64,000 bases of DNA from the NCBI GenBank assembly GCA_016789105.1, contig JAEURN010000011.1:62001-126000 (forward strand), in the 5' to 3' direction. Positions 1 through 64,000 of this stretch are shown here, in pieces. Both the position numbers and the translations under genes were made by a program. The notes below the pieces were generated by a model. The model was given only the letters and a program-made list of their open reading frames with translations. It did not search any database and was not told where the DNA came from. Source of the DNA: Armatimonadota bacterium. GTDB lineage: Bacteria > Armatimonadota > Fimbriimonadia > Fimbriimonadales > Fimbriimonadaceae. Position 1 is the first letter of the stretch. The number at the start of each line of letters is the position of its first letter.

Positions 1-564
1 AAGATCGAATCCGTCCACCCTGGGCCATGCCTTAACCAGGAAGTCAGGCATCCTTTTAGGGGCAGTCGCGGCAAAATCCTTGAGGGAGGCCATCCCGGCA
101 GGATCCGCCTCAGACATCGCCCCAACTTTGACCTGGGTGGCGAGTTCCGCACTACCGAGGACGCAGGTTTCGACGCACGCGAGCCATTTGACCTTAGCCC
201 GGATGGCGGCCACCTCTCCGGGACGGGATTCTTCTGGCACCGTCAACCAGGTGCGCAAAACAAGCTGCCGCTCAAAGGCATAGGAGACGATTCCTTCGGA
301 TTCCAAACGTTTAGGGACGGGGAAATCCGGGGGCGAGGCTTGCCATCCCTTGGGAAGTTCCCAATCAATCTGGGTCGGCACTCCGGAATCCCCTGGATTC
401 TTCCAGTAAACGTGCCAGGGTTCAGGGATCTTGAGCACGATGAGGGCCGCCACCCGATCACCAGGCATGGCAGTGCGGTGGGAGACCAATAGACTGCTTT
501 TGATATCGGGCCCGACTTGTGAACCCATCACAAGTCCCGCAAGGGCTAAGGCCACCGGTGTCAT
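1..564 (-). CDS. DsbD N-terminal-domain-like thiol:disulfide interchange protein, partial
   Basis: The reading frame runs from an ATG at 564 and is still open at the left edge (188 codons visible), so the C-terminus is missing. The visible part has a hydrophobic start resembling a short export signal. It then has the run WHVYWKNPGDSG, later WELPKGW, and a WLACVETC segment with two cysteines three residues apart. This pattern is typical of the periplasmic N-terminal domain of DsbD/ScsB-type proteins, where the cysteine pair passes electrons from the membrane domain to partners outside. The transmembrane and thioredoxin domains would lie beyond the edge and cannot be confirmed. It is the last visible gene of a minus-strand set after the esterase (53 bp gap) and the HupE/UreJ gene. 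Confidence 0.75.
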   Translation of the reverse strand, partial: MTPVALALAGLVMGSQVGPDIKSSLLVSHRTAMPGDRVAALIVLKIPEPWHVYWKNPGDSGVPTQIDWELPKGWQASPPDFPVPKRLESEGIVSYAFERQLVLRTWLTVPEESRPGEVAAIRAKVKWLACVETCVLGSAELATQVKVGAMSEADPAGMASLKDFAATAPKRMPDFLVKAWPRVDGFDL

Positions 565-617
565 AGCAGTCCTAACGGTTCACTAGGGGTCAAAGTTCGC
601 TAAGTTTTCCCAAATCC

Positions 618-1373
618 TTACTGTTTTTTATGCTCTTTAAAGAATGTAACAATCCACTTTGTCTCATCGGCAAAGTAACTATGGTCGCCCTGATGGGTCA
701 CAAACACGACATCCCCCTTTTCGGATTTGAAAAGCTCGGCGCCGGCAACCCCGTTCCACGATGCAGGGTCTTTGGTGCAGCCGTTGATCTGCTTCAACCG
801 GGCAACGGTCGCCTGCTGCCCCCGGTATTTGACAAGGGGGTCGTTGACCCCCCCGATGTGGATGACAGGACAAGGTTGCAATTTGGCCCCGCCTTGGAAT
901 CCGCCCGCGCTCACGCCGATTGCCGCAAAAACCTGGGGCCGGGCTGCACAAATCGTATAGGTAAACCCACCGCCGTTGGAATGGCCCATAGCGTAAATCT
1001 GATGGGGATCGATCTGCTCGTGTGACTGGACGTATTTCAGCGCAGCGTCAAAAAACTTGACATCCCGGTCTTCCATCGCACCTGGGCCCTGTTGCCATCC
1101 ATTCTTCTTCCCTTCCGGGTCGGTGAGCTGCCCCGGGGTCGGCAATCCCTGCAGATAAACAACCACGGCCTCTGGCCACACTTCCTCGATTCCAAAACTG
1201 CGCCTGGCTGAGTTCATGGTTCCGCCGTGTCCGTGGAACCCGAAGACCAGGGGGGCTGGGCCAGAGCCCTTTGCCGGTTTCAGGTAGATCCCTTGGCGCT
1301 CGACGCCATCGACTTCCACTTTGATCGGCTGGACAGTTTCTAAGAGCAGGGCGGATGCGAAGGCAGCAACCAT
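618..1373 (-). CDS. Secreted PHB-depolymerase/LpqC-like esterase
   Basis: A 251-residue alpha/beta hydrolase. The N-terminus MVAAFASALLLETVQ looks like a short signal sequence. An oxyanion-hole motif HGHGGT lies near residue 48, the nucleophile elbow GHSNGGG near 130, a candidate acid in GGVNDPLV and the base in the C-terminal GDHSYF. Together these match COG3509-type poly(3-hydroxybutyrate) depolymerase/feruloyl esterase relatives, exported enzymes that cleave polyester or aryl-ester substrates. The actual substrate cannot be read from the sequence. It lies 31 bp downstream of the HupE/UreJ gene on the same strand and is probably cotranscribed. Confidence 0.72.
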   Translation of the reverse strand: MVAAFASALLLETVQPIKVEVDGVERQGIYLKPAKGSGPAPLVFGFHGHGGTMNSARRSFGIEEVWPEAVVVYLQGLPTPGQLTDPEGKKNGWQQGPGAMEDRDVKFFDAALKYVQSHEQIDPHQIYAMGHSNGGGFTYTICAARPQVFAAIGVSAGGFQGGAKLQPCPVIHIGGVNDPLVKYRGQQATVARLKQINGCTKDPASWNGVAGAELFKSEKGDVVFVTHQGDHSYFADETKWIVTFFKEHKKQ

Positions 1374-1404
1374 GCCGGATGGGACGGTCGGGCGGGCTGC
1401 TGGT

Positions 1405-2445
1405 TCAACTCAGGATGCGGGTGGCGAACCAAAACAGGCCGACCAGCCCAATGCCGGCGGATGCGGCCACCAAAAACCGGTTCGTAGCCAGGGGTTTCTT
1501 CTGGAGCGCGGCCAAGACAATTGGGACTGCGGCCATGATGATGAGCGCCTGCCCGAACTCAACCCCGATGTTGAACGAGACAAGCGCGGTAGCCAAGGCG
1601 CCACCCTTAAGGCCGAGGCTGGATAGTGTTTCGGCAAATCCGAATCCATGGATCAATCCGAAGGCAAAGGCGATCCAAGGCCGCCATCCCGCCGAAGCCG
1701 CCCGCTTGTCTTCGTCGATCCGGGAGTGCCGGATGTTTTCAACCGCCACCGCCACAATCGAAAGGGCGATGAGTGGTTCCACGACGCGCGGGTTGGAATG
1801 GAAGACCCCCAAGGCCACCAAAGTGAGCGTGATGCTGTGGGCCAGAGTGAATGCCGTGACAATTTTGAGGAGCGACTTGACCGAGCCGCCGATCAACACC
1901 AAGCCCAGGACGAAAAGGATGTGGTCGGGCCCGCTAAGGATATGGCCGATGCCTTGCGAGAGGAATGCCAAGGCCCGTTCAGCAAAGCCGGGAACCGACC
2001 CGTTTGGGATATAGGCCGGATGGGCGGGGTCGAGGACGACATCGACCGGCTCCCGGCCCTTGACCCAGATCGAGAGGATCGTACGGCTTTCCGGTTGTTG
2101 TGGGAAGACCCTTTGTCGCAACGAAAGGCGATCCACCGGCGAATGGGTGGTTGCGGTCAAAATCGCCGAATCATCGGCTTCGTCGATTTGCAGGTTGAGC
2201 CCTTCCAATTCGACTCTGGTGTCGCCGGACCAGAGCTCGATTCGGTCAGCAAACCCTTGCGCAAGGGCTTCGCGGTTCGCGGAATGCGTAAACTGCCGCA
2301 GTGTCGATGCGGCCGTCACGGCGGTCACATTCGCCCGGTTCGCGGTCACGGCCACTTCCACACGGCTCAGTTGCGGGTCATGGGCGTTGGCCAGTGAGGC
2401 AACCGAAAGGAGGAGCCAAACAAAACATCTCCGCATCTGCCGCAT
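1405..2445 (-). CDS. HupE/UreJ family membrane protein
   Basis: This 346-residue protein has a signal peptide ending ANA, an extracytoplasmic beta-rich domain of about 150 residues, then six or so hydrophobic helices. The helical part begins with GIGHILSGPDHILFVLGL, the histidine-rich signature of HupE/UreJ proteins. Members of that family are linked to nickel or cobalt transport near hydrogenase and urease genes. The two-domain form seen here is common in genomes without those enzymes, and its substrate is not established. No urease or hydrogenase gene is in the window, so a metal-transport role is only a family-based inference. Likely first gene of an operon with the esterase and the DsbD-like gene. 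Confidence 0.78.
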   Translation of the reverse strand: MRQMRRCFVWLLLSVASLANAHDPQLSRVEVAVTANRANVTAVTAASTLRQFTHSANREALAQGFADRIELWSGDTRVELEGLNLQIDEADDSAILTATTHSPVDRLSLRQRVFPQQPESRTILSIWVKGREPVDVVLDPAHPAYIPNGSVPGFAERALAFLSQGIGHILSGPDHILFVLGLVLIGGSVKSLLKIVTAFTLAHSITLTLVALGVFHSNPRVVEPLIALSIVAVAVENIRHSRIDEDKRAASAGWRPWIAFAFGLIHGFGFAETLSSLGLKGGALATALVSFNIGVEFGQALIIMAAVPIVLAALQKKPLATNRFLVAASAGIGLVGLFWFATRILS

Positions 2446-2526
2446 CGCTTTGATGATGGCTCAGGCGGCACAGGAATCCGCCGGAAAGAGCCAATGTTGC
2501 CAAATCCCCGGCCAACATTGGGCGAA

Positions 2527-3273
2527 TTAGGCCGGTTGCACCGTTTGGGTGCGCCGGTTGGTCCAAATGACAACGATGACGAGCAACGTCAGCAGTACCA
2601 GCGAAGATCCACCGGTTCCCAGGTCGAGGCCGCCGTGGTCTTCCTTCTTGGTGAGCAGGTCTCCAAATGTCGCCCCGAAAGGCCGCGTCAAGACGAACGC
2701 CGCCCAAAAAAGCCACACTTTGTCTAGCTTTGTGACCAGGTGGAGGATCAAGATTAGCACCAAGACACCAGTGATCAAGCCGGCACTACCGGCAAACCCG
2801 AGTCCCGAACTGTCGGCCAGGAAATCGCCGAGCGCCGTTCCGAGCGTATTGGATGCCAAGATCGCGATCCAGTAAAAGACCTCCTGTTTGCCGCCGGTGA
2901 CCGATTCGACCGAGAGGGTGCCGGTGCTCAGCCGCCAAATGATGAGGATGGCCACCAAAATCCCGACCAGGATCGCGGAACCTGTGGCGTATCCCAAATG
3001 CAAATCGCGGTCAATTAGATCTGAGATGGTGGTCCCGGCGGTACTTGTGGAAAGGATGACCCCCCAATAGATCCAAGGATTGAACTTTTTGGCTGAGAGC
3101 TGGATTCCCAGCGTGATTGCAAAAAATGTGAGAAAAATCGCCGTCGCCGTGGCGTAACCGAGTTTTGACGTCTGCGCAAAGAAGTCCCCGCCAGTTTCGC
3201 CGAGTGTCGTCGCCAAGATTTTGGTGACCCAGAACACAGCCGTCACTTTTGCAACTTTGCTGAGATTTTCCAC
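2527..3273 (-). CDS. COG4705-like membrane protein with four internal repeats
   Basis: A very hydrophobic protein of about 248 residues built from four related units. Each unit has a pattern like T-LG-T-GD-...-LG followed by a membrane helix: TTLGETGGDFF, STAGTTISDLI, NTLGTALGDFL and RPFGATFGDLL. This matches the uncharacterised COG4705 membrane-anchored protein family; no function is known. I prefer the GTG start at 3273, giving MENLSKVAKV, because a TAACAT box (plus-strand 3281-3286) lies seven bases upstream and family members begin close to this point. In-frame alternatives are ATG 3306 and GTG 3318. The repeats place a conserved Asp in each unit, which suggests a symmetric channel or transporter (inference). 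Confidence 0.65.
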   Translation of the reverse strand: MENLSKVAKVTAVFWVTKILATTLGETGGDFFAQTSKLGYATATAIFLTFFAITLGIQLSAKKFNPWIYWGVILSTSTAGTTISDLIDRDLHLGYATGSAILVGILVAILIIWRLSTGTLSVESVTGGKQEVFYWIAILASNTLGTALGDFLADSSGLGFAGSAGLITGVLVLILILHLVTKLDKVWLFWAAFVLTRPFGATFGDLLTKKEDHGGLDLGTGGSSLVLLTLLVIVVIWTNRRTQTVQPA

Positions 3274-3471
3274 ACAGAGGATGTTAGTTCGATTTTGGAT
3301 TCCCATGCAGGTCCACACACGGGGCGAACCCGCAGCACGGCCTTGCGGACTCCCTGATCCGCCTCGGGATCAACGGGTGGGCAAGGCTGGTCTCCAAAAG
3401 ACCACCGAATGGGGAATCCTGACCACCGGTTGGGATTGACGGCAAGCCACCTGGATGTCCAACCTGGTGCT

Positions 3472-4266
3472 ATGCGTTGGCTTTTTTGGGGGTTTGCCTT
3501 GGCTTTGGCGGCTCCGGTTTCGGCCGCAGGGGGCATGGTGTTCACCGATACGATCAACAATGTCCGGCCGGATCACCCCAGCCTGGCAGGAACCTTTTGG
3601 GGATGGACCTTCCATTCGAATCTCAATTCGAGCCAAGTCACGTTGCCGTACGTCACCCGTGTCAACGAAGTTGCCGATACCTCGACTTATCTCACGTTGA
3701 GCACATGGGACGACTCTTCGGCATTCAATAATCCGTCGCTTCCCGGCCGGGGCGGTTACATGGTTTTTGACCGTCACGACACATCGATTGACTTCACACT
3801 GGGCTCAACCATCCGGGCGCAGATTTTGCGGATGGGGTGCCATGCGTCAACGGCGACATCGCCGGTTCCGGGAATGATGATTGGATTGCAGGATAAGCGG
3901 GGCCGGTTCTTTGCAATCGGGCTGGGTTGGGATTTCATCGACCACTATGTCCGCATCATCAACAACCCGTTCACCGGGGCGGGCACCAACTGGGTGAAGC
4001 TGACGACTTCGACGAACTTTTACTATTTGAGCGGGATCCGCCAAGGGCTGACCATGGAGTTGGTAGTTGCCGGCTAAGGTGCCTCGTTGTTGGTGAGCGG
4101 CAAGGAATTACTGGATGAGAATCAAATGCCGGTCCGCTTAGATTCGGGCCCTCCGTTGAACAATCTGATCTTCACGGATTGGCAAACTTATGGTGGAGCG
4201 ATCATCGGGGACTATTCGCTTTCTAGCGCGGGGATGATCCAATTTGCCAGCCTGAGCTACTATTGA
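3472..4266 (+). pseudogene. Secreted protein, first tandem copy, interrupted by an in-frame stop
   Basis: Translation starts at ATG 3472 (MRWLFWG, a signal peptide ending SAA), as in the paralog at 4336. The frame meets TAA at 4075-4077, about residue 202. Beyond the stop it stays open in the same frame to TGA at 4264-4266, and the read-through part matches the paralog closely (GASLLVSGKEL against RASLYVSGLEL; DWQTYGGAIIGDY against QWQTYGGAVVGDY; final SLSYY in both). With the stop read through, the length is 264 residues against 263 in the paralog. The paralog has TCG at the same point, so one C-to-A change from TCA would explain the stop. No Shine-Dalgarno is obvious in either copy. It could be a recent pseudogene, a truncated product or a sequencing error. 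Function unknown. Confidence 0.75.
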
Positions 4267-4335
4267 CCACCAAATGGGAATCCTGACCACCGGTTGGGAT
4301 TGACGGAATGCCGCCCCGACGCCCAACCTGGTGCC

Positions 4336-5127
4336 ATGCGATGGCTTTTTTGGGGGCTTGCCCTGGCTATGGCGGCTCCGGTTTCCGCGGCGGGAGGCAT
4401 GGTGTTCACGTCGACAGTCAACCGGGTCCGGCCCGATCACCCGAGCATGGCCGGCACGTTTTGGGGGTGGAACTTCCGGACAAACCTCAATTCGAGCCAA
4501 TCGGCGCAGCCAACGGTTCTGAATGGCTTCCTTTCTTGGGGCGAATTTGTGTGGATGCAGTTGGACACGGCCAATTCAACGGCGTATAACAGCAATGCCA
4601 ACCCCGGCAAATCCGGATACATGGTTTTTGACCGACACGACACGTCCATCGATTTTTCCCTTGGATCCTCGATTCGGGCGGAACTCGCTTCCTTTGGCGG
4701 GTACCACGGTCTTTTGGAATCTCCTGTTCCTGGAATGATGATGGGCCTGCAAGACCGGAATGGCCGATTTTTCGGGGTCGGCTTTGCCGAATACCAAGGC
4801 ACCCGGTACCTCCGCATCATCAACAACCCGTTCACCGGGAACGGCACGCCATGGGTGTCGCTCATCAAAGACCAATCGGTATTTAACTACCCCTCGACAT
4901 CAAGTGGCCTTTCGGTTGAACTTGTGATCGCCGGGTCGCGGGCATCGTTATATGTGAGCGGATTGGAATTGCGTGATGGAAACGGCCAATTTTTGCGCCT
5001 GGATGCCGGGCCCCCGCTGACCAGCCTCATCTTTTCCCAATGGCAAACCTATGGCGGGGCGGTGGTCGGTGATTACTGCACAACGAGTTCGGGCGACATA
5101 TCGATTGTGAGCCTGAGCTACTACTGA
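4336..5127 (+). CDS. Secreted protein of unknown function, intact tandem copy
   Basis: A 263-residue protein with a clear signal peptide (MRWLFWGLALAMAAPVSA) followed by a glycine- and aromatic-rich, beta-strand-like sequence with no recognised domain. Motifs shared with the broken upstream copy include GYMVFDRHDTSIDF, PGMMxGLQD, RIINNPFTG and the ending SLSYY. The pattern of a ligand-binding or concanavalin-like beta sandwich is possible but not demonstrable here. It lacks a PEP-CTERM tail, unlike other secreted proteins nearby, and has no lipobox. The start is set by comparison with the paralog: both align from MRWLFW. Confidence 0.6.
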   Translation: MRWLFWGLALAMAAPVSAAGGMVFTSTVNRVRPDHPSMAGTFWGWNFRTNLNSSQSAQPTVLNGFLSWGEFVWMQLDTANSTAYNSNANPGKSGYMVFDRHDTSIDFSLGSSIRAELASFGGYHGLLESPVPGMMMGLQDRNGRFFGVGFAEYQGTRYLRIINNPFTGNGTPWVSLIKDQSVFNYPSTSSGLSVELVIAGSRASLYVSGLELRDGNGQFLRLDAGPPLTSLIFSQWQTYGGAVVGDYCTTSSGDISIVSLSYY

Positions 5128-5191
5128 AGCCCCATCCCAGCTCCCAACCGGAAACCCACACCGGGGCCGGGGTAACGTCGCGCGTATTCAT

Positions 5192-6172
5192 ATGAAAGTG
5201 CTCTTCATCGGCGGGACCGGGATCATTTCATCGGCCTGCACGGAATTGGCGGCCCGCCAGGGGATTGACCTCCATCTGCTTTCCCGGGGGAACAGCAGCC
5301 GACCAGCCCCGGATGGTGTAAAGATTCTCCGGGGAGACATCAATAATTCCGCATCCGTTTTAGATGGCCACACCTGGGATGCGGTGGTGGATTGGATCGT
5401 CTACACGCCGGACCAGATCGAGCGTGATATCAACCTGTTTCGGGGCAAAACCGCGCAATATGTTTTCATCAGTTCGGCCAGTGCCTACCAAACCCCACCG
5501 AGCCGATTGCCCGTGTTGGAATCAACGCCACTCGACAACCCGTTTTGGGAGTATTCCCGGCAGAAGGCCGCCTGCGAAGAGCGGTTGACCCGCGCTTACC
5601 GCGAAGAAAAATTCCCGTTCACGGTTGTCCGCCCCTCGCACACCTACGACAAAACGCTTTTGCCTTTCGACAACGGCTACACGGTTTTGCATCGCATCCT
5701 CAATGGGTTGCCCGTTTGTGTCCATGGCGACGGCACGAGCCTTTGGACGCTCACCCACCATGCCGATTTCGCCAAGGGGTTCAACGGCTTGCTAGGATAC
5801 AGCGGTGCGATCGGCGATAGCGTGCACATCACGAGCGATGAATGGCTGACCTGGAACCAAATCTACGACTTGCACGCCCACGCTGCGTCGCGCTTGACTG
5901 GCCGAGCAATCGTGGCTGAAAAGCGGTACTTGCCTTCAACAAAGATTGCGGAGATCGACCCGGGGCGGCGCGGCGGCCTGTTGGGCGACAAGGCGAATTC
6001 GATGGTGTTCGACAATTCCAAAATCAAGGCGATGGTGCCTGGGTTTGCTTGCACCACGCCGTTTTCGCGGGGGGTCATGGAAATCGTCGGGCACTACTTG
6101 GAAAACCCAGGCACCGTGGATCCCGACCGGATGGCGATGGAAGACCGCCTTTGCGCCTTGGCCGCGGGCTGA
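5192..6172 (+). CDS. NAD-dependent epimerase/dehydratase (extended SDR)
   Basis: A 326-residue Rossmann-fold protein. It starts MKVLFIGGTGIIS, an extended-SDR dinucleotide-binding motif. ISSASAY near residue 95 supplies the serine position, and YSRQKAACE near 124 supplies the Tyr-x-x-x-Lys pair. The closest general class is the NAD(P)-dependent sugar-nucleotide epimerase/dehydratase superfamily; specificity is not readable. It stands alone between the duplicated secreted genes and the PEP-CTERM genes, with no sugar-pathway partners. Translation begins at the ATG at 5192 with no evident Shine-Dalgarno. Confidence 0.75.
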   Translation: MKVLFIGGTGIISSACTELAARQGIDLHLLSRGNSSRPAPDGVKILRGDINNSASVLDGHTWDAVVDWIVYTPDQIERDINLFRGKTAQYVFISSASAYQTPPSRLPVLESTPLDNPFWEYSRQKAACEERLTRAYREEKFPFTVVRPSHTYDKTLLPFDNGYTVLHRILNGLPVCVHGDGTSLWTLTHHADFAKGFNGLLGYSGAIGDSVHITSDEWLTWNQIYDLHAHAASRLTGRAIVAEKRYLPSTKIAEIDPGRRGGLLGDKANSMVFDNSKIKAMVPGFACTTPFSRGVMEIVGHYLENPGTVDPDRMAMEDRLCALAAG

Positions 6173-6259
6173 GGCGAGAAAATTGCCAGTTCGCCAGCCA
6201 GGAGGCAATCGAAATAACGTTGCGACTGAATAACCTAGCAAAATTGCCGTGCGTCAATG

Positions 6260-6288
6260 TTGCAATTTATCGGCCCATCCCCTAAACT
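6260..6288 (+). promoter_or_regulatory. Sigma-70-type promoter for the PEP-CTERM metalloprotease gene
   Basis: TTGCAA (6260-6265), a 17-base spacer, and TAAACT (6283-6288). Transcription would begin near 6295, giving a leader of about 55 bases that contains the AGGAG ribosome site at 6336-6340. The hexamers and exact 17-base spacing are read directly; activity is inferred. Confidence 0.5.
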
Positions 6289-6350
6289 GTTGGGGTTGGC
6301 CATGCACATGGATGGCTTGGCCGCAATCGTTTGATAGGAGACAGTCGCAC

Positions 6351-7247
6351 ATGAGAACAACTACCATCCTCGCCGCCAGCGCAACCTTGGTTGCCCTGTC
6401 CGGGACCGCTCACGCCTTGAGCTTCAACAACACTTTTTCTTTTGGGACAGACCCCCGGGCCGCCCAATTCCAGACCGCGATCGGTTTGGCCGAAGCGGAG
6501 TTCACTAGCCGGTACACCGACAACATTACGATCAACCTGACGTTCCAACTCGCAGCGGGCACGGGGACTCTGGGATCGAGCAGCACGCCTTTGGTCGGCA
6601 ACTTCACGTTTGCCCAAATTCAAACGATGTTGACCAACGACGCCACGACCGCTGACGACGCAACCGCGGTGGCCTCGCTCGGCACGGCATCCCCGACGAC
6701 TTCAAACTTCATCATGGCCCGCGCGCAAGCCAAGGCACTCGGCCAGATCGCTGGCAACAATGCCAGCAGCGACGGGACGATCACCTTTGGTGCTGGTCAC
6801 ACCTATGCGTTTGACCCGAACAACCGCGCGGTTGCCGGTTCGTTCGACTTTATCGGCGTTGCCATGCACGAAATCTCCGAATGCATGGGCCGCATCGGGA
6901 TCCTCGGGTTCGCCAGTTCGCTCGGCATCAACGACCTCTACCGCTACTCGGGCAACGGGACCCGCGCCCTCGGCAGTGCGTTGACCCCGCAAACCTACTT
7001 CTCAATCAACAGCGGTGCAACCAACCTGGTCAACTTCAACACAGTCAGCGGTGGCGACTCGATGGATTACGCCTCCACGGCCGATTGCTTCAACGCGTTC
7101 ACCAACACGGGAATCCAGAACAACTTCACCACCGTTGGCCAACGCAACATGGATGTCATCGGTTACGACATGGTTCCGGAACCGGCTTCGATGTCGGTTC
7201 TGGCCCTGGGTGCAGTGGCGCTCATCCGCCGCAAAAAGTCCAAGTAA
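6351..7247 (+). CDS. PEP-CTERM secreted protein, NF038122-type putative metalloprotease
   Basis: The start at 6351 is supported by AGGAG at 6336-6340 and by the signal peptide beginning there (MRTTTILAASATLVALSG, cut near AHA). The 298-residue product has a catalytic-looking HEISECMGR near residues 173-181. The first His and Glu fit a zincin HExxH, but Glu stands at the second His. I recall this HEISE form from the NF038122 PEP-CTERM metalloprotease family. The C-terminus has VPEPASM, a hydrophobic stretch and RRKKSK, the tail that an exosortase recognises and removes. The protein is thus expected to be exported and sorted at the cell envelope. No exosortase gene is in the window. Proteolytic activity is unproven. 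Confidence 0.75.
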   Translation: MRTTTILAASATLVALSGTAHALSFNNTFSFGTDPRAAQFQTAIGLAEAEFTSRYTDNITINLTFQLAAGTGTLGSSSTPLVGNFTFAQIQTMLTNDATTADDATAVASLGTASPTTSNFIMARAQAKALGQIAGNNASSDGTITFGAGHTYAFDPNNRAVAGSFDFIGVAMHEISECMGRIGILGFASSLGINDLYRYSGNGTRALGSALTPQTYFSINSGATNLVNFNTVSGGDSMDYASTADCFNAFTNTGIQNNFTTVGQRNMDVIGYDMVPEPASMSVLALGAVALIRRKKSK

Positions 7248-7271
7248 CGGTCGCAAGACTTTGAATCGAGA

Positions 7272-7303
7272 CCGGGAGCCCGCATGGGCTCCCGGTTTCT
7301 TTT
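7272..7303 (+). terminator. Rho-independent terminator after the metalloprotease gene
   Basis: CCGGGAGCCC (7272-7281), loop GCAT, GGGCTCCCGG (7286-7295), followed by TTTCTTTT. A perfect 10-bp stem with a T-rich tail, 24 bases after the stop codon. Confidence 0.9.
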
Positions 7304-7367
7304 CGAACCAAGCCGGTAGCCCGGTGCGAGCGGGATCCAGGGTCTTTTGATCCCATTCATCAGGTTC

Positions 7368-7390
7368 CATGTTATGGCACGGTTAACATG
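7368..7390. promoter_or_regulatory. Inverted repeat, possible operator
   Basis: CATGTTA (7368-7374) and TAACATG (7384-7390) form a perfect 7-bp inverted repeat around a 9-base spacer. It lies about 12 bases upstream of the candidate -35 of the next PEP-CTERM gene, a plausible place for a regulator. No regulator can be assigned. Confidence 0.3.
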
Positions 7391-7401
7391 TACCCGTAAT
7401 T

Positions 7402-7429
7402 TTGCTGGCAACAATTTTCCGCATATAAC
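7402..7429 (+). promoter_or_regulatory. Candidate sigma-70 promoter for the second PEP-CTERM gene
   Basis: TTGCTG (7402-7407), 16-base spacer, TATAAC (7424-7429). The transcript would start near 7436 and carry a leader of about 70 bases ending in the GAGAGGAGA ribosome site just before ATG 7505. Confidence 0.4.
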
Positions 7430-7504
7430 TCGTTCGCCGTGGCGTGATACATTTCCAGTTAGCGCCATTCAGCAGTTTTGCTGAGGTGTCAGTTGAGAGG
7501 AGAC

Positions 7505-8611
7505 ATGCCCAATAATCGCACTTCCTACGCCAAAAATTCGTCGCGCCTCGCTGTCGTCGCCTTTGCCGCGATCTCGGCTTCTGCCCACGCCTTCAGCGCC
7601 GGCAACCTTGCCGTGCTCCAAGCCGATGCTAGCCTCAGCAACACCACGTTCGGCATTTTGGAACTGAGCTCAACTACCCCAGGTAGTGCGCTCAACACCT
7701 ATGCCATCCCGGGGACGGGGACGGCGGCCATGCGGCTTTCCGGTTCGGCCACTAGCACCGGCTATCTTTCTTTGACCAACGACGGTTCGCTGTTGACTTT
7801 CAATGCGGTCAACCTGGATGGCAACACGACCTCCAACGTGAACACGTTGAACCCGCGGGCGGTCGGCTCGCTGGACTTTGGCGGCAACTTTGCCATCCAA
7901 ACCACTTACACCGGCACTAGCGGCAACCAGACCCGATCTTCGACGAGCCTGGATAACTCCACGTGGTTCATCGCCGACCAAGGCGGCCTTTACACGAACG
8001 GGACGAGCGCGGCCAGCCCAACGGGGAACTTCCGCAAAGTCCACGCCTTTGGCGGGACGGTTTACGGTATGACGGCATCGACGACCGCGGCACCGGTTGG
8101 AACTTTTAGTGCGGCGACAGGCAGCACGTATGCCGGTCTGGCCGGACTGGCAAACGGCGCCTCTTCTTTCCAGGACTTTTACTTGGTGAGCTCAGGCTCT
8201 AACGGTTCGGCATTTGATGTCCTCTATACGTTGCAAGCAACTTCGAACACGGCGGGCACCATTAGCAAGTTCTCGCTGGTGAGCGGGTCGTGGGTTGCCA
8301 ACGGGACGGCGGCCACCACGTTCGGCGGATTCGGCTTGGCGGCGCGGGCAACCGCAGCTGCCCCTGGCGCGACCCTGTTTGTGACGACGGGCCAAGGCGC
8401 CTTGACGGCTAACAGCGTTCTCAGCATAAGCGACTCGGCCGGTTGGAACTCGACCTTGAACCTGGGTTCGGCCACGACCTTGTTCACAGCCGATACGGGC
8501 AAGATCATCAAAGGGATCGATTTCACGCCCGGCGCGGTTCCCGAACCGGCGACGTTTGCCATTCTCGGCCTTGGCCTGTTGGCTGCGCGCCGTCGCAAAA
8601 AGTCCAAGTAA
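7505..8611 (+). CDS. PEP-CTERM secreted protein of unknown function
   Basis: The start is set at ATG 7505 by a strong Shine-Dalgarno (GAGAGGAGA) immediately upstream. The 368-residue product has a signal peptide (SRLAVVAFAAISASAHAF). A long Gly/Ser/Thr/Ala-rich, beta-type body follows, without cysteine-rich or catalytic motifs. The tail is VPEPATF, a hydrophobic stretch and RRRKKSK. The last residues are the same as in the neighbouring metalloprotease, so both should be sorted by the same exosortase. The repeating strand-turn composition suggests a beta-propeller or adhesin-like surface protein, but no domain is identified. It has its own promoter candidate and a strong terminator, so it is probably a single-gene unit. 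Confidence 0.7.
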   Translation: MPNNRTSYAKNSSRLAVVAFAAISASAHAFSAGNLAVLQADASLSNTTFGILELSSTTPGSALNTYAIPGTGTAAMRLSGSATSTGYLSLTNDGSLLTFNAVNLDGNTTSNVNTLNPRAVGSLDFGGNFAIQTTYTGTSGNQTRSSTSLDNSTWFIADQGGLYTNGTSAASPTGNFRKVHAFGGTVYGMTASTTAAPVGTFSAATGSTYAGLAGLANGASSFQDFYLVSSGSNGSAFDVLYTLQATSNTAGTISKFSLVSGSWVANGTAATTFGGFGLAARATAAAPGATLFVTTGQGALTANSVLSISDSAGWNSTLNLGSATTLFTADTGKIIKGIDFTPGAVPEPATFAILGLGLLAARRRKKSK

Positions 8612-8622
8612 AAACCACCACT

Positions 8623-8665
8623 GTCAAGCGGGCGTCCATGCAGAGTGGACGCCCGCTTGACTTTT
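8623..8665 (+). terminator. Strong Rho-independent terminator
   Basis: A perfect 16-bp stem: 8623-8638 (GTCAAGCGGGCGTCCA) pairs with 8646-8661 around a 7-base loop, followed by TTTT. The 3' arm of the stem contains the first bases of the TTGACT -35 box of the next gene, so terminator and promoter physically overlap. Confidence 0.92.
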
Positions 8666-8685
8666 GATCATTATTTATGTAGACT
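8657..8685 (+). promoter_or_regulatory. Sigma-70 promoter of the first DinB gene
   Basis: TTGACT (8657-8662), exactly 17 bases, TAGACT (8680-8685). The start codon at 8695 lies only nine bases after the -10 box, so the mRNA would be leaderless or nearly so. A perfect 7-bp inverted repeat, ATGTAGA (8677-8683) and TCTACAT (8690-8696), spans the -10 box and the start codon and may be an operator. Confidence 0.65.
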
Positions 8686-8694
8686 TTCTTCTAC

Positions 8695-9192
8695 ATGGAC
8701 TCATTGACCGAAACTTTGATCGAATCTTGGTCCCGGCAGAACCAGATCGTCGTGAACGTGGCGCGCGCGATGGATGCCGACCGTTTGGCCGCAAAAGCGG
8801 CGGAAGGGGAAATGGATATTGCGGCGCACTTGTGCCACATCCACAGCGTCCGCCGGTGGTGGTGGAGCCAAATCAACCAATCTGAGGAATACCCCGGAGA
8901 ACGGCTATTCAATGAAAGCGATGAACCCTGCCGGGATGTGGCCCGGATTGCCGAACAACTGGACATCAGTTCCCAAGCCGTCGCGGAGACCATGCGGCGC
9001 ACTTTGCAGTCCGGCCAGCCAGAAAAGAGCCCCTACGACCACCCGATCCTATTTTTGCACCACATGATTTGGCATGAAGGATGGCATGTCGGGGCAGTTT
9101 TGCTGGCCTTGAGGGTCAACGGATTCGACGTTTCCGATGAGTGGGAAGAGGAGAATCTTTGGGGTCTCTGGCGGACCGAAGAGTGGGAGTAA
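8695..9192 (+). CDS. DinB-family protein (first of three)
   Basis: A 165-residue four-helix-bundle protein of the DinB/YfiT-like superfamily, whose members bind a divalent metal with three histidines and include thiol transferases and many uncharacterised stress proteins. Histidines in the expected places are AHLCHIHS near residues 44-50 and the paired HHMIWHEGWH near 121-130. The start at 8695 has no Shine-Dalgarno but follows a textbook promoter by nine bases, favouring leaderless translation. It is separated by 53 bp from the secreted barrel gene. Two more DinB genes lie within 6 kb, one of which shares the GTAGACTT box upstream. Confidence 0.82.
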   Translation: MDSLTETLIESWSRQNQIVVNVARAMDADRLAAKAAEGEMDIAAHLCHIHSVRRWWWSQINQSEEYPGERLFNESDEPCRDVARIAEQLDISSQAVAETMRRTLQSGQPEKSPYDHPILFLHHMIWHEGWHVGAVLLALRVNGFDVSDEWEEENLWGLWRTEEWE

Positions 9193-9245
9193 AACCGCTG
9201 GACGGCCAGTAGGATTCGCCGGGCCGGAACCGGCACAATAAAGCG

Positions 9246-9989
9246 ATGTCCCTCAGATCCTTTTTCGCCCTGTTGGCCACAGCCGCCACAGGATCTTGCT
9301 TTGCCCAAGGGGGACCGCCGATGATCACCGATGACCCGGGGACTCCGCCGGTTGGGCGGTTCGAACTGAATTTTGCCTACACGGTGACCCGGCATTTTGG
9401 ATCGCTGGAAGTCGGGCTCCCCCTCATCGACCTCGCATTCGGTGCGACCCCAAACCTACAATTGAAGGTGGAGGCCCCTTGGTTGCTCGTCAACGATGGC
9501 GGGTCTTCGGCCCGTAACCTTGGCCCTGGCAACATCGGGATCAAGTGGCGGTTCCAAGATGAGACACCTGGAATGCCGGCCATTTCTATCTTCCCACAAG
9601 TTGAAGCCCCCGTCTCGCAACGATCCGTCGATGACGGGCTCGCAGACCCTGCAACCGGATTTCTGCTGCCGGTGGAAGTCCAGTGGCATTCTGGCAGGCT
9701 GGGGTTCAATGCCGATGCCGGAGTCTTTGCCCGTTCCGGATCCTCTCCCGATTGGTTTGCCGGTTTGGCGACGTCGAGGGGGGTCGGCCCAAACGACGAG
9801 GCGATTGCCGAAGTCCACGTTGAGGGGTCAACTGGGGAAAGGAACCTTGATTGCATCGCCCAACTCGGATGGCGGCATGGGCTTTCGGAAGATTCAACGC
9901 TGATCGTCGCAGTTGGCCGCAGCCTGTTCACGCAACGTTTGCCGATGACCCGGTTCAACGGCTACTTTGGGATCCAGTTGCGGTTCTAA
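9246..9989 (+). CDS. Putative outer-membrane beta-barrel (MetA-pathway/transporter-like)
   Basis: This 247-residue protein has a signal peptide (MSLRSFFALLATAATGSCFAQ). Immediately after cleavage it carries GPPMITDDPGTPPVGRFELN, a run that in my knowledge marks the phenol-degradation MetA-like outer-membrane family (PF13557-type). The rest alternates hydrophobic and polar residues as expected of beta-strands. It ends in QLRF, an aromatic C-terminus typical of outer-membrane proteins, supporting a diderm envelope. The substrate is unknown. Its stop overlaps by four bases the end of the convergent gene at 9986. Confidence 0.65.
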   Translation: MSLRSFFALLATAATGSCFAQGGPPMITDDPGTPPVGRFELNFAYTVTRHFGSLEVGLPLIDLAFGATPNLQLKVEAPWLLVNDGGSSARNLGPGNIGIKWRFQDETPGMPAISIFPQVEAPVSQRSVDDGLADPATGFLLPVEVQWHSGRLGFNADAGVFARSGSSPDWFAGLATSRGVGPNDEAIAEVHVEGSTGERNLDCIAQLGWRHGLSEDSTLIVAVGRSLFTQRLPMTRFNGYFGIQLRF

Positions 9990-10903
9990 CTGGCTAAGAT
10001 CCGCAGAGCTTTCAGCGTGACCCATCGGCTCTCTTTGCCGGTTTTCTCGATCGGGAACGGGAGTTTGCCGGCAATGGGTGTCCCTAGCCTCCACCGGCCA
10101 TCGGGAGCCCGTTGTGACTTCAACAACTCCTTCGCATCGCCAGACCGTGGATCGTTCGACCAGGTGGTCGATCGGAAAAAATCCAGCCCCCGCAACACCG
10201 TGTAGTGCCAATGGCTTGGGAAAGTCGTCCTGGTGAACTGTTCGTTAATCACTTTCCCCGTCTTGTCGGATTTGTAGTATTGATGGGAGAGAACGAATTC
10301 GGCCGCCCGATCCTCCATGGCCCGGTACCGGCCGGCGCCGACGATTCCTGAGCTCGCCGCCTCCCGTAGCCCCTCCAAGACGTTGAACGTGGTATGCAGG
10401 GAGCTGTGGCGGGTTTCCGGTTTTGGGCGGATCCGGCAATTCCACCCGCCGTCAGCCATTTGGAACTCTTCCAAACAGTCCGCCAGCAAAGAAAGCCGAG
10501 GATCGGCCGGGCAGATATAGGCCCCAATTCTCAGCCAAAACCCGATATGGCAAATGTCCATGTTCTTCAAAAAACCGGCAACAGATTGAAGGTCTTTCCG
10601 GCTGAGTTGAGGATCCAGGAATTGCCGGCAGGCCGCCGCAAACAGGGGCTCATCGGCTGGCATCCCAAAATCCATGGCCAGGAGCGGCACCCAAGGTGAC
10701 CCCGTCCAACGCCCATGTGGCCATGTGCCGTCGGGCAGCAATCCGTCGATGATTTGTCGGCCCCAGCCTTCGGTTACAACTGATTTTCTCGCGGCCTCAG
10801 ACGCGCTGGGATCGGCGTTGCTCAAATCGCGCAACGTTTGCCATCTGATGGCCGGGTCGCCGTCCATCAGCCAAGCCAAAGTTGCCTGGTCAACGGCTTC
10901 CAT
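9986..10903 (-). CDS. Terpenoid-cyclase/prenyltransferase-like alpha-toroid protein
   Basis: A 305-residue helical protein with spaced Gly-Trp motifs (LLPDGTWPHGRW near 55, QMADGGWNCR near 148, RAPDGRWRLG near 265). These resemble the QW repeats of squalene-cyclase-like alpha/alpha toroids. It lacks the DxDD acid of true cyclases, so a structural relationship without cyclase activity is likelier. It is the last gene of an operon with the DUF1905 and DinB genes: its start overlaps the DUF1905 gene by 14 bases. Histidines in RHSSLHTTFN and HWHYTVLRG are conserved-looking but unassigned. Confidence 0.6.
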   Translation of the reverse strand: MEAVDQATLAWLMDGDPAIRWQTLRDLSNADPSASEAARKSVVTEGWGRQIIDGLLPDGTWPHGRWTGSPWVPLLAMDFGMPADEPLFAAACRQFLDPQLSRKDLQSVAGFLKNMDICHIGFWLRIGAYICPADPRLSLLADCLEEFQMADGGWNCRIRPKPETRHSSLHTTFNVLEGLREAASSGIVGAGRYRAMEDRAAEFVLSHQYYKSDKTGKVINEQFTRTTFPSHWHYTVLRGLDFFRSTTWSNDPRSGDAKELLKSQRAPDGRWRLGTPIAGKLPFPIEKTGKESRWVTLKALRILAS

Positions 10904-11198
10904 GGGTCATTACCACTTCCATAGCCACCAGGATCGCGGAGCCGACTTCGATCTGTTCAGCCTTCCGGATTTTTTCTTTGAGCGGCAAAATGTATTGCCC
11001 GTCTTTTGGCCAGAGCGCCGTTTCAAACTCAGTGTTGCCAATTGTCGCCCGCACTGGGATCATCCCCCACCCGTAGGTGGCGTGCTTTTCAACGGCCTTG
11101 ATGGCAGCCGATTCAGCCGGTGGGACGGTGACAAAGTGGAATGGCGCCGGGCCACGCCAGTACCAAACTTCGCCAGAAAAGGAGCACTGCAGGTTCAA
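10890..11198 (-). CDS. DUF1905 family protein
   Basis: A 102-residue beta-rich protein matching the DUF1905 pattern: a WYWRGPAPFHFVTVP strand pair, YGWGMIPVRATIGNTEF, then a final IRKAEQIEVG segment. Function is unknown; the domain is often fused to YdeI/OmpD-associated domains, as in the gene at 11778. The ATG overlaps the end of the upstream DinB gene by four bases and its own end overlaps the next gene, so the three are translationally coupled. Confidence 0.78.
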   Translation of the reverse strand: MNLQCSFSGEVWYWRGPAPFHFVTVPPAESAAIKAVEKHATYGWGMIPVRATIGNTEFETALWPKDGQYILPLKEKIRKAEQIEVGSAILVAMEVVMTHGSR

Positions 11199-11680
11199 TT
11201 GTCTTCGGTCTCGTGCCCCATCAAGTGCCGGACGCTATAGATTTGGCCGGTGTGGTACGCCACGTGGAAGACCATGTATTCCAGAGTCGCCCCCCATGTC
11301 CAATCCGGGCGGCTGGGGTTCTGGTCGCCCAAGTCGCCGACTTTGCCCAGAAACCCGGCTTTAACTTCTTGGTGGATCCGCTCGAACTCGTTGTAAAGGG
11401 CTTCGGCCCCAAAATCGCAGGAAAACGGTTCCACCACGGCCACCGGATAGTAACGGTTTTGCCGGTCGATGAGCGGGCTTTCCACTGGAATGCCGAAGTT
11501 CGTCGCCTCGCCATAGGCCATGTGGGCAGTGAGTTCGCCGATGCTCAGCAACCGCGGATCGACCCTGCGCCACACGTCGCTGTCCTGTAGTCCTTTGAAT
11601 GCCTCGCCGAGTTCCCAGTGGGCGGCATCCCATGCTTTGAGGAGCACATCAATTTCTGCCACGGGACGAATATACTTCAA
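11195..11680 (-). CDS. DinB-family protein (second of three)
   Basis: A 161-residue DinB superfamily member with His in LTAHMAYGE near residue 53 and the C-terminal pair FHVAYHTGQ near 139-143, matching the three-His metal site. No ATG fits: the frame begins with TTG at 11680, and GTG at 11662 (MAEIDVLLKAWDAAH) is the alternative. TAGACT lies 11 bases before the TTG. First gene of the three-gene operon DinB, DUF1905, alpha-toroid. The enzymatic role is unknown. Confidence 0.78.
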   Translation of the reverse strand: MKYIRPVAEIDVLLKAWDAAHWELGEAFKGLQDSDVWRRVDPRLLSIGELTAHMAYGEATNFGIPVESPLIDRQNRYYPVAVVEPFSCDFGAEALYNEFERIHQEVKAGFLGKVGDLGDQNPSRPDWTWGATLEYMVFHVAYHTGQIYSVRHLMGHETEDN

Positions 11681-11684
11681 ATAC

Positions 11685-11698
11685 AGACTTAAGTCTAC
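11685..11698 (-). promoter_or_regulatory. Palindrome with GTAGACTT box upstream of the second DinB gene
   Basis: AGACTTAAGTCT (11685-11696) is a perfect 12-bp palindrome. The minus strand reads GTAGACTT here, the same octamer found before the first DinB gene and the ECF42 gene. TAGACT occupies plus-strand 11692-11697. It may be a -10 box, an operator or both. A TTGACT lies 21 bases upstream of it, too far for a normal -35. Confidence 0.4.
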
Positions 11699-11777
11699 TG
11701 AACTCGCGATTCCTTAACAGTCAAATAGTAGTGTCAGCGGCGGCATTCCACCCTGGTGGCGTAAGATGGGATGGAGA

Positions 11778-12320
11778 ATGGCCAAGGTTCTGAAGGAGAT
11801 CTGCTTCCGAGCGACCGTGCACCGTCCCGCCGACGGTGGGAATTGGTTGTTCCTCCGGTTGCCCCAAGAGGCCAGCGACAAACTCCCGAGCCGGAGCATG
11901 GTTTCGGTCAAAGGGGAAATGAATGGGGTCGGCTTCCAGACGACGCTACGTCCCGATGGCGAAGGCGGCCATTGGATGCAATTAGATGAAGCCCTCGTCC
12001 AGTCTATGCGGGCGACTCCTGGCGGTTTGGCAGAGGTCGCGATCACCCCGATGGCAACCGAACCGGAGCCGGAGATTCCCGACGACCTCCGTCTGGCACT
12101 TGAAGGCAATCCGGAATCTCTCAAGACATGGCTCGCGACTACCGCATTGGCCCGGCGCGACTGGATTTTTTGGATGACCAGCGGCAAAAAGGCCGAGACT
12201 CGGGGAATCCGGCTTGAGAAGATGATGGATATGCTCTCCAAGGGCAAAAAGAGGATCTGCTGTTTCGACCGGTCTGGGATGTACGACAAAAGCCTAAGCT
12301 GCCCAAAAGCAATCGACTAA
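11778..12320 (+). CDS. YdeI/OmpD-associated protein with DUF1905-like N-domain
   Basis: About 180 residues. The first 95 form a DUF1905-like beta domain (NWLFLRLPQEASDKL, VSVKGEMNGVGFQTTL). The C-terminal part from PDDLRLAL to CCFDRSG matches the YdeI/OmpD-associated (bacteriocin-protection-like) helical domain. I chose ATG 11778 (MAKVLKEICF) because GGAG lies six bases before it; ATG 11766 is the in-frame alternative. The gene faces away from the DinB operon, sharing a 97-bp divergent region. Function is not established for the family. Confidence 0.72.
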   Translation: MAKVLKEICFRATVHRPADGGNWLFLRLPQEASDKLPSRSMVSVKGEMNGVGFQTTLRPDGEGGHWMQLDEALVQSMRATPGGLAEVAITPMATEPEPEIPDDLRLALEGNPESLKTWLATTALARRDWIFWMTSGKKAETRGIRLEKMMDMLSKGKKRICCFDRSGMYDKSLSCPKAID

Positions 12321-12440
12321 ATCTTGCGGTCAGTGATTTGTAGTCATGAATTTAGGCATTGAGTTTCTCTCATTGTGATCGATGCACTAGCCCCTTACCG
12401 AAAACTCGGATGATTAACCGTCCCTAGAGGGGAACGACGG

Positions 12441-12890
12441 TTATTGAGCCGGCTCGACAGTGAAAACCCAATCGATTGTCTTGACCATCACCCATTTTCC
12501 GCTAACTTTTTTCCAATAGTCGGTGCAGATTTCGTGAACACTGAGGTTTCCATCTGGTTTGGCAATCATCAGTTTCAAATCACATTTAACGGCAACAACC
12601 CCGCCCTTTAGCTTGGTAACGCCATTGAATTCTTCGTGATCCTCAATTTTTGTGACCCCTTCCATAAGACCATCTACCATTTGGAGAAACTCCTTCCTAT
12701 TGACCTTCTTCGACTCGGTATCGATTAAGATGAAATCCTTTGCGAAGAAGGAGGCAAATGCTTTTGAATCCCATTTCTGAAAGACCTTGGACAACTCAGC
12801 GTATCGAGAAGCAATTCCTGTCGGCACTTCTGCCGCCATGGTTGAAGAGGTGGTGAGGAGAATGGCAGCCATGACGGCGAATTTCAACAT
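12441..12890 (-). CDS. Exported NTF2-like/DUF4440 protein
   Basis: About 149 residues with a signal peptide (MLKFAVMAAILLTTSSTMA) followed by an NTF2-like fold. It has an N-terminal helix (ASRYAELSKVFQKWDSKAF), FFAKDFILID, and the paired C-terminal strands of DUF4440/SnoaL-like proteins (WKKVSGKWVMVKTIDW). Such domains form cone-shaped pockets and include enzymes and ligand-binding proteins, so no reaction can be named. ATG 12890 is preferred to GTG 12896 because a TAATAT -10 box lies six bases upstream. Codon use is more AT-rich than in its neighbours, hinting at separate ancestry. Confidence 0.68.
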   Translation of the reverse strand: MLKFAVMAAILLTTSSTMAAEVPTGIASRYAELSKVFQKWDSKAFASFFAKDFILIDTESKKVNRKEFLQMVDGLMEGVTKIEDHEEFNGVTKLKGGVVAVKCDLKLMIAKPDGNLSVHEICTDYWKKVSGKWVMVKTIDWVFTVEPAQ

Positions 12891-12896
12891 GAGCAC

Positions 12897-12925
12897 ATAT
12901 TATCGAATTTTTGTTGCAAATACAA
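12897..12925 (-). promoter_or_regulatory. Sigma-70-type promoter, leaderless, for the DUF4440 gene
   Basis: On the minus strand TTGTAT (plus 12920-12925), exactly 17 bases, TAATAT (plus 12897-12902), then six bases to ATG 12890. The short distance predicts a leaderless mRNA. Confidence 0.5.
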
Positions 12926-13037
12926 TGCCCATATTTTAAAAATGCGTGACTCACCTTTGTTGAAGCAATTGACCAAAAATGTGGCGCAAGATTCGAACTC
13001 CTGGCGCAAACCTCACGGCAACTTTGGGCCGGAAGCT

Positions 13038-13514
13038 CTAGCCTCGGCACGCGGCCTCGATTGCCGCGATGTCGATTTTTCTCATGGTCATCATGGCTTC
13101 AAAAGCTTTTGCCGCCGTTTCGCCACCTTGGGCCATGGCATCTGTCAAAGCGCGGGGCGTGATCTGCCAATTGATGCCCCATTTGTCCTTGCACCACCCG
13201 CACATGCTCTCTTCCCCTCCGTTGCCGACAATGGCATTCCAATACCGGTCGGTTTCCTCTTGGTCGTCGGTAGCGACTTGGAATGAAAAAGCCTCCGAAT
13301 GCGGGAAAATTGGGCCACCGTTCAGCCCAAAGCAGGGAATGCCAAGGACGGTGAACTCGACCGTCAAGACGTCTCCTTGTTTGCCGCCCGGGAAATCCGC
13401 GGGTGCGGTGTGGATTCCCTGGACGGCACTGTTTGGGAACGTGGCTGCATAAAATTCTGCGGCCCCTTGGGCATCGTTGTCGTACCAGAGGCAGACCATG
13501 TTCTTGGGCTTCAT
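13038..13514 (-). CDS. VOC-superfamily protein (3-demethylubiquinone methyltransferase-like, PF06983 type)
   Basis: A 158-residue protein of the PhnB/3-demethylubiquinone-9 3-methyltransferase-like group. It has NMVCLWYDNDAQGAAEFYA at the start, FTVLGIPCFGLNGGP mid-way, and the characteristic CGWCKDKWGINWQITPRAL. Despite the name, most members are not shown to methylate quinones; the fold is a VOC metal- or ligand-binding pair of beta-alpha-beta units. It lies in the same patch as DinB, DUF1801 and YCII genes, families that often sit together in soil bacteria. It runs divergently from the third DinB gene. Confidence 0.85.
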   Translation of the reverse strand: MKPKNMVCLWYDNDAQGAAEFYAATFPNSAVQGIHTAPADFPGGKQGDVLTVEFTVLGIPCFGLNGGPIFPHSEAFSFQVATDDQEETDRYWNAIVGNGGEESMCGWCKDKWGINWQITPRALTDAMAQGGETAAKAFEAMMTMRKIDIAAIEAACRG

Positions 13515-13616
13515 GCTCCCATTTTCCCCGATTCCGCCATAAACATAGTCGTTTGCACAAGTCAGGATGGCGATCGGGCCCGGCGTGTAGAATCCGGCCG
13601 TTCAGGTGGCAGGAAA

Positions 13617-14099
13617 TTGGAAATTGTCGAGATCAGCAAACGAAGCGCCGTGGAGGGGATGGAGATGTTCTTGAGGAATTTTTCCCATGTCCCGGACGAC
13701 AAACTGGAGTGGACTCCAACGCCGACCTCGAAATCGGCTTTGCGAATAGCCGCCCATACCGCGCTCTATGCGGGACGCTTCGCCAAGATGATGCGGGAGA
13801 AAAGCGTGCCGGCGGTGGACGATCTGGAAGCCTGGATTTCCCAACGGAACGCGGAAGAGGTGGCCGTTACCAGCCGCGCTGAGGTCGAGGCGATTTTCCG
13901 TTCGGGAACCGAAGAAGTATTGGCGGTCTTGGACACGTTCACCGCAGAAGATGTGGAACTATCCCTTGATTCGGGACAAGGTTGGTCGATGTCGATGCGG
14001 TTCTTGATGGGTCTTCCGGGATGGCATGCTACGTTGCACATGGGCCAGATCGACTATCTGCAAACCTGTTGGGACGACCAGGAAATTTACGTTAGCTGA
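13617..14099 (+). CDS. DinB-family protein (third of three)
   Basis: About 160 residues. DinB features include the first helix leading to FLRNFSHVPDDKLEWTP, AAHTALYAGRFAKMM near residue 45 and GWHATLHMGQIDYLQT near the C-terminus, giving the three metal-binding histidines. The start is uncertain. ATG 13659 would cut into helix 1, and its GGAGG (13652-13656) is nearly adjacent; ATG 13665 fits that GGAGG better. TTG 13617 (reading MEIVEISKRS) gives a full first helix and is used here. The region between 13515 and 13616 is the divergent spacer to the VOC gene. Function unknown. Confidence 0.72.
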   Translation: MEIVEISKRSAVEGMEMFLRNFSHVPDDKLEWTPTPTSKSALRIAAHTALYAGRFAKMMREKSVPAVDDLEAWISQRNAEEVAVTSRAEVEAIFRSGTEEVLAVLDTFTAEDVELSLDSGQGWSMSMRFLMGLPGWHATLHMGQIDYLQTCWDDQEIYVS

Positions 14100-14128
14100 G
14101 CTAGCCTGGCTTCCTGGAGTTGGCTGGG

Positions 14129-14560
14129 TCAGCTTGACTGGTCAAAGCCGTAGCTGACGGCACGGCACAAGGCGTCGAGGTCAATGTCTTTGAGTCTCTT
14201 GAACTTGATGCAGTAACCGGTGATGCTTGCCTTGCCGATCGATTGGGCAAAGTTGGCTTTGAGATACCCCTTATCTGGGAGTCCCATGACATAGACCGAT
14301 AGGCCGGATGTGTTTGCGCTAAGGCCAATCCTGAAGAATTCCTTTGTGGTGCCATCCTTGTATCTGATGGTGTATTCCCCATAGCCGATGTTGGGGTTGG
14401 CGACCACTTTGCCATGTTCGTTTTTGCCGTCCTTGAACCACAGCCGGCAACCTGGCGAGAGGTTCTGGATGGCCTCATGTACAGTGCGTATGTCCGTTTG
14501 CTTCGGTTCCGGCTGGTCCGCCATGTACGCTTCAATGAGTTGTTCGACAGGCATATCCAT
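14129..14560 (-). CDS. DUF1801 (YdhG-like) family protein
   Basis: A 143-residue protein with the DUF1801 landmarks: an N-terminal helix (VEQLIEAYMADQPEP), a predicted hydrophobic core around NPNIGYGEYTIRY, the segment LSVYVMGLPDKGYLKANF, and the C-terminal GYCIKFKRLKDIDLDAL. Family members are small soluble proteins of unknown function, frequent in the same genomic patches as DinB and YCII genes. It is convergent with the third DinB gene (29 bp apart) and 42 bp downstream of the secreted protein gene at 14603. Confidence 0.75.
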   Translation of the reverse strand: MDMPVEQLIEAYMADQPEPKQTDIRTVHEAIQNLSPGCRLWFKDGKNEHGKVVANPNIGYGEYTIRYKDGTTKEFFRIGLSANTSGLSVYVMGLPDKGYLKANFAQSIGKASITGYCIKFKRLKDIDLDALCRAVSYGFDQSS

Positions 14561-14602
14561 TTCCCGGTTGGCAGGTGTTCCGGAAGGATACCGAGCCGGG
14601 TG

Positions 14603-15298
14603 TCAAGACGCTGGTTTTTTGCGGACGACATGCACAGCCATGTCGCCGACTGACCCTTGGCCGATTGGCGCATTCTGAATCGCGATCGCGCTCTCCACGA
14701 TCATGCCGTCCTTCAGCGACAGCCAGACGGTGAAAACGGCCGAAGCCGGCTGGGATCCTTCAGATTCCACAAGCGAAATCCGCAGATTGGCGCACTCGAT
14801 TCCGGAATGTTCGTAAAATCCCAAGCACTCCCCTTTGCCTTCTGCCCCGACGTTCCCGTTGAGGCTGCTGGCCGGGTCTTTCCAAGACCATCCCTGCCCT
14901 TTGGCAATTTTGAAATCGGGGACTTGGAACTGCATCAACCGGGAGACCCTGGCCTGCTCCGGGTTGGCTGCCGGCGGATCGACAGAAAGGAATGCGCCGT
15001 TCACCCGCATCTTGGCGACAACCGTGGAATCTGGCACTTCCGACTCCTTGCCCCCCATGGCAAAGACACTTTTCGTCCGCACGGTTTTAAACGTGACCGT
15101 GCCTGTGGGTTCCAGGCTCGTCACCGTCATTTCGTATTCGGACCTAAACTCGCCGGTCACCGCGCCTTGCCGGATCTGCGATTTCATTTCGTAGGCAAAG
15201 GCATCCCCGACTTTAAGGGTTGGCAAGAGCGAGTGGGAGTCGGGTAGAGGAGCGGGTTGGGGAAGCGCTGCGGCGAGGAAAAGGACCATGTTCATCAA
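14603..15298 (-). CDS. Exported protein of unknown function
   Basis: A 231-residue protein with a short hydrophobic N-terminus (MMNMVLFLAAALPQPAPLP) that looks like a signal sequence. A beta-rich body follows: LKVGDAFAYEMKSQ, SEYEMTVTSLEPTGTVTFKTV, GQGWSWKDP, and near the C-terminus VFTVWLSLKDGMIVESAI. The order recalls lipoprotein- or DUF6263-like secreted proteins that follow a VGD-...-Y-...-TV pattern, but I do not recognise the family with certainty. No catalytic residues stand out. Probably cotranscribed with the DUF1801 gene downstream. Confidence 0.5.
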   Translation of the reverse strand: MMNMVLFLAAALPQPAPLPDSHSLLPTLKVGDAFAYEMKSQIRQGAVTGEFRSEYEMTVTSLEPTGTVTFKTVRTKSVFAMGGKESEVPDSTVVAKMRVNGAFLSVDPPAANPEQARVSRLMQFQVPDFKIAKGQGWSWKDPASSLNGNVGAEGKGECLGFYEHSGIECANLRISLVESEGSQPASAVFTVWLSLKDGMIVESAIAIQNAPIGQGSVGDMAVHVVRKKPAS

Positions 15299-15486
15299 CC
15301 GCTGATACCGTCAATGGGATGGGAGCGGTTTCGCCGCTCCGACAAAGGAGCAATCTGGATCAAATTCGCACGACGGGAACCTGAAAACCCCGGCAAAAAC
15401 ACGTCAGAAAATTGCAATTGAAGGTCTGGCCAGCCTCTGGGCCGGGTCGAGGTCAAAGCAGCCCGCCAGACATGGGGGCATAATCG

Positions 15487-16398
15487 GTGTTGGTGCGGGC
15501 AAATACCTACGAAGAGCTCTGCCAAGCCATTGGGCATGTGGTCGCCAATATTGCCGAGGATCCAGATCGACCTGACAACGGGGCGGACTGGTCTCGCATG
15601 GCCGGATTTTCGCGTTACCACTTCCACCGTTCGTTTTTGTTGTTGGCCGGAGAATCTCCCGAAGCCTTGCGCCGACGCATTTTGTTGGAACGCGCGGCCC
15701 ACGGCCTGTTAACGACCGGAGAGAGCCTGTCTTCCCTCTCCTCGCAGGCGGGGTTTTCCAGTCAGGCAGCCTTTTGCCATGCGTTCACAAGTCGGTACGC
15801 CATGCCGCCGGCGCAGTTCCGGAAATCGCTCGTCCCCACCTTTTGGCAGGCGGCCCCGAACGGTCTCCATTACATGCCGGAAGGGTGCACGCCTTTTCTC
15901 CCTCTTGCCCGCCCTGGCGCGCGGCCAGAGGCCCGGCTCCGGTGCTTGCCCGATCTCGAAGTCCTTGGAATGCACCATCCTGGGATCGGGGGTTATGGCA
16001 AGACGGCCTTGCAATTGGAGGAACTCTTATGTTCCCAAATGGCGGATGCAGATTGCTCTTCCCCATTCATCTACACGCATGACCCCAAGTCCCCGGGTCA
16101 TACCTGGCGTCTCAGGGGGGCGGTGGGTTTCCTCGGGATATCCCCTAAGGTGAACCCCAACGGCACGCATCGGGCCAAGATCGGGGGCGGGGGCTACCTG
16201 GTCAAGCGGTTTGAAGGCAACCCGCTGTATTTGGCCGATTTCTGGGCCCGCGCCTGGCACCAGGACGCCCCACGGCTGGGAGTCTCCCCGCGCATGGGGA
16301 ATGCCTTCAACAGAATTCTCCGCCAGCCACTAGACCGGTGTGGGGGGTCGCTGGCGGCAATGATTTTTATGCCCGTCCGGGCAAAGCTGGCTCACTGA
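15487..16398 (+). CDS. AraC-type regulator with GyrI-like ligand domain
   Basis: The 303-residue protein begins with a short AraC/XylS DNA-binding region: two helix-turn-helix units around GFSRYHFHRSFLLLAGESPEA and AGFSSQAAFCHAFTSRYAMPP. From about residue 140 it has a GyrI/SOUL-like domain of the kind that binds small hydrophobic molecules in SbmC/GyrI and BmrR-type regulators. Start is GTG 15487 (TTG 15490 or GTG 15493 are adjacent alternatives). Such regulators usually control nearby detoxification or efflux genes; the adjacent targets here could be the DUF1801/exported-protein pair or the YCII gene (inference). The 188-bp spacer upstream holds no clear feature. Confidence 0.8.
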   Translation: MLVRANTYEELCQAIGHVVANIAEDPDRPDNGADWSRMAGFSRYHFHRSFLLLAGESPEALRRRILLERAAHGLLTTGESLSSLSSQAGFSSQAAFCHAFTSRYAMPPAQFRKSLVPTFWQAAPNGLHYMPEGCTPFLPLARPGARPEARLRCLPDLEVLGMHHPGIGGYGKTALQLEELLCSQMADADCSSPFIYTHDPKSPGHTWRLRGAVGFLGISPKVNPNGTHRAKIGGGGYLVKRFEGNPLYLADFWARAWHQDAPRLGVSPRMGNAFNRILRQPLDRCGGSLAAMIFMPVRAKLAH

Positions 16399-16465
16399 TT
16401 TGAACCACCTCGCCCGGTGACTGGGTGCTCCCATTGTCTCCGCCAAACGACAGTTCCCTTTCGAA

Positions 16466-16804
16466 TCAGTGGAACGGGCGCACTTCAACCGAGCCTCGGC
16501 AGGCGGCGGCGGCCTTTTTGCCCCACTCCACGGCTTCTTCCATGGTTGGCACTTCCAGAACCCAGAATCCGTCGATGTACTCTTTGGTTTCCAGGAATGG
16601 GCCGTCAGTTATTGCCAGTGAACCGTCTGAAGACCGGTGGATCGCTTTTGCTTCACTTGGGGAGCGCAAACCTCCAACAAAAACGCGGATGCCTGCGCGA
16701 ACCATTTCGTCGTTCACTTGGTCGATGTCATCGATGACTTCCCTGGTGATTTCGACGGAGTGGTCGTAGCCAGTTGGCCGATGGATTGCGACGTAGAATT
16801 TCAT
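16466..16804 (-). CDS. YCII/DGPF-domain protein
   Basis: A 112-residue YCII-related protein with a KFYVAIHRP start, a GLRSPSEAKAIH middle and the diagnostic DGPFLETKEYIDGFWVLEV segment. These small proteins are regularly encoded next to ECF42-type sigma factors. Here the gene follows the sigma factor on the same strand, 96 bp downstream. The biochemical role is not known; a ferredoxin-like fold with a conserved acid-base pair is expected. Confidence 0.88.
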   Translation of the reverse strand: MKFYVAIHRPTGYDHSVEITREVIDDIDQVNDEMVRAGIRVFVGGLRSPSEAKAIHRSSDGSLAITDGPFLETKEYIDGFWVLEVPTMEEAVEWGKKAAAACRGSVEVRPFH

Positions 16805-16900
16805 TGTTGTCTTCTCTGATTTCCGGATGCTTGCTTGGCATCGTCATGGATTAGCCGAACTGCAAAGGCGGAATTCGACATGGTGCCCGAAAAATTCTAT

Positions 16901-18127
16901 TCATTGGATAGCCAAGCCATCTAACCGATCTTGCAAGAATCGCCGCCGAATTGTTTGGCCGGTCAATTCCAATGCCCGGAGATAGGAACTCCTTGCCTCT
17001 TGGACGAGCCCCAATTTCCGGCAGAATTCGGCACGGGTCGAGTGGGCAAAGCTGTAGTTTTCAAGGTTTCCTTCGCCGAGGATGCCATCGACGATGGCCA
17101 GCCCGGCCGCCGCCCCTTTAACGTGTGAGACCGCGACCGCCCGGTTCAGCTCAATGATCTCGGACGGTTGCTGGAGGAGCAACTGGTCGTACAACTCGAC
17201 AATTTTGCGCCAGTCCTTGTTGCCCTGGATTGCCCAATGGACATGGTGGGCGAAGATCGCCGCTTGCAACGTGTAGGGCCCTGGCGCATCGACGGCACTG
17301 GCTTGCTGGACCAATCCCATCCCCTCTTGGATCATCACGCTATCCCAGTTGGCGGGATCCTGGTCATCGAATAGCACGACACCGCCCTGGCTTGAGCGTG
17401 TAGCGGAACGGGCTTCTTGGAGAAGCATCAGGCCCAGCAACCCCAAGACTTCTGGCACGGGAAACAGCCCGGCGATGAGCCTTGTCAGGCGGATGGCTTC
17501 GCGGCAAAGGACTTGGCGGAACAAGACTTCACCGGTGGATGCAAAGTAGCCCTCGTTGAACAAAAGGTACATGACCTTCAGCACGCTTGCCAACCGGAAA
17601 CCCAACTCTCCGGAACCTGGAATCTCATAAGGAATCCGGTCGTCGCGGATCTTTGCCTTGGCTCGGACAATTCTTTGGGCTATGGTGCTGTCCGGCACGA
17701 GGTAGCCATGGGCGATCTCCGAAGTTGTGAGGCCACAGACTTCGCGCAAAGTCAATGCGACGCGGCCTTCAAGGGGGAGCGCCGGATGGCAACAGGCAAA
17801 GATCAGCCGGAGCTGGTCATCTTCAACCGACAAATCCTCGATGACCTCATGGAAGCGATCAGACGCGTCGATAACATTGAGCAAGTGGTCGTTTGGGATG
17901 AACCGACGATCTTTGCGGAGCGAATCGATTGCTTTGAATCGGGCGGCGGAGATGAGCCAAGCCCGGGGGTTTTGGGGAACGCCTTCTTGTGGCCACTTTT
18001 CGAGGGCGGCCAAAATTGCAGATTGCAAAGATTCTTCCGCTAAATGAAAGTCTCCCAGGAGCCGGATGAGGGTCGCCAATGTGCGCGGCCGCTCTTGGCG
18101 CAGAATCTGTTCTATCCCCGCATCCAT
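16901..18127 (-). CDS. ECF42-type sigma factor with C-terminal DUF6596/TPR extension
   Basis: 408 residues from the preferred ATG 18127 (MDAGIEQILRQERPRTLATLIR). Region sigma-2 covers roughly the first 90 residues (LGDFHLAEESLQSAILAALEKWP). Sigma-4 follows (LTLREVCGLTTSEIAHGYLVPDSTIAQRIVRAKAKI). Then comes a long helical extension (VLKVMYLLFNEGYFASTG onward) that defines the ECF42 group. No anti-sigma gene is adjacent, as is usual there: the C-terminal domain is thought to control activity. ATG 18169 would add 14 unneeded residues. TAGACT lies 11 bases before the start. The classic partner, a YCII/DGPF gene, follows directly. Confidence 0.88.
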   Translation of the reverse strand: MDAGIEQILRQERPRTLATLIRLLGDFHLAEESLQSAILAALEKWPQEGVPQNPRAWLISAARFKAIDSLRKDRRFIPNDHLLNVIDASDRFHEVIEDLSVEDDQLRLIFACCHPALPLEGRVALTLREVCGLTTSEIAHGYLVPDSTIAQRIVRAKAKIRDDRIPYEIPGSGELGFRLASVLKVMYLLFNEGYFASTGEVLFRQVLCREAIRLTRLIAGLFPVPEVLGLLGLMLLQEARSATRSSQGGVVLFDDQDPANWDSVMIQEGMGLVQQASAVDAPGPYTLQAAIFAHHVHWAIQGNKDWRKIVELYDQLLLQQPSEIIELNRAVAVSHVKGAAAGLAIVDGILGEGNLENYSFAHSTRAEFCRKLGLVQEARSSYLRALELTGQTIRRRFLQDRLDGLAIQ

Positions 18128-18137
18128 TGCAAGCGGC

Positions 18138-18145
18138 AAGTCTAC
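18138..18145 (-). promoter_or_regulatory. GTAGACTT box upstream of the ECF42 gene
   Basis: The minus strand reads GTAGACTT (TAGACT at plus 18139-18144), 11 bases before ATG 18127, the same spacing as at the second DinB gene. TTTGCC lies 16 bases upstream as a weak -35. It could be a -10 box or the site of a shared regulator. Confidence 0.4.
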
Positions 18146-18227
18146 ATCTTTGCCGGCGACGGCAAACATGGGAGGGCGCTGGCTTAGGCCAGTGCCCTCC
18201 CATTTGGAAGAAACTCGGTTCGGAGAG

Positions 18228-18890
18228 TTACGGCTTGCCCATCGTGACGACCCCGGTATCAAGGTCAAGGGTTGCCGAAACCACCTTCAGCTCGCCCTTT
18301 TCTGCCAAGTCGCTAAGGATTTTGCTTTCGGCAAGGAGCCGCTTGGCTTGCATCTCAGCGTTGACCGCGATGGTTTTGTCGAGTCGGTTTTCCTTCTCTC
18401 CAGCAGTCGCGGCGACTGCGGGCAGGATGGGATTGATCGCTTCACCGATGGAGCCCGGCAATTCTCCTCCCTTGATGGCCGCGTCGACCGCTCCGCACCG
18501 CTCGTGGCCCATGACGACGATCAACCGCGACCCGAGCACGGCCACCGAATATTCGATCGAGCCAAGGATGTCCTTACCAAAAGTGTTCCCGGCAACGCGG
18601 GCCACGAACAGGTCGCCGAGGCCCTGGTCGAACACAAGCTCGGGTGAAACCCGGGAGTCGGCGCAGGTGAGGACGACAGCGAACGGGGCCTGGGATTTGG
18701 CGACGGCCGTCCGGCGCGCAGGATCGGTGTGCGGGTGTTGGGGGGTTCCGGCGACGAATCGGCGGTTGCCTTCGGTCAAGCGTTGCATCGCGTCAGTCGA
18801 ATTGACCTGCTGCGTCGCCAACGAGGCCACGGCACCTCCCACAAGGCAGAAGGCACAGACGCCGAGAAAGAGCATTTTCGAGTTTTTCAT
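18228..18890 (-). CDS. Exported beta-class carbonic anhydrase
   Basis: A 220-residue beta-carbonic anhydrase that interconverts CO2 and bicarbonate using zinc. The zinc ligands are visible: Cys and Asp in LTCADSRVSPE near residue 75, and His and Cys in MGHERCGAV near 131. An N-terminal hydrophobic signal (MLFLGVCAFCLVGGAVASLA) indicates export, which is less common than the cytosolic form. AAGGA lies 11 bases before the ATG. A 100-bp gap separates it from the ECF42 gene on the same strand. Its role may be periplasmic CO2 or pH handling (inference). Confidence 0.9.
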   Translation of the reverse strand: MKNSKMLFLGVCAFCLVGGAVASLATQQVNSTDAMQRLTEGNRRFVAGTPQHPHTDPARRTAVAKSQAPFAVVLTCADSRVSPELVFDQGLGDLFVARVAGNTFGKDILGSIEYSVAVLGSRLIVVMGHERCGAVDAAIKGGELPGSIGEAINPILPAVAATAGEKENRLDKTIAVNAEMQAKRLLAESKILSDLAEKGELKVVSATLDLDTGVVTMGKP

Positions 18891-19084
18891 GTCGGGTTTT
18901 CCTTAGAAATCCAACCGATGAATGCTCGATCGACCACGCACCGGCTGGGTGCGAAGGTCTTGCGCATTAAATCCGTACCGGCCAGGGTGACCTGGCGTAT
19001 TGACGACCACGGATCTGCAGGGCAGGCGCTACTCCCCCTCGACAGCGCCTTCTACGCCGGTGTCCATTCCTGAGTTGCAGGGTC

Positions 19085-19756
19085 CTAAAAGCTCAGGACC
19101 GTTGTGAAGAACAGGACGTGGTTTTTGCGGTCAGCATTGGCACCGCGCACATATTGGTTCATGTAGCCGAACTCGAACTTCGCCTGCTTTGAAACCTGAT
19201 AGCCCAGGCCGAGGAACAACCGGTTCTGGTCAAATCCCTGCAATGCACCCCAGTCCGTTGAATTGAGATTATAGAAGTACTCGTTCCCTGCGAAGACTGA
19301 CCACTTGGTGCCCTCAATCGGCCGGGAGGCGCGGGCCTGCAACCTCAAACGCCATCCCACATCGGACCCGCCATCGACCATACGCTGCTCCGCCCGCAGG
19401 CGCAAGTTCGGGGTCACGGGGCCCCGGGCAGGGGGGTTATAGGTAACCATTTGCCACAAACGATTTTCGTGGATGTCGCCAGCGGGGCGGTAGTTGGTGA
19501 TGCTGCCATAGCCATAACCCAAAGAGAGCCGAGGGCTGATCTTTTGGATGGCCGCGACCCGGAAGAGGAGCTGGTCGATTTCCGAGCTGTTATCGCGAAA
19601 GCGAGGCTGGAGTTCGCCGTACCACGACCAATCTTTGCTGATTTTGCCGGTGGCGTTCAGGTTCAGCCAGGTGCGGTTGTCTTCGATGACATCTTGGGCC
19701 ACGGCGGCGTTGGCCGCCGCCAAAACGGGGAGAACGAGCAGGCTTCGCTTCTTCAT
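19085..19756 (-). CDS. DUF2490 outer-membrane protein
   Basis: A 223-residue protein with signal peptide (MKKRSLLVLPVLAAANAAVAQ). DUF2490 features follow: DNRTWLNLNATGKIS, ELQPRFRDNSSEIDQLLFR, and alternating-strand segments ending FFTTVLSF. The aromatic C-terminal residue and short strands fit a small outer-membrane barrel. Function is unknown. It is the last gene before the AT-rich island; the 194-bp space to the carbonic anhydrase gene has no recognised element. Confidence 0.8.
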   Translation of the reverse strand: MKKRSLLVLPVLAAANAAVAQDVIEDNRTWLNLNATGKISKDWSWYGELQPRFRDNSSEIDQLLFRVAAIQKISPRLSLGYGYGSITNYRPAGDIHENRLWQMVTYNPPARGPVTPNLRLRAEQRMVDGGSDVGWRLRLQARASRPIEGTKWSVFAGNEYFYNLNSTDWGALQGFDQNRLFLGLGYQVSKQAKFEFGYMNQYVRGANADRKNHVLFFTTVLSF

Positions 19757-20095
19757 GGCGTTGCCTAACGGGGAATTTGATTGTGGGGTTCCCCCGTTCC
19801 TCCTTTAGACCTAACATTGGTGCGGCAAAACGATCGGAACCCGTCTGGGTGGCTCAGATTTCGAGCCTGATGAGTAAAAGATCCACCAGAGGAGTGGTTG
19901 GTACACCGAAGTACACGCGATTCGAACGATTCTGAACGTCTATCCCACTTCTTGAACTCTAAAAGACATTCAAATCGGAAGCATCAAATACGTGCTCGAC
20001 GGACAAAATACCGCAGACTCACAGCTGTCAGCACGTTAAGAAGTCGTCGGCCGACTTGCGTTCGTCAGCCTCCATAGCAGTAATATCCGGGAGTA
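19757..20095. other. Intergenic region at the left edge of the AT-rich island
   Basis: No gene found in these 339 bp. They contain a tRNA-3'-end-like stretch (19898-19929) and a TAATAT box (20081-20086) nine bases before the SIR2 gene. Base composition turns visibly more AT-rich around 19860-19990, which I take as the island boundary. Confidence 0.5.
19893..19929. repeat. Left tRNA-end-like repeat, possible attL
   Basis: Contains TTGGTACACCGAAG, then ACACGCGATTCGAACGA. It shares TGGTA-n-ACCGAA-n-T-n-n-ACGCGATT-n-GAA with the site at 24644-24670. It also resembles the plus-strand reading of the tRNA-Glu 3' end (TGGTACTCCGGA then GGATTCGAAC), apart from five extra bases. All three copies have the same orientation. 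Confidence 0.45.
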
Positions 20096-23000
20096 ATGCT
20101 CCAAGATTATCTAAGGGAAGAAAAGGCAGCGGATGTAGACAAATTTACCAACTTGATTGCCACAGAGCTTCGAGAGGGCCGCGGCATCGTGCCGCTCATC
20201 GGCTCGGGCTTCTCCGTCCACGCCGGACTTCCTCTCATTTCAGAGCTACTTGAGTATCTGCAAAAATGTATCGCATTGTCCCTTGGACTCCAGAAGGAAT
20301 CAGATGAAGAAGATTACCGTTGGTCACCCTCAACGGACGAATGGCCTTCGTTCATCGACCCCAAGAGAGCAGTAAAATCTGGAGAGTGGGCAAGCCAAGT
20401 AGAGGAACGAGTACATGTTTTTTCGCGCATCCTTGCTATTGACAAATATGATGCAAAAAGGTCACAGATAGATTCACGAGATGTGAAACTTACTGAGATT
20501 GTTGAGGAACATAAATGGTTAGACCAAGAGCGATATTGGGTTAAAGGCAATGATAATGAGGGGTATTTCTATGACAGACGGGCGATTTCAAACGACCATA
20601 AACTTTTCAGACAATGCCTTGGGGCAATGGTTGACTTCCGAACCGCACTCCAGCTCATTACGAAGTTATCAGTAAGTCCGGATCGTCAAGCCACAAGCAT
20701 CCTTTCCGCGCCAGGAAATCCAGACATTGCTGACTCGTTTTGGAGACATGTTCTAAAAGGAAAGAAACCTGGCCTGGGACACAAAGTCTTGGGAAGCCTT
20801 GCCGGAGCTCTTCGAACTGACTTAGTTTTAACAACGAACTACGACACTCTTCTGGAAGAAGGATACCGAGCAGCCAGGAATGATCTCGTACCATTTTCTG
20901 TCGTAGCAGGATCACAATTGCCAGACTGCCAAGCGATCAGCGGGGTTCGCGCAATAATCAAGTTGCATGGTGAACGAGACTCGCTCCTATGGGACGAAAA
21001 TCTCGATGTCACTCCTTGCGCTGACGATATAGAAACGTTTGTCACATATTTTCAGGATCAGTATCAGCTGTCTCCAAATCAAGTTAGCCAAAAATGCAGT
21101 CGTTCAATCCTCGTCATTGGCTACTCCGCGAATGATCCTCGCATCGTTGCTTTTCTTCGGGCCGCGCTCCTTTGCTACGATAACCTTAAAATATTTTGGA
21201 TGGCTTACAATCCCCCTGCCAGCGAGTGGGACAATCCATGGAACCACATTTTTCCGGATTCATTTGCCAACTCTCTAACAGAGAAAAAACGCGGGAAGCT
21301 TAAAGACCGGCTGCACGTAATCCATACACGAAACCCTCAGTATCTTCTTCTTGACTTGCACCAACGATTACGAGGTTCACTTCCGATTGCAGGATGCCCG
21401 TTTCCTTCCGCATCGCGCACCACTACTGCCCCATTCATTCCGGAAACGGACGAAAATTCTGGTTATCGCCTATGCGAGATAGATCAGAAGGAAGTTTGTT
21501 CAATAACCGAAAAATTCGAAGAAAGCGACAAAACCCTGCTCATACTAACCGCAGAAAAGGAGAAGCCGCTTTCCTCAGCCCTTTCCCAAGCCTTCCGTGA
21601 ATGTCAGGCCAAGCCTCACATTCTTCCAATTAGGATCGACATGAATGACGTATCATCTGCCGGTAACCTCATGGAGGTTCTCCTTGAGTCGTTCTCCCGC
21701 GCCCTTGGAGTAGAAGACTGGACTCCGGGATGGAGTATTCGTCAGCAAAACATTTCATTACGAGACGACTACTTCTCTTATAAAGAGACTGGCAATTCGG
21801 AGGCAAAGCTCAAGGGTTTATCGGAAGAATTTGCGAGATTTCTCACTTTCACGAACAAAAAGTGGGTGATCTTTCTCAACTGCCGGGAAACTCCGGGATC
21901 AAATGCTGGTCAGCTACAATGGGATCTGGATGAAACTGCTAATTTTAAGACATTTTCAGATGCGTTTTTAAATGCGATAACATTCTTGCTAAACTCGTCA
22001 CAGGAATGCGGATTGTCAAAGCCATTACAACTTGTCATTGCTAGTGACGGCACGACTGACAGTTATGCTTTTGACTCAAGCTCATTTGCATCACAGCTAA
22101 GAATTGACAATTCACCAACAAAATTTATCGGGTTTGAACGATCGCATTACGCGATTGATGAGCCATCTTTTTTTCCAAGCGTTTCGCTGCCTTATTCGAC
22201 TTTCTGTTCGGAAACCATCATTAATCAGTCGCTTAACTGGGCAGGGCTCCAAAGAGAACCTGACGGAGTCCAAGAAATTTACCCCGAACAAGCATCCGCG
22301 AAAGAAATTCGATTTCTCTATATTATCACGAGCATAAAGCGTCCCAGGTACAGAGCACTATTTCACTTCAATGATCTGTTCGGAGAAATTGATCCGGCCG
22401 AAATTATGGCTTATCTTATCGAACTCGAGAAAATCGGTTTGGTTAAGCGACTCACCGGTGGTCTCTATTGGATTCACACTGTCGTTCGGGACGAATTATG
22501 GGGATTACTTTCCACGTATATTTCTAAAAACACTTCCCTAAAAATTGACTGTGCTCGTATCCAATTAGTCGTTGCCTCTTGGTATGAGTATTTAGTTGAT
22601 ATTTGTCAGTCTCCGGATGCTGTTTTCGAATCGTGCCGCCACCATCTCGAAGCCGCAGCGATTCACGCTAACACGTATCAAGACGAAGTCATTAAAGAAT
22701 TCAAGAATGCTGAAACAGTACTCAAAGCAAATATGTGGATATTGCAAACACACGGATATTCCCGAGGAAGTTGTCGGCAGTTAGATTCGCTTGCCGAGCG
22801 AGCTGAGGAAATTGTTCGTCGTTCGGATCATGCAAAATCACAATTCATAGATTCCTTGCGGTCATTCTGGCTGTCTTGTGCCGACGCCCAAAGGCGGATT
22901 GCGAGGGAGGTAGGTGAAGACGGAAAAGCTTATGCTAGACACAGGCTGATCGGTAAGCTGTTATCCCTCTCCAAGGAGAAACTGGAATACCAGTTAAGCT

Positions 23001-24469
23001 TAGATCATGACGAGTTGATAAAGTTATTATCCAAAAAAGATCGGGATTCTTTTCCTAAGGACTCTAAACTCAGCCTTCTATGGGTAACGTATTGTATTGT
23101 AGTTAGCAGTTCTGTCGCGAATTTATCGAACGCTGTCAAAAAGTCGGCATTTGGCCGTCGGCCCTTTCTGGAGTTTGAAAGGTTAATAAATAACAAACGA
23201 ACTATGCCCCAAATGATCGAATTTCTTCGCTGGAGACGTTGGGGAGTGATGCTTTCAACTGCCTCGCGACGCTACATTCCGTTACCTACCCAAGCACAAC
23301 TCAGCGAAAACCTATCTGAAATATCATTTCCTTGGAATATTCTTTACCATGATGGAAAGAGCGACTTGTTGGAAGGGAAAGTCGACGTCAATACACCCGA
23401 GGCGAAGCTTGAACTTCTCAGAACTATGCTTCATGCGGCCGAGCAGCTGATCTTAATGGCTTCAGCTCGTCAAAAAGAAGCCGTTCAGTGCGCCTCAAGC
23501 TCGCATGAACTTGCCAACGAAGCCATTAAACTTATCCATCGAGCTAATAAACTTGCTGACCGGCTGCGTCACGAAACGAGATCAAGCCTAGCTAATGCAC
23601 TCCTTGAAGCCAATTGGTGTCAAGTTAGATTGCTCGGCTTACGAGCTCAAGCCTTAATAATTCTTCATCCCAGCATCTTGAGTGGCGTATTTGAGTCCCT
23701 AAACCTTGCGGAATCTCGCCTTCGACTAGTTGAGGCGCAACGCATTCCCGCTGAACTAGCTTTGCTTGACATTTTGCGGGCTCACGCAAGAATCACTCAA
23801 GGCGAAAAGGTTTTTGGTGACCAATTCTCCAATATTTGGGAATCTTCCAGCACTACCAGCACATTCTCAAGTCCTCAGCGGCAGGATGTTCTTTCATATG
23901 CGTTCGACGCCCTCCGTTTTCTGGATCGCGCTCGGCCGGATTTGATTGAACGACGCCGAAATGTCTGGTGGTCGTCTATTTACTTCGAGAAACGATTGCG
24001 CGCAATGAATCTTGTCCTGTGGGCGACTGTCGATGACGGCACTACTGCGGCGATTCCTTTCTTCGGTTTTGAATCGGTTCCTCAGGATGGTGAGACCGAG
24101 TTTGAGGCGGTCATCAAGAACGCAACACGTATGATACGGGTAGATTCCTACCGACTGGCTACGATTGTCAGTGCTTATAGCGGATGTCTCAAAGCTCTGT
24201 GTGTGCGGTTTGATCGAATGAGGGAAACTCCCGAAGGGAAAGACACTTCCTCGCTTTACCGCACTCGACTCTTGGGCATGATTGACCTGCTCGACGACTC
24301 AATCGACTACTTATTTGAAGTCAAGGACCATCGTAAACATTTTCAAAATAGCGATAACAGTTTAAACGAGTATGCAATGTTGCAGAAGTACATTGACGGT
24401 GTAATTAATCGTTGCAGTGTCGATTTAAAAAACCTCAGAGCAAGATTGCCAAAACCAAATCAAAAGTAA
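20096..24469 (+). CDS. SIR2-domain protein with STAND-like centre and helical C-terminus; candidate antiphage effector
   Basis: 1457 residues. A SIR2 NAD-binding domain fills about residues 28-420: GSGFS at 36-40, TTNYD at 246-250, KLHG at 289-292, GYSANDPRI at 342-350. Asn248 and His291 match the catalytic pair used by defence SIR2 NADases such as ThsA and DSR2. Residues 475-735 look like a P-loop NTPase by strand order (LLILTAEK at 481-488, WVIFLNCRE at 590-598). However, the GxxxxGK loop is absent. Residues 736-810 form a winged helix (IKRPRYRALFHFNDLF, GLVKRLTGGLYWIHTVVRDE) as in STAND proteins, and the remainder is helical, sensor-like. The DNA is more AT-rich than the flanks. NAD depletion on phage sensing is an inference. 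ATG 20096 lies nine bases after TAATAT. Confidence 0.8.
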   Translation: MLQDYLREEKAADVDKFTNLIATELREGRGIVPLIGSGFSVHAGLPLISELLEYLQKCIALSLGLQKESDEEDYRWSPSTDEWPSFIDPKRAVKSGEWASQVEERVHVFSRILAIDKYDAKRSQIDSRDVKLTEIVEEHKWLDQERYWVKGNDNEGYFYDRRAISNDHKLFRQCLGAMVDFRTALQLITKLSVSPDRQATSILSAPGNPDIADSFWRHVLKGKKPGLGHKVLGSLAGALRTDLVLTTNYDTLLEEGYRAARNDLVPFSVVAGSQLPDCQAISGVRAIIKLHGERDSLLWDENLDVTPCADDIETFVTYFQDQYQLSPNQVSQKCSRSILVIGYSANDPRIVAFLRAALLCYDNLKIFWMAYNPPASEWDNPWNHIFPDSFANSLTEKKRGKLKDRLHVIHTRNPQYLLLDLHQRLRGSLPIAGCPFPSASRTTTAPFIPETDENSGYRLCEIDQKEVCSITEKFEESDKTLLILTAEKEKPLSSALSQAFRECQAKPHILPIRIDMNDVSSAGNLMEVLLESFSRALGVEDWTPGWSIRQQNISLRDDYFSYKETGNSEAKLKGLSEEFARFLTFTNKKWVIFLNCRETPGSNAGQLQWDLDETANFKTFSDAFLNAITFLLNSSQECGLSKPLQLVIASDGTTDSYAFDSSSFASQLRIDNSPTKFIGFERSHYAIDEPSFFPSVSLPYSTFCSETIINQSLNWAGLQREPDGVQEIYPEQASAKEIRFLYIITSIKRPRYRALFHFNDLFGEIDPAEIMAYLIELEKIGLVKRLTGGLYWIHTVVRDELWGLLSTYISKNTSLKIDCARIQLVVASWYEYLVDICQSPDAVFESCRHHLEAAAIHANTYQDEVIKEFKNAETVLKANMWILQTHGYSRGSCRQLDSLAERAEEIVRRSDHAKSQFIDSLRSFWLSCADAQRRIAREVGEDGKAYARHRLIGKLLSLSKEKLEYQLSLDHDELIKLLSKKDRDSFPKDSKLSLLWVTYCIVVSSSVANLSNAVKKSAFGRRPFLEFERLINNKRTMPQMIEFLRWRRWGVMLSTASRRYIPLPTQAQLSENLSEISFPWNILYHDGKSDLLEGKVDVNTPEAKLELLRTMLHAAEQLILMASARQKEAVQCASSSHELANEAIKLIHRANKLADRLRHETRSSLANALLEANWCQVRLLGLRAQALIILHPSILSGVFESLNLAESRLRLVEAQRIPAELALLDILRAHARITQGEKVFGDQFSNIWESSSTTSTFSSPQRQDVLSYAFDALRFLDRARPDLIERRRNVWWSSIYFEKRLRAMNLVLWATVDDGTTAAIPFFGFESVPQDGETEFEAVIKNATRMIRVDSYRLATIVSAYSGCLKALCVRFDRMRETPEGKDTSSLYRTRLLGMIDLLDDSIDYLFEVKDHRKHFQNSDNSLNEYAMLQKYIDGVINRCSVDLKNLRARLPKPNQK

Positions 24470-24829
24470 TGTCGTGATGAACTGATGGCCCCTCGTACTA
24501 ACGAAATCCACGAGAAATAGAAGAGAGAAATATCTCCAATCGAATGAGGTTCTCGCAGACTTGATTGGGCGTGGTTCGAATCCCGTGTGATTGTTTCCAA
24601 ATCTGAACCTAAGCAAATTCCCGTTTTGAACCTAAATAGGTATGGTAAACCGAACTGGACGCGATTAGAATAGCTCTTTACAGGCGGAAATTTTGAGCGA
24701 CTTTTCATATTCACGCTATTCCAATTCTAAAAAATACATGATACGTTGGTACACAATTATCTAACTGCGCTCGAGATCACTCTTCTTACTGCGTGGATTC
24801 ATTGTCAAAACACTTACAACGCTTTTAGC
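24470..24829. other. Intergenic spacer between the two island genes
   Basis: These 360 bp between convergent 3' ends hold no gene. The centre carries the complete middle copy of the tRNA-like repeat (24572-24670). No clear U-tailed terminator hairpin is visible for either gene. Confidence 0.5.
24572..24670. repeat. Middle island repeat with tRNA T-arm and GAACCTAA boxes
   Basis: Runs TGGTTCGAATCCCGT (24572-24586), TGAACCTAAG (24604-24613), TTGAACCTAAATAGGT (24626-24641), TGGTAAACCGAAC and GCGATTAGAA. It aligns end to end with 28817-28910 at roughly 70-75 percent by eye, with identical first 15 bases. The GAACCTAA box occurs twice in each copy, and ACCTAAAYAGGT is a small palindrome. It resembles a composite attachment site. 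Confidence 0.6.
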
Positions 24830-27800
24830 CTATCCGCGAGTATCCTCCCTAGCCTGATCCATCGTTTTGCTCTTCTCGGCTCTGCGCAGATGTTCTTCAG
24901 CAGAGGCCTTGAATATCACTGCCCACACCCTAATACCATCGAGCTCGTGCGTAATCAAAGCGTTCGCAAGGTCAATATGCCGAGCGAATAGCTCCACCCC
25001 GTAGCCTGTCCAGCCAAAACTGCACGTATGCGCGGTGAATTCGTCCAGAGCTTCCTTGAAAATTGGCGAATTCTTTCGAACCTGGCTCCAGTATGCGAAG
25101 GTGTTTGGATGGATTACCGGCATACCGTCAGTTAACTCGGGGTTTGGCAAGTGTCCCGCTAAATTAACGAGAACGGAGTCAGGTTGACGGGCCATCCATT
25201 TTTGAAATACTGCTGGATCGATCCTGTCCACGATTGATTCCAAAGATCCGTGGAGCACATAGGGTGCCTTGTAAGCATTAGCGAGGCGGTTTTCTAAACT
25301 TGCGAGAACCCGGTCGCCGTGATTGGAAGCCAAAGTTGCCAAAAGTTGAACAGACTTCGAGTATTCTTCGAGCTCACCACGGGAAGCAATCTCAATGACT
25401 TTTTCGGGAGCCGATTCGACTAATTTCTCCGCAACTTCCTGCCAAACGTAGTCGGCCATGGTGTCCCTAGCCGCACTCGCTGACTCCAACGCCGTCAAGG
25501 CGAGTCCAACGACCTTGTCGTCAATCATGCCAACCCTTATGAACTCGCCCGAAATGTGAATGCATGCGTTAGCGGCATCGAGATCGCCCTCGAGCATTTT
25601 TGAATGAGCGATATCGATCAGCTCCCATAACTCCTCGGACACGTCGTTCGAATCCCGCAAGTAGGTTCTTCCCAAAACCGAAACCGGCAAAGTCCCCGAG
25701 CCAACCAAGCTCGCCTGGAGTTTGAAACTTGCTGCTAAATCAAGTCTGTCAAAGAGGTTCAGGGCGACGACCCAATTCTCATCTTTGATAGAATCTGCCG
25801 TCTTGAGTGCCGCATCTTTGAACTCATGGTCGTTCGTAGCGCACTCATAAACAAAAGCATATAGAAACTGGCTACCTTCGCTGTGAGCCAAAACCCGAAG
25901 CACCTCTAGCCTTTGTTTCTTCGAAAACAGCGGGCAATACAGCTTCGCGAGTTCGCGCCCACCTGGGCTGGTTTTGTCCGCAAAAACGTCAATCGCCCTC
26001 CGGAAGACCTCTTCGCTCTCGCTTATCCTTTTGCCGAGTTCAACTGCCTCATGAGATAGCTTTTCGTTCGTATGAAATATGAAGTCATCCTGAAGCATGA
26101 AGGCCAATTCCTTCAGATCATCCGGTCTGCTGATAGCATTTAGGATAACGTCGATTTTTTCGTAGTAGGTAGACGACTCCTCTAGGTCTCGTCCTTGCTC
26201 TTCGCGGGCTTTCCCACGTAAATCTTTCAGCGCAGCAATCTTCTTCAATGTGAATTCAACTTTTTGGCGAGCTACGTTTGAAAATTTCGGGCTCTGCATG
26301 ATGGTAAGCACCCCGGAAGTATCGCCCGAAAACGAAATCCAACGTAGAACTCCATCTGCGACAGCGTTGCTGAGAAGTTCTCTTTCTTCATCAGTTGCAT
26401 CCTGTAGGGCCGTTGTAATGATATTTGGATACTTTTCGACGGCCAGGCGGCAGGGCGCTAAATAGAGCTTTTGGTCGTGGAGCCGTTGCGGAGCTTCCTT
26501 TCCCCCTACAACCCTGGAAGGAATTCCTAGTCCGGTGTGCGGGAAAAGGTTTGAAATGATCTTCGCAAGCTTGGGGATCGTGGTACGCGGATTATCCTGA
26601 ATTCGCTTTTCGAGCAGGCTTAACCGTTCTTGGTAAGGGTAGATCGTATAATCGAAGTACGGCCTGAACCAGTCGCACCAGGCAGCTGTAGAGTCGTTCA
26701 CGTAGGGCGTTTCAATCTCATACTTGACTAATTGAAACAGTACAGCTTCGCATTGCTCGAAGTACTGCGCGAATTGCGCCAAGTCTTTCAAGGGATCGAT
26801 CAGCTCACGTCGTCCGAATCGTTCGCCTTCATAAAGCCACTCTTTGATGCCTTCTCCAGCATCGAGGACGCATTTGACAAGGATTGGCAAATATTCCTCG
26901 GGCGTTGCCAGCATTAGCTGAACAAATTCATGACCCATGCCATTGGCCATAGAAGACAGGGTGAGGTCTCCCATGGCTGGTTTAAAAAAAGCGAGCATTT
27001 CCGATTTCTCATCGCACTCGGGAAGCTCTTTCAACCGTTCGAGAATTTGACCGCGGAATTGGCCGGGATTGCCAAGGATATGCTCAATGATTCTTCGACT
27101 CTTGGCCCAAGTGTCGATTAGTGTCAAGTATGCCAATTTATTGCAACTTATGTAACTGACATGCTCGTTATGCTGGATCAGCATGTTTGATGTCGAGGAT
27201 ATTCGGCACTCTTCCTTGAAGTGATCTTCGTCGATTTCAGAAAGTTCGCAGAACGTTGTCCGATCTTCTGCTTTTAGGAACTTCACGAGTGAAAGGCATA
27301 TAAATACTTTTAAGTCGCGGATATTTTGCTTGTCTTTCTGAATATCTAACAATAATTTGAAAATATCGATATTGCTGTAATCATTACGAAGATGAGTGCA
27401 GAAAATGTTTGCCAGCCTAATGTTCCTCCCAGCATCTCTGATATGTTGTGTGATAGCGCCTTCAGTTAGCGTAGGATGTCGGCCCTTTAGCAATGCGAAA
27501 AGCCCCTCTTCTCCGAGCGGATCAAATGAGAGCGCTTCGTGGCGTTTAGTTCGGATGTTCTGCCCGTGACCAATTAAGAGGCAACGGACGTTGTCTGGGA
27601 TATCTTCCAGTCCAATTCTGGATTCATCATTGGAGTCGTCTAGGTAATCATCCACGATGATAAAAGCACTCATTCGATGTTGCTCAGCGAATTTCAAGAA
27701 GGCTTTTGCATCTTTAGGATTTTGAAAGTATAGGGTGGTGCCACCTAGCTGAGCAGTATTGACAACTGCTTCCAAAACACGTCTGGTTTTTCCTGTGCCT

Positions 27801-28489
27801 GGCGCTCCGTATCGATACGTTATTTTTCTGCCGACTTCAGTGCTTTGCGCGATTTGAACGAGCTCTTTCTTAAATTCTTCCTGACCTGGCGGAGGGGCAA
27901 AATTAGGTAAGTCGCTATGTCGGTTGCTGGATAATTCCACTTCACTGGTCACGCATCCGAAATTCGGGTGAAAGTGCTCTATAGCAATGACTGGTGTGAC
28001 AGAAAGAAGCTCGGCCAACCGATTAAGGTCAATGATTAGCCCGTTTGGTGCATCAGGATTTATCTTGTCAATGATGGCATTTAGGTCAGTTTCTGCATTG
28101 GTAAGGTCTCCGTCGGCCAATGCCTTGCCAACGAACCAAAGCACTTGCTTGCCACCTTCGATGTCATCCCTGATGCGATATGTGCCCTCCGCTGCCTTTT
28201 TTGTAAGCTCCTCTTCTGCGACCGACTTAACAAATTCACCTGCCTTAAGCTGCACTACGCAACTCTCGGCAAGCTTGAACCCAAAAGGACATTGCCATGT
28301 GTCAGGGAACGTGAGGTAGCCATCGATTCCGCCATCCCCCAAATTCGTTTGCCCATTGATGCTCTCAGTACCGCCGACAAGCGGAACGTATGCCCGTGCC
28401 CACCTCTTTACGATTACAGTAAAGTCCTGGCCGCTCGACTCAAACAAGGTCTTTAGCGATACCGCGTCGAATTCTGTGCGAATAGTCAT
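24830..28489 (-). CDS. Restriction-endonuclease-like plus STAND NTPase plus helical-repeat protein (Avs-like)
   Basis: 1219 residues from ATG 28489, chosen because AGGA lies eight bases upstream; an ORF extension to 28558 adds 23 non-conserved residues. Residues 1-170 resemble a PD-(D/E)XK nuclease: GDGGIDG at 51-57, then VQLKAG at 79-84 giving the Asp and the Gln-x-Lys pair. An NTPase follows with a good Walker A (GAPGTGKT, 228-235), Walker B (FIIVDDY, 276-282) and LIGHGQN in the sensor position. The C-terminal 650 residues are helical repeats with no recognised binding motif. Effector, STAND switch and repeat sensor in this order is the layout of Avs antiviral proteins. No direct family match can be claimed. 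It is convergent with the SIR2 gene and AT-rich like it. Confidence 0.78.
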   Translation of the reverse strand: MTIRTEFDAVSLKTLFESSGQDFTVIVKRWARAYVPLVGGTESINGQTNLGDGGIDGYLTFPDTWQCPFGFKLAESCVVQLKAGEFVKSVAEEELTKKAAEGTYRIRDDIEGGKQVLWFVGKALADGDLTNAETDLNAIIDKINPDAPNGLIIDLNRLAELLSVTPVIAIEHFHPNFGCVTSEVELSSNRHSDLPNFAPPPGQEEFKKELVQIAQSTEVGRKITYRYGAPGTGKTRRVLEAVVNTAQLGGTTLYFQNPKDAKAFLKFAEQHRMSAFIIVDDYLDDSNDESRIGLEDIPDNVRCLLIGHGQNIRTKRHEALSFDPLGEEGLFALLKGRHPTLTEGAITQHIRDAGRNIRLANIFCTHLRNDYSNIDIFKLLLDIQKDKQNIRDLKVFICLSLVKFLKAEDRTTFCELSEIDEDHFKEECRISSTSNMLIQHNEHVSYISCNKLAYLTLIDTWAKSRRIIEHILGNPGQFRGQILERLKELPECDEKSEMLAFFKPAMGDLTLSSMANGMGHEFVQLMLATPEEYLPILVKCVLDAGEGIKEWLYEGERFGRRELIDPLKDLAQFAQYFEQCEAVLFQLVKYEIETPYVNDSTAAWCDWFRPYFDYTIYPYQERLSLLEKRIQDNPRTTIPKLAKIISNLFPHTGLGIPSRVVGGKEAPQRLHDQKLYLAPCRLAVEKYPNIITTALQDATDEERELLSNAVADGVLRWISFSGDTSGVLTIMQSPKFSNVARQKVEFTLKKIAALKDLRGKAREEQGRDLEESSTYYEKIDVILNAISRPDDLKELAFMLQDDFIFHTNEKLSHEAVELGKRISESEEVFRRAIDVFADKTSPGGRELAKLYCPLFSKKQRLEVLRVLAHSEGSQFLYAFVYECATNDHEFKDAALKTADSIKDENWVVALNLFDRLDLAASFKLQASLVGSGTLPVSVLGRTYLRDSNDVSEELWELIDIAHSKMLEGDLDAANACIHISGEFIRVGMIDDKVVGLALTALESASAARDTMADYVWQEVAEKLVESAPEKVIEIASRGELEEYSKSVQLLATLASNHGDRVLASLENRLANAYKAPYVLHGSLESIVDRIDPAVFQKWMARQPDSVLVNLAGHLPNPELTDGMPVIHPNTFAYWSQVRKNSPIFKEALDEFTAHTCSFGWTGYGVELFARHIDLANALITHELDGIRVWAVIFKASAEEHLRRAEKSKTMDQAREDTRG

Positions 28490-28558
28490 AGAGGAATTCC
28501 TACAAAGGCAAATGAAGCATGATTCGATTGTATCCGAAACATGCGCTATCATCAGCAA

Positions 28559-28887
28559 GTGCCTTGAATCTGCCCCCTCTTAGAAACACGGCAATGTAGA
28601 GGGGGTGAGTAAGAGGTGATTATAAAGGGATTAGCCCTTCAATCTAGGGGCTTCCAGCATAAAAATACTGTCGGCGGCTGAACACTGAAGATAGCTTCTA
28701 AGCTTTACGAAGTGGGACTGCTCGACCGGGCAATCCAGCTTGTCAAGTCCCAGGAAGTCGCAATAGTAGTTTAAGAGTGTGATGGAAGAGGTCAAGAGTA
28801 CTCGTTCGGAACTCCATGGTTCGAATCCCGTCCGGTTATTTCTGATTTTGAACCTAAGTGAAAAACCAGTTCGAACCTAAACAGGTG
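28559..28887. other. Intergenic region between the STAND gene and tRNA-Glu
   Basis: No gene found. The right-hand repeat copy begins at 28817. A short hairpin AGCCC-n9-GGGCT type lies near 28630-28650. The rest is AT-rich without recognised signals; promoter elements for the STAND gene probably lie just before 28489 (TACAAT on the minus strand near 28540). Confidence 0.4.
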
Positions 28888-28912
28888 TGGTACTCCGGAC
28901 GGGATTCGAACC
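28817..28912. repeat. Right island repeat overlapping the tRNA-Glu 3' end, possible attR
   Basis: Begins TGGTTCGAATCCCGT like the middle copy, carries GAACCTAAG (28850-28858) and GAACCTAAACAGGT (28873-28886), and runs into the tRNA 3' end. GGTTCGAATCCCGTCCGG at 28818-28835 is a perfect 18-bp inverted copy of the tRNA T-arm/acceptor at 28895-28912, 59 bases apart. Confidence 0.6.
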
Positions 28913-28963
28913 CGCGACCTTCGCCGTGAAAGGGCGACGTCCTAACCGCTAGACGACCGGAGC
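28888..28963 (-). tRNA. tRNA-Glu (anticodon UUC)
   Basis: Minus strand, 76 nt with CCA encoded. The acceptor arm GCTCCGG pairs with CCGGAGT, with one G-U. The D-arm region is TCGTCTAGCGGTTAGGAC, the anticodon loop CTTTCAC has TTC in the middle, and the T-arm is GCGGGTTCGAATCCCGT. All invariant positions are present, so it looks functional. Its 3' end borders the AT-rich island, a usual target for site-specific integration. Confidence 0.95.
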
Positions 28964-29029
28964 ACGTGTCAGGGCCCTCCATTCTAGCCCATCGGCGGCA
29001 GACCCTTGCAACCGCCGATGGGACCCCAG

Positions 29030-30322
29030 TTATGGGAGGTCGGGGTTGGGCCCTTCGTATTCGGGGATCGCCTTTTGGCCAAGTTCCTTTCTAGCCGTGT
29101 CCAGCACGCCGCTATCAAACTTGCCGACCCGGCGGGCACCGGCGTAGCGCTTGTTGTAGTAATCCTTGCTCAGATTGTCGATCCGCACTTGCCCGCCGCC
29201 GCTGCTCGCGTGGATGAACTGGCCGTTGCCAATGTAGATCCCCACATGGCTCACACGGCTTCCCCGGGTGATGAAGAAAATGAGGTCTCCGGGTTGCAGG
29301 TCTTCGCGGGCGACCTTTTGGCCGGTTTGGGATTGCGAAATCGAGGTGCGGGGCAAGTTGACCCCATGTTTGGCAAAGACATACTGCACAAATCCGGAGC
29401 AGTCAAAACCTCCGCGGCTGGTCCCTCCCCAGCTGTAAGGCACGCCCATTTGATCCTTGGCCGTGGAGATGAGGGCAGCAGCACTACCAGAAGCGGCCGG
29501 GGCAGCCTTGGGTTTGGGAACCGGGTCGGTGGCGGTGGGGCTGGTGGGGCGGACAAAATCCCCGTGAACCCAACCAATCGTCCCATGGGCGAACTTGACT
29601 TTGTACCAACCGTTCTTTTGCAGGAGGACGTCGGCTACCCGACCCTTATCCACGGTCACGATTTTGGGAGCGCTTGTCGAGCAATCCTTGCGAACATTGA
29701 CGTCGTCGCCGGTGATTTCTACTTTGAGCGGCGTGGCGGCGGGCTTGGCAGGTTCTTCGGCGGGTTTTGCGGGTTCCACGTTGGTGATGGTGGGACGCGC
29801 GTTTGAATCGGGTGTGTTGGGCAAGGCGGCCGGCTTTGCCGTGGCAACCGGGGCAGAATCCGTGACGGAAACCATGTCGCGTCGGATCCAGCCGGTCGTC
29901 CCCGATTCAAACCGGATTTTGTACCAGTTGTCTTTGAACTCGAGAACCTCGGCGGTTTGCCCCTTGTTCAGCCGGGCGATGCGGTTGAAATCTGTTCCCG
30001 GCCCATTACGCAAGATCACGTCCGATTTGGCGACCTTGGCCGTTTTGCCGCTGACTTTCATCCCAACCACCTGGGCCTTGGGTTTTGGCGTGGATTTGGG
30101 CGCCGGCTTAGCGGCTGCAGCCTTGGAGACCGTGACTTTTTGGCCGACTTGTAGCCGGTTCCAGTTGACTTCGGGGTTCAGTTTGTGGAGTTGCTCCACG
30201 GTGATCCCGTATTTCTTTGCGATCGTGTAATCGTTTTCCCCTTTGCCAACCGTGTGGGTTGCCGCAAAGGCTGCCATGGCCAACGTAAAGGTAGCGATGG
30301 CGACCGTGATCAGCTTCTTCAT
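29030..30322 (-). CDS. LysM-SH3b-SH3b-NlpC/P60 peptidoglycan hydrolase
   Basis: 430 residues from ATG 30322, where the signal peptide begins (MKKLITVAIATFTLAMAAFA). Domains in order: LysM (about 22-66), SH3b (99-153, GWIRRDMV), SH3b (206-258, GWVHGDFV) and NlpC/P60 (278-400). Catalytic residues are Cys308 in GFDCSGF, His359 in SHVGIYIG and His371 in FIHASS. Ala/Pro/Lys linkers separate the domains. It cleaves peptide stems of peptidoglycan, with LysM and SH3 domains holding it to the wall. Stop-proximal sequence reaches 66 bp from the tRNA-Glu gene. A further upstream in-frame ATG (30463) is rejected because it precedes the signal peptide. Confidence 0.92.
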   Translation of the reverse strand: MKKLITVAIATFTLAMAAFAATHTVGKGENDYTIAKKYGITVEQLHKLNPEVNWNRLQVGQKVTVSKAAAAKPAPKSTPKPKAQVVGMKVSGKTAKVAKSDVILRNGPGTDFNRIARLNKGQTAEVLEFKDNWYKIRFESGTTGWIRRDMVSVTDSAPVATAKPAALPNTPDSNARPTITNVEPAKPAEEPAKPAATPLKVEITGDDVNVRKDCSTSAPKIVTVDKGRVADVLLQKNGWYKVKFAHGTIGWVHGDFVRPTSPTATDPVPKPKAAPAASGSAAALISTAKDQMGVPYSWGGTSRGGFDCSGFVQYVFAKHGVNLPRTSISQSQTGQKVAREDLQPGDLIFFITRGSRVSHVGIYIGNGQFIHASSGGGQVRIDNLSKDYYNKRYAGARRVGKFDSGVLDTARKELGQKAIPEYEGPNPDLP

Positions 30323-30519
30323 GTGTTTCCCAGTTCTCTCCTTTGTGCGGCAGGGTAAAAAGCGCCGGCAATCTTTATGGGTAGATCCCAGGCCTTTATA
30401 CCACTTTTGCCCCCCAGGGACCCGGGCGCGGCTCCCAACACAGGTTCTGTGCCACCCCGGCACCCTTGCAGACGAGTCGGCACCGCTGAAGTTCGCCGAC
30501 TGGTAAATTTTCGCGAGAA

Positions 30520-31383
30520 ATGGTCGATATCGTGGTGGTCAACTGGAACACCAGGGAGAAGCTGAGAGCGTGTTTGGCCTCGTTGCAGGTTCAATCAATG
30601 CTCCCAAGCCGGGTGATCGTCGTCGACAACGCCTCGACCGACGGTTCGGCCGAAATGGTCCGAACCGAATTCCCGGGGGTCGAGTTGCTTGCCCAGGAGG
30701 TCAACCTGGGTTATGCCAAGGGCAATAATCTTGGCCTCAAATCGGCAAAATCCGAGTACATCCTGCTCCTCAACCCCGATACAGAGTTGCCAGATGACAA
30801 TCTGGCCGCGGCCACCGCTTGCTTGGCCAGCCACCGGGATTGCGGGGCAATGAGCGTCAAATTCATTGGACCAGATGGTGAAGTTCAACGGTCTGTCCGC
30901 GGATTCCCAACGATTTTGGGGGTTTTGGGCATGCTGACCGGATTGGATCGGCGGTTTCCATCCGGACCGTTGGGTTCCTATTCGTTGCCGGGGTTCGATT
31001 ATGCGCGGAGCCAATTAGCCCCTCAACCCATGGGGACTTACCTTTTGTTCCGGCGGTCCGTTTTGGGCAAGTTTTGCGACCCAGAGTCGCCATTTGATGA
31101 AGATTTCCCGATTTACTTTAACGAAGTGGACCTGCTTTACCGCATGCAGTTGGCCGGATTCCACTGTTGGTATGAAAGCAATCTTTCCATCTTCCACCAT
31201 CACGGGGCAAGCACCAAGCAGGCTCGAAAAAGTATGATCTGGGAATCCCACCTGAGCCTGATCCGTTACTTTGACAAGCATGCCACCGGAATCCGACGAC
31301 TCGCCCTTCCCGCCATCGCCGCGGCAAGCGTGGCCGGGGCAATCGTCCGATCCCGCGGGTTCAGCCGGGGATTTGCCCCTTAG
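30520..31383 (+). CDS. Family 2 glycosyltransferase
   Basis: A 287-residue GT-A fold enzyme of the rhamnosyltransferase-like GT2 group: VDIVVVNWNTREKL at the start, VIVVDNASTDGS, the nucleotide-metal site LLNPDTELPD near residue 88, and the acceptor-side FPIYFNEVDLLYRMQLAGF. It would transfer an activated sugar to a cell-surface polysaccharide precursor at the inner membrane face. ATG 30520 has TAAATT ten bases upstream. The gene overlaps the next GT2 gene, and an O-antigen-ligase-like gene follows, so these three form a polysaccharide operon. Confidence 0.88.
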   Translation: MVDIVVVNWNTREKLRACLASLQVQSMLPSRVIVVDNASTDGSAEMVRTEFPGVELLAQEVNLGYAKGNNLGLKSAKSEYILLLNPDTELPDDNLAAATACLASHRDCGAMSVKFIGPDGEVQRSVRGFPTILGVLGMLTGLDRRFPSGPLGSYSLPGFDYARSQLAPQPMGTYLLFRRSVLGKFCDPESPFDEDFPIYFNEVDLLYRMQLAGFHCWYESNLSIFHHHGASTKQARKSMIWESHLSLIRYFDKHATGIRRLALPAIAAASVAGAIVRSRGFSRGFAP

Positions 31384-32263
31384 CATCACGATTTGCAGTT
31401 GGAACACGATTGACGACACCCGCGCATGCCTCCAAAGTCTGCGGGAATCAGGGACGGAGGCAGAATTCGAGGTGATCGTGGTGGACAACAATTCCGAAGA
31501 TGGTTCGCCCGAGATGATTGCGACAGAATTCCCTGAATTCACCCTTCTCGCTCAATCGCGGAACTTGGGGTTCACCGGCGGGCACAATTTGGCGCTAAAG
31601 CATGCCAGTGGCGAACACAAAGCCCTCTTAAACTCCGACACGGTTGTCCACCCGGGGGCGGTGGGGACAATTTTGGAATTCATGGCCACGCACCCAGAAG
31701 CTGGGGTCGTCGGCCCAAAACTGCTGAACCCCGACGGCACCCTCCAATATTCGTGCCGCCGATTCCCAAACCCAGTAGCGGCGGCATTCCGGAACACCCT
31801 TCTAGGCAAGTTATTCCCCAACAACCGGTACACAAAGGATTACCTGATGCAAGATTGGGGTCATTCAGAACCCCGCGAAGTGGATTGGGTCAGCGGAGCT
31901 GCCCTTTTCATCCGAGGCGATTGCTTGCAAGCGATCGGCCCCTTGGACGATTCTCTTTTCATGTTTTGCGAAGACGTGGATTGGTGCAAGCGGGCCTGGA
32001 ATGCGGGGTTCAAGGTGATGTATTGCCCGCAGGCCGTGATCACGCATGCGATTGGCAGGAGCACGGATAAAGCCCCAAACCGCATGATCGCCCGGTTCCA
32101 CCGTTCGATGTTCCGTTACTACAAAAAGCACAATGTCCGCGAGGCACCCGCCGTTGCCAGGCCCTTTTTGTTGGCATTTGCCGCTTGCGCGCTTTCTGCG
32201 CGCGCCTCGATATTTTTGGTGAAGAATAAGGTCGATGTTTTGAGGAGGAAGATTCGGCGATGA
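31373..32263 (+). CDS. Family 2 glycosyltransferase (second)
   Basis: About 296 residues. GT2 motifs are LSITICSWNTIDDTRA, VIVVDNNSEDGS, LLNSDTVV (DxD-type site) and MFCEDVDWCKRAWNAGF. TTG 31373, overlapping the first gene by 11 bases, is preferred. ATG 31271 would overlap it by 113 bases and add a proline-rich extension not seen in the family. It is about as long as its neighbour and shares its layout, so the pair probably arose by duplication. ATG of the next gene overlaps its stop (ATGA). Confidence 0.82.
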   Translation: MPLSITICSWNTIDDTRACLQSLRESGTEAEFEVIVVDNNSEDGSPEMIATEFPEFTLLAQSRNLGFTGGHNLALKHASGEHKALLNSDTVVHPGAVGTILEFMATHPEAGVVGPKLLNPDGTLQYSCRRFPNPVAAAFRNTLLGKLFPNNRYTKDYLMQDWGHSEPREVDWVSGAALFIRGDCLQAIGPLDDSLFMFCEDVDWCKRAWNAGFKVMYCPQAVITHAIGRSTDKAPNRMIARFHRSMFRYYKKHNVREAPAVARPFLLAFAACALSARASIFLVKNKVDVLRRKIRR

Positions 32264-34356
32264 CCAAAGACTCGAAATCAAAACCGGGAATGGATTTTTG
32301 GCTCTTGGTGTTTGCCGCCGCCTTGGCCCCTCTTGTCGGCGGCCACGTGGCGCTAGAAGCCAGGCCAATCGACTTGGGGATGTTCGGCGAGCTGTTTGGC
32401 GGAGGGGCCCTTCCCTATTTGGCCCGGCTGATCGTTGGGGCGCCGATTCTGTGCGGTTTGTTCCTGATGGCAATGCGGGACCGGGTGATCCAGTTGCCCA
32501 ATATCAGAATCATCGGCACCTTGACGGCTTTTGTCTTTCTGCTGGGTTTCGCCATCCTGTTCGGCTCCTTCCACTACGTTTCGTTTGGAGAGTGGCTCAC
32601 TTGGTTTGTTTATGGCGGGGCCCTTTTCTTGACCATAGGCACGGTCGGACGCGGCCGCGGAGCCGTGATCGTCGCCGCGGCAGTCGGGGTTTCGGCGGCT
32701 TGGGTTGCGCTCCTGGGGGTGCGGGAGTACCTGGAGGTCATGGCCATCGAGCCCACGCATCGGATTTTTGCCGGCTGGAACAATCCCAACGCCGTGGCCA
32801 GCCTTTTTGTGTGCGGCGCGCTTGTCAATATTGGGCTTGGTGGCCGGACGCCGGGGATCGCCAAGCTCCTTCCGGTTATCGGCGCCTCGGCGTGCCTGGC
32901 TGCTCTTGTGCTAACCCAATCCAAGGGCGGCTATTTGGCCTTTGGGTTGGGTTTTGCGATCTATTGCGGGGTGTTGCTTGCTTCGGGCAAAGACAAACGG
33001 CCGTTGGGGGTCGGAATCGCCGCACTTGCCCTGGGCTTGGCCATCGGTTTGGGGGCAACCGCATCCGCCCCGAAAACCCCTGCCGGCGGGGCGCTGGTGC
33101 GGATCGGTTCAGGGGCCAGTGCCGAGCAAAGTGTCGGTTTTCGGCAGAACCTCTGGAAGTCGGCAGTCGCGATTGCGGCCAAACACCCAACCGGCACCGG
33201 GCCGGGAACCTTCCGGTTCTATTCTGCCGAACCTGGGATCATCGAATCGACAGTTTTCGCCCACCAATCTTATCTGCAACTCGCGGTGGAAGGCGGTTGG
33301 TTAGCCCTGATACTCTATCTCGCGACAGCGGTCTTTTGGGTGTCTTACGCCTTTCGGGGGATACGAAAGCAGCCGGGGGAAACGGTTGCATTCCGGGCCG
33401 GCTTGTTGGGGGCGGCCATCGGGTTGGCGGGCCACGGATTTGTCGAAAGCAATCTCTCGTTCATGGGATCTGGGCTCTTATTGTTCATTTTGGTCGGCTT
33501 AACCTTGCAACTTTCCACCGATGGGACATCCCCAGAGTCGGTGCCTCGGCAGTTGAGGTTTGCCATTGCCACCCTCACCTGCGCCCTCCCATTGGTTGGT
33601 TTGGCGGTTTTCGCCGCCTCGGAAGCCAATAAGTCTGTTTTGGCCACCGCGGTGTTCCGTGATCTCAACCCGGCCAAAGCCGTCGAGGCGGCGGGTGTGA
33701 TCAAGGCCAATAGCTTTGGAGATCCGGAAGCCATTTACTTGGCCGGATTTTATGGATCCAGCAGCCCCAAAGAGCGCGCCGAACTTGTGACCCAGGCGGC
33801 AGAGGCGATGCCCCAGCCGCGGCTGCTCCGCTCGGCGGCCCGTGTTTTGGCAGAAGAAGGCAAGGTCGATGAAGCGATCGCCATGAACAACAAAGTGTTC
33901 AGGATTGACCCGAACAATTTGAATGCCCATTGGTTGAAAATACAGTTTCTGCAAAAAAAAGGGGATACATCTGCGGTTGACGAAGCTTGTCGCGATTTGA
34001 TCAAGGTTGAATTGCAGACTTCATTCAAAGTCCGCGCAATCCCCGAGATCGTCCCCACCGAGACCTATGATGCGCGCTTGATATTGGCAGGCGACAGTGA
34101 AGACCGCAAAGAAAAGATCAGGCTGTTGGAAGAGGCCCTGACCGGGTACGCGAGGTTCATGAGCGTGACCGCGCCCCTGGTCAAGCGGTTGACCAACGAC
34201 CAAAACCCCGAATATGGCGGCGTCAGCCGCCAAGACGTCGAGGAAACCCAAAAACGGGCGAAGGAGGCGTTGGCAACCCTAAAAGGTCTTTATGGGCCTT
34301 CGTCGTCTGGGATTAATTTGACGGAAATCTCCGGCGCTTTGGACTTTTCCTTCTGA
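32260..34356 (+). CDS. O-antigen-ligase-like (Wzy_C) membrane protein with TPR tail
   Basis: 698 residues. A multi-helix membrane part (about 12 segments to residue 460) contains the large periplasmic loop and the HQSYLQLAVEGGWLAL segment, characteristic of the O-antigen ligase/Wzy_C superfamily, which joins or polymerises lipid-linked glycans. From about 500 a soluble region carries TPR-like repeats (RVLAEEGKVDEAIAMNNKVFRIDPNN). It is coupled by an ATGA overlap to two GT2 genes. Whether it is ligase or polymerase cannot be decided. Its last 67 bases overlap the convergent PBP2 gene. Confidence 0.82.
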   Translation: MTKDSKSKPGMDFWLLVFAAALAPLVGGHVALEARPIDLGMFGELFGGGALPYLARLIVGAPILCGLFLMAMRDRVIQLPNIRIIGTLTAFVFLLGFAILFGSFHYVSFGEWLTWFVYGGALFLTIGTVGRGRGAVIVAAAVGVSAAWVALLGVREYLEVMAIEPTHRIFAGWNNPNAVASLFVCGALVNIGLGGRTPGIAKLLPVIGASACLAALVLTQSKGGYLAFGLGFAIYCGVLLASGKDKRPLGVGIAALALGLAIGLGATASAPKTPAGGALVRIGSGASAEQSVGFRQNLWKSAVAIAAKHPTGTGPGTFRFYSAEPGIIESTVFAHQSYLQLAVEGGWLALILYLATAVFWVSYAFRGIRKQPGETVAFRAGLLGAAIGLAGHGFVESNLSFMGSGLLLFILVGLTLQLSTDGTSPESVPRQLRFAIATLTCALPLVGLAVFAASEANKSVLATAVFRDLNPAKAVEAAGVIKANSFGDPEAIYLAGFYGSSSPKERAELVTQAAEAMPQPRLLRSAARVLAEEGKVDEAIAMNNKVFRIDPNNLNAHWLKIQFLQKKGDTSAVDEACRDLIKVELQTSFKVRAIPEIVPTETYDARLILAGDSEDRKEKIRLLEEALTGYARFMSVTAPLVKRLTNDQNPEYGGVSRQDVEETQKRAKEALATLKGLYGPSSSGINLTEISGALDFSF

Positions 34357-36125
34357 TCGCGGGGTCGGAGATAGGTTTCGATGACCTTTTTTGCAATGGG
34401 CGCGGCAATCGTTCCGCCATGGCCGGCGTTTTCGACGATGACGGCAAAGGCGATTTTGGGGTCATCGGCCGGGGCAAAGCCGACGAACCAGGCGTGGGTG
34501 TGTCGGTTTGTGGAATTCTCGGCACTCCCCGTTTTCCCATCCACGGGGATACCGGGGATTTGCGCCGCTTTGCCGGTCCCGGCGACAACCACGTTGCGCA
34601 TGGCGTCTTTCAGAGTCGCCCAGAACCAAGAATCGGCCTTAAAGGTATGCAAAACCTCCGGCGGGTAAACCTCCATCTGTGATTTGTCCCCCCGGGGGAA
34701 ATGGGCCCGCACGACGTGTGGCCGGTAGTTTGTCCCTTCATTGGCAACCAACGCGGCGATGCAGGCCATTTGCAAGGGAGTGACAAGCAAATCGCCTTGC
34801 CCGATGCCGACGTTGTTGGCATCCCCAAACGAAAACGGCCGGCCATGTGTTTTCTGCACAAAATCGGCATCAGGCATCAACCCGGCTTTTTCCCCGGGTA
34901 GATCGATCCCGGTGGGCACGCCAATGCCAATTTGTTTGGCGACGGCTGTGAACCCGTCCACGCCGACCTTTTGCCCGAGGCGCCCGAAATAGCTGTTGCA
35001 ACTGCGAGTGAACGCCCACCGGAAATCGTAACTGGCGGCCGGATGGTTCTCACACTTGACCCGCCGGTTGCCTACGGTCAGGTACCCAGGGCAAAAGACT
35101 TGCTCGCGCGGGTTGAACTTTCCTGCCATATAGGCGGCCAATGTGGTGACGATTTTGAAGGTTGAGCCGGCCGGATAAAGTCCGGCGATCGCCCTTTTCA
35201 ACAGAGGGCGGTCGGGGTTTTGGTTGACGGAATCAGATTCCGCCTGGGTGAGGCCCCCATCATAAATCGATAGGTCGTAGCCGGGCGACGACACCATGGC
35301 GATGACTTCACCGGTCTTTGGATCAAGCGCCACAACGGCCCCTTTGTGCCCGGCCAGCTGTTCCTTTGCCACTTGCTGTGTGGCGAGGTCGAGGGAGAGG
35401 ACTAAGGATTCCCCGGGCACAGGTGACGAGGACATGACTGCCCGGAGGGGGCGGCGTTTCCGATCCAAAGTGTAAGTCGTCGAACCTGGCACCCCCATTA
35501 ACAACTGCTCATATTCGCGCTCCACCCCGTCGCGGCCAACATAGGGCGGGATGAACTCCTGTCCCGAATCCTTAAGCTCTTGTTCAATCGCTTCGGTTGG
35601 CACCCACACGTTGCCCAAAATGTGTTCCAGGGCGGCCGTTCCCACTGTTTCCCGCATGGGGAGGCTTTGGACGCCGATCCCCGGGAATTCCTCGCCGGAT
35701 TCAGCGATCAGGGCTGCCTGTTGGATCGTCGCCCCGACAAAAACCGGTACCGGGAAGTTGGATTTGTGCCACTGCTGTCGCATTTGGTACTCCAACTTGG
35801 CGCGGGTGGTGCCCAAGATGGTGGCCAGCCGGTCCAGCACTTCGGGTTTCTGCATGGCAATGGCCGGTTTTGCCGTTACGACAATGCTGGGTCGGACGTT
35901 GGCCAGGATGTTCATTTCGCGGTCGTAGATCCGGCCGCGGGGCGCCATGGTTTGGTCAACGATGAGCCCGGTCATCTTGGCTTGTTCCTTAAGGTCGTCG
36001 CCAGAGACGATCTGCAAGTACCAGAGTTGGGCGATTGAGACGCTAAAGAAGAGCAATAAGACCAAGGGCACGACCAAGAATCTCGTGGTCATGCGGCGCT
36101 CGGTCGGGGAATGGATGACGGACAT
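34290..36125 (-). CDS. mrdA: Penicillin-binding protein 2 (MrdA-type transpeptidase)
   Basis: A 611-residue class B PBP. A membrane anchor covers residues 14-35, then the dimerisation/pedestal domain begins GRIYDREMNILA. The transpeptidase domain has SxxK (AGSTFK near 321), SxN (SCNSYF near 375) and KTGS (GKTGSAEN near 530). With RodA it cross-links peptidoglycan during cylindrical growth, acting outside the inner membrane. The start overlaps the PBP1A gene end by 83 bases; ATG 36092 (MTTRFLVV) is an alternative with less overlap. The 3' end overlaps the convergent O-antigen-ligase-like gene. No mreBCD or rodA gene is adjacent. Confidence 0.92.
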   Translation of the reverse strand: MSVIHSPTERRMTTRFLVVPLVLLLFFSVSIAQLWYLQIVSGDDLKEQAKMTGLIVDQTMAPRGRIYDREMNILANVRPSIVVTAKPAIAMQKPEVLDRLATILGTTRAKLEYQMRQQWHKSNFPVPVFVGATIQQAALIAESGEEFPGIGVQSLPMRETVGTAALEHILGNVWVPTEAIEQELKDSGQEFIPPYVGRDGVEREYEQLLMGVPGSTTYTLDRKRRPLRAVMSSSPVPGESLVLSLDLATQQVAKEQLAGHKGAVVALDPKTGEVIAMVSSPGYDLSIYDGGLTQAESDSVNQNPDRPLLKRAIAGLYPAGSTFKIVTTLAAYMAGKFNPREQVFCPGYLTVGNRRVKCENHPAASYDFRWAFTRSCNSYFGRLGQKVGVDGFTAVAKQIGIGVPTGIDLPGEKAGLMPDADFVQKTHGRPFSFGDANNVGIGQGDLLVTPLQMACIAALVANEGTNYRPHVVRAHFPRGDKSQMEVYPPEVLHTFKADSWFWATLKDAMRNVVVAGTGKAAQIPGIPVDGKTGSAENSTNRHTHAWFVGFAPADDPKIAFAVIVENAGHGGTIAAPIAKKVIETYLRPRDQKEKSKAPEISVKLIPDDEGP

Positions 36126-38442
36126 CGGTCAAAAGGTCGCGGAAACCGTTGTAGGCGGCAAAGTCATTATGTTCGGTGGCAGGCCCGTGCAAGGGGCACA
36201 TTCCTCGGGGTTCAGAACCTTTGAAGAATGGCCTCCTCACCGTTTCGTTGCAATAGGCAGTGGCCCGCTGCATCGAATCAGCGCAGACAGTCACATAAAC
36301 AACTTCGCGGTTGTCCCGGTTTCCGGGCGGAGGTTTGGTCCCGCCATTTGGCGGGGGTTCGCCATTGCCGGCCCCATCGCCCCCGTTGTCAGGTGGGGAG
36401 ACCGGTAGCTGTTCGTTAGGATCTTTGACAACAGGCGTCACCTCCTCTGTCGGCTGGTCTGGGACGGTGATGTTGTCATCTTCTGGAACCTTATCCGGAT
36501 CCGGCGCATCGTCGGAGGAGGACGGTTCGACATGTTGAAGCCTGTTGAAGGGCCGGGATTTTTCACCGAGGGCATCTTGGATGTCGCCCATCACATCATT
36601 CCAGACCCTTGCTGGTCCTTCCCCACCAAACAGTCCCCGCATGGGAACGGCTTTGGGTCTGCCGTCGACCATTTGCTCGTTGGCGCACCAGACGATCCCA
36701 ATGAGTTTGTCGGTATAGCCGCAGAACCAGGCGTCCTTGTGGTCGCTGGTGGTGCCGGTTTTGCCTCGGGCATTGCGGACGCCTTGGGCTTCGTGTCCTG
36801 TTCCGCCCATGACGACCTGCCGGAGGGCGAGGTCGATGAATTCGGCTGCCGAACTTGAAACAACCGATGCGGCCCGGCGGGGTGCAAGCGGGAGGATGCT
36901 CCCATCGGGTTCGACGACGCGTTCGATGGCGTAGGTCGGGTAACGGTCGCCATGACTTTGGATGACGCTGTAAGCCTCGGCCACTTCGGTCATATAGACC
37001 TCTCCCGAGCCAAGGGCAAGGCTTTGGACGGCTTGCAGGTTGCTCCGCCGGAAGCCGTAGCTCTTCCGGCACATGTTGAGGACATTTTGGGGGCCAACTT
37101 CGCCGATCGCCCTGGCGGCAACGGTGTTATTGCTCCACGCAAGCGCCGAAGTGATGGATTGGTACCCCTTGTTGGCACCGCCCTTTACGTAGGTTCGGGT
37201 GCCGGTCTTCAAAATCGGGGCGCTGGAAATCGTCGACCCTTCCCCATAAATCCCGCGGTCGAGCCCGGTGAGGTAGACGAACGGCTTCATGGCCGACCCC
37301 AATTGCCGACCCGGGCCCATCCATTGCATATTGAATTCGGATTTTTCGTAGTCCGGGCCGCCAACCATGCACAAGATCCGGCCATTGTTGTCGGTGACCA
37401 AGATCGCCATTTGGTTTACCCGGTAGCCTTTGAGCCTGTCCAACCACTTGTCTTCGCCTTTTTCCGCCAGGTTTTGGTATTTGGTGTTCAGGGTTGTTTC
37501 GACGGTGTATCCGCCCCGGCTGATATCGATGCCTTTTTTGGCCAGTTCGTTCAGGACGTAATCCACAAAATAGGGGTGGAGTTTTTGCCCGCTAACGGTG
37601 ATGGGCTTCCTGGCTGCCACCTTGATGGGTTCCGCTTTGGCTTCAAGGTATTCGTTGCGGCTAATCCATCCTTCTTCCAACATGGTGTAAAGGACCAAAT
37701 TGCGGTTCTTGGTTGCGGCGGCCAGGTTCCTCACCGGGTTTTCGTCGCTGGGGCGCCGGACGCAACGCGCCAAAGTGGCGGCTTCAGACAAGGTGAGTTC
37801 GTCGAGAGTTTTGCCAAAGTAGACATCGGCGGCCGCACTGATCCCGTACGCCCTCTCGCCGAAATACACCTGGTTCAAGTAAAGGGTAAGGATCTCATCC
37901 TTGGTTTTGTCGCGCTCCATGGCGATGGCCAGAGCCATGTTGTCGAGCTTCCGGTCAAATGTCCGCTTGTCCCCGGTGAACACGCGCTTTGCCAACTGCA
38001 TAGAAAGAGTTGAGCCCCCCCCACTCTCGTGGGTGTCGCCGCCTTCGCGCGCGGCGACGACGACGATCCTGGCCAAGGATTGGAGGTCAACCCCCTCGTG
38101 TTGGTAAAACCGTTTGTCTTCTGCGGCAAGGATGGCGTTGACGACGACTTGCGGGATCTCGCTCCGGGTCACAGACCGCCGATATTCGGCTTGGAGCGAA
38201 TACAGGGTGACCCCGTCGGCCGATTTGATGACGGAAGGGGTGTTGTTGAGCTCTTCGATGACGGCGCCGAGTTTGGGGATGAGCTTTTCGGCTTTTTGCA
38301 GTTTGTTGTAGGCCACAACCGATCCGGCCATGAACAAAATCATGAAAATAATGCCGAAAACCATACCGACGATGCGGATGCGGCGCCACCACCCCCCTTT
38401 CTTGGAGCGGGGCACCGGCTTCTTAGGGGCGCTCTTTGCCAT
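36043..38442 (-). CDS. Bifunctional penicillin-binding protein 1A
   Basis: A 799-residue class A PBP. It has a basic N-terminus and one membrane anchor (VGMVFGIIFMILFMAGSVVAY). The glycosyltransferase domain GT51 has AAEDKRFYQHEGVD near 106 and the GGGSTLSMQLAKR motif. The transpeptidase domain has SAMKPF (SxxK), SNN and GKTGTTSD. A low-complexity tail is rich in Pro, Asp and Gly (about 640-735), and the end has three cysteines in a small extra module. It polymerises glycan strands and cross-links stem peptides. Upstream of PBP2 on the same strand with overlapping ends, suggesting coupled production of a growth-machinery pair. Confidence 0.93.
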   Translation of the reverse strand: MAKSAPKKPVPRSKKGGWWRRIRIVGMVFGIIFMILFMAGSVVAYNKLQKAEKLIPKLGAVIEELNNTPSVIKSADGVTLYSLQAEYRRSVTRSEIPQVVVNAILAAEDKRFYQHEGVDLQSLARIVVVAAREGGDTHESGGGSTLSMQLAKRVFTGDKRTFDRKLDNMALAIAMERDKTKDEILTLYLNQVYFGERAYGISAAADVYFGKTLDELTLSEAATLARCVRRPSDENPVRNLAAATKNRNLVLYTMLEEGWISRNEYLEAKAEPIKVAARKPITVSGQKLHPYFVDYVLNELAKKGIDISRGGYTVETTLNTKYQNLAEKGEDKWLDRLKGYRVNQMAILVTDNNGRILCMVGGPDYEKSEFNMQWMGPGRQLGSAMKPFVYLTGLDRGIYGEGSTISSAPILKTGTRTYVKGGANKGYQSITSALAWSNNTVAARAIGEVGPQNVLNMCRKSYGFRRSNLQAVQSLALGSGEVYMTEVAEAYSVIQSHGDRYPTYAIERVVEPDGSILPLAPRRAASVVSSSAAEFIDLALRQVVMGGTGHEAQGVRNARGKTGTTSDHKDAWFCGYTDKLIGIVWCANEQMVDGRPKAVPMRGLFGGEGPARVWNDVMGDIQDALGEKSRPFNRLQHVEPSSSDDAPDPDKVPEDDNITVPDQPTEEVTPVVKDPNEQLPVSPPDNGGDGAGNGEPPPNGGTKPPPGNRDNREVVYVTVCADSMQRATAYCNETVRRPFFKGSEPRGMCPLHGPATEHNDFAAYNGFRDLLTDVRHPFPDRAPHDHEILGRALGLIALL

Positions 38443-38502
38443 TTCGCCGTGCCACTATTATGACGGTGGAACACCGGGTGTGGTGTCTCTGGTTCCCATC
38501 GC

Positions 38503-39423
38503 CTAGGTCTTGACAAACTGGCTGAGCTGTTTCAGCTCACTTTCAGTGAAGTCACCGATCAAAACCAGAGTCATTCCCGCGGCGTTCCAGCGGTAGGAAT
38601 GGACCCGGTCGGATTTGGGCAGGGAGACCTGGTCGCTAGTTTCCTGCATCAAAAAAAGGCTGACCCGCCTTTCGCCGTCGGAATAGAACTGCCGGAGGAT
38701 GGACTTTCCGCGGAATTCCATTTGCCCGGCGGAAACCAACTCCAGTTTTCCGGGCCGGGCCAACATCATGGGTTTCAGCCCCATTTCCCGGGCAAGGCGC
38801 CGGACATCGTCGGCAACGGTGATGATTTTGGCATCCCTTGGAGGGTCGAGTTTTGAAAGCGAGAACCTGTCCTCAAAATTGATTTTGAGGATTTCGAATC
38901 CGACTATGTCGTCGCCTTGCGTCGATCCAAAGCTCCGTTTGAGCAGCACATATTTTTCGGCATCGATCCAAAGGCGGTGGGTTCCGCGCTTTCCGGCGGG
39001 AATTTCAATGTAGATGGTCTTCCGTCCGGCCACTGTCTCGCCGACCCTGGGCGTGCAATTTGCTGCTTCTGGGCTCCGGAGAGTGGCAACGGTTTCGGAC
39101 GCGCCGGCCCGGGAGGGGGCCACCCTCATCTCGTTCGTTGTCCGGTTGTAGGTGTAGCGTTTGCCGTCCCGCTCATAGATTTTCACATCTTTGTATTCGG
39201 AATCGGGGGGATAGGAGATGTACTGCTTCCCTCCGGCGCGGAGGACGCGTTCTTCGAATTCTCGGACACCGTTAACGGACCGGATCCGGACAACTCGGAC
39301 GGCAGCATAGCGGACAGTGCCAAGGCTATTCTCAACCCTTTCCGCAACCTGGCTAACGGATTGCGCCTGTCCGGAGGCCATGACCCCGAACAAAGCCCAA
39401 ACCGTGAGCGCGATTCTTGTCAT
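38503..39423 (-). CDS. RseB/MucB-like sigma-E regulatory protein
   Basis: About 306 residues from ATG 39423, where the signal peptide begins (MTRIALTVWALFGVMASGQAQ). The body has a LolA-like beta layer (VRYAAVRVVRIRS, RKTIYIEIPAGKRGTHRLWIDA) and a C-terminal domain (GAGMTLVLIG-like NAAGMTLVLIGDFTESEL), the layout of RseB/MucB. In other bacteria RseB binds the anti-sigma protein outside the membrane and senses lipid or envelope stress. Here it is third in a set with an ECF sigma factor and a membrane-spanning anti-sigma candidate, 10 bp after the latter, which supports the call. Confidence 0.78.
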   Translation of the reverse strand: MTRIALTVWALFGVMASGQAQSVSQVAERVENSLGTVRYAAVRVVRIRSVNGVREFEERVLRAGGKQYISYPPDSEYKDVKIYERDGKRYTYNRTTNEMRVAPSRAGASETVATLRSPEAANCTPRVGETVAGRKTIYIEIPAGKRGTHRLWIDAEKYVLLKRSFGSTQGDDIVGFEILKINFEDRFSLSKLDPPRDAKIITVADDVRRLAREMGLKPMMLARPGKLELVSAGQMEFRGKSILRQFYSDGERRVSLFLMQETSDQVSLPKSDRVHSYRWNAAGMTLVLIGDFTESELKQLSQFVKT

Positions 39424-39433
39424 CAATGGTGGT

Positions 39434-39928
39434 TCACCAATCCCGGGTGTCAAGTCTGCCCACCGCGATCGACCGGGCGAACGGGCGCGGGCTCCGGACG
39501 CCGACTGTGATTTGGGCGGCATCCGATTGGTGGGCCGTCGCAAGGGCCCGTCCCAATTCTGATCCCCCTTCGACCGAATCCGGCTGGTTGTCCGGGGTGT
39601 TGACCGCCATGGTTCCGTCATCCACGCTGACCGGTTTGGGAGAATTCAGGAACACGACGGCCGCACAGGCCACCGCCAGGGCCGAGACAAGTCCGCCGAG
39701 CCCGACCCACTTCCACACGTGCCGTTTGGGTTTGGGCGCGATTTGTCGGAGCTGCTCGTTGAGGCTACTCCTCCAAGCCATGCTAGGGTCTGGCCCCTCG
39801 GAAGACTTCAAGTATTCGGCGACAAAAGAGTTATCCCCGGCTTCGAGTGCTTGCTCCAGAGCAAGGTGCTCGGCGGCATCGAGCGGTTCTTCGCCGATGA
39901 GTTTTTTCAACAGTTTTTCGTTCAGCAT
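39434..39928 (-). CDS. Membrane-bound anti-sigma factor candidate
   Basis: A 164-residue protein with a cytosolic helical N-terminal part of about 70 residues (MLNEKLLKKLIGEEPLDAAEHLALEQALEAGD), one membrane segment (VGLGGLVSALAVACAAVVFL) and a disordered outside tail. No zinc-binding His-Cys motif is present, so it is not a ZAS-type factor. Its start overlaps the sigma gene by seven bases and an RseB-like gene follows, the order of the rpoE-rseA-rseB cluster. It is therefore the probable anti-sigma partner; sequence alone would not identify it. Confidence 0.72.
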   Translation of the reverse strand: MLNEKLLKKLIGEEPLDAAEHLALEQALEAGDNSFVAEYLKSSEGPDPSMAWRSSLNEQLRQIAPKPKRHVWKWVGLGGLVSALAVACAAVVFLNSPKPVSVDDGTMAVNTPDNQPDSVEGGSELGRALATAHQSDAAQITVGVRSPRPFARSIAVGRLDTRDW

Positions 39929-40626
39929 TTCGTAGCTCCCGCTGCGGGTGATTCCCCGCCTGGGCGACCATCCAAATAAGCCCGCACAACGCGTTGCATG
40001 TGTGCCCGGGCCAAAAACAACCGGCTTTTCACGGTGCCGACGGGCACGTTGACCGACCGAGCGATCTCTTCGTACCCCAAATCTTCTTGGTCATGCAAAA
40101 GCAGGACGGTCTTGAGCTTATCGCTCATGGTGTCCAGGGCTTGTTCAATGACGACGGCCATTTCTTCGGCCAACATCTGCCGGCTCGGATCCCACCGTTG
40201 GTCGGCAAACTCAAACTGTTCGTCCCCTTCAGTGGCTGGCTCGATGCTGAGCTCGACCGGTGACCGTTCCCTTTTCCTTGCCCTGTCGATGCACAGGTTG
40301 TGGGCGATCCTGAACAGCCAACTTCGCAGACTGGCGCGTCCATCGAACCCGGCCATAGCTTGGAATGCCTTAATGAACACCTCTTGTGTGACATCAAGGG
40401 CCTCCTCTTCGTTCCGGACGAATCGGCGGACGTACCCCAATACCCGGTTCTGGTATGCGTCCACAACTTTTCCGAAGGCGTCGTAATCCTGTTGCCGGCA
40501 TTTGGCAACTAAGGCTTGTTCCGCCGCCGTGTCGAAGTCGTGCCTGGACGCCACTTTGCTCGCACCTAACCACTGGCTCATGGCTGCTCTACTTTGGGTA
40601 AACGCTGGACGGGCCAAGGAGTTCAC
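39922..40626 (-). CDS. ECF (sigma-E/RpoE-type) sigma factor
   Basis: A 234-residue ECF sigma. Region 2 is visible in YQNRVLGYVRRFVRNEEEALDVTQEVFIKAFQAM and SWLFRIAHNLCID, and region 4 in LLLHDQEDLGYEEIARSVNVPVGTVKSRLFLARAHM. It directs RNA polymerase to envelope-stress-type promoters and should be held by the anti-sigma encoded next. Starts at ATG 40626 or, closer to the conserved core, ATG 40581. The next plus-strand-facing element upstream is the terminator of the barrel gene at 40709, so this set forms its own unit. Confidence 0.92.
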   Translation of the reverse strand: MNSLARPAFTQSRAAMSQWLGASKVASRHDFDTAAEQALVAKCRQQDYDAFGKVVDAYQNRVLGYVRRFVRNEEEALDVTQEVFIKAFQAMAGFDGRASLRSWLFRIAHNLCIDRARKRERSPVELSIEPATEGDEQFEFADQRWDPSRQMLAEEMAVVIEQALDTMSDKLKTVLLLHDQEDLGYEEIARSVNVPVGTVKSRLFLARAHMQRVVRAYLDGRPGGESPAAGATKC

Positions 40627-40650
40627 CGGATCGGGGTAGGGCCCAAAAAC

Positions 40651-40687
40651 CTGATAAAAACCCCCAGGCCGTGCAGGCCCAGGGGTT
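40651..40687 (-). terminator. Rho-independent terminator of the gene at 40709
   Basis: On the minus strand AACCCCTGGGCC, loop TGCAC, GGCCTGGGGGTT, then TTTATC: a 12-bp stem with two G-U pairs and a T tail (plus-strand arms 40659-40670 and 40676-40687). Confidence 0.85.
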
Positions 40688-40708
40688 ATGTCCCACCCTT
40701 AAGGGTGG

Positions 40709-41218
40709 CTAGAACCGGATGCCGCCGACGAAGGCGAAACCGGAGAGAGCCGTGCGACCAGAGCCGAAGTAGCGCGCTTCGACGAAGAACGGGTTCCCGC
40801 CAAAGTTCAGGTCGCGGCCAACGGCAAACGCATAGTTGAAGTCGAGGGTGCTGTCACTCCCGGCGGATTGTGTCCGGCCAAAACCAACGCCGGCACCGAC
40901 CGAGTAGTAGAAATCGCTGGTTCGCCCGACATAGTTGTACAGCACCGGCACGTTGCTGAAACCACCTTTACCGTAGTAATCCAAGCTCACGCTCCAGTGG
41001 GCCATGTAGTCGGCTTTGTCGGACGGGATTTCCTTGAGCTGTTTTTCCAGCCCGATGGTAAACCAGTTCTTCCCTTCAAACTTCTTGCCGTCGCCTTGGG
41101 CCATAAAGATCCCAGCGCGGAGGGACATGCCCATCGGCTTTTCGTATTGCGCGGCGGCGGGGGCGACGAGTACCGCAATTGCAGCCGCGGCGAGGCTCAT
41201 TTTGACCATGCTCTTCAT
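40709..41218 (-). CDS. Small exported beta-barrel-like protein
   Basis: About 169 residues from ATG 41218 (AGAGGAT precedes it), with signal peptide MKSMVKMSLAAAAIAVLVAPAAAQ. The body alternates hydrophobic and polar residues in eight or so strands (FTIGLEKQL, WSVSLDYYG, FYYSVGAGVGFG, NYAFAVGRDLNFG, PFFVEARYFGSG) and ends in GGIRF. This is the look of a small outer-membrane barrel of the OmpA/OprD-like class. No function can be assigned. A strong terminator follows. Confidence 0.6.
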   Translation of the reverse strand: MKSMVKMSLAAAAIAVLVAPAAAQYEKPMGMSLRAGIFMAQGDGKKFEGKNWFTIGLEKQLKEIPSDKADYMAHWSVSLDYYGKGGFSNVPVLYNYVGRTSDFYYSVGAGVGFGRTQSAGSDSTLDFNYAFAVGRDLNFGGNPFFVEARYFGSGRTALSGFAFVGGIRF

Positions 41219-41339
41219 CCGTGATCCTCTCGTGATTCGAGGTGACCTGGCCGGTTGCCCGGCCACTCTCAGTCACTATAGCACTAGTGACGGCCCAAGG
41301 TCCATGGGTGGAGCGGGCCCAAACCGAAAATTTCTCTTG

Positions 41340-41345
41340 TAGACT
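41340..41345 (+). promoter_or_regulatory. TAGACT box upstream of the exported hydrolase gene
   Basis: GTAGACTT occurs at 41339-41346, with eight bases from TAGACT to ATG 41354. No convincing -35 lies 16-18 bases upstream. GGGGGAG between box and start could also serve as a ribosome site. Confidence 0.4.
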
Positions 41346-41353
41346 TGGGGGAG

Positions 41354-42550
41354 ATGCTCCTTGCCCTTGCGACGATCCTGATGGTTCAGGCGAAAAAAAT
41401 CGAACCCCCGGCGGCTTTCGCCATGGCATTCAGCCCCAATGCGGAGACCCGGCGGCAGGGATTTGAGGCCTTGTCCTCTATCGATTGGAAGCCGGAGTTC
41501 AAAAAAACGGCTTGGGACGCCTACCGCAAGTCGGCAATGCATGCCGCCCTTGGAAAAGAATTCTCCGAACGCCAGATCCGCACGGACGACCGAACCGCCC
41601 CATTCAAGTGGAGGGTCGTCGGGACAGAAGTGCCTGGCCAGCCGATGCCCCTGGTCATTGCGCTCCACGGTGGCGGGAGCGGACCCAAGGAGATGAACGA
41701 CAGCCAATGGGAGGGCATGTTCAGCAAGTACTACAACGATGCGCCGGCACGGGCCCCCTATGTTTATTGTGCGTTGCGGGCCCCCAACGATGAATGGAAC
41801 GGCTTTTACGATGACAGCATCGCTCAAGTTATCGAGCGGCTCATCTTGGCGTTTGAGCTGTTTGGGAATGTCGATGCCAGCCGGGTTGTGGTAACGGGGG
41901 CCTCCCACGGTGGGTACGGGGTGTTTGTCATTGCACCCAAAATCCCCCACCGGTTTGCCGCCGCCAATGCAAGCTCTGGCGCCCCGACGGACGGAGAAAC
42001 GGAAGGCGAAAACCTCCGAAACCTCTACTTCACCACGGTCAACGGTGCCTTGGACACGGCCTATGGCCGGTTCGACCGGATGAAAGCGTTCTCGGCCAAA
42101 CGCAAGGAATGGCAAGCCGAAGATGGCGGATTCCCTGGGGGAATTGCAATCTTGGAAGGAGTGGGCCACTTCGTCCCCGACCGCGATAAACCCGACGAGT
42201 TGCTCCAGCAAAAGCGGGCCACCGCACCCGAAAAACTGTTTTGGACGCAGACCGACGACCGGGTGAAAACCCACTACTACCTTTGTGACCCCTCGCCCAA
42301 ACCTGGGAAGAAGATCCGGGTGGAGCGGATTGGCCAATCGGTAGCCATTGTCAACCGGGATGGCGGCACGTTGATCCTCTATCCACCGCCGGGATGGGTG
42401 CAAAACGAATTCGTCGTGATTTGGGGGAAATCCAGCACTGCCTTTCATCCCCAACCAAGCTGCGCGGCGTATGCGGAATCCCTGGCCCTGTATGGGGACC
42501 CGGCTTTTGCCACGCCCTTTAAAATCAAGGTGGAAAACAGTGGCCAGTAG
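41354..42550 (+). CDS. Alpha/beta hydrolase, probably exported
   Basis: 398 residues. A hydrophobic start (MLLALATILMVQA) resembles a short signal sequence. The hydrolase core has the oxyanion motif LHGGGSGP near 108, nucleophile GASHGGYG near 180 and a candidate base in LEGVGHFVPD near 258. Family resemblance is to secreted esterase/phospholipase-like proteins of the COG4099 or PHB-depolymerase class. The C-terminal 110 residues form an extra module ending with Tyr/Phe-rich strands. Eight bases separate it from the peptidase gene downstream, so they are likely cotranscribed. Substrate unknown. Confidence 0.68.
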   Translation: MLLALATILMVQAKKIEPPAAFAMAFSPNAETRRQGFEALSSIDWKPEFKKTAWDAYRKSAMHAALGKEFSERQIRTDDRTAPFKWRVVGTEVPGQPMPLVIALHGGGSGPKEMNDSQWEGMFSKYYNDAPARAPYVYCALRAPNDEWNGFYDDSIAQVIERLILAFELFGNVDASRVVVTGASHGGYGVFVIAPKIPHRFAAANASSGAPTDGETEGENLRNLYFTTVNGALDTAYGRFDRMKAFSAKRKEWQAEDGGFPGGIAILEGVGHFVPDRDKPDELLQQKRATAPEKLFWTQTDDRVKTHYYLCDPSPKPGKKIRVERIGQSVAIVNRDGGTLILYPPPGWVQNEFVVIWGKSSTAFHPQPSCAAYAESLALYGDPAFATPFKIKVENSGQ

Positions 42551-42557
42551 CATCGGA

Positions 42558-43682
42558 ATGGTTGATGAAGCGCGTTTGGTTGCTCTTTTCAAAGCGTTGG
42601 TTTCCATCGACGCCCCTTCCCGACACGAGCGCGACTGCGTTGATTACGTCACGGGGATCCTGGGTTCGATGGGGATCGAGCATTGGGAAGACGGTGCGGC
42701 GGCGGTCGTTGGCGGCAACGCGGGCAATGTTATCGCCAAACTGCCGGGGACCAAACCCGGGGCCCCAACTTTGTTCTTTAGCGCCCATTTTGATACGGTC
42801 GAGCCGACGGCCGGCCTGAAGATCGTCGAAGAGGGCGACCTGATCAAGTCCGACGGAACGACAATCCTCGGCGCGGACGACAAGGCGGGGATGGCCGCGA
42901 TATTGGAAGCGGTCCGGCTTTTGCAGGCGAACCGGCCCCCCCACGGAGATATCTATTTGCTGTTCAACGTTTGCGAAGAAGTCGGATTGCTCGGCGCGGG
43001 GGCCCTCGATCTCAAGGACCTGGGGATCGACTACGGCTATGTTTTGGACACCGGCCCCCCGGTCGGCACTTTTGTCAACCGCACGGCGACGCATGACGCA
43101 TTGGAGGTGACGTTCATCGGGAAGCCCGCCCATGCCGGCAAACACCCGGAGGATGGGATTTCGGCCATCCAGGTGGCGGCGGAGGCAATCTATGGGATGA
43201 AACTGGGGCGGATCGGCCCGGAAACGACAGCCAACTTCGGCCTTATCACCGGCGGGACGGGAGTCAACGTTGTCCCCGCCCGGGTTCACCTGAGCGGCGA
43301 GGCCCGATCCACAAGCGAAGCCGAATTGGATGCCCAGATTGCGCACATGATCGAGAAATGCCGATCCGCGGCCGCCCGTTGGGGTGCCCAAGTGGAAATC
43401 ATCCACGAGCGGCACTACCACGCCTACACGGTGCCAGAAGATGCGCCGGTGATCCAAACCGCCTTTGCCGCCAGCCGGGCTTGTGGATTTGAACCGGCGT
43501 TGAGGACGACTCTCGGCGGGAGCGACGCCAACAAGATCAATGCCATGGGGATCCCCTGCATTGTGGTTGCGACCGGCATGGACAAAATCCACACCCATGA
43601 GGAAGAAGTCAGCCGCCGTTCACTGGTCGAAAACGCCTGGCTGACCTATGAGTTGGCGATCCAGGCCGCCCTGCCCGGTTAA
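42558..43682 (+). CDS. Peptidase T-like M20 metallopeptidase
   Basis: A 374-residue M20-family enzyme with the two-zinc site spread over SAHFDTVEP (first His, Asp), LGADDKAG (bridging Asp), CEEVGLLG (catalytic Glu, Glu ligand) and the final His in DKIHTHEE. The dimerisation domain starts near KPAHAGKHPEDG. This order matches PepT-like tripeptidase or carboxypeptidase relatives in the cytosol. ATG 42558 (MVDEARLVALF) is preferred; an upstream in-frame ATG at 42471 falls inside the hydrolase gene. The stop overlaps metF by four bases, converging. Confidence 0.88.
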   Translation: MVDEARLVALFKALVSIDAPSRHERDCVDYVTGILGSMGIEHWEDGAAAVVGGNAGNVIAKLPGTKPGAPTLFFSAHFDTVEPTAGLKIVEEGDLIKSDGTTILGADDKAGMAAILEAVRLLQANRPPHGDIYLLFNVCEEVGLLGAGALDLKDLGIDYGYVLDTGPPVGTFVNRTATHDALEVTFIGKPAHAGKHPEDGISAIQVAAEAIYGMKLGRIGPETTANFGLITGGTGVNVVPARVHLSGEARSTSEAELDAQIAHMIEKCRSAAARWGAQVEIIHERHYHAYTVPEDAPVIQTAFAASRACGFEPALRTTLGGSDANKINAMGIPCIVVATGMDKIHTHEEEVSRRSLVENAWLTYELAIQAALPG

Positions 43683-44539
43683 CCCCGCAACGCTTCGACA
43701 ACAACTCGGGTTGCCGGGCTTTTGTTCAACGTATAAAAGTGAATGCCCGGGACACCGGCGGCCAGGAGTTCTGTGCATTGGGCGATGGCGTGGGCAATTC
43801 CGATGTGGTAGACGGCGGCCGGCGCCCCTTCATATTGATCCAGCAGTTTGAGTAGGTGGGAGGGGATCGTTGCCCCACACATCTCGGTGAACCGGCGCAC
43901 CTGCGCCACGCCCTGGATGGGCATGATCCCGGGGATGATGGGTTGGGTGACCCCGACACTCCGGGCCCTGCCCACAAATTCGAAGTACTTGTCGTTGTCG
44001 AAGAACAGTTGGGTGATGAAAAAATCGACCCCTTCGTCGGCTTTGGCCCTCAAGGCGTCCAAGTCGGCCTGCTTGGAAACCGCTTCTGTGTGCTTTTCGG
44101 GGTAACAGGCGGCCGCGACGCACGCGTTGGGTACCTCTTTGCGGATGAGCCCAACCAACTCGGCGGCAAAATTACAGAAACCAGGTTCGGCAGGTGAGCC
44201 GTCGACCGGGGCATCGCCCCTCAGGGCCAAGATGTTGAGCAAACCCCGAGTTTTCACATCCTCCAAAGTGTCGCGGATTTCCTTTTCGGGAACGCCCAGG
44301 CATGTGAGGTGGACCATAGGTTCCAGCGCATGCTCGTTGCGGATTTTTTCGGCCCAATCGACGGTTTTGCGGCGGGTGGACCCGCCAGCACCACAGGTAA
44401 CACTGACGAAGTGGGGGCTGAGCCGGGCAAGTTGGCCGATGGACTCGAACAGATTTTTCTCGCCATTCCCGGTTTTTGGTGGGAAAAACTCAAACGAGAA
44501 GCCTGGGTTACCGGCCCCGAATCCGTCGCAGATGCGCAT
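43679..44539 (-). CDS. metF: Methylenetetrahydrofolate reductase
   Basis: A 286-residue MetF that reduces 5,10-methylenetetrahydrofolate to 5-methyltetrahydrofolate using FAD, supplying methyl groups for methionine synthesis. Motifs are FSFEFFPPKT at the N-terminus, VSVTCGAGGSTR (flavin/folate region), LALRGD near 120, and FFITQLFFDN. Length is normal for the bacterial form. It has a single-gene setting between convergent pepT and the divergent-side nuclease gene; the hairpin at 44575-44607 lies upstream of its start. Confidence 0.93.
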   Translation of the reverse strand: MRICDGFGAGNPGFSFEFFPPKTGNGEKNLFESIGQLARLSPHFVSVTCGAGGSTRRKTVDWAEKIRNEHALEPMVHLTCLGVPEKEIRDTLEDVKTRGLLNILALRGDAPVDGSPAEPGFCNFAAELVGLIRKEVPNACVAAACYPEKHTEAVSKQADLDALRAKADEGVDFFITQLFFDNDKYFEFVGRARSVGVTQPIIPGIMPIQGVAQVRRFTEMCGATIPSHLLKLLDQYEGAPAAVYHIGIAHAIAQCTELLAAGVPGIHFYTLNKSPATRVVVEALRG

Positions 44540-44574
44540 TTCGTCTTTAAAGAGGATACCGGGACAAACGATTG

Positions 44575-44607
44575 TGCCCCCTCACCCGGCTGTGAAGGGG
44601 CATTTTT
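44575..44607 (+). terminator. Hairpin with T tail between metF and the PEP-CTERM nuclease
   Basis: TGCCCCCTCAC (44575-44585), loop CCGGCT, GTGAAGGGGCA (44592-44602) with one C-A mismatch, then TTTTT. The T tail is on the plus strand although both flanking genes are minus, so it may block antisense transcription or act as a minus-strand hairpin in the metF leader. Confidence 0.55.
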
Positions 44608-44616
44608 CGCATTTTA

Positions 44617-45729
44617 TTAGGAGTTTTTGCGCTTTCTCGCAACCAACAGAGCGATTCCTGCGAGAGTAGCCATACTGGCGGGTTCGGGGACGGCTTGATA
44701 GTTGATGTCCGCAAAGACCGGCAGGTGCCCGCCGGACGGTGTTGCGGCATCCTTCAGGGCCTGGGCGATGGTGGCACCGACCATGGCGTTCCCGCTGACG
44801 GTGAGGCTGGAGTTGAGACTCGTCCCGTCGTTGCCCCAAGCGCGGTAGCTGTGATTGGCGTCGTTCCAGGTTGTTGTGGAATAGGCTTGCTGCCAAACCC
44901 CAGCATATTCGGTCCCTACTCCATCGCCGAATCCGGAACCCATCAGAATTTGGTCGTGGCGGTCATCCATGCCGCCCGCCCCGGTCGGGTCTTGGGTGTG
45001 GACGAATCTGAGAGTGCTACTCCCGTTCCATGATCCCGGCGTGTTGATGGGATCAAAGAAGCGACCGCGATTTTGAGCGGCCGAGGCAACCAGGGATTGG
45101 TACGCAGCTTGGGTAGACGACTGCATATTGAAGTCGCCGACCGCCATGATTTGGTAATTGGCGGCCAGCCCGTTGGCATTGGATCTGATGGCGTCTGCTT
45201 CGATCAGTCGGCGGTTTTGATCGTCTGTGGTTGCCCCCGACTTGTAATGGCTGTTGTAGACGCCGAATTTTTCCGTCGCTGCGGCATTCCCGGTCAGCGA
45301 AAAGTCAAAGCGCCAGACATCGCGGGGGTTGGCTGAGGTTCCGCCGGCGGCCAAAACGAGGTTGGCGGAAACTGAATTCACTTTGGATGTCCGGTAGAAC
45401 ATCGCCGTGTCGCTGGTCACGCTCGTCCCGGTCAGGCTGCCAAAGCTGACAGCCCAGTCGCCGGTGCTGCCGCTGGCCGTGTTGAGCAAGTTTTTGAACG
45501 TGTTGGCCGCCGTCGCGCTCTGGATTTCTTGGGCAAAAATGACGTCGGGGCGGAAAGTCCTCCCGGAAAAGACCCCGTAGGCGGCGGTTTGGATCCCAGC
45601 GTTTTGGGTGGCATCCGTTCCGTCGAACAGGCTGACATTCCAGGTGGCGACGCGCAGGGTGTCAGCTCCGGCCAGGGCGGCAAAAACGGTGAGCACAACG
45701 ACGCCACCCCTCCTCATCAAGCAATTCAT
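44617..45729 (-). CDS. Exported endonuclease/exonuclease/phosphatase-family protein with PEP-CTERM tail
   Basis: About 370 residues. Signal peptide (MRRGGVVVLTVFAALAGA) begins at 45729 or 45717. The EEP fold is recognisable from RVATWNVSLFDG, IFAQEIQS (catalytic Glu), YNSHYKSG, VGDFNMQS (Asp, Asn) and DRHDQILMG. Such enzymes cleave phosphodiester bonds with a divalent metal. It ends VPEPASMATL, a hydrophobic stretch and RKRKNS, a third PEP-CTERM tail in this window, so a surface-located nuclease is expected. Upstream in-frame starts run into tRNA-Leu and are rejected. Confidence 0.85.
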   Translation of the reverse strand: MNCLMRRGGVVVLTVFAALAGADTLRVATWNVSLFDGTDATQNAGIQTAAYGVFSGRTFRPDVIFAQEIQSATAANTFKNLLNTASGSTGDWAVSFGSLTGTSVTSDTAMFYRTSKVNSVSANLVLAAGGTSANPRDVWRFDFSLTGNAAATEKFGVYNSHYKSGATTDDQNRRLIEADAIRSNANGLAANYQIMAVGDFNMQSSTQAAYQSLVASAAQNRGRFFDPINTPGSWNGSSTLRFVHTQDPTGAGGMDDRHDQILMGSGFGDGVGTEYAGVWQQAYSTTTWNDANHSYRAWGNDGTSLNSSLTVSGNAMVGATIAQALKDAATPSGGHLPVFADINYQAVPEPASMATLAGIALLVARKRKNS

Positions 45730-45845
45730 CGTCTCAAGATACTGCTTGCCCATTGAGGGGACGGGGTACAAATACCAGGTTTTTGGGCCTCCCTTGCCAG
45801 CATTGCCGGGCGCGAATGCGGTTGCCTTAAAGAAAGTAAAAGGAT

Positions 45846-45931
45846 TGGTGCGCCGAAAAGGACTCGAACCTTCACGCTTTGTGGGCACTACCACCTCAAG
45901 GTAGCGTGTCTACCAATTCCACCATCGGCGC
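45846..45931 (-). tRNA. tRNA-Leu (anticodon GAG)
   Basis: Minus strand, 86 nt with encoded CCA. Acceptor GCGCCGA pairs with the 3' TCGGCGC region. The anticodon stem CTACC/GGTAG closes the loop TTGAGGT, giving GAG. A long variable arm (GTGCCCACAAAGCGT region), as expected for tRNA-Leu, and T-arm GGTTCGAGTCC are present. It reads CUC and CUU codons. Confidence 0.95.
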
Positions 45932-45969
45932 AACCGAGGAACGCCATGATACCCTCCCGGTGGCTGGTC

Positions 45970-46422
45970 CTATCGCGCGTCGATGACCAATGTGACCGGG
46001 CCGTCGTTGACCAGCGATACCTCCATGTGGGCGCCGAATTCGCCGGTTTGGACTCCGCGCACAAGGGGTTTGATTGCCCGGACGAACGATTCGTAAAGGG
46101 CTTTGCCTTGATCGTATCCAGCGGATTCGGTAAAGCTGGGCCGCCGCGAGGAGTAAGCATCGGCGTAGAGCGTGAATTGGCTGACGACCAATACCTGTGG
46201 TTCCCCGGAATCGGGCAGATCCTTAAGGGCCAGGTTCATTTTGCCCGTGGAATCGGAGAAGATCCGGAGGCCTGCTACCCGGTCTGCTAGGTCAAGGGAT
46301 TGGGGTTCCACGCTGTGCCGATGGGCGGCCAAAAGAACGAGCAAACCTGGCCCGCACCGGCCGACCACTTCCCCGCCGACAGAAACCTCGGCACGGGAAA
46401 CGCGTTGGACAACGGCCCTCAC
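45970..46422 (-). CDS. dtd: D-aminoacyl-tRNA deacylase
   Basis: A 150-residue Dtd that removes D-amino acids wrongly loaded on tRNA. Diagnostic parts are MRAVVQRVSRAEVSV at the start, the SQFTLYAD motif near 81 and the C-terminal NDGPVTLVID, which carries the cross-subunit Gly-cisPro. Full length. ATG overlaps the rel stop by four bases, the common rel-dtd gene pair, so the two are coupled. Confidence 0.95.
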   Translation of the reverse strand: MRAVVQRVSRAEVSVGGEVVGRCGPGLLVLLAAHRHSVEPQSLDLADRVAGLRIFSDSTGKMNLALKDLPDSGEPQVLVVSQFTLYADAYSSRRPSFTESAGYDQGKALYESFVRAIKPLVRGVQTGEFGAHMEVSLVNDGPVTLVIDAR

Positions 46423-48635
46423 CGGGATTTCACCGCCCCTGGGGCTTGGACGCGGAGGATAGAGATGACATCCCCGAAATTACCGATCATGGTCATGAGT
46501 TCGCGCAGGTGTTTGTTGTCGACGACTTCGATCCCGATCAGGATTTCGGCCGTGTTGTTGGGCAAGGTTTTGATGCGGGCCCCGGTGACGTTGGTCTTGC
46601 TTTCGCCAAAGATGCTGACGATATCCATCAACAATCCCTGGCGATTGACGCAGGTGATTGAAATGTGGACGGGATAGGATTTTCCGTCGGGCTTCCATTT
46701 GATAGGTGTGATCCGTTCGGGGTCTTTTTCCGACATGGCCAAGACGTTTGGGCAAAGCCGCCGGTGGATCATGATGCCGCGGCCGCGGGTCACGAATCCG
46801 ACCACTTCTTCTCCGGGAACGGGCTCGCAGCACCGGGCCCGTTTGGTCATAACTTGGTCGATGCCGGTGACAACTGTCGGTTCGACCTGTTGCGGGGCGG
46901 CGGGGCCTTGCGGGGCGGGGTCGGCCTCGCGGATCTTCGCCACGATTTTGTCGGCAACGGACTGGACGCTCGTCAACCCCTCGCCAACCCGCGCAAAAAC
47001 GTCCATCGGGGTTTGACAGTCTTTGACTTTGGCGACGATCTCTTTGAGGTTGTCGTCGGAGAGTGCCCTTTTGGCGTCTATCCCGCGGGCTTTGAGTTCC
47101 CTTTCGATGGCGTCGCGCCCCCGTTGGATGATGGCGTCGCGGTTGCGCTTGCGGAAGTAAGCCCGGATTTTGCTCCGGGTGTGCGAGCTTTTGGTGTGCT
47201 CTAGCCAATCCAGGCTGGGCTGGGCGTTGCTGCGGGTGATGATTTCCACCACGTCCCCATTTTTGATTTGAGTTCCAAGCGGGACGACCGCGCCGTTGAC
47301 CTTGGCCATGACCAGCTGTTCGCCCAGCCTGGTGTGAACCCGAAAAGCAAAGTCGATCGGCGTGGATCCGGCCGGCAAATCAACAACGTCGCCAGTAGGC
47401 GTGAAGGCAAAAACCTGTTCGGCGAAAAGGTCGGTGCTGACCGACCGCAAAAAGTCGCTTGAGGATGCGTTGTCGGTGTCGAAGTCAAAGAGCTGCTTTC
47501 TCAGCATGGCAAAGCCCGCGGCATCATCGGGTTTGCCCGCGCCCTCCTTGTAGGTCCAGTGCGCGGCGATGCCGAACTCGGCGATTTCGTGCATTTTCCG
47601 AGTCCGAATCTGGACTTCCAACGGCTCGCCTCCTGGTCCGACAACCTTGGTGTGCAGGCTTTTGTATCCGTTCGGCTTAGGATTTTGGATGTAGTCGGTG
47701 AAGAGCCCGGGGATCGGTTGCCACAGTTCGGTGACAAGCCCAAGCGCCAAATAGCATTCGTGCTGTTGCTCGCAAATGACGCGGATTGCGATCAAGTCCA
47801 GGATCTCATCCCAGGGGACACCCTGCTTGACGTGTTTGTTAAAAATGCTGAACAAGTGTTTGGGACGCCCAACGACTTTTGCGTCGTTGAGCCCCTTATC
47901 TTTCAGGAGGGCGGAAAGCTGGTCAATGGCGACTTTGAGATCTTCTTCCCTTTCCGACCTTGATTTGGCCACCCGTTCGCTGATTTGGCGGAATTCGTCT
48001 GGGTGCAAGGTTTTAAAGGCCAGGTCTTCTAATTGCCACTTGACTTGCCAGATTCCCAACCTTGCCGCAATGGGGGCATAGACCTCCAACGTTTCGTTGG
48101 CGATCCGAACCTGCTTTTCCGGCTGCATGGATTCCAGGGTTTGCATGTTGTGCAGCCGATCGGCCAGTTTGATGACCATGACTCGGAAGTCGTCGGCCAT
48201 GGCGAGGAGGAGTTTGCGCAGGCTTTCGGCGGCGCGGGTGGATTCAGCCCGGCTCCTTTGGCGTTCGGTCGATTCGGCGAGCCGCGGGGATTGGAGCTTG
48301 GTGACTCCTTCCGTCATATGCCGGACGTCCTTGCCAAACTCCCTTTCGACATCTTCGGCGGTGACGGGCGTGTCTTCCAACACATCGTGGAGGAGCGCGG
48401 CGCAGATGCAATCGGCATCCATCCCCAGCTCGGCAACCGTTGCGGCGACGGCCACCGGGTGGATGATGTACATCTCGCCGGATTTGCGGAATTGCCCTTC
48501 GTGAGCCAGCCGGGCCAGGGCCAAAGCGGCCTCAAGTTTGTCGCAGCCCTGGCCGGGCCAGTGCTGGGCGAATGCCGCCAGCACCCTGTCCCATCCGGGG
48601 ATGGTTGCGTCGGGAGGATTCACCGGGGAGGCCAT
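46419..48635 (-). CDS. rel: Bifunctional (p)ppGpp synthetase/hydrolase
   Basis: 738 residues with the usual RSH order. The HD hydrolase comes first (HPVAVAATVAELGMD, LLHDVLEDT) and the synthetase second (LKVAIDQLSALL, DLIAIRVIC, GYKSLHTKVVGP). TGS (FAFTPTGDVVDLPAGSTPIDFAF) and the zinc-finger/helical region (RARCCEPVPGEEVVGFVTRGRGI, with two adjacent Cys) follow. The C-terminal ACT domain (VHISITCVNRQGLLMDIVSIF) ends it. Both active sites look intact, so the protein should make and degrade the stringent-response alarmone. Proposed start at 48635; shorter starts are possible. Dtd follows in an ATGA overlap. Confidence 0.95.
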   Translation of the reverse strand: MASPVNPPDATIPGWDRVLAAFAQHWPGQGCDKLEAALALARLAHEGQFRKSGEMYIIHPVAVAATVAELGMDADCICAALLHDVLEDTPVTAEDVEREFGKDVRHMTEGVTKLQSPRLAESTERQRSRAESTRAAESLRKLLLAMADDFRVMVIKLADRLHNMQTLESMQPEKQVRIANETLEVYAPIAARLGIWQVKWQLEDLAFKTLHPDEFRQISERVAKSRSEREEDLKVAIDQLSALLKDKGLNDAKVVGRPKHLFSIFNKHVKQGVPWDEILDLIAIRVICEQQHECYLALGLVTELWQPIPGLFTDYIQNPKPNGYKSLHTKVVGPGGEPLEVQIRTRKMHEIAEFGIAAHWTYKEGAGKPDDAAGFAMLRKQLFDFDTDNASSSDFLRSVSTDLFAEQVFAFTPTGDVVDLPAGSTPIDFAFRVHTRLGEQLVMAKVNGAVVPLGTQIKNGDVVEIITRSNAQPSLDWLEHTKSSHTRSKIRAYFRKRNRDAIIQRGRDAIERELKARGIDAKRALSDDNLKEIVAKVKDCQTPMDVFARVGEGLTSVQSVADKIVAKIREADPAPQGPAAPQQVEPTVVTGIDQVMTKRARCCEPVPGEEVVGFVTRGRGIMIHRRLCPNVLAMSEKDPERITPIKWKPDGKSYPVHISITCVNRQGLLMDIVSIFGESKTNVTGARIKTLPNNTAEILIGIEVVDNKHLRELMTMIGNFGDVISILRVQAPGAVKSR

Positions 48636-48703
48636 GCGGGGGCTACGGGGATTGGGGGATTATAGCATCCCGCCTTGGGGGCAGCCATCGACCCCCTTCT
48701 TGG

Positions 48704-49738
48704 TCAGCGCACCCGGGCGACGATGTCAGAGAATTCGGTGGGGATAAAGATATCTTGGTACGTTTTGATGGCGAACCGGTCTGTCATGCCGGCAACATAG
48801 TCGACGGCCCCTTGGAGCCCTTCAAAGCCCGGCGGCAGGTTCCCTGGCTTGGAGAAGTGCACCAAGAGCTCCCGGACGATCCGTTTGGCCTTGACCACTT
48901 GGGCCATAGGCAGCGGTTCGCGAAGGTAGACGTTCACAAAGAGCCATTCTTTGAGGTCGTTCATGGCGTCCAACATGCCTGGAGAGAGGGTGATGGCATC
49001 CTGTTCGCGGCTTTGGTTCACGACGTCTTGGACCATCGCCCCGATCCGTTGCCCATGGGTGCCGCCGATGGCAAGGAACCGGTCGGGGATCTCTATGATC
49101 AAGCCGCTGCGGAGCGCATCGTCTAGGTCATGGTTGAGATAGGCGATCCGGTCGCTGATCCGCACGACCGCAGCTTCCAGCGTAGACGTCTGCTCGCCAT
49201 CGGATGCGGAAAGGTCTTTGCGGCCCTTGCTGTGCCCGCCGATCCCGGCCCGGACCTCGGCGGTGAGGTTCAAATCGGCAAGGACATCGACGATGCGCAG
49301 GCTGTGTTCATAATGCGTGAACCCTTTGGGGGTGCCTTCCCCGCCGGCAAACACCTCCTTAAGGCATTCGTCGATGGCTTGTTCGCCGGCATGGCCGAAC
49401 GGCGTGTGCCCCACATCATGTCCGAGTGCGATGGCTTCGGTAAGGTCTTCGTTCAACCGGAGGGCACGGGCGACGGTGCGAGCCACTTGGGCGACTTCGA
49501 GCGAGTGGGTGAGCCGGGTGCGGTAGTGGTCGCCTGCCGGCTCGATGAAGACTTGGGTCTTGTGTTTGAGCCGGCGGAACGGCTTGGAGTGGAGGATGCG
49601 GTCTCGGTCGCGCTGAAAGCAGGTTCGAACCGGATCCTGATCTTCGGATCGGGCCCGTCCGGCACTTTCGGCGGAAAGCTGGGCCCGTGGCGAGAGGCTG
49701 CGCCGTTCCCACTCTTCAATTTCTTCGCGGATGGTCAC
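48704..49738 (-). CDS. dgt: dGTP triphosphohydrolase-like HD protein
   Basis: A 344-residue HD-superfamily enzyme. Landmarks are FRRLKHKTQVFI, RLTHSLEVAQVARTVAR, GHDVGHTPFGHAGE (the metal-binding His-Asp) and the second-half SDRIAYLNHDLDDAL. This is the type 2/3 dGTPase family, which converts dNTPs to nucleosides and triphosphate. Specificity for dGTP alone cannot be seen. It runs with the rel gene (69 bp gap) and after the queG gene on the same strand. Confidence 0.92.
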   Translation of the reverse strand: MTIREEIEEWERRSLSPRAQLSAESAGRARSEDQDPVRTCFQRDRDRILHSKPFRRLKHKTQVFIEPAGDHYRTRLTHSLEVAQVARTVARALRLNEDLTEAIALGHDVGHTPFGHAGEQAIDECLKEVFAGGEGTPKGFTHYEHSLRIVDVLADLNLTAEVRAGIGGHSKGRKDLSASDGEQTSTLEAAVVRISDRIAYLNHDLDDALRSGLIIEIPDRFLAIGGTHGQRIGAMVQDVVNQSREQDAITLSPGMLDAMNDLKEWLFVNVYLREPLPMAQVVKAKRIVRELLVHFSKPGNLPPGFEGLQGAVDYVAGMTDRFAIKTYQDIFIPTEFSDIVARVR

Positions 49739-49776
49739 GGTTCAGCTATGGGGACGGAGGGGCCGCCAGCACCGAT

Positions 49777-50733
49777 TCATTCTTGCCCACGATTGCGCCG
49801 GTTGGCGGCGGCATTGCGTTTGAGGCCATCGAACCCGGCGCGCCGGACGGCACTGCCTTCGGTAAGGGATTCCCATCCGGGTCGCTGCATGTGCAAGATG
49901 TTTTGCAGTGTCCCGAAATCTCTCCGGTCGAGGAAGTCCGGTTCCCGGGTTTTTTCGGCACGCAAGGGCTGGCTATCGCGCGGTTGGTTGAACGGGCAGA
50001 CCTCCTGGCAGATGTCGCAACCGAACGTCCAATCCCCGACCATTTCCGCCTGCTCCGGTGTGAATTCCCCTCGTTTTTCAATGGTGAGGTAGCTGATGCA
50101 CCGGCGCGCATCGACCTGCCAAACTCCAGCACGGTTGACAATTGCACCGGTCGGGCAGGCATCGATGCAGGCGGTGCAGGTGCCGCACCCCCCAATTGCC
50201 GGGTGATCTGTCGGCAAGGCGGCCGTGGTTAGCAGAATGCCGATCAGGAACCAACTCCCCCGCTTCGAATCGATGAGGCAGGTGTTTTTGCCAAACCATC
50301 CCAAGCCAGCCCGGTTGGCATATTCTCGCTCCATGACCGGGGCGGAATCTACGCAGGGCCGCCACTGGGCGCCTGGGACGTGCGGCTCCAGGTTACGGGC
50401 CAAGGCTTTGAGCTTGCGCCGCATGACTTTGTGGTAATCGCGTCCCAACGCATAGCGGGCGACCCGCACGTCTCCGGCTGGGGGCTCCTGGCAATAATTG
50501 AGTCCGACGGCGATAACGCTCCGCACGCCGGGGAGGACCGATTCCAGGCTCGCCCTGAGCATCAAGCTTTCGGCCATGTATCCCATTTCGCCATGCAAGC
50601 CATCCTTGACCCAATCTTCCAGAACCGTGAATGATCTTGGCGGCGAGGGGTCGCAAATCCCAACCACGTCGAAACCAAGGCTTCGGGCCTCAGTTTTAAC
50701 GAGGTCAGCGATTGAGCCGTTCGTAGAGTCCAA
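49777..50733 (-). CDS. queG: Epoxyqueuosine reductase
   Basis: 318 residues. The two [4Fe-4S] motifs are plain: CGTCTACIDACP and CDICQEVCP. The cobalamin-binding N-terminal half shows VIAVGLNYCQEP and GWFGKNTCLID. QueG reduces epoxyqueuosine to queuosine in tRNA. No ATG fits before the conserved core: the start is TTG 50733, overlapping rsmA by 29 bases, which suggests coupling. Other queuosine genes are not evident in the window; the pterin-synthase-like fusion at 58589 is not necessarily related. Confidence 0.92.
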   Translation of the reverse strand: MDSTNGSIADLVKTEARSLGFDVVGICDPSPPRSFTVLEDWVKDGLHGEMGYMAESLMLRASLESVLPGVRSVIAVGLNYCQEPPAGDVRVARYALGRDYHKVMRRKLKALARNLEPHVPGAQWRPCVDSAPVMEREYANRAGLGWFGKNTCLIDSKRGSWFLIGILLTTAALPTDHPAIGGCGTCTACIDACPTGAIVNRAGVWQVDARRCISYLTIEKRGEFTPEQAEMVGDWTFGCDICQEVCPFNQPRDSQPLRAEKTREPDFLDRRDFGTLQNILHMQRPGWESLTEGSAVRRAGFDGLKRNAAANRRNRGQE

Positions 50734-51547
50734 ACCAATCCTCCTCGGCCAGTTCGTGGGGACGCACCGTGGGGCTGAGCCCCTCGGCGGCATCAGCGAC
50801 GACGTCTTTTCCCCAAGCCGCCAGATTGTTGGCTAAGGTTTTGCGGGGATGGGAGAACCCTTGGCGAACCAAAGCGAACACACCCTCATGGGAGGGCAAG
50901 CGAGGAACGAACCGGAGCACGATGCTTTCAACCTTTGGCGGCGGGAGGAATGCGCCAGGGGGAACCAGGCAAACCCGGGAGACCGTGAAGAGCCTCTGGA
51001 AGACCACGCTCACGGCGCCCCGCCGCCGGTCTCCCGCGGGGGCTATGAGCTTTTCGCCCACCTCGCGTTGCATCATGAGCACCGCCCGGTCGATCCTTGG
51101 TTGGCATTCTGCGGCTTTGGCAAGCAGGGGCCCGGTGATGTTGTAGGGCATGTTGGAAACAATCCCCCTGGGATGCGGCAGCCCCTCCAAGATTCCCATC
51201 CAATCGGCTTGCAACGCATCAAGGAGCCGGACATCCGCCCCGGGCGCGAACGCAGCGGCGGCTTCGACCATACGGGGGTCGAGGTCAATGGCCACAACCT
51301 TGCGGCCCGGGGCCAGGGCGCGGGTCAAGATTCCCGGTCCGGGGCCGACCTCTAAAACGCCAGCAAGGCCGTCTGCCGCATCGATGATTTGGCGGACGGC
51401 CTTGTCTGAGGTCAGCCAATGTTGGCCAAGCTTTTTGTCTGGTTTGAGGTCGAATCGGTTGAGGTGGCTTAGGAGCGGTACCGTTTCGCCATCCCGACCG
51501 TGTGCCGGTCGGTGAAGATGTGAACCTTCACCTTGCGTCGGCCCCAT
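50705..51547 (-). CDS. rsmA: 16S rRNA dimethyladenosine transferase
   Basis: About 280 residues. Landmarks: LGQHWLT near residue 41, SAM-binding VLEVGPGPGILT, AIDLDPRM, the catalytic NMPYNITGPLL (NxPY) and FLPPPKVESIVLRF. It dimethylates two adenines near the 3' end of 16S rRNA (KsgA). No start codon lies between the upstream gene stop (51469) and the core. ATG 51547 is the last available and gives a 79-base overlap with the G5-3D gene; an ATG at 51577 also exists. This order (G5-3D then rsmA) resembles the yabE-ksgA pairing of Bacillus. Confidence 0.93.
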   Translation of the reverse strand: MGPTQGEGSHLHRPAHGRDGETVPLLSHLNRFDLKPDKKLGQHWLTSDKAVRQIIDAADGLAGVLEVGPGPGILTRALAPGRKVVAIDLDPRMVEAAAAFAPGADVRLLDALQADWMGILEGLPHPRGIVSNMPYNITGPLLAKAAECQPRIDRAVLMMQREVGEKLIAPAGDRRRGAVSVVFQRLFTVSRVCLVPPGAFLPPPKVESIVLRFVPRLPSHEGVFALVRQGFSHPRKTLANNLAAWGKDVVADAAEGLSPTVRPHELAEEDWFGLYERLNR

Positions 51548-52134
51548 TGGCTGCACTTGCTCCGGCTTTCGAGGCACACGTCGATTTTATTCCCTTTGAT
51601 GGCTCCGCCGGTGTCTGCGGCGAGGGCAAGGCCATAGCCTTCGACAAAGACGAGGGTTCCGATGGGGATGACTTTGGGGTCAACGGCGACGATCCCGTAC
51701 TTGGCTTTGATGCCGCTGGCCGTGCGGCCGGTGCCGCTGCCATCGGTCGGCAGGTAGGCCGTGGACTCCATAGTGATGACTTTGGAGCGGGTGAACGACC
51801 CCCGATCGGATTCGGTAAAACCGCTCCGGCCCATATGGAACACTTCATCCTTCGGTTCCTCGGTCGTGGTTTCGACATTTTTGTCGACGACTTTCCCGTT
51901 TTCGAAAAAGGTGGTGACGGTTGTTGTCTTCTTGCCTTCAACACCCTTAGCAGCGAGTTTGACCCGGCCCGGGGCCATATCCCGGTTGAAGATGTACTTG
52001 GTTTGAAAGGGGATGACTTCGGTTTTGACGTCGGTCTTTGATGTCCGGCCGGTATCTTGGCCGGCGATTGCGCTCATCGGGGAGGCCATCAGGACGGCCA
52101 GGCCGAGGACGCTTGTTATGATCAGTTTCCGCAT
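51469..52134 (-). CDS. G5-domain plus 3D-domain secreted protein
   Basis: 221 residues with signal peptide (MRKLIITSVLGLAVLMASPMSAIA). A G5-type beta segment is around residues 40-95 (TEVIPFQTKYIFNRD, KKTTTVTTFFENGKVV). A 3D domain covers 120-221: MESTAYLP, VAVDPKVIPIGTLVFVEGYG, AADTGGAIKGNKIDVCLES with its aspartates. The order matches YabE/Rpf-like wall proteins, which probably cleave peptidoglycan glycan strands as MltA-fold lytic enzymes. The 143-bp leader (52135-52277) is rich in inverted repeats. Its 3' end overlaps the rsmA start region. Confidence 0.88.
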   Translation of the reverse strand: MRKLIITSVLGLAVLMASPMSAIAGQDTGRTSKTDVKTEVIPFQTKYIFNRDMAPGRVKLAAKGVEGKKTTTVTTFFENGKVVDKNVETTTEEPKDEVFHMGRSGFTESDRGSFTRSKVITMESTAYLPTDGSGTGRTASGIKAKYGIVAVDPKVIPIGTLVFVEGYGLALAADTGGAIKGNKIDVCLESRSKCSQWGRRKVKVHIFTDRHTVGMAKRYRS

Positions 52135-52277
52135 TTGGTTTTGCCTCTTGCGTGCCGCTCCGTGGCGACGGCTTTGGGTTTATACCCTCCTGGTTGTCGG
52201 GTTGCGGGGGGACTTTCCCCCAGGCACCTGGGCCAAAAGGGTTCGTTTTCAACCCGGTTTGGGCCAAGTTGCCGGAC
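52135..52277 (-). promoter_or_regulatory. Structured 5' leader of the G5-3D gene
   Basis: Reading the minus strand there are at least three hairpins: GGGTT-GAAAACG-AACCC, GGGGG-AAAGT-CCCCC and GCCGTCGCCACGGAGCGGC. A GGAGGG ribosome-like site also occurs. Structured leaders upstream of wall hydrolases are often c-di-AMP or other riboswitches, but I cannot match this to a consensus, so it is recorded as unassigned. Confidence 0.35.
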
Positions 52278-53135
52278 CTAGTGTTTTGGAGTCCGGATTG
52301 CAGAAACGGGGCACGGCGACCCCTCGCTGCAGGTCATCAGCACCGACCCGTCGGGAGTGAAACACACGCCTTCGCCCTGTTTTTCCAGGGGAAACTGGAC
52401 GGGGATGGGGACGGAGTTGACCCAAGAATCGAATCGGCCCTTGGCGGAAAAGATGTAACCGCCGGCATAGGTTTTGAGCACGACGGATTTTCCGTCTTGG
52501 CTCACATCTCCCGCCGTCACGAGGGTGCCGCCCAGCATTCCCGTGTTGACTTTCATGTCGTCTTTGACCAGCTCCAAGGTTTGCACCCGGCCCGCCTTCG
52601 GTTCCCGGCAGACGTAGACGCTGGTCTTTTGATCCCGGGCTTTGGTCACCAGCCAAATCGCGCCCGTCGCGGGATCGACGAGCAGACATTCGCAATCGTT
52701 CTTTCGATCCGGGTAGGTTAAAGTGAATGTTTCGGGCTTGAGCAGGGAGTTCCCCTCGTCGATCCCCGGTTCGGGAATCCGGTGGACAAACACTTGGTTC
52801 CGTTGCCGCGCATTGTCGCCGGTATCAGCCAGATAGATGTAGTCGGTACCGTCGACCCGTTGGAGCTCCATGTCTTCCCAATCCACGGCCTGGACGCCTT
52901 CGAGCCGGAAAACGGCCGTGACGATTCCGGTGTTGTCGAACCGGAAAAACCGGGCGGTATCCCCGCTATCGTTGTGGGTGTAAAAGACGTTTTTGTAACG
53001 CCGGCTTGCGGCGAGACCCGAGCTTTCAGTGACCGTCTCGTCGCGGATAGTGATTTGGCCGATGACTTCCGGCTCACCAGTTGGGACAGTCGGGGTTTGC
53101 GCCAAAAGGCTGAATGCCAACAGGGCCGGGATCAT
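52278..53135 (-). CDS. Exported beta-propeller-like protein (SdiA-regulated/phytase-like class)
   Basis: A 285-residue protein with a short signal sequence (MIPALLAFSLLAQTPT). Motifs are ESSGLAASRRYKNVFYTHNDSGDTARFF near residue 40, VDWEDMELQR, IYLADTGDNARQRN and GEGVCFTPDGSVLMTCSEG. These repeated blade patterns recall esterase-like phytase or SdiA-regulated propellers; a ligand or metal cannot be named. TAGACT (plus 53143-53148) lies seven bases before the ATG, suggesting a leaderless transcript. Follows the membrane protein gene by 21 bp. Confidence 0.68.
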   Translation of the reverse strand: MIPALLAFSLLAQTPTVPTGEPEVIGQITIRDETVTESSGLAASRRYKNVFYTHNDSGDTARFFRFDNTGIVTAVFRLEGVQAVDWEDMELQRVDGTDYIYLADTGDNARQRNQVFVHRIPEPGIDEGNSLLKPETFTLTYPDRKNDCECLLVDPATGAIWLVTKARDQKTSVYVCREPKAGRVQTLELVKDDMKVNTGMLGGTLVTAGDVSQDGKSVVLKTYAGGYIFSAKGRFDSWVNSVPIPVQFPLEKQGEGVCFTPDGSVLMTCSEGSPCPVSAIRTPKH

Positions 53136-53142
53136 GGCTGGG

Positions 53143-53149
53143 AGTCTAC
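53143..53149 (-). promoter_or_regulatory. GTAGACT box upstream of the propeller-like gene
   Basis: The minus strand reads GTAGACT here, with seven bases to the ATG at 53135. Same box as at the DinB, ECF42 and hydrolase genes. Confidence 0.4.
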
Positions 53150-53156
53150 CGCCGGG

Positions 53157-53576
53157 TTAAAAAAACGGGGCGAATACCAAACAGGCCGCAAAACCTGCCA
53201 GTTTGGAGGCGGCCATCTTCCCACTAGAAACAGTGAAGACCATAACGGCAAAGGCCGTGAACGCCACACCAATTGGGAGAAGCCCAAATCCGGAAAACCG
53301 TTCCTGGATCATGGCCCCGCCGACGGAGGCCGCCCCCAAGGCGGCAAGTCCAAGGCTGATCCCAAATTTTTGGCGCAATCCGGCGGCGGCAACCAACAGC
53401 AACGCGAATCCGAACCGCACCGGGTCCAGGGCCAGTTCACCAAAAGATGGGACTGATCCGGCCTTAGCCAACAGAGCCAATCCCAGCACGGCGGCGGCAC
53501 CCATCGGCAACGCCAGTTTGGAGAATCTTTCAGCAGATAGTCGTTCAGCCTTGGTCATCTGTTGCATTGCTTTCAA
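53157..53576 (-). CDS. Small multi-pass membrane protein of unknown function
   Basis: A 139-residue protein with four or five hydrophobic helices (LPMGAAAVLGLALLAKAG, FGFALLLVAAAGL, LGLAALGAASVGGAM, VAFTAFAVMVFTV, AGFAACLVFAPFF) and short loops. No recognised domain. It lies 20 bp after the upstream anchored-protein gene and 21 bp before the propeller gene, all on the minus strand, so it is possibly in one transcript with the type IV pilus/secretion-like genes. Confidence 0.45.
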   Translation of the reverse strand: MKAMQQMTKAERLSAERFSKLALPMGAAAVLGLALLAKAGSVPSFGELALDPVRFGFALLLVAAAGLRQKFGISLGLAALGAASVGGAMIQERFSGFGLLPIGVAFTAFAVMVFTVSSGKMAASKLAGFAACLVFAPFF

Positions 53577-53596
53577 CCTTACTCGGCATTGCGCCT

Positions 53597-54856
53597 TCAG
53601 TTGGAGGTTTTTGGCGGGGAGACGTACCGGATCCCCAGGTCTTGGTTGATCTCCAACCCTTGTTCCTTGGTGTAAAAGCCTTCGCGGTCGACCGATTTAC
53701 AGGTTGCGATGGCCTTGCCGCCTTTGATTTCGACGTTGACCGTTTGGGGGAATCCGGCCATCTGAATTGTTTTCGACCCTGGTTTAAGGCCTTCTGTCAG
53801 CAGGACATTCAAGACGGCGCGGGCTTGAAGGATCCGGACGGTCATCCGACCGAATTGCTCGAATTTGTAGGGGATTGCATCGACAAGGTAGTCGGTTTCG
53901 ATTTTCCTTCCGGCTTTTTGCCGATCTAGGATGATCTTATCGATTTTTTTGCCAAGGACTTCGTGTTCCTCCGAAAAGTCGGATTGCTCCAAGATATCGA
54001 TAAAAACTTGGGCCAGCCGGCCTTGGATCGCCCTTTTGGTTTGCGTTTTGGAGAACTTGGGCATATCCCGCTCCATAGTCGCGACTTCGATGACCGACAT
54101 GTCTTCTTTGCTGACATCAGGGAGTTGGCGCCCAAGCTGCATGAGTTCTTGGGCATAGCGGACAACGACAGGCTTCAACGACATCACCGGAAGTTCGGGC
54201 GAGACAACGGCCAGGAGGCGATCTTTGAGGTCTGGGGTCAATTTAGGGTTTTCCACCAGATCTCCGGCAAGCCTGAGGAGGTCTGCATTGACGCCGTACC
54301 AGAAAACGATCGCGGCTTCGGACGGCTCGCGGACAACCGCCTGTTGGATGCTGGACATCATCTCAATGCTGGCGACGGCATCTTCCAGCCGGCCCTCTTG
54401 GATGGCTAGCAAGGCATAACTCCGGAGGGAACTCGTGACCCGCTTAGAGGCCATGGACTTCCGTTTGTTCAAGAAATCGTTGTAACTCGGGAGTTTTGGT
54501 TCGGCCACATCGGCGGCCTGTTTGGCCAGGAGTTCCTTCTGGGTTGGGTCGGCAAGCACTATGCCGGCGATTTCGGGTGTTTCGGCAATGCTGTCGCGGG
54601 CATGGATCCACGGCGTTTTTGCATATTGGGTGATGAACTCGTCTTTGTAGAATTCGTGGGGTTGCCCTTCCAAGCTGGCCCCGAGCTTGCCGAGTTTATC
54701 GATCCGTTGCTCAAGGGTCGAATCCGGCAAGCCGATGGCATCTTGGTAGTCCAGGTATTGCTTGAGGTATCGGCCCCCGAGCACAAGGCTGAGGACGCCC
54801 AAGACGATGAGCCCGCCGATCAAGACAGGCTTTCGCTTGCGTTCCGGTTGGCTCAC
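53597..54856 (-). CDS. Membrane-anchored protein, second of a paralogous pair
   Basis: A 419-residue protein with an N-terminal anchor (VLIGGLIVLGVLSLVLGG) and a long, mainly helical outside or cytosolic part. It aligns over its whole length with the upstream gene product: SKRVTSSLRSYALLAIQEGRLEDAV matches SKRTAGSLRVFINQSIADGRLEDAV, and FEQFGRMTVRILQARAVLNVLL matches FEQFGRMTARILEARAVMNVIL. The final portion has paired strands and LGIRYVSP. No known domain. The pair follows a GspE/PilB ATPase gene, implying a role with it (inference). Confidence 0.6.
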   Translation of the reverse strand: MSQPERKRKPVLIGGLIVLGVLSLVLGGRYLKQYLDYQDAIGLPDSTLEQRIDKLGKLGASLEGQPHEFYKDEFITQYAKTPWIHARDSIAETPEIAGIVLADPTQKELLAKQAADVAEPKLPSYNDFLNKRKSMASKRVTSSLRSYALLAIQEGRLEDAVASIEMMSSIQQAVVREPSEAAIVFWYGVNADLLRLAGDLVENPKLTPDLKDRLLAVVSPELPVMSLKPVVVRYAQELMQLGRQLPDVSKEDMSVIEVATMERDMPKFSKTQTKRAIQGRLAQVFIDILEQSDFSEEHEVLGKKIDKIILDRQKAGRKIETDYLVDAIPYKFEQFGRMTVRILQARAVLNVLLTEGLKPGSKTIQMAGFPQTVNVEIKGGKAIATCKSVDREGFYTKEQGLEINQDLGIRYVSPPKTSN

Positions 54857-54927
54857 CGGCCCCCCGTGGCGGTGTAAAACCGGGCTGTTAGGTTGCTGGA
54901 ATGTGGGTTGACCATATGTTGACTCGA

Positions 54928-56196
54928 CTAGTTGGCCCCACCTTGTGAAGCCTCATTGGCCGGAACGAAGTAGCGGACGCCGAGTTCCTGGCTGATTTCA
55001 AGGCCGTTCTGGTTTTTGTAATAGCCGTGCCGGTCGATGCCTTTGCACACGACTGTTGTCCGGCCCTTTTCGGTATCCACAACAACCTTTTGGGGGAAAC
55101 CTGCAACCGTGACCTCTTTAGTACCCAGCGAGAACGACCGGTCGAGGATCACATTCATGACGGCCCGGGCTTCGAGGATCCTTGCCGTCATCCGGCCAAA
55201 CTGTTCGAATCTCGCCGGGACGGCCGAGACCAAATAGTAAGAGTCGATCTTTTCGCCCTTTTTCTGGTGGGCTTCGATCATGTCATCGATCTTCACCCCC
55301 AAGGTCTCGGGTGGTTCCGTGAAGTCGATTTTTTCCAAGACGTCGATGAATGTTTGCGCCAGTTGCCCCCGGATGGCGGCCGCCATATCCTTTTGCTTGA
55401 GGTCGGGGAACTGCCGTTGGGTCATGAAGTCGAGGGTGTCCTTTTCTTCTTGTGTGGCGTCGGCGAGGTGCGCCGAAAACACCATCATTTCCTGGCTGTA
55501 CCGGACGAGGATCGATTTAAGCGGCATGACCGGCAGATCGGGGTCGACCAGTTTTTTCAGCCGGGCACGTTGGCTTTCGGTGAGCCCTGGCTTTTCAGAA
55601 AGGTCGGCCATGTTGCGCATCATGTCGGCATTGATTCCGAACCAATAGATGAAACTGGCTTCGCATGGTTCGGGAACCACGGCCTGCTGGAGTCCGGAAA
55701 GCATTTCCATGGCCCTGACGGCATCTTCCAAGCGGCCGTCGGCAATCGATTGGTTGATGAACACGCGCAGGGAGCCAGCAGTGCGCTTGGAAGCAACGGC
55801 ATTGCGCTTCATCAAAAAGTCGTCAGGGCCGGGGATCCCGGTTTTTGCCGGTGCGGCGGCCAATGCGGCCAACTTGCCCCATTCCGCTTGGTCTGCCAAG
55901 ACCGTTTTGGCGATTTCCGGCGTTTCGTCGCCCACGCGCGGTTCCTTCCATTTGGCGGTTTGGTAGTGGCCGATCAACTCGGCATTGTGGAAGTCTTGGG
56001 TTTCGCCAACGGTGGGCGCGCCCAGCTTTGCCAATTTGGCGATGCGTTGGTCAACAGTGGCGGCGGGCGTGCCGAAATGCTGTTGGTACTCCAGGTAACC
56101 CTGGACGCCTTTTGTGCCGAAGACGGCGCCGAGTGTGGCAAGTGCCAAGACCCCGGTGATGAGGATTGGGCTTTTTCGTTTTGGTTGGTCGGTCAT
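54928..56196 (-). CDS. Membrane-anchored protein, first of a paralogous pair
   Basis: A 422-residue protein with an N-terminal anchor (SPILITGVLALATLGAVFG) and helical body (EIAKTVLADQAEWGKLAAL), sharing with the downstream paralog the SxxKRT/V...RLEDAVxxxEM, PLKSxLVRY, and FEQFGRMT...RILxARAVxNV segments plus the final LGVRYFVP. It begins 25 bp after the GspE/PilB ATPase gene end. The pair may be pilus- or secretion-associated structural subunits, but no known family is matched. Confidence 0.6.
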   Translation of the reverse strand: MTDQPKRKSPILITGVLALATLGAVFGTKGVQGYLEYQQHFGTPAATVDQRIAKLAKLGAPTVGETQDFHNAELIGHYQTAKWKEPRVGDETPEIAKTVLADQAEWGKLAALAAAPAKTGIPGPDDFLMKRNAVASKRTAGSLRVFINQSIADGRLEDAVRAMEMLSGLQQAVVPEPCEASFIYWFGINADMMRNMADLSEKPGLTESQRARLKKLVDPDLPVMPLKSILVRYSQEMMVFSAHLADATQEEKDTLDFMTQRQFPDLKQKDMAAAIRGQLAQTFIDVLEKIDFTEPPETLGVKIDDMIEAHQKKGEKIDSYYLVSAVPARFEQFGRMTARILEARAVMNVILDRSFSLGTKEVTVAGFPQKVVVDTEKGRTTVVCKGIDRHGYYKNQNGLEISQELGVRYFVPANEASQGGAN

Positions 56197-56221
56197 GGTG
56201 TCTTGTCCGGGCTACCCGGCA

Positions 56222-57490
56222 TCAATCGAGGGCCTGCGTGAGAACGGCCTTGGCGACTTCTTCGGGAGTGGTCAATCCTTGCAGGACTTTGCGCCGGCCG
56301 TCTTCAATCATGGTGTAAAAGCCTTGTTCCCGGGCGACTTTCAGCAGTTCGGGATAGTCGGCATGGTGGGTGATGGCCTGTTTGAAGTCGCGGGTCCCCG
56401 TGACAAGTTCAAATATCCCCATCCTGCCCTTAAAGCCGCTGCCTCGGCAGTTGTCGCACCCTTTGCCCTTTTTGAGGGTCGCATTCGGCATGTCGTTTGC
56501 CGTAATGCCGATTTGTTCCAATTCGTCCCGTCCATAGGGGAACGGCTCTGTGCATTTGGGGCAATTCTTGCGGACGAGCCGCTGGGCCATGATAGCGACG
56601 GTGACCCCGGAGATGAGGTACCACTCCGCCCCCATGTCAACCATGCGACCGATGGCTTCCAGGGCATTGTTGGTGTGGAGCGTGCTGAGCACCAAGTGTC
56701 CGGTGAGGCCGGCCTGGATGGCGATTTTGAGCGATTCGGGGTCGCGGATTTCGCCGACCATCATGACGTCAGGGTCTTGCCGGAGAAAGGCGCGCATCAC
56801 CCGGGGGAACGGGTTTTTCTCGGTCACCTGGACCTGGGCGATGTTCGCATCAAATTCATATTCGATGGGATCTTCGACCGTCACGACGTTGCGGTGTTTG
56901 CTGTCGAGTTGGTTAAGCGAGGCGTAGAGCGTGGATGTTTTCCCGCTCCCGGTCGGCCCGGTGACGAGAATGAGCCCATAGGGGACTTGGATGGCTTCCC
57001 GCCATTTGGCTTCGGTTTCGGGTTGCATCCCAAGGTCTTCCAAGTCGACCCGCATAGCTTGTGGGTCGAGGAGCCTCATCACGAACTTTTCGCCGTTGAG
57101 GCTGGGGATGCAGCTGGCACGGGCGCTAAGCCGGCGACCGTTGTATTCCATGTCGATACGGCCGTCTTGGGGTTCGCGCTGTTCGTCGATGCGCATTCCG
57201 GCAGAAAGCTTGAGCCGGGCCAGCACGTTGGTCGCCTGTTCGGGCGGAAGTTGGCCATTTTCTTGAAGTTGCCCGTCTTGCCGGAACCGGATGCGGAGTT
57301 GATCCCTTTCGGGCTGGAGGTGGATGTCGCTCGTGCCGGTGTCGAGCGCATTCATCATGATGTTGTCGACAATCCCGACGGCGAGGCTCATTTCGTTGCC
57401 GCCCATTTCGCGGGTTTGGCCCTGTTCGCGGATGATGAGCCGGAACTTTTTGGCCGCGCCCCAGTTGCCGCTTTCCGCCGTGTAGTCCAT
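56222..57490 (-). CDS. GspE/PilB-type secretion ATPase, short form
   Basis: A 422-residue traffic ATPase. Motifs are GPTGSGKTSTLY (Walker A), TVEDPIEYEF (Asp box), RAFLRQDPDVMMVGEIRDPES (Walker B), STLHTNNA (His box) and the four-Cys zinc motif CPKC...CDNC near 330-375. The zinc motif marks it as GspE/PilB-like, not PilT. It is shorter than typical PilB because the N-terminal MshEN-like domain is missing: only about 35 residues precede the MSLAVGIVD start of the N2 domain. It powers pilus or pseudopilus assembly; no other pilus genes are in the window. Confidence 0.9.
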   Translation of the reverse strand: MDYTAESGNWGAAKKFRLIIREQGQTREMGGNEMSLAVGIVDNIMMNALDTGTSDIHLQPERDQLRIRFRQDGQLQENGQLPPEQATNVLARLKLSAGMRIDEQREPQDGRIDMEYNGRRLSARASCIPSLNGEKFVMRLLDPQAMRVDLEDLGMQPETEAKWREAIQVPYGLILVTGPTGSGKTSTLYASLNQLDSKHRNVVTVEDPIEYEFDANIAQVQVTEKNPFPRVMRAFLRQDPDVMMVGEIRDPESLKIAIQAGLTGHLVLSTLHTNNALEAIGRMVDMGAEWYLISGVTVAIMAQRLVRKNCPKCTEPFPYGRDELEQIGITANDMPNATLKKGKGCDNCRGSGFKGRMGIFELVTGTRDFKQAITHHADYPELLKVAREQGFYTMIEDGRRKVLQGLTTPEEVAKAVLTQALD

Positions 57491-57887
57491 AGGTGGGCCT
57501 ATCTTACACGGCAGGCAGGCACAATGTCTTGGTTTTTGAACTCACCGCATGCTTCGTTTCTTGGCGGAGAGTCGTCCAGGTCTCCGACCCAAGCTTGGCG
57601 AGCAGGACAAGAAATCAACAACCCCTCCCTACCCCTCTGCAAACTTGGGGAGGGAACTTATTTTTCGAGGTTCGTCGCCCCGGAATTGATCCGGGGTCTG
57701 CAAACATGAGTCGTCAAATGCACCTTATGCTCGCCTGATGCGGGCTGGGTCTCGGCGTTTGCCGGGATGACGAAGTTGGGAGGCTGGCCGCGGTGCGGTC
57801 GGGAGGGGTTACGACACAGTCCTTTCAACCTTCCAGCGGAAGCTGAAATCCACAACCTTGAGTGTGCCATTGGCGATGCCAGTGCCT
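57491..57887. repeat. Gene-free region with hairpin-rich intergenic repeat
   Basis: 397 bp without a supported gene. It contains CCCCGGA-ATTGA-TCCGGGG (57678-57696) and TCCCTaCCCC paired with GGGGAGGGA (57626-57655). It also holds a stretch whose reverse complement reads CGTCATCCCGGCAAACGCCG, typical of dispersed palindromic intergenic repeats in many bacteria. It lies between two minus-strand units, so it may also be the promoter region of the ATPase operon (TAAGAT ten bases before ATG 57490). Confidence 0.5.
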
Positions 57888-58592
57888 TTACAAAACCCCA
57901 TCCGGAGGGGTGACCGTCATCTCCTCAACGACGCGATCCGGGTGCAGCGCGACAACCCAGGCGATGGCGTCGGCCACGGCGCGGGCGCGGAGCATCTTTT
58001 CCCGGGGAGGGCCCTGGCCGGTATCTCCCCCCCAAATCGGCGTGTCGGTTGCGCCGGGGAGAATATTGGTGACTCGGATCCCATGTCGCCGGTACTCCTC
58101 ACGGATGCAGGCGCCGAATTGGACAAGCCCGGCTTTGGAGGCGGAGTAAACGGCCGATCCTGGGAACACCGTGCGGGCGGCGATGCTGGCAACGTTGACG
58201 ATGAGCCCCCGGCCGGCCGCCAGCATGGAAGGGAGAACGGCTCGGGTCACCGCCATCGGGCCGAGGAGGTTGGTGGCCATCTGCTTTTCAATTCCCGTCC
58301 AATCCGATTCGGCGTAGCCTCCTCCTTCGGCGACCCCCGCGTTGTTAACCAAGACGATCTCACCTTCCCCTTTCAGCAGGTCGGCAAGCCGGGGGTTGAC
58401 GGCCACATCCAGGATGTCGCCGGCGATGGCGTCGGCCCGGAGCGCGCCCAACTCTTCGCATTTCAGGGCCAATTCCCTCAGCAAGTGATCCCGCCGAGCG
58501 GTCAAGATGAGTTCATAGCCGTGCTCGGCCAACAGGATTGCCGTTTCCGCCCCGATTCCACTGCTGGCCCCGGTGATAAGGACTTGTTTCAC
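57888..58592 (-). CDS. Short-chain dehydrogenase/reductase, coupled to the pterin synthase fusion
   Basis: A 234-residue classical SDR: TGASSGIGAE (cofactor loop), VNNAGVAEG, catalytic serine in NVASIAARTVFPGSAVYSASK with Tyr and Lys. Its start overlaps the pterin-synthase-like gene by four bases. That pairing suggests, but does not prove, a sepiapterin- or pteridine-reductase role. Last gene of the operon beginning at the BMP lipoprotein. Confidence 0.85.
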   Translation of the reverse strand: MKQVLITGASSGIGAETAILLAEHGYELILTARRDHLLRELALKCEELGALRADAIAGDILDVAVNPRLADLLKGEGEIVLVNNAGVAEGGGYAESDWTGIEKQMATNLLGPMAVTRAVLPSMLAAGRGLIVNVASIAARTVFPGSAVYSASKAGLVQFGACIREEYRRHGIRVTNILPGATDTPIWGGDTGQGPPREKMLRARAVADAIAWVVALHPDRVVEEMTVTPPDGVL

Positions 58593-59410
58593 CTTGCCAC
58601 CTCAAACACATTCCTTGCGGTTTCCAGGAGTCTCACCCGTTGCAGGGTTCCGGGGACTTTGCCGTCCAAGCGGTTAAAGATTTCCTGGGCGACGACCTCG
58701 CTGGTCGTGTTTTTGCCGGCGAATTCGGGGATGTCTTGGTCAAGATTCCGGTGGTCGTATCGGTCGACGACCTCTGTTCCGCAGACGGCATCCAACTCGC
58801 TCAGGTCGAGCATCATCCCGGTGGCCTCATCAGGGGTACCGCTGACGGTCACTTCCAACACATAGTTGTGGCCGTGGCCGTTGGGGTTGTTGCACTTGCC
58901 AAAAAGCCGGAGGTTTTCTTCGCGGCTCAGATCAGGGACATCTAGCCGGTGAGCAGCGGCGAATTCATAGGTGCGGGTGATTGTCAACATGTCGTTTGCT
59001 TTGTGCCACTCGCCATAGAGGAGGGGCGTTTCTTCAAGTTTCAGGGCGGTGGTTTCGACCCCACCCGGCAAGCCTTGCAGTCGGTCGCGGAAGTAGAGCA
59101 GTAGGTTTTCCAGGCTGGGAGCGCGGCTCGCGAATTCGGGGATCTCGTCGTTGATCGACTTTTGGTCAAAGGCGTCGACAACCCTTTCTTGAAGGACGTC
59201 ATCGATCCACTTGATGTTGACGACCATCCCGTTTTGGGGATCGACGGGCCCCCCGGCCGAAACCCACAGGACGTAGTTGTGCCCATGGTTGAACGGCGAA
59301 GCCCATGCCCCGAAAAGGGATCGATTCTCCGCTTCGGATTTGCCTTTGAGCCAATAGCGGTGCCCGCTGGAAAACGAGACTTTGCGGGTGAGTGTCACCA
59401 TTTCAGGCAT
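58589..59410 (-). CDS. Fused double 6-pyruvoyl-tetrahydropterin/6-carboxytetrahydropterin synthase-like protein
   Basis: 273 residues made of two PTPS/QueD domains in tandem. Domain 2 (141-273) looks active: zinc His154, His179, His181; Cys173 in GKCNNPNGHGHNY; Asp219-His220 in YDHRNLD; Glu263 in LLETARN. Domain 1 (1-138) keeps the zinc histidines (His17, 42, 44) but has Trp36 where Cys173 aligns and Gln83 where His220 aligns, so it is probably inactive. Domain 2 resembles animal PTPS closely. It may convert dihydroneopterin triphosphate in pterin or queuosine synthesis. Overlaps flanking genes by 4 and 8 bases. Confidence 0.85.
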   Translation of the reverse strand: MPEMVTLTRKVSFSSGHRYWLKGKSEAENRSLFGAWASPFNHGHNYVLWVSAGGPVDPQNGMVVNIKWIDDVLQERVVDAFDQKSINDEIPEFASRAPSLENLLLYFRDRLQGLPGGVETTALKLEETPLLYGEWHKANDMLTITRTYEFAAAHRLDVPDLSREENLRLFGKCNNPNGHGHNYVLEVTVSGTPDEATGMMLDLSELDAVCGTEVVDRYDHRNLDQDIPEFAGKNTTSEVVAQEIFNRLDGKVPGTLQRVRLLETARNVFEVAR

Positions 59411-60275
59411 CCCTCCGGAAGGGTATCCCGAGGCTTTGGGGTTGTTTGGTCCCTTTGCCGACCACGATCAGGACCGCCAACGCAGCCAGGTAAGGCAATG
59501 CCAAAAAGAACTGGATTGGAACGGGGGACTTGCCCTGCACCGAATATTGGAGCCATTCGAGGAATCCGACGAGCATGGACGCCGCCACCACCCAACCAGG
59601 CTTCCACCGGCCGAAAGTCACGAGCGCAATCGCGATGAATCCCCGCCCGGATGTCATGTTTTGGACAAAGCTTTGGGAGATCCCCAAGGTTAGGTAGGCA
59701 CCGGACAGCCCGGCGCAAGTGCCACAGAACGCTTGGCCAAGCAGGCGGAGTCGGATGGCCGAAAATCCCGCGCTTTCGACCGCTGGCGGGTATTCGCCAG
59801 CGGCCCGCATGGCCAACCCGGTTTGGGTTCGGAACAAGAGCCAGTAGGCAGCGGCTGCCATAACCGGCAAAACTAGAAGGACGGGATCGATGATCCCGGC
59901 CACTTTCGGAAAGCCGGGCACCTGGCTCAATTGGCGACCCTGCGCGGTGGCCAGATCGTAAAGGGTTCCGGTCAATCCCAACCCAAAAAGGTTGACGGCG
60001 GTGCCGGCGACGACCTGATCCGTGGCCAGAACAACCGTGAAATAAGCTTGGGCCATCGTCAATGCCAGGGCGGCAAGGACGGCGGCTAGCAATCCAACCC
60101 AGGGCGACCCAGAGGCGGCACTCGCTGATACCGCCACAAAACTGGCCGTCAGCATCGTCCCTTCCAGGCCGATGTTGAGGACTCCCGACCGCTGCCCCAC
60201 CGTTTCCCCGATCGCGGCAAAGCAAGTCGGGGCCGTGAACTGGATGACCCTCAAGATGATTAAGGCCGGATTCAT
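59403..60275 (-). CDS. BMP-type ABC transporter permease (second)
   Basis: About 290 residues from ATG 60275 (MNPALIILRVIQFTAPTCFAAIGETVGQRSG). It is a hydrophobic permease of the YufQ/NupQ-like group: ERSGVLNIGLEGTM-like GQRSGVLNIGLEGTM, FGLGLTGTLYDLA, RAAGEYPPAVESAG and GRGFIAIALVTFG. Nine or so helices. It forms half of the membrane channel with the permease encoded just upstream (ATGA overlap). Substrates of this family are nucleosides or, in spirochetes, riboflavin. Confidence 0.9.
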   Translation of the reverse strand: MNPALIILRVIQFTAPTCFAAIGETVGQRSGVLNIGLEGTMLTASFVAVSASAASGSPWVGLLAAVLAALALTMAQAYFTVVLATDQVVAGTAVNLFGLGLTGTLYDLATAQGRQLSQVPGFPKVAGIIDPVLLVLPVMAAAAYWLLFRTQTGLAMRAAGEYPPAVESAGFSAIRLRLLGQAFCGTCAGLSGAYLTLGISQSFVQNMTSGRGFIAIALVTFGRWKPGWVVAASMLVGFLEWLQYSVQGKSPVPIQFFLALPYLAALAVLIVVGKGTKQPQSLGIPFRRDA

Positions 60276-61297
60276 TCCACCTCTCCTGACCGGGTCTGAT
60301 GACGGGAGAACACGGCGTTCACGCCGATGAATGCGAGCACGGCGAGTCCTTGGATCGCAGGAACCAGCGAGTTCCCGATCGGCGTGAACCGTTTGAGCAC
60401 ATCGGATCCAGCAAAGAGCCCGCCGAAATAGAGGCTGCTGGCAAGGACTCCCCACGGGTTGAGCCCGCCAAGCAAAGCGACCGGGATCGCGATGAAACCC
60501 CAGTTCTGGCTGAACCCGTCGGCAAGACGGCCCGTGACGCCGACGTAGTCGATGGCGCCGGCTAGGCCGCACAGTCCCCCGCTAAGGGCCATCGCCCCGA
60601 TTTGGATCCGGCCGACATCGATGTGGTTGGCCCGGGCGGCCCGGGGGGCCCCGCCCACCACCCGCAAATCCAACCCGGCGCGAGTGTGCCATAGATAGAG
60701 CCAGACCCCCGTGGCTGCGGCGAGGGTCGCAAACACGCCGACGTGCAGGTCCGATTGCCGGTCGAACCGCATCAACATGGCGGCGTTTGGCAACGGGTCG
60801 GTGACAAAGACCTGCCTCTTCGCCTCTTGCAGCGGGCCTCGGATCACCCACTCCAGAGTGAAGAGGGCCAAGAAGTTCATGAGGATGGTGGAGATGACGA
60901 CCTGGACCCCTCTTTTGACATGGAGCCACCCCGCAAATGCCCCCACCCCTGCCCCGAGCAAAGTCCCGGAAGCCAAGAGGAGGGGTGACAATCCCCCGGG
61001 GCTGACCCCGGCCAAAATCTTGGCGCAGGCCGCACCTCCGATGCCGCCGAATACGTACTGGCCTTCCCCGCCGATGTTGTACATCCCAGCCCGCCATGCC
61101 ACGACGATCCCCAGTCCGCAAAGGGCCAGCGGGGTTGCTTTGACCAAGGTCCTGCCGATGGCGACCGGGCCGACGGCCGCCCCCTGCCACAAGTATCCGA
61201 GCCCCTGCCCCACATCGACGCCGAACACCGCCAAGGTGACCGCTATGGCAGCCGCCATGCCCAAGAAAACGGCGACCGACTGGATCAGGCCCTTCAC
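60272..61297 (-). CDS. BMP-type ABC transporter permease (first)
   Basis: A 341-residue permease of the YufP/NupP-like type: long N-terminal hydrophobic region, AGMYNIGGEGQYVFGGIGG, LHVKRGVQVVISTILMNFLAL, LRVVGGAPRAARANHID and GFIAIPVALLGGLNP. It pairs with the permease downstream. Both overlap neighbours by four bases, so the operon is compact. Confidence 0.9.
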   Translation of the reverse strand: MKGLIQSVAVFLGMAAAIAVTLAVFGVDVGQGLGYLWQGAAVGPVAIGRTLVKATPLALCGLGIVVAWRAGMYNIGGEGQYVFGGIGGAACAKILAGVSPGGLSPLLLASGTLLGAGVGAFAGWLHVKRGVQVVISTILMNFLALFTLEWVIRGPLQEAKRQVFVTDPLPNAAMLMRFDRQSDLHVGVFATLAAATGVWLYLWHTRAGLDLRVVGGAPRAARANHIDVGRIQIGAMALSGGLCGLAGAIDYVGVTGRLADGFSQNWGFIAIPVALLGGLNPWGVLASSLYFGGLFAGSDVLKRFTPIGNSLVPAIQGLAVLAFIGVNAVFSRHQTRSGEVE

Positions 61298-62715
61298 GTG
61301 GCTTCACCTAGGAACTGCTCACCCAGGATCCCGCGGCTCATGAATTGGCAGCTGTCGGCAACCTCGGCCAGCTCCTCCAGATCGGTCGAAAACAAGATGA
61401 CGGCGGCTCCCCGGGCGGCGGCTTCTTTGAGACGCGAATGGACATAGCTGGTTGCCTTGATGTCCAGCCCACGCGTCGGGTTGACGGCGACGACGAAATC
61501 GGGTTGCCGCCCCAAGGTTCGCGCCACGACCACTTTTTGTTGATTCCCTCCGCTTAAGCTGGAGACGGGATCGGCGGGAGAGCCTGCCTTGACCTGGAAT
61601 TCTGAAACAAGGCCCTCGGCATGGGCGCGGACGCGGCCTGGCAGGAGGAACGGCCCTGCGCAAACGCCTTGGGGCACTCCCCCAATGAGGAGGTTTTCTT
61701 CGATGCTGAGGGCCATTGCGAGCCCGTCGCTTTGCCGGTCTTGCGGGATGTAGGCAGTCCGTTGTGGCCTCAAAACAGTTCCCGATTCCGGTTTGCGGAC
61801 CCCGGCCAAACACTCGGCCAATTCAACCTGTCCGTTGCCATCGACCCCGCCGATACCCAGGATCTCTCCCCGACGCACGGAAAGGGTGGCCCCATCGACA
61901 ACCAAAGCCCCCCGGTCATCCCTAATTCGGACGGATTCGGCTCCGGCAGCCGCTTCTCCCCAAGGTTTTGAAGTTGTCGCTTCCCCCCGTGGCGGCAATC
62001 CACCGACCATCCATTCAGCAAGTTGGCCCGGGCTTGTCTCCGAGATTGGGCACGAGGCCACCACCACCCCTTTCCTCAGAACCGTGACCCGGTCGGCCAC
62101 CGACATGACTTCGCTGAGTTTATGGGCGATAAGGATGACCGAGCGCCCTTCGGCCTTGAGCCGGCGCAGGACGGCGAAAAGTTCTTCGGCTTCATCGGGG
62201 CTGAGCACGGCCGTCGGTTCATCCAAGATGAGGACATCGGACTGGCCGGAAAGGGCTTTGAGGATCTCCACCCTTTGCTGGGCCCCCACGGGGAGGTCTC
62301 CGGCGAATGCATCAAGGTCGATTTCCCAACCAAGTTCTTTGGCTTTTTGGCGGGCCGATTCCCCGGTTTGCCCGGAGGGCACCGGTCCGAGCCCCCCTGC
62401 CACTTGGGCCAGCACCAGATTTTCGAGAACCGTGAGTTGGGGCACAAGCATAAAGTGCTGGTGCACCATGCGGATGCCCAGTTCGCGGATTGCGAACGGT
62501 TTGCCGAATGGCAACGGGCGGCCATCCAAAGCGGCGACTCCGGAATCTGGGGTGACAAACCCGGCCAGCACCCCCATGAGGGTCGATTTGCCGGCCCCGT
62601 TCTCGCCGAGTACGGCATGCACCTCCCCGGGGCGGAACTCAGCCGAAACCTGGCTGAGGGCCCGCACCGGGCCATAGGTTTTGCAAATGCCCTGGACGGA
62701 AAGCATTCCGGCCAT
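61294..62715 (-). CDS. Duplicated ABC ATPase of a BMP-type importer
   Basis: 473 residues with two nucleotide-binding halves. The first has GENGAGKSTLMG (Walker A), VGAQQRVEILKALSGQSDVLILDEPT (signature/Walker B). The second has a degenerate Walker A (GVDGNGQVELAECLAG), LSGGNQQKVVVARTLGR and VAVNPTRGLD. This is the YufO/RbsA-like layout of nucleoside importers, in which only one site hydrolyses ATP well. The product is the energising subunit for the two permeases encoded downstream. Confidence 0.92.
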   Translation of the reverse strand: MAGMLSVQGICKTYGPVRALSQVSAEFRPGEVHAVLGENGAGKSTLMGVLAGFVTPDSGVAALDGRPLPFGKPFAIRELGIRMVHQHFMLVPQLTVLENLVLAQVAGGLGPVPSGQTGESARQKAKELGWEIDLDAFAGDLPVGAQQRVEILKALSGQSDVLILDEPTAVLSPDEAEELFAVLRRLKAEGRSVILIAHKLSEVMSVADRVTVLRKGVVVASCPISETSPGQLAEWMVGGLPPRGEATTSKPWGEAAAGAESVRIRDDRGALVVDGATLSVRRGEILGIGGVDGNGQVELAECLAGVRKPESGTVLRPQRTAYIPQDRQSDGLAMALSIEENLLIGGVPQGVCAGPFLLPGRVRAHAEGLVSEFQVKAGSPADPVSSLSGGNQQKVVVARTLGRQPDFVVAVNPTRGLDIKATSYVHSRLKEAAARGAAVILFSTDLEELAEVADSCQFMSRGILGEQFLGEAT

Positions 62716-62724
62716 TGCGGCCCG

Positions 62725-63741
62725 TTAGAACTCGTCCTTTGGTGCTTTGAACACACCTTCGACCATTTGCAGTTGTCGTTCGGTGATGGTTTCCTTGAGG
62801 CCGGCCGGGAGGATCGAGGCGTTGACGGGATTGAAGATGAAATCCACCCCACCCTGCTTCATGCCGACAAGTTCCACCGCACCTTTGTACGTCCCGTCTT
62901 TGACCCTTTGGGCCAAGTCGATGAACGGCTCATCGACTTTGACAATGGCGGAAGCGATGAACTGCTTGCTGAGTTTATTTTGGTCTTCGTTGGCGCCAAA
63001 GCACCAAACTTTGCGTTCTTCGCAGGCTTTGACGAATCCACTGACGCCGCTGTTGGTTTGGTGGATCAGGACGTCAGCACCTTCATCGATGGCTTGAAGC
63101 GTGGCCTGCTGGGCCGCCGCGACATCGTCGTTTTTGCCGGTGAACTTTTCGATGACAACGATTGCGGGGTTGGATTCTTTGGCTCCGGCGGCAAAGGCTT
63201 TGAACGTAGACCGGATGCTGGGGACATCGGGGCCGCCAATCATGCCGACCTTACCGGTTTTGCTCAACTTCCCGGCGATCATGCCGGCGAGGTAGAACCC
63301 TTCTTCCAAATAGAATCGGATTGCGCCGACGTTGTTGGCCGTGCCGGCCCCCCCGCTGGTGACAAAAACGGTGTCGGGGAAATCTTTTGCCACTTCCAAG
63401 GCGGGGGCATTGTATTCAAACCCGTGGCCGATGACCAGGTTGTAGCCGTTCTGCGCATAGTTGCGCATGGCATCTTTAATATTGGCGTCTTTGGTGACTT
63501 CTTGGTTGACTTCGGCCGAGTCTTTGTCTTTAACGGCCATGAGCCCATGGTAGGCGATGGCGCTCCACCCGCTGTCGTTGACGCTGGCGGGAGTGAGCAG
63601 GGCGACTTTGAGTTTGCCTTCCACCTTTTTCCCGGGGAGGCTATCCGGCTTGACGGAGACCTCGGTGGTATCGGGTGCGCCACCGGAGCATCCGGCCAAC
63701 AGCACACAGGCGGCAAAGAATGCGGCAAAGGGACGTGCCAT
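62725..63741 (-). CDS. BMP-family substrate-binding lipoprotein
   Basis: About 338 residues from ATG 63741 (MARPFAAFFAACVLLAGC), with a lipobox LAGC at residues 15-18. Landmarks are KVALLTPASVNDSGWSAIAYHG, NYAQNGYNLVIGHGFEY, GKVGMIGGPDVPS, DVLIHQTNSG and the C-terminal QGGVDFIFNP. It is the Bmp/Med family of nucleoside-type binding proteins, anchored at the membrane. The start is favoured over ATG 63750 because TACAAT lies seven bases upstream and the lipobox fits. First gene of the operon. Confidence 0.9.
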   Translation of the reverse strand: MARPFAAFFAACVLLAGCSGGAPDTTEVSVKPDSLPGKKVEGKLKVALLTPASVNDSGWSAIAYHGLMAVKDKDSAEVNQEVTKDANIKDAMRNYAQNGYNLVIGHGFEYNAPALEVAKDFPDTVFVTSGGAGTANNVGAIRFYLEEGFYLAGMIAGKLSKTGKVGMIGGPDVPSIRSTFKAFAAGAKESNPAIVVIEKFTGKNDDVAAAQQATLQAIDEGADVLIHQTNSGVSGFVKACEERKVWCFGANEDQNKLSKQFIASAIVKVDEPFIDLAQRVKDGTYKGAVELVGMKQGGVDFIFNPVNASILPAGLKETITERQLQMVEGVFKAPKDEF

Positions 63742-63754
63742 ACAAATCATTGTA
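63741..63754. promoter_or_regulatory. TACAAT box and inverted repeat at the BMP lipoprotein start
   Basis: The minus strand has TACAAT (plus 63749-63754), seven bases before ATG 63741. TACAA-ATCA-TTGTA (63741-63754) is also a perfect inverted repeat, overlapping the start codon. It may act as operator and leaderless -10 together. Confidence 0.4.
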
Positions 63755-63804
63755 CGGTGTTCTACCGGATGAAATCGTCAAGATTCGCCGGCCGGGGCCG
63801 ATTC

Positions 63805-64000
63805 TCACGCATCTTGCGGCACAAGTTCGATCAGCGAGACTTCGGGCCTTGAGCCGAGCCGCATGTGCAGGCTCCACCGCGTGAGGCCCCGGGTGACATA
63901 GACCAGGTTCTTGCGGCCCTGGACGAGCCCCCGCACAAACTTTTGGCCATATTTGCTGGGTGTGCCCATGGCGTGGCCAAATAGGTTGATTTGGCCGCCG
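63805..64000 (-). CDS. Metallophosphoesterase, C-terminal part (cut by window edge)
   Basis: Only 65 codons, ending at TGA 63805-63807; the frame is open at the right edge. The visible part shows GGQINLFGHAMGTPSKYGQKFVRG, YVTRGLTRWSLHMRLG and SRPEVSLIELVP, the C-terminal pattern of YkuE-like calcineurin-fold phosphoesterases, which cleave phosphate esters or UDP-lipid precursors. The histidine ligands are mostly outside the window. It is not part of the BMP operon: 63 bp separate them. Confidence 0.75.
   Translation of the reverse strand, partial: GGQINLFGHAMGTPSKYGQKFVRGLVQGRKNLVYVTRGLTRWSLHMRLGSRPEVSLIELVPQDA

What the first reader, a model, noticed from the sequence alone, without database searches (positions are those of the whole stretch)
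58589..59410. Tandem pterin-synthase fusion with a catalytically dead first half
Domain 2 retains Cys173, Asp219-His220 and Glu263. Domain 1 retains only the zinc histidines, with Trp and Gln replacing Cys and His. It is locked in an operon with an SDR (possible sepiapterin/pteridine reductase) and a BMP-type nucleoside importer. A regulatory or structural role for the dead half, or a pterin pathway fed by imported nucleoside, is possible.
Basis: partly seen in the sequence, partly recalled or inferred. Interest (0 to 1): 0.55.

Follow-up and report, generated by a model that had tools for sequence, protein, structure and literature searches.

The report
Two-domain pterin synthase, one half inactive
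This gene encodes a known kind of two-domain enzyme that very probably makes a tetrahydrobiopterin-type cofactor; its first half has lost two catalytic residues but is still conserved, and it sits in a conserved gene group with an importer whose cargo is unknown.

Summary
Window 58589-59410 (minus strand) encodes 273 aa with two 6-pyruvoyl-tetrahydropterin synthase (PTPS) domains. Domain 2 has the full active-site set. Domain 1 keeps zinc His17/42/44, Asp82, Glu101 and Glu127 but has Trp36 for the catalytic Cys and Gln83 for the His. Dual-domain PTPS is already known in bacteria (Kong 2006, title only). Context fits a tetrahydrobiopterin-type pathway: the genome has FolE2, phenylalanine 4-monooxygenase, 4a-carbinolamine dehydratase and a separate QueD-like gene; FolE and/or SDR lies beside the gene in 20 of 24 loci outside Armatimonadota and Cyanobacteria (0 of 46 cyanobacterial). 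Domain 1 is not simply decaying: low dN/dS in close pairs, Glu101 position invariant in 79 of 79. Domain-2 Cys is kept in 79 of 79 and the His is never lost from both halves; in 9 of 79 the Cys survives only in domain 2 and the His only in domain 1, suggesting an active site shared by both halves there. A BMP-type importer, cargo unknown, lies upstream in 48 of 72 phylum loci.

The parts
58589..59410 (-). tandem PTPS gene, 273 aa
58997..59410 (-). domain 1 (aa 1-138): zinc His17/42/44, Asp82, Glu101, Glu127 kept; Trp36 (codon 59303-59305) for Cys and Gln83 (codon 59162-59164) for His
58592..58990 (-). domain 2 (aa 141-273): CxxxxxHGH motif, Cys173, His154/179/181, Asp219-His220, Glu238, Glu263
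57888..58592 (-). SDR oxidoreductase, candidate sepiapterin-type reductase; frame overlaps the PTPS gene by 4 nt
59403..60275 (-). ABC permease A (BPD_transp_2); start taken at the internal ATG read from the translation (inference)
60272..61297 (-). ABC permease B (BPD_transp_2)
61294..62715 (-). ABC ATP-binding protein, two ABC_tran stretches
62725..63750 (-). BMP/PnrA-type substrate-binding protein; best solved relative by sequence is an atrazine periplasmic binding protein (6pi5)

Best explanation
It is a dual-domain bacterial PTPS of the PTPS-II kind. Domain 2 very probably turns 7,8-dihydroneopterin triphosphate, made by FolE2 elsewhere in the genome, into 6-pyruvoyl-tetrahydropterin. The adjacent SDR then probably reduces it to a tetrahydrobiopterin-type cofactor for phenylalanine 4-monooxygenase, recycled by 4a-carbinolamine dehydratase. 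Domain 1 is a retained partner domain: it sits beside domain 2 as in tandem tunnelling-fold (T-fold) enzymes, still looks able to hold zinc and a pterin through its His/Glu set, but lacks the Cys and His of the proton relay, so it is probably inactive for the PTPS reaction. Its most likely job is structural or ligand-binding (completing the ring and neighbouring pockets, possibly sensing a pterin). Shown here: domain content, residues, conservation, genome context. Inferred: reaction, product, inactivity and role of domain 1.
For: Two PTPS domains, d2 most like rat/human PTPS (E 2.6e-31) with all its active-site residues. Model pLDDT 97.2, pTM 0.92; d2 on solved PTPS Z 19; the whole chain 4-273 on urate oxidase (two tandem T-folds; recalled) Z 12.5, 4.4 A over 223 residues. 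FolE2, phenylalanine 4-monooxygenase (NF008877) and 4a-hydroxytetrahydrobiopterin dehydratase models pass their cut-offs in the same genome. A separate CxxxHGH gene and QueC leave the tandem free of the queuosine role. Tandem and aromatic hydroxylase co-occur: 95 of 114 genomes scored tandem against 6 of 37 others. FolE, FolE2 and/or SDR beside the gene in Armatimonadota and in 20 of 24 loci outside Armatimonadota and Cyanobacteria. d1 under purifying selection: dN/dS 0.034-0.112 in the four closest pairs, d2 0.039-0.069; Glu101 position 79 of 79. Dual-domain PTPS in bacterial BH4 synthesis: title of Kong 2006 in two reference lists.
Against: No enzyme data for this protein. 19 of 114 genomes scored tandem show no aromatic hydroxylase, including 11 of the 13 outside the window's order, so the cofactor's user must differ there. 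None of the 46 cyanobacterial loci shows FolE or an SDR in the stretch fetched. PMC5041015 says that in Synechococcus PCC 7942 the PTPS paralogue nearer to rat was not the BH4 enzyme; I did not determine which of its two is the dual-domain one (recalled: PTPS-II). The SDR is not specific: sepiapterin reductase 2bd0 is only the ninth-ranked row and the best NCBIfam model is below its cut-off. A second phenylalanine 4-monooxygenase model, TIGR01267, is below its cut-off (205.4 against 264.75). NCBIfam's QueD model passes on the whole tandem (101.9 against 89.25, two stretches), while the stand-alone gene falls just short (84.1). In both pairs that include the window protein dS was saturated.
Confidence: 0.82

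Rival explanations
1. Composite active sites: in part of the family the Cys comes from domain 2 and the Asp-His from domain 1 (intersubunit triad as in rat PTPS), while in the window's lineage domain 2 supplies all of it. Domain 1 is then the remnant of a former half-site.
For: The rat triad is intersubunit (title of Burgisser 1995 in the reference list of PMC7546909). Over 79 tandem proteins: d2 Cys 79 of 79; both His lost 0 of 79; d1 His lost 57, d2 His lost 11, always in different proteins; 9 have d1 Cys lost + d1 His kept + d2 Cys kept + d2 His lost (four Poribacteria records, Chloroflexus, G085, G099, G140, L174). In the full sets read (73 and 76, with a few shared genomes) both His are lost in 0 and d2 Cys is kept in all. 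Parsimony: at least 4 changes of d2 His, 3 of d1 His, 10 of d1 Cys, 0 of d2 Cys. In four acidobacterial loci the two halves are adjacent genes, and 3 of 4 second genes lack Asp or His or both while keeping Cys.
Against: Rows are related, so the Fisher p of 8e-8 overstates it. 9 of the 11 proteins without d2 His have a His two residues on (rat 91; read) that might substitute. No oligomer was modelled. For the window protein itself d2 alone has the set, so this does not explain its domain 1.
Confidence: 0.35
2. Domain 1 is an active zinc enzyme or sensor with another reaction or ligand (side-chain cleavage or pterin sensing), using Trp36/Gln83 as new functional residues.
For: Zinc His 44 of 44, both Glu 44 of 44, Trp 39 of 44 and Gln 34 of 44 in the family; low dN/dS in close pairs. 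A review describes a pterin-binding protein, PruR, with Trp where related enzymes have the metal-ligating Cys (PMC13259868, passage), an analogy only.
Against: The replacing residues vary across the phylum (W, Y, A, T, L, I, F, Q, D), more like relaxed catalysis than one new function; the PTPS-III ExxHGH motif is absent.
Confidence: 0.2
3. Domain 1 is decaying and has no role.
For: At least 10 changes at the d1 Cys on the 79-protein tree; G133 and L162 have lost the whole segment around it; lower mean identity than d2 in each of four groups (f1 0.59 against 0.64, other phylum members 0.38 against 0.56); higher dN/dS than d2 in the three wider pairs (0.16-0.21 against 0.07-0.11).
Against: Purifying selection in close pairs, Glu101 position invariant 79 of 79, zinc His 73-78 of 79; N and C domains form two separate clades, 79 and 79, so the pair has been kept over several phyla.
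Confidence: 0.05
4. It is the genome's queuosine enzyme (QueD).
For: TIGR03367 passes on the whole protein and just fails on the stand-alone gene.
Against: d2 has CxxxxxHGH, not CxxxHGH (motifs from PMC5041015); a separate CxxxHGH gene and QueC are present; FolE/SDR neighbours in relatives.
Confidence: 0.05

Closest known systems
Dual-domain bacterial PTPS (bPTPS-II; Kong et al. 2006 FEBS Lett 580:4900)
   Same: Two PTPS domains in one chain; PTPS-II motif CxxxxxHGH in domain 2. Cyanobacterial tandem proteins (e.g. L131, L146) are relatives found here and also have an altered d1 (His replaced by Phe/Tyr) with a whole d2.
   Different: In the window's lineage d1 has lost the Cys too (Trp) and the gene lies behind a BMP-type importer. 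The paper is not held; only its title was seen, its content and the name bPTPS-II are recalled.
Rat/human 6-pyruvoyl tetrahydropterin synthase (1b66, 1gtq, 3i2b)
   Same: Domain 2: E 2.6e-31 and Z 19, all active-site residues.
   Different: Single domain, hexamer of identical monomers (PMC7546909, passages).
QueD / PTPS-I (E. coli 4ntk, 3qn0)
   Same: Same fold.
   Different: CxxxHGH motif; a separate gene of that type is in the same genome.
Urate oxidase and GTP cyclohydrolase IB
   Same: Whole-chain fold match, Z 12.5 and about 11; the enzymes are tandem T-folds (recalled).
   Different: Sequence identity 4-10%; other chemistry.

Membership tests
Dual-domain PTPS-II (bPTPS-II) | two PTPS domains in one chain | tested here: met
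   two stretches of PF01242
Dual-domain PTPS-II (bPTPS-II) | CxxxxxHGH motif | tested here: met
   C173-NNPNG-H179-G-H181; motif definition from PMC5041015
Dual-domain PTPS-II (bPTPS-II) | zinc His, Cys, Asp-His and Glu in at least one domain | tested here: met
   domain 2
Dual-domain PTPS-II (bPTPS-II) | genome context of BH4 synthesis (GTP cyclohydrolase, SDR) | tested here: met
   FolE2 in the genome and SDR next door; relatives; absent near the gene in 46 of 46 cyanobacterial loci
Dual-domain PTPS-II (bPTPS-II) | PTPS activity / biopterin produced | not testable with these tools
   needs assay
QueD (PTPS-I) | CxxxHGH motif | tested here: not met
   d2 CxxxxxHGH, d1 no Cys
QueD (PTPS-I) | NCBIfam TIGR03367 cut-off | tested here: met
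   101.9 against 89.25, two stretches; judged not specific
PTPS-III (folate) | ExxHGH motif | tested here: not met
   Pro39 in d1 and Pro176 in d2 at that position (sequence); motif from PMC5041015
Sepiapterin reductase (the SDR) | closest to known sepiapterin reductases | tested here: inconclusive
   2bd0 ninth-ranked row, E 4.7e-22; best NCBIfam model below its cut-off
BMP/PnrA importer | PF02608 binding protein with BPD_transp_2 permeases and ABC ATPase | tested here: met
BMP/PnrA importer | nucleoside as cargo | not testable with these tools
   best solved relative is an atrazine binding protein; TmpC (recalled: PnrA) weaker

The most novel reading that the evidence does not exclude
The tandem PTPS family assembles its intersubunit triad in two alternative ways. 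In some lineages (Poribacteria, Chloroflexus, some Armatimonadota) Cys comes from domain 2 and Asp-His from domain 1. In others (the window's family, cyanobacteria, Bacillota) domain 2 pairs with domain 2, and domain 1 is freed from catalysis and kept as a zinc- and pterin-binding ring partner. The same fusion would then stack its rings in two registers, and the BMP importer of the operon would carry a pterin rather than a nucleoside.
Probability: 0.2. Interest if true: 0.62.

Novelty: new member of a known kind. Interest (0 to 1): 0.36.

Why it matters
It extends biopterin-type synthesis to a phylum for which the one paper search run (terms Armatimonadetes and tetrahydrobiopterin) listed nothing. 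It also gives a natural series of complementary losses that could show how a composite active site is shared between fused halves. [quoted passage not shown] The core finding itself is a known enzyme kind.

Tried and rejected
Rejected: QueD role (motif, separate gene); PTPS-III role (motif); pure decay of domain 1 (selection, invariant Glu); sequencing error (Trp at this place in 46 of 73 proteins read, the window's included); need for imported nucleoside (FolE2 present). FolE itself (PF01227) gave no match in the window's genome.

Led nowhere: paper search for His89/Cys42 detail (no hit); Kong 2006 not held; promoter scan (1 promoter-like site, 1.1 expected; 13 terminator-like sites, 7.9 expected, none followed up). 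I could not read atom distances from the model, so the ring register is untested. The geometry of rat PTPS beyond the passages of PMC7546909 is recalled from Nar 1994 and Ploom 1999, not seen. Searches for a bacterial pterin importer in print: two papers listed, neither bacterial by title and abstract start. A search for bimodular PTPS: one paper listed, not opened.

Limits of counts: the 73 proteins are those whose DNA I had fetched by then and could cut into two domains (window's included). The 79 are 41 of those 73 (the window's family cut to 12 of 44) plus 38 of the 76 fused loci (cyanobacteria cut to 12 of 46). Acidobacterial loci L118, L121, L125, L128 were left out as unfused and looked at apart. 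G133 and L162 have the Cys segment of d1 deleted and count as Cys lost; the gap at the first zinc His of G133 is an artefact of my cut. L113/L114 and L103/L104 are near duplicates, and L096, L097 and L171 share contig lengths with G008, G074 and G130. 'Tandem' in the 114-genome count is judged from the matches, with lists typed by hand into; some of these are fragments (e.g. G084), and G132 was counted as not tandem though fragmented. The tree is a quick one: 20 of 76 inner branches starred.

Full report
What is there. Window 59410-58589 (minus strand) encodes 273 aa. Both halves match Pfam PTPS. AlphaFold2 with 69 family members gives pLDDT 97.2 and pTM 0.92. Domain 2 fits solved PTPS (1gtq, human 3i2b) at Z 19, and the whole chain fits urate oxidases at Z 12.5 (4.4 A, 223 residues) and GTP cyclohydrolase IB at about 11. 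So the two halves probably lie side by side as in those tandem T-folds (inference; no oligomer was modelled).

Residues. Domain 2 has His154, His179, His181, Cys173, Asp219-His220, Glu238 and Glu263. Domain 1 has His17, His42, His44, Asp82, Glu101 and Glu127, with Trp36 and Gln83 in place of Cys and His. In the window's family d1 has Trp in 39 of 44 and Gln in 34 of 44; zinc His and both Glu are in 44 of 44. Over all 73 proteins read (the window's included) d2 Cys is 73 of 73, and d1 Cys is kept in 4 of 73.

Is domain 1 decaying? In the four closest pairs dN/dS of d1 is 0.034-0.112 and of d2 0.039-0.069. In three wider pairs d1 is 0.16-0.21 against 0.07-0.11. In three pairs dS was saturated, among them both pairs that include the window protein. 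Domain 1 evolves somewhat faster but is clearly constrained. In a FastTree tree N and C domains separate cleanly, 79 and 79, so the pair probably arose once before it spread across phyla (inference).

Who has it. Of 151 genomes (the window's and its relatives), 130 match the protein and 114 were judged tandem. The scan of GTDB records kept the best 80 of at least 567 confirmed stretches: by record title 46 cyanobacterial, 10 armatimonadotal and 24 others, among them Chloroflexota, Bacillota, Poribacteria and Acidobacteria. 76 of the 80 are fused; four acidobacterial loci carry the halves as two adjacent genes.

The refuting condition. Both domains carry Cys, Asp-His and the zinc His in G123 (L039, d2 cut by the contig end after Asp-His), Herpetosiphon (L109, L111), L129 and L175: 5 of 79. 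So the inactive first half is not the rule for the fusion and is probably derived. L175 is a long branch on the tree.

Pattern of losses. In the 79-protein set: 42 lost d1 Cys and His, d2 whole (the window's type; two of them by deletion of the Cys segment); 15 lost d1 His only; 6 lost d1 Cys only; 9 lost d1 Cys and d2 His; 2 lost d2 His only; 5 whole. No protein lost His in both halves, none lost d2 Cys; the same holds for the full sets of 73 and 76. Parsimony counts 10 changes of d1 Cys, 3 of d1 His, 4 of d2 His, 0 of d2 Cys. As the rat triad is intersubunit (title only), the nine split proteins suggest Cys from d2 working with Asp-His from d1. Against this: relatedness of rows, and a nearby His (rat 91) in 9 of the 11 proteins lacking d2 His.

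Pathway. The genome has GTP cyclohydrolase FolE2 (285.2 against cut-off 215), phenylalanine 4-monooxygenase (NF008877, 309.4 against 247; TIGR01267 fails, 205.4 against 264.75) and 4a-hydroxytetrahydrobiopterin dehydratase (86.4 against 80). No FolE was found. It also has a stand-alone CxxxHGH PTPS-type gene and QueC. In relatives FolE lies downstream of the tandem gene in 6 of 7 f5 and 8 of 14 'other' loci, FolE2 in 3 of 14. Outside Armatimonadota and Cyanobacteria FolE and/or SDR is near in 20 of 24 loci; in cyanobacteria in 0 of 46 (at most about 3 kb each side). Tandem and hydroxylase co-occur in 95 of 114 genomes, against 6 of 37 without the tandem, but 11 of 13 tandem genomes outside the order show no hydroxylase.

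Operon. Order: BMP binding protein, ATPase, permease B, permease A, PTPS, SDR, all minus strand. A permease lies upstream in 37 of 43 f1, 5 of 7 f5, 6 of 14 other and 0 of 8 f2 loci, 48 of 72 in all; the SDR downstream in 23 of 43 f1, 5 of 7 f5, 1 of 8 f2 and 0 of 14 other loci (one has it upstream). No match to the permeases was seen in the 24 other and 46 cyanobacterial loci. The binding protein's best solved relative is an atrazine periplasmic binding protein, E 1.6e-31. Its cargo is open: nucleoside, purine-like base or pterin.

Literature seen. PMC5041015: passages on PTPS subfamilies and motifs. PMC7546909: passages on the hexamer and active site. PMC13259868: passages. PMC3546692: passages. 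PMC5227711: passages. [quoted passage not shown] That the recombinant Synechococcus enzyme found active is the bimodular one is recalled; PMC5041015 says that PTPS-II of that organism had canonical PTPS activity in vitro, and that its other paralogue, nearer to rat, was not needed for BH4.

Verdict. A known kind of enzyme, a new member with a lineage-specific inactive first half; ordinary at its core, with two leads worth a test: the split triad in other lineages and the importer.

Noticed in passing
window 59403-63750, minus strand: BMP-type ABC importer in conserved synteny with tandem PTPS across several Armatimonadota families (48 of 72 loci); candidate importer of a pterin or a purine-like compound.
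   Followed up: partly
window 53597-54856 and 54928-56196, minus strand: Two adjacent paralogous proteins, 47% identical over 412 aa; the second has no Pfam match, the first was not scanned. A homologue lies behind the T2SSE gene in G003 and G004.
   Followed up: partly
L118, L121, L125, L128: Acidobacterial loci carry the two PTPS halves as separate adjacent genes before FolE; three of four second genes have lost Asp or His or both.
   Followed up: partly
G000:C8:354822-355568 (L088): The window's genome has FolE2 and no FolE match, while 6 of 7 f5 relatives carry FolE right beside the tandem gene: a probable cyclohydrolase swap.
   Followed up: partly
L105, L106, L119 (Chloroflexota): Here domain 2, not domain 1, has lost the catalytic His, the reverse of the window protein.
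   Followed up: partly
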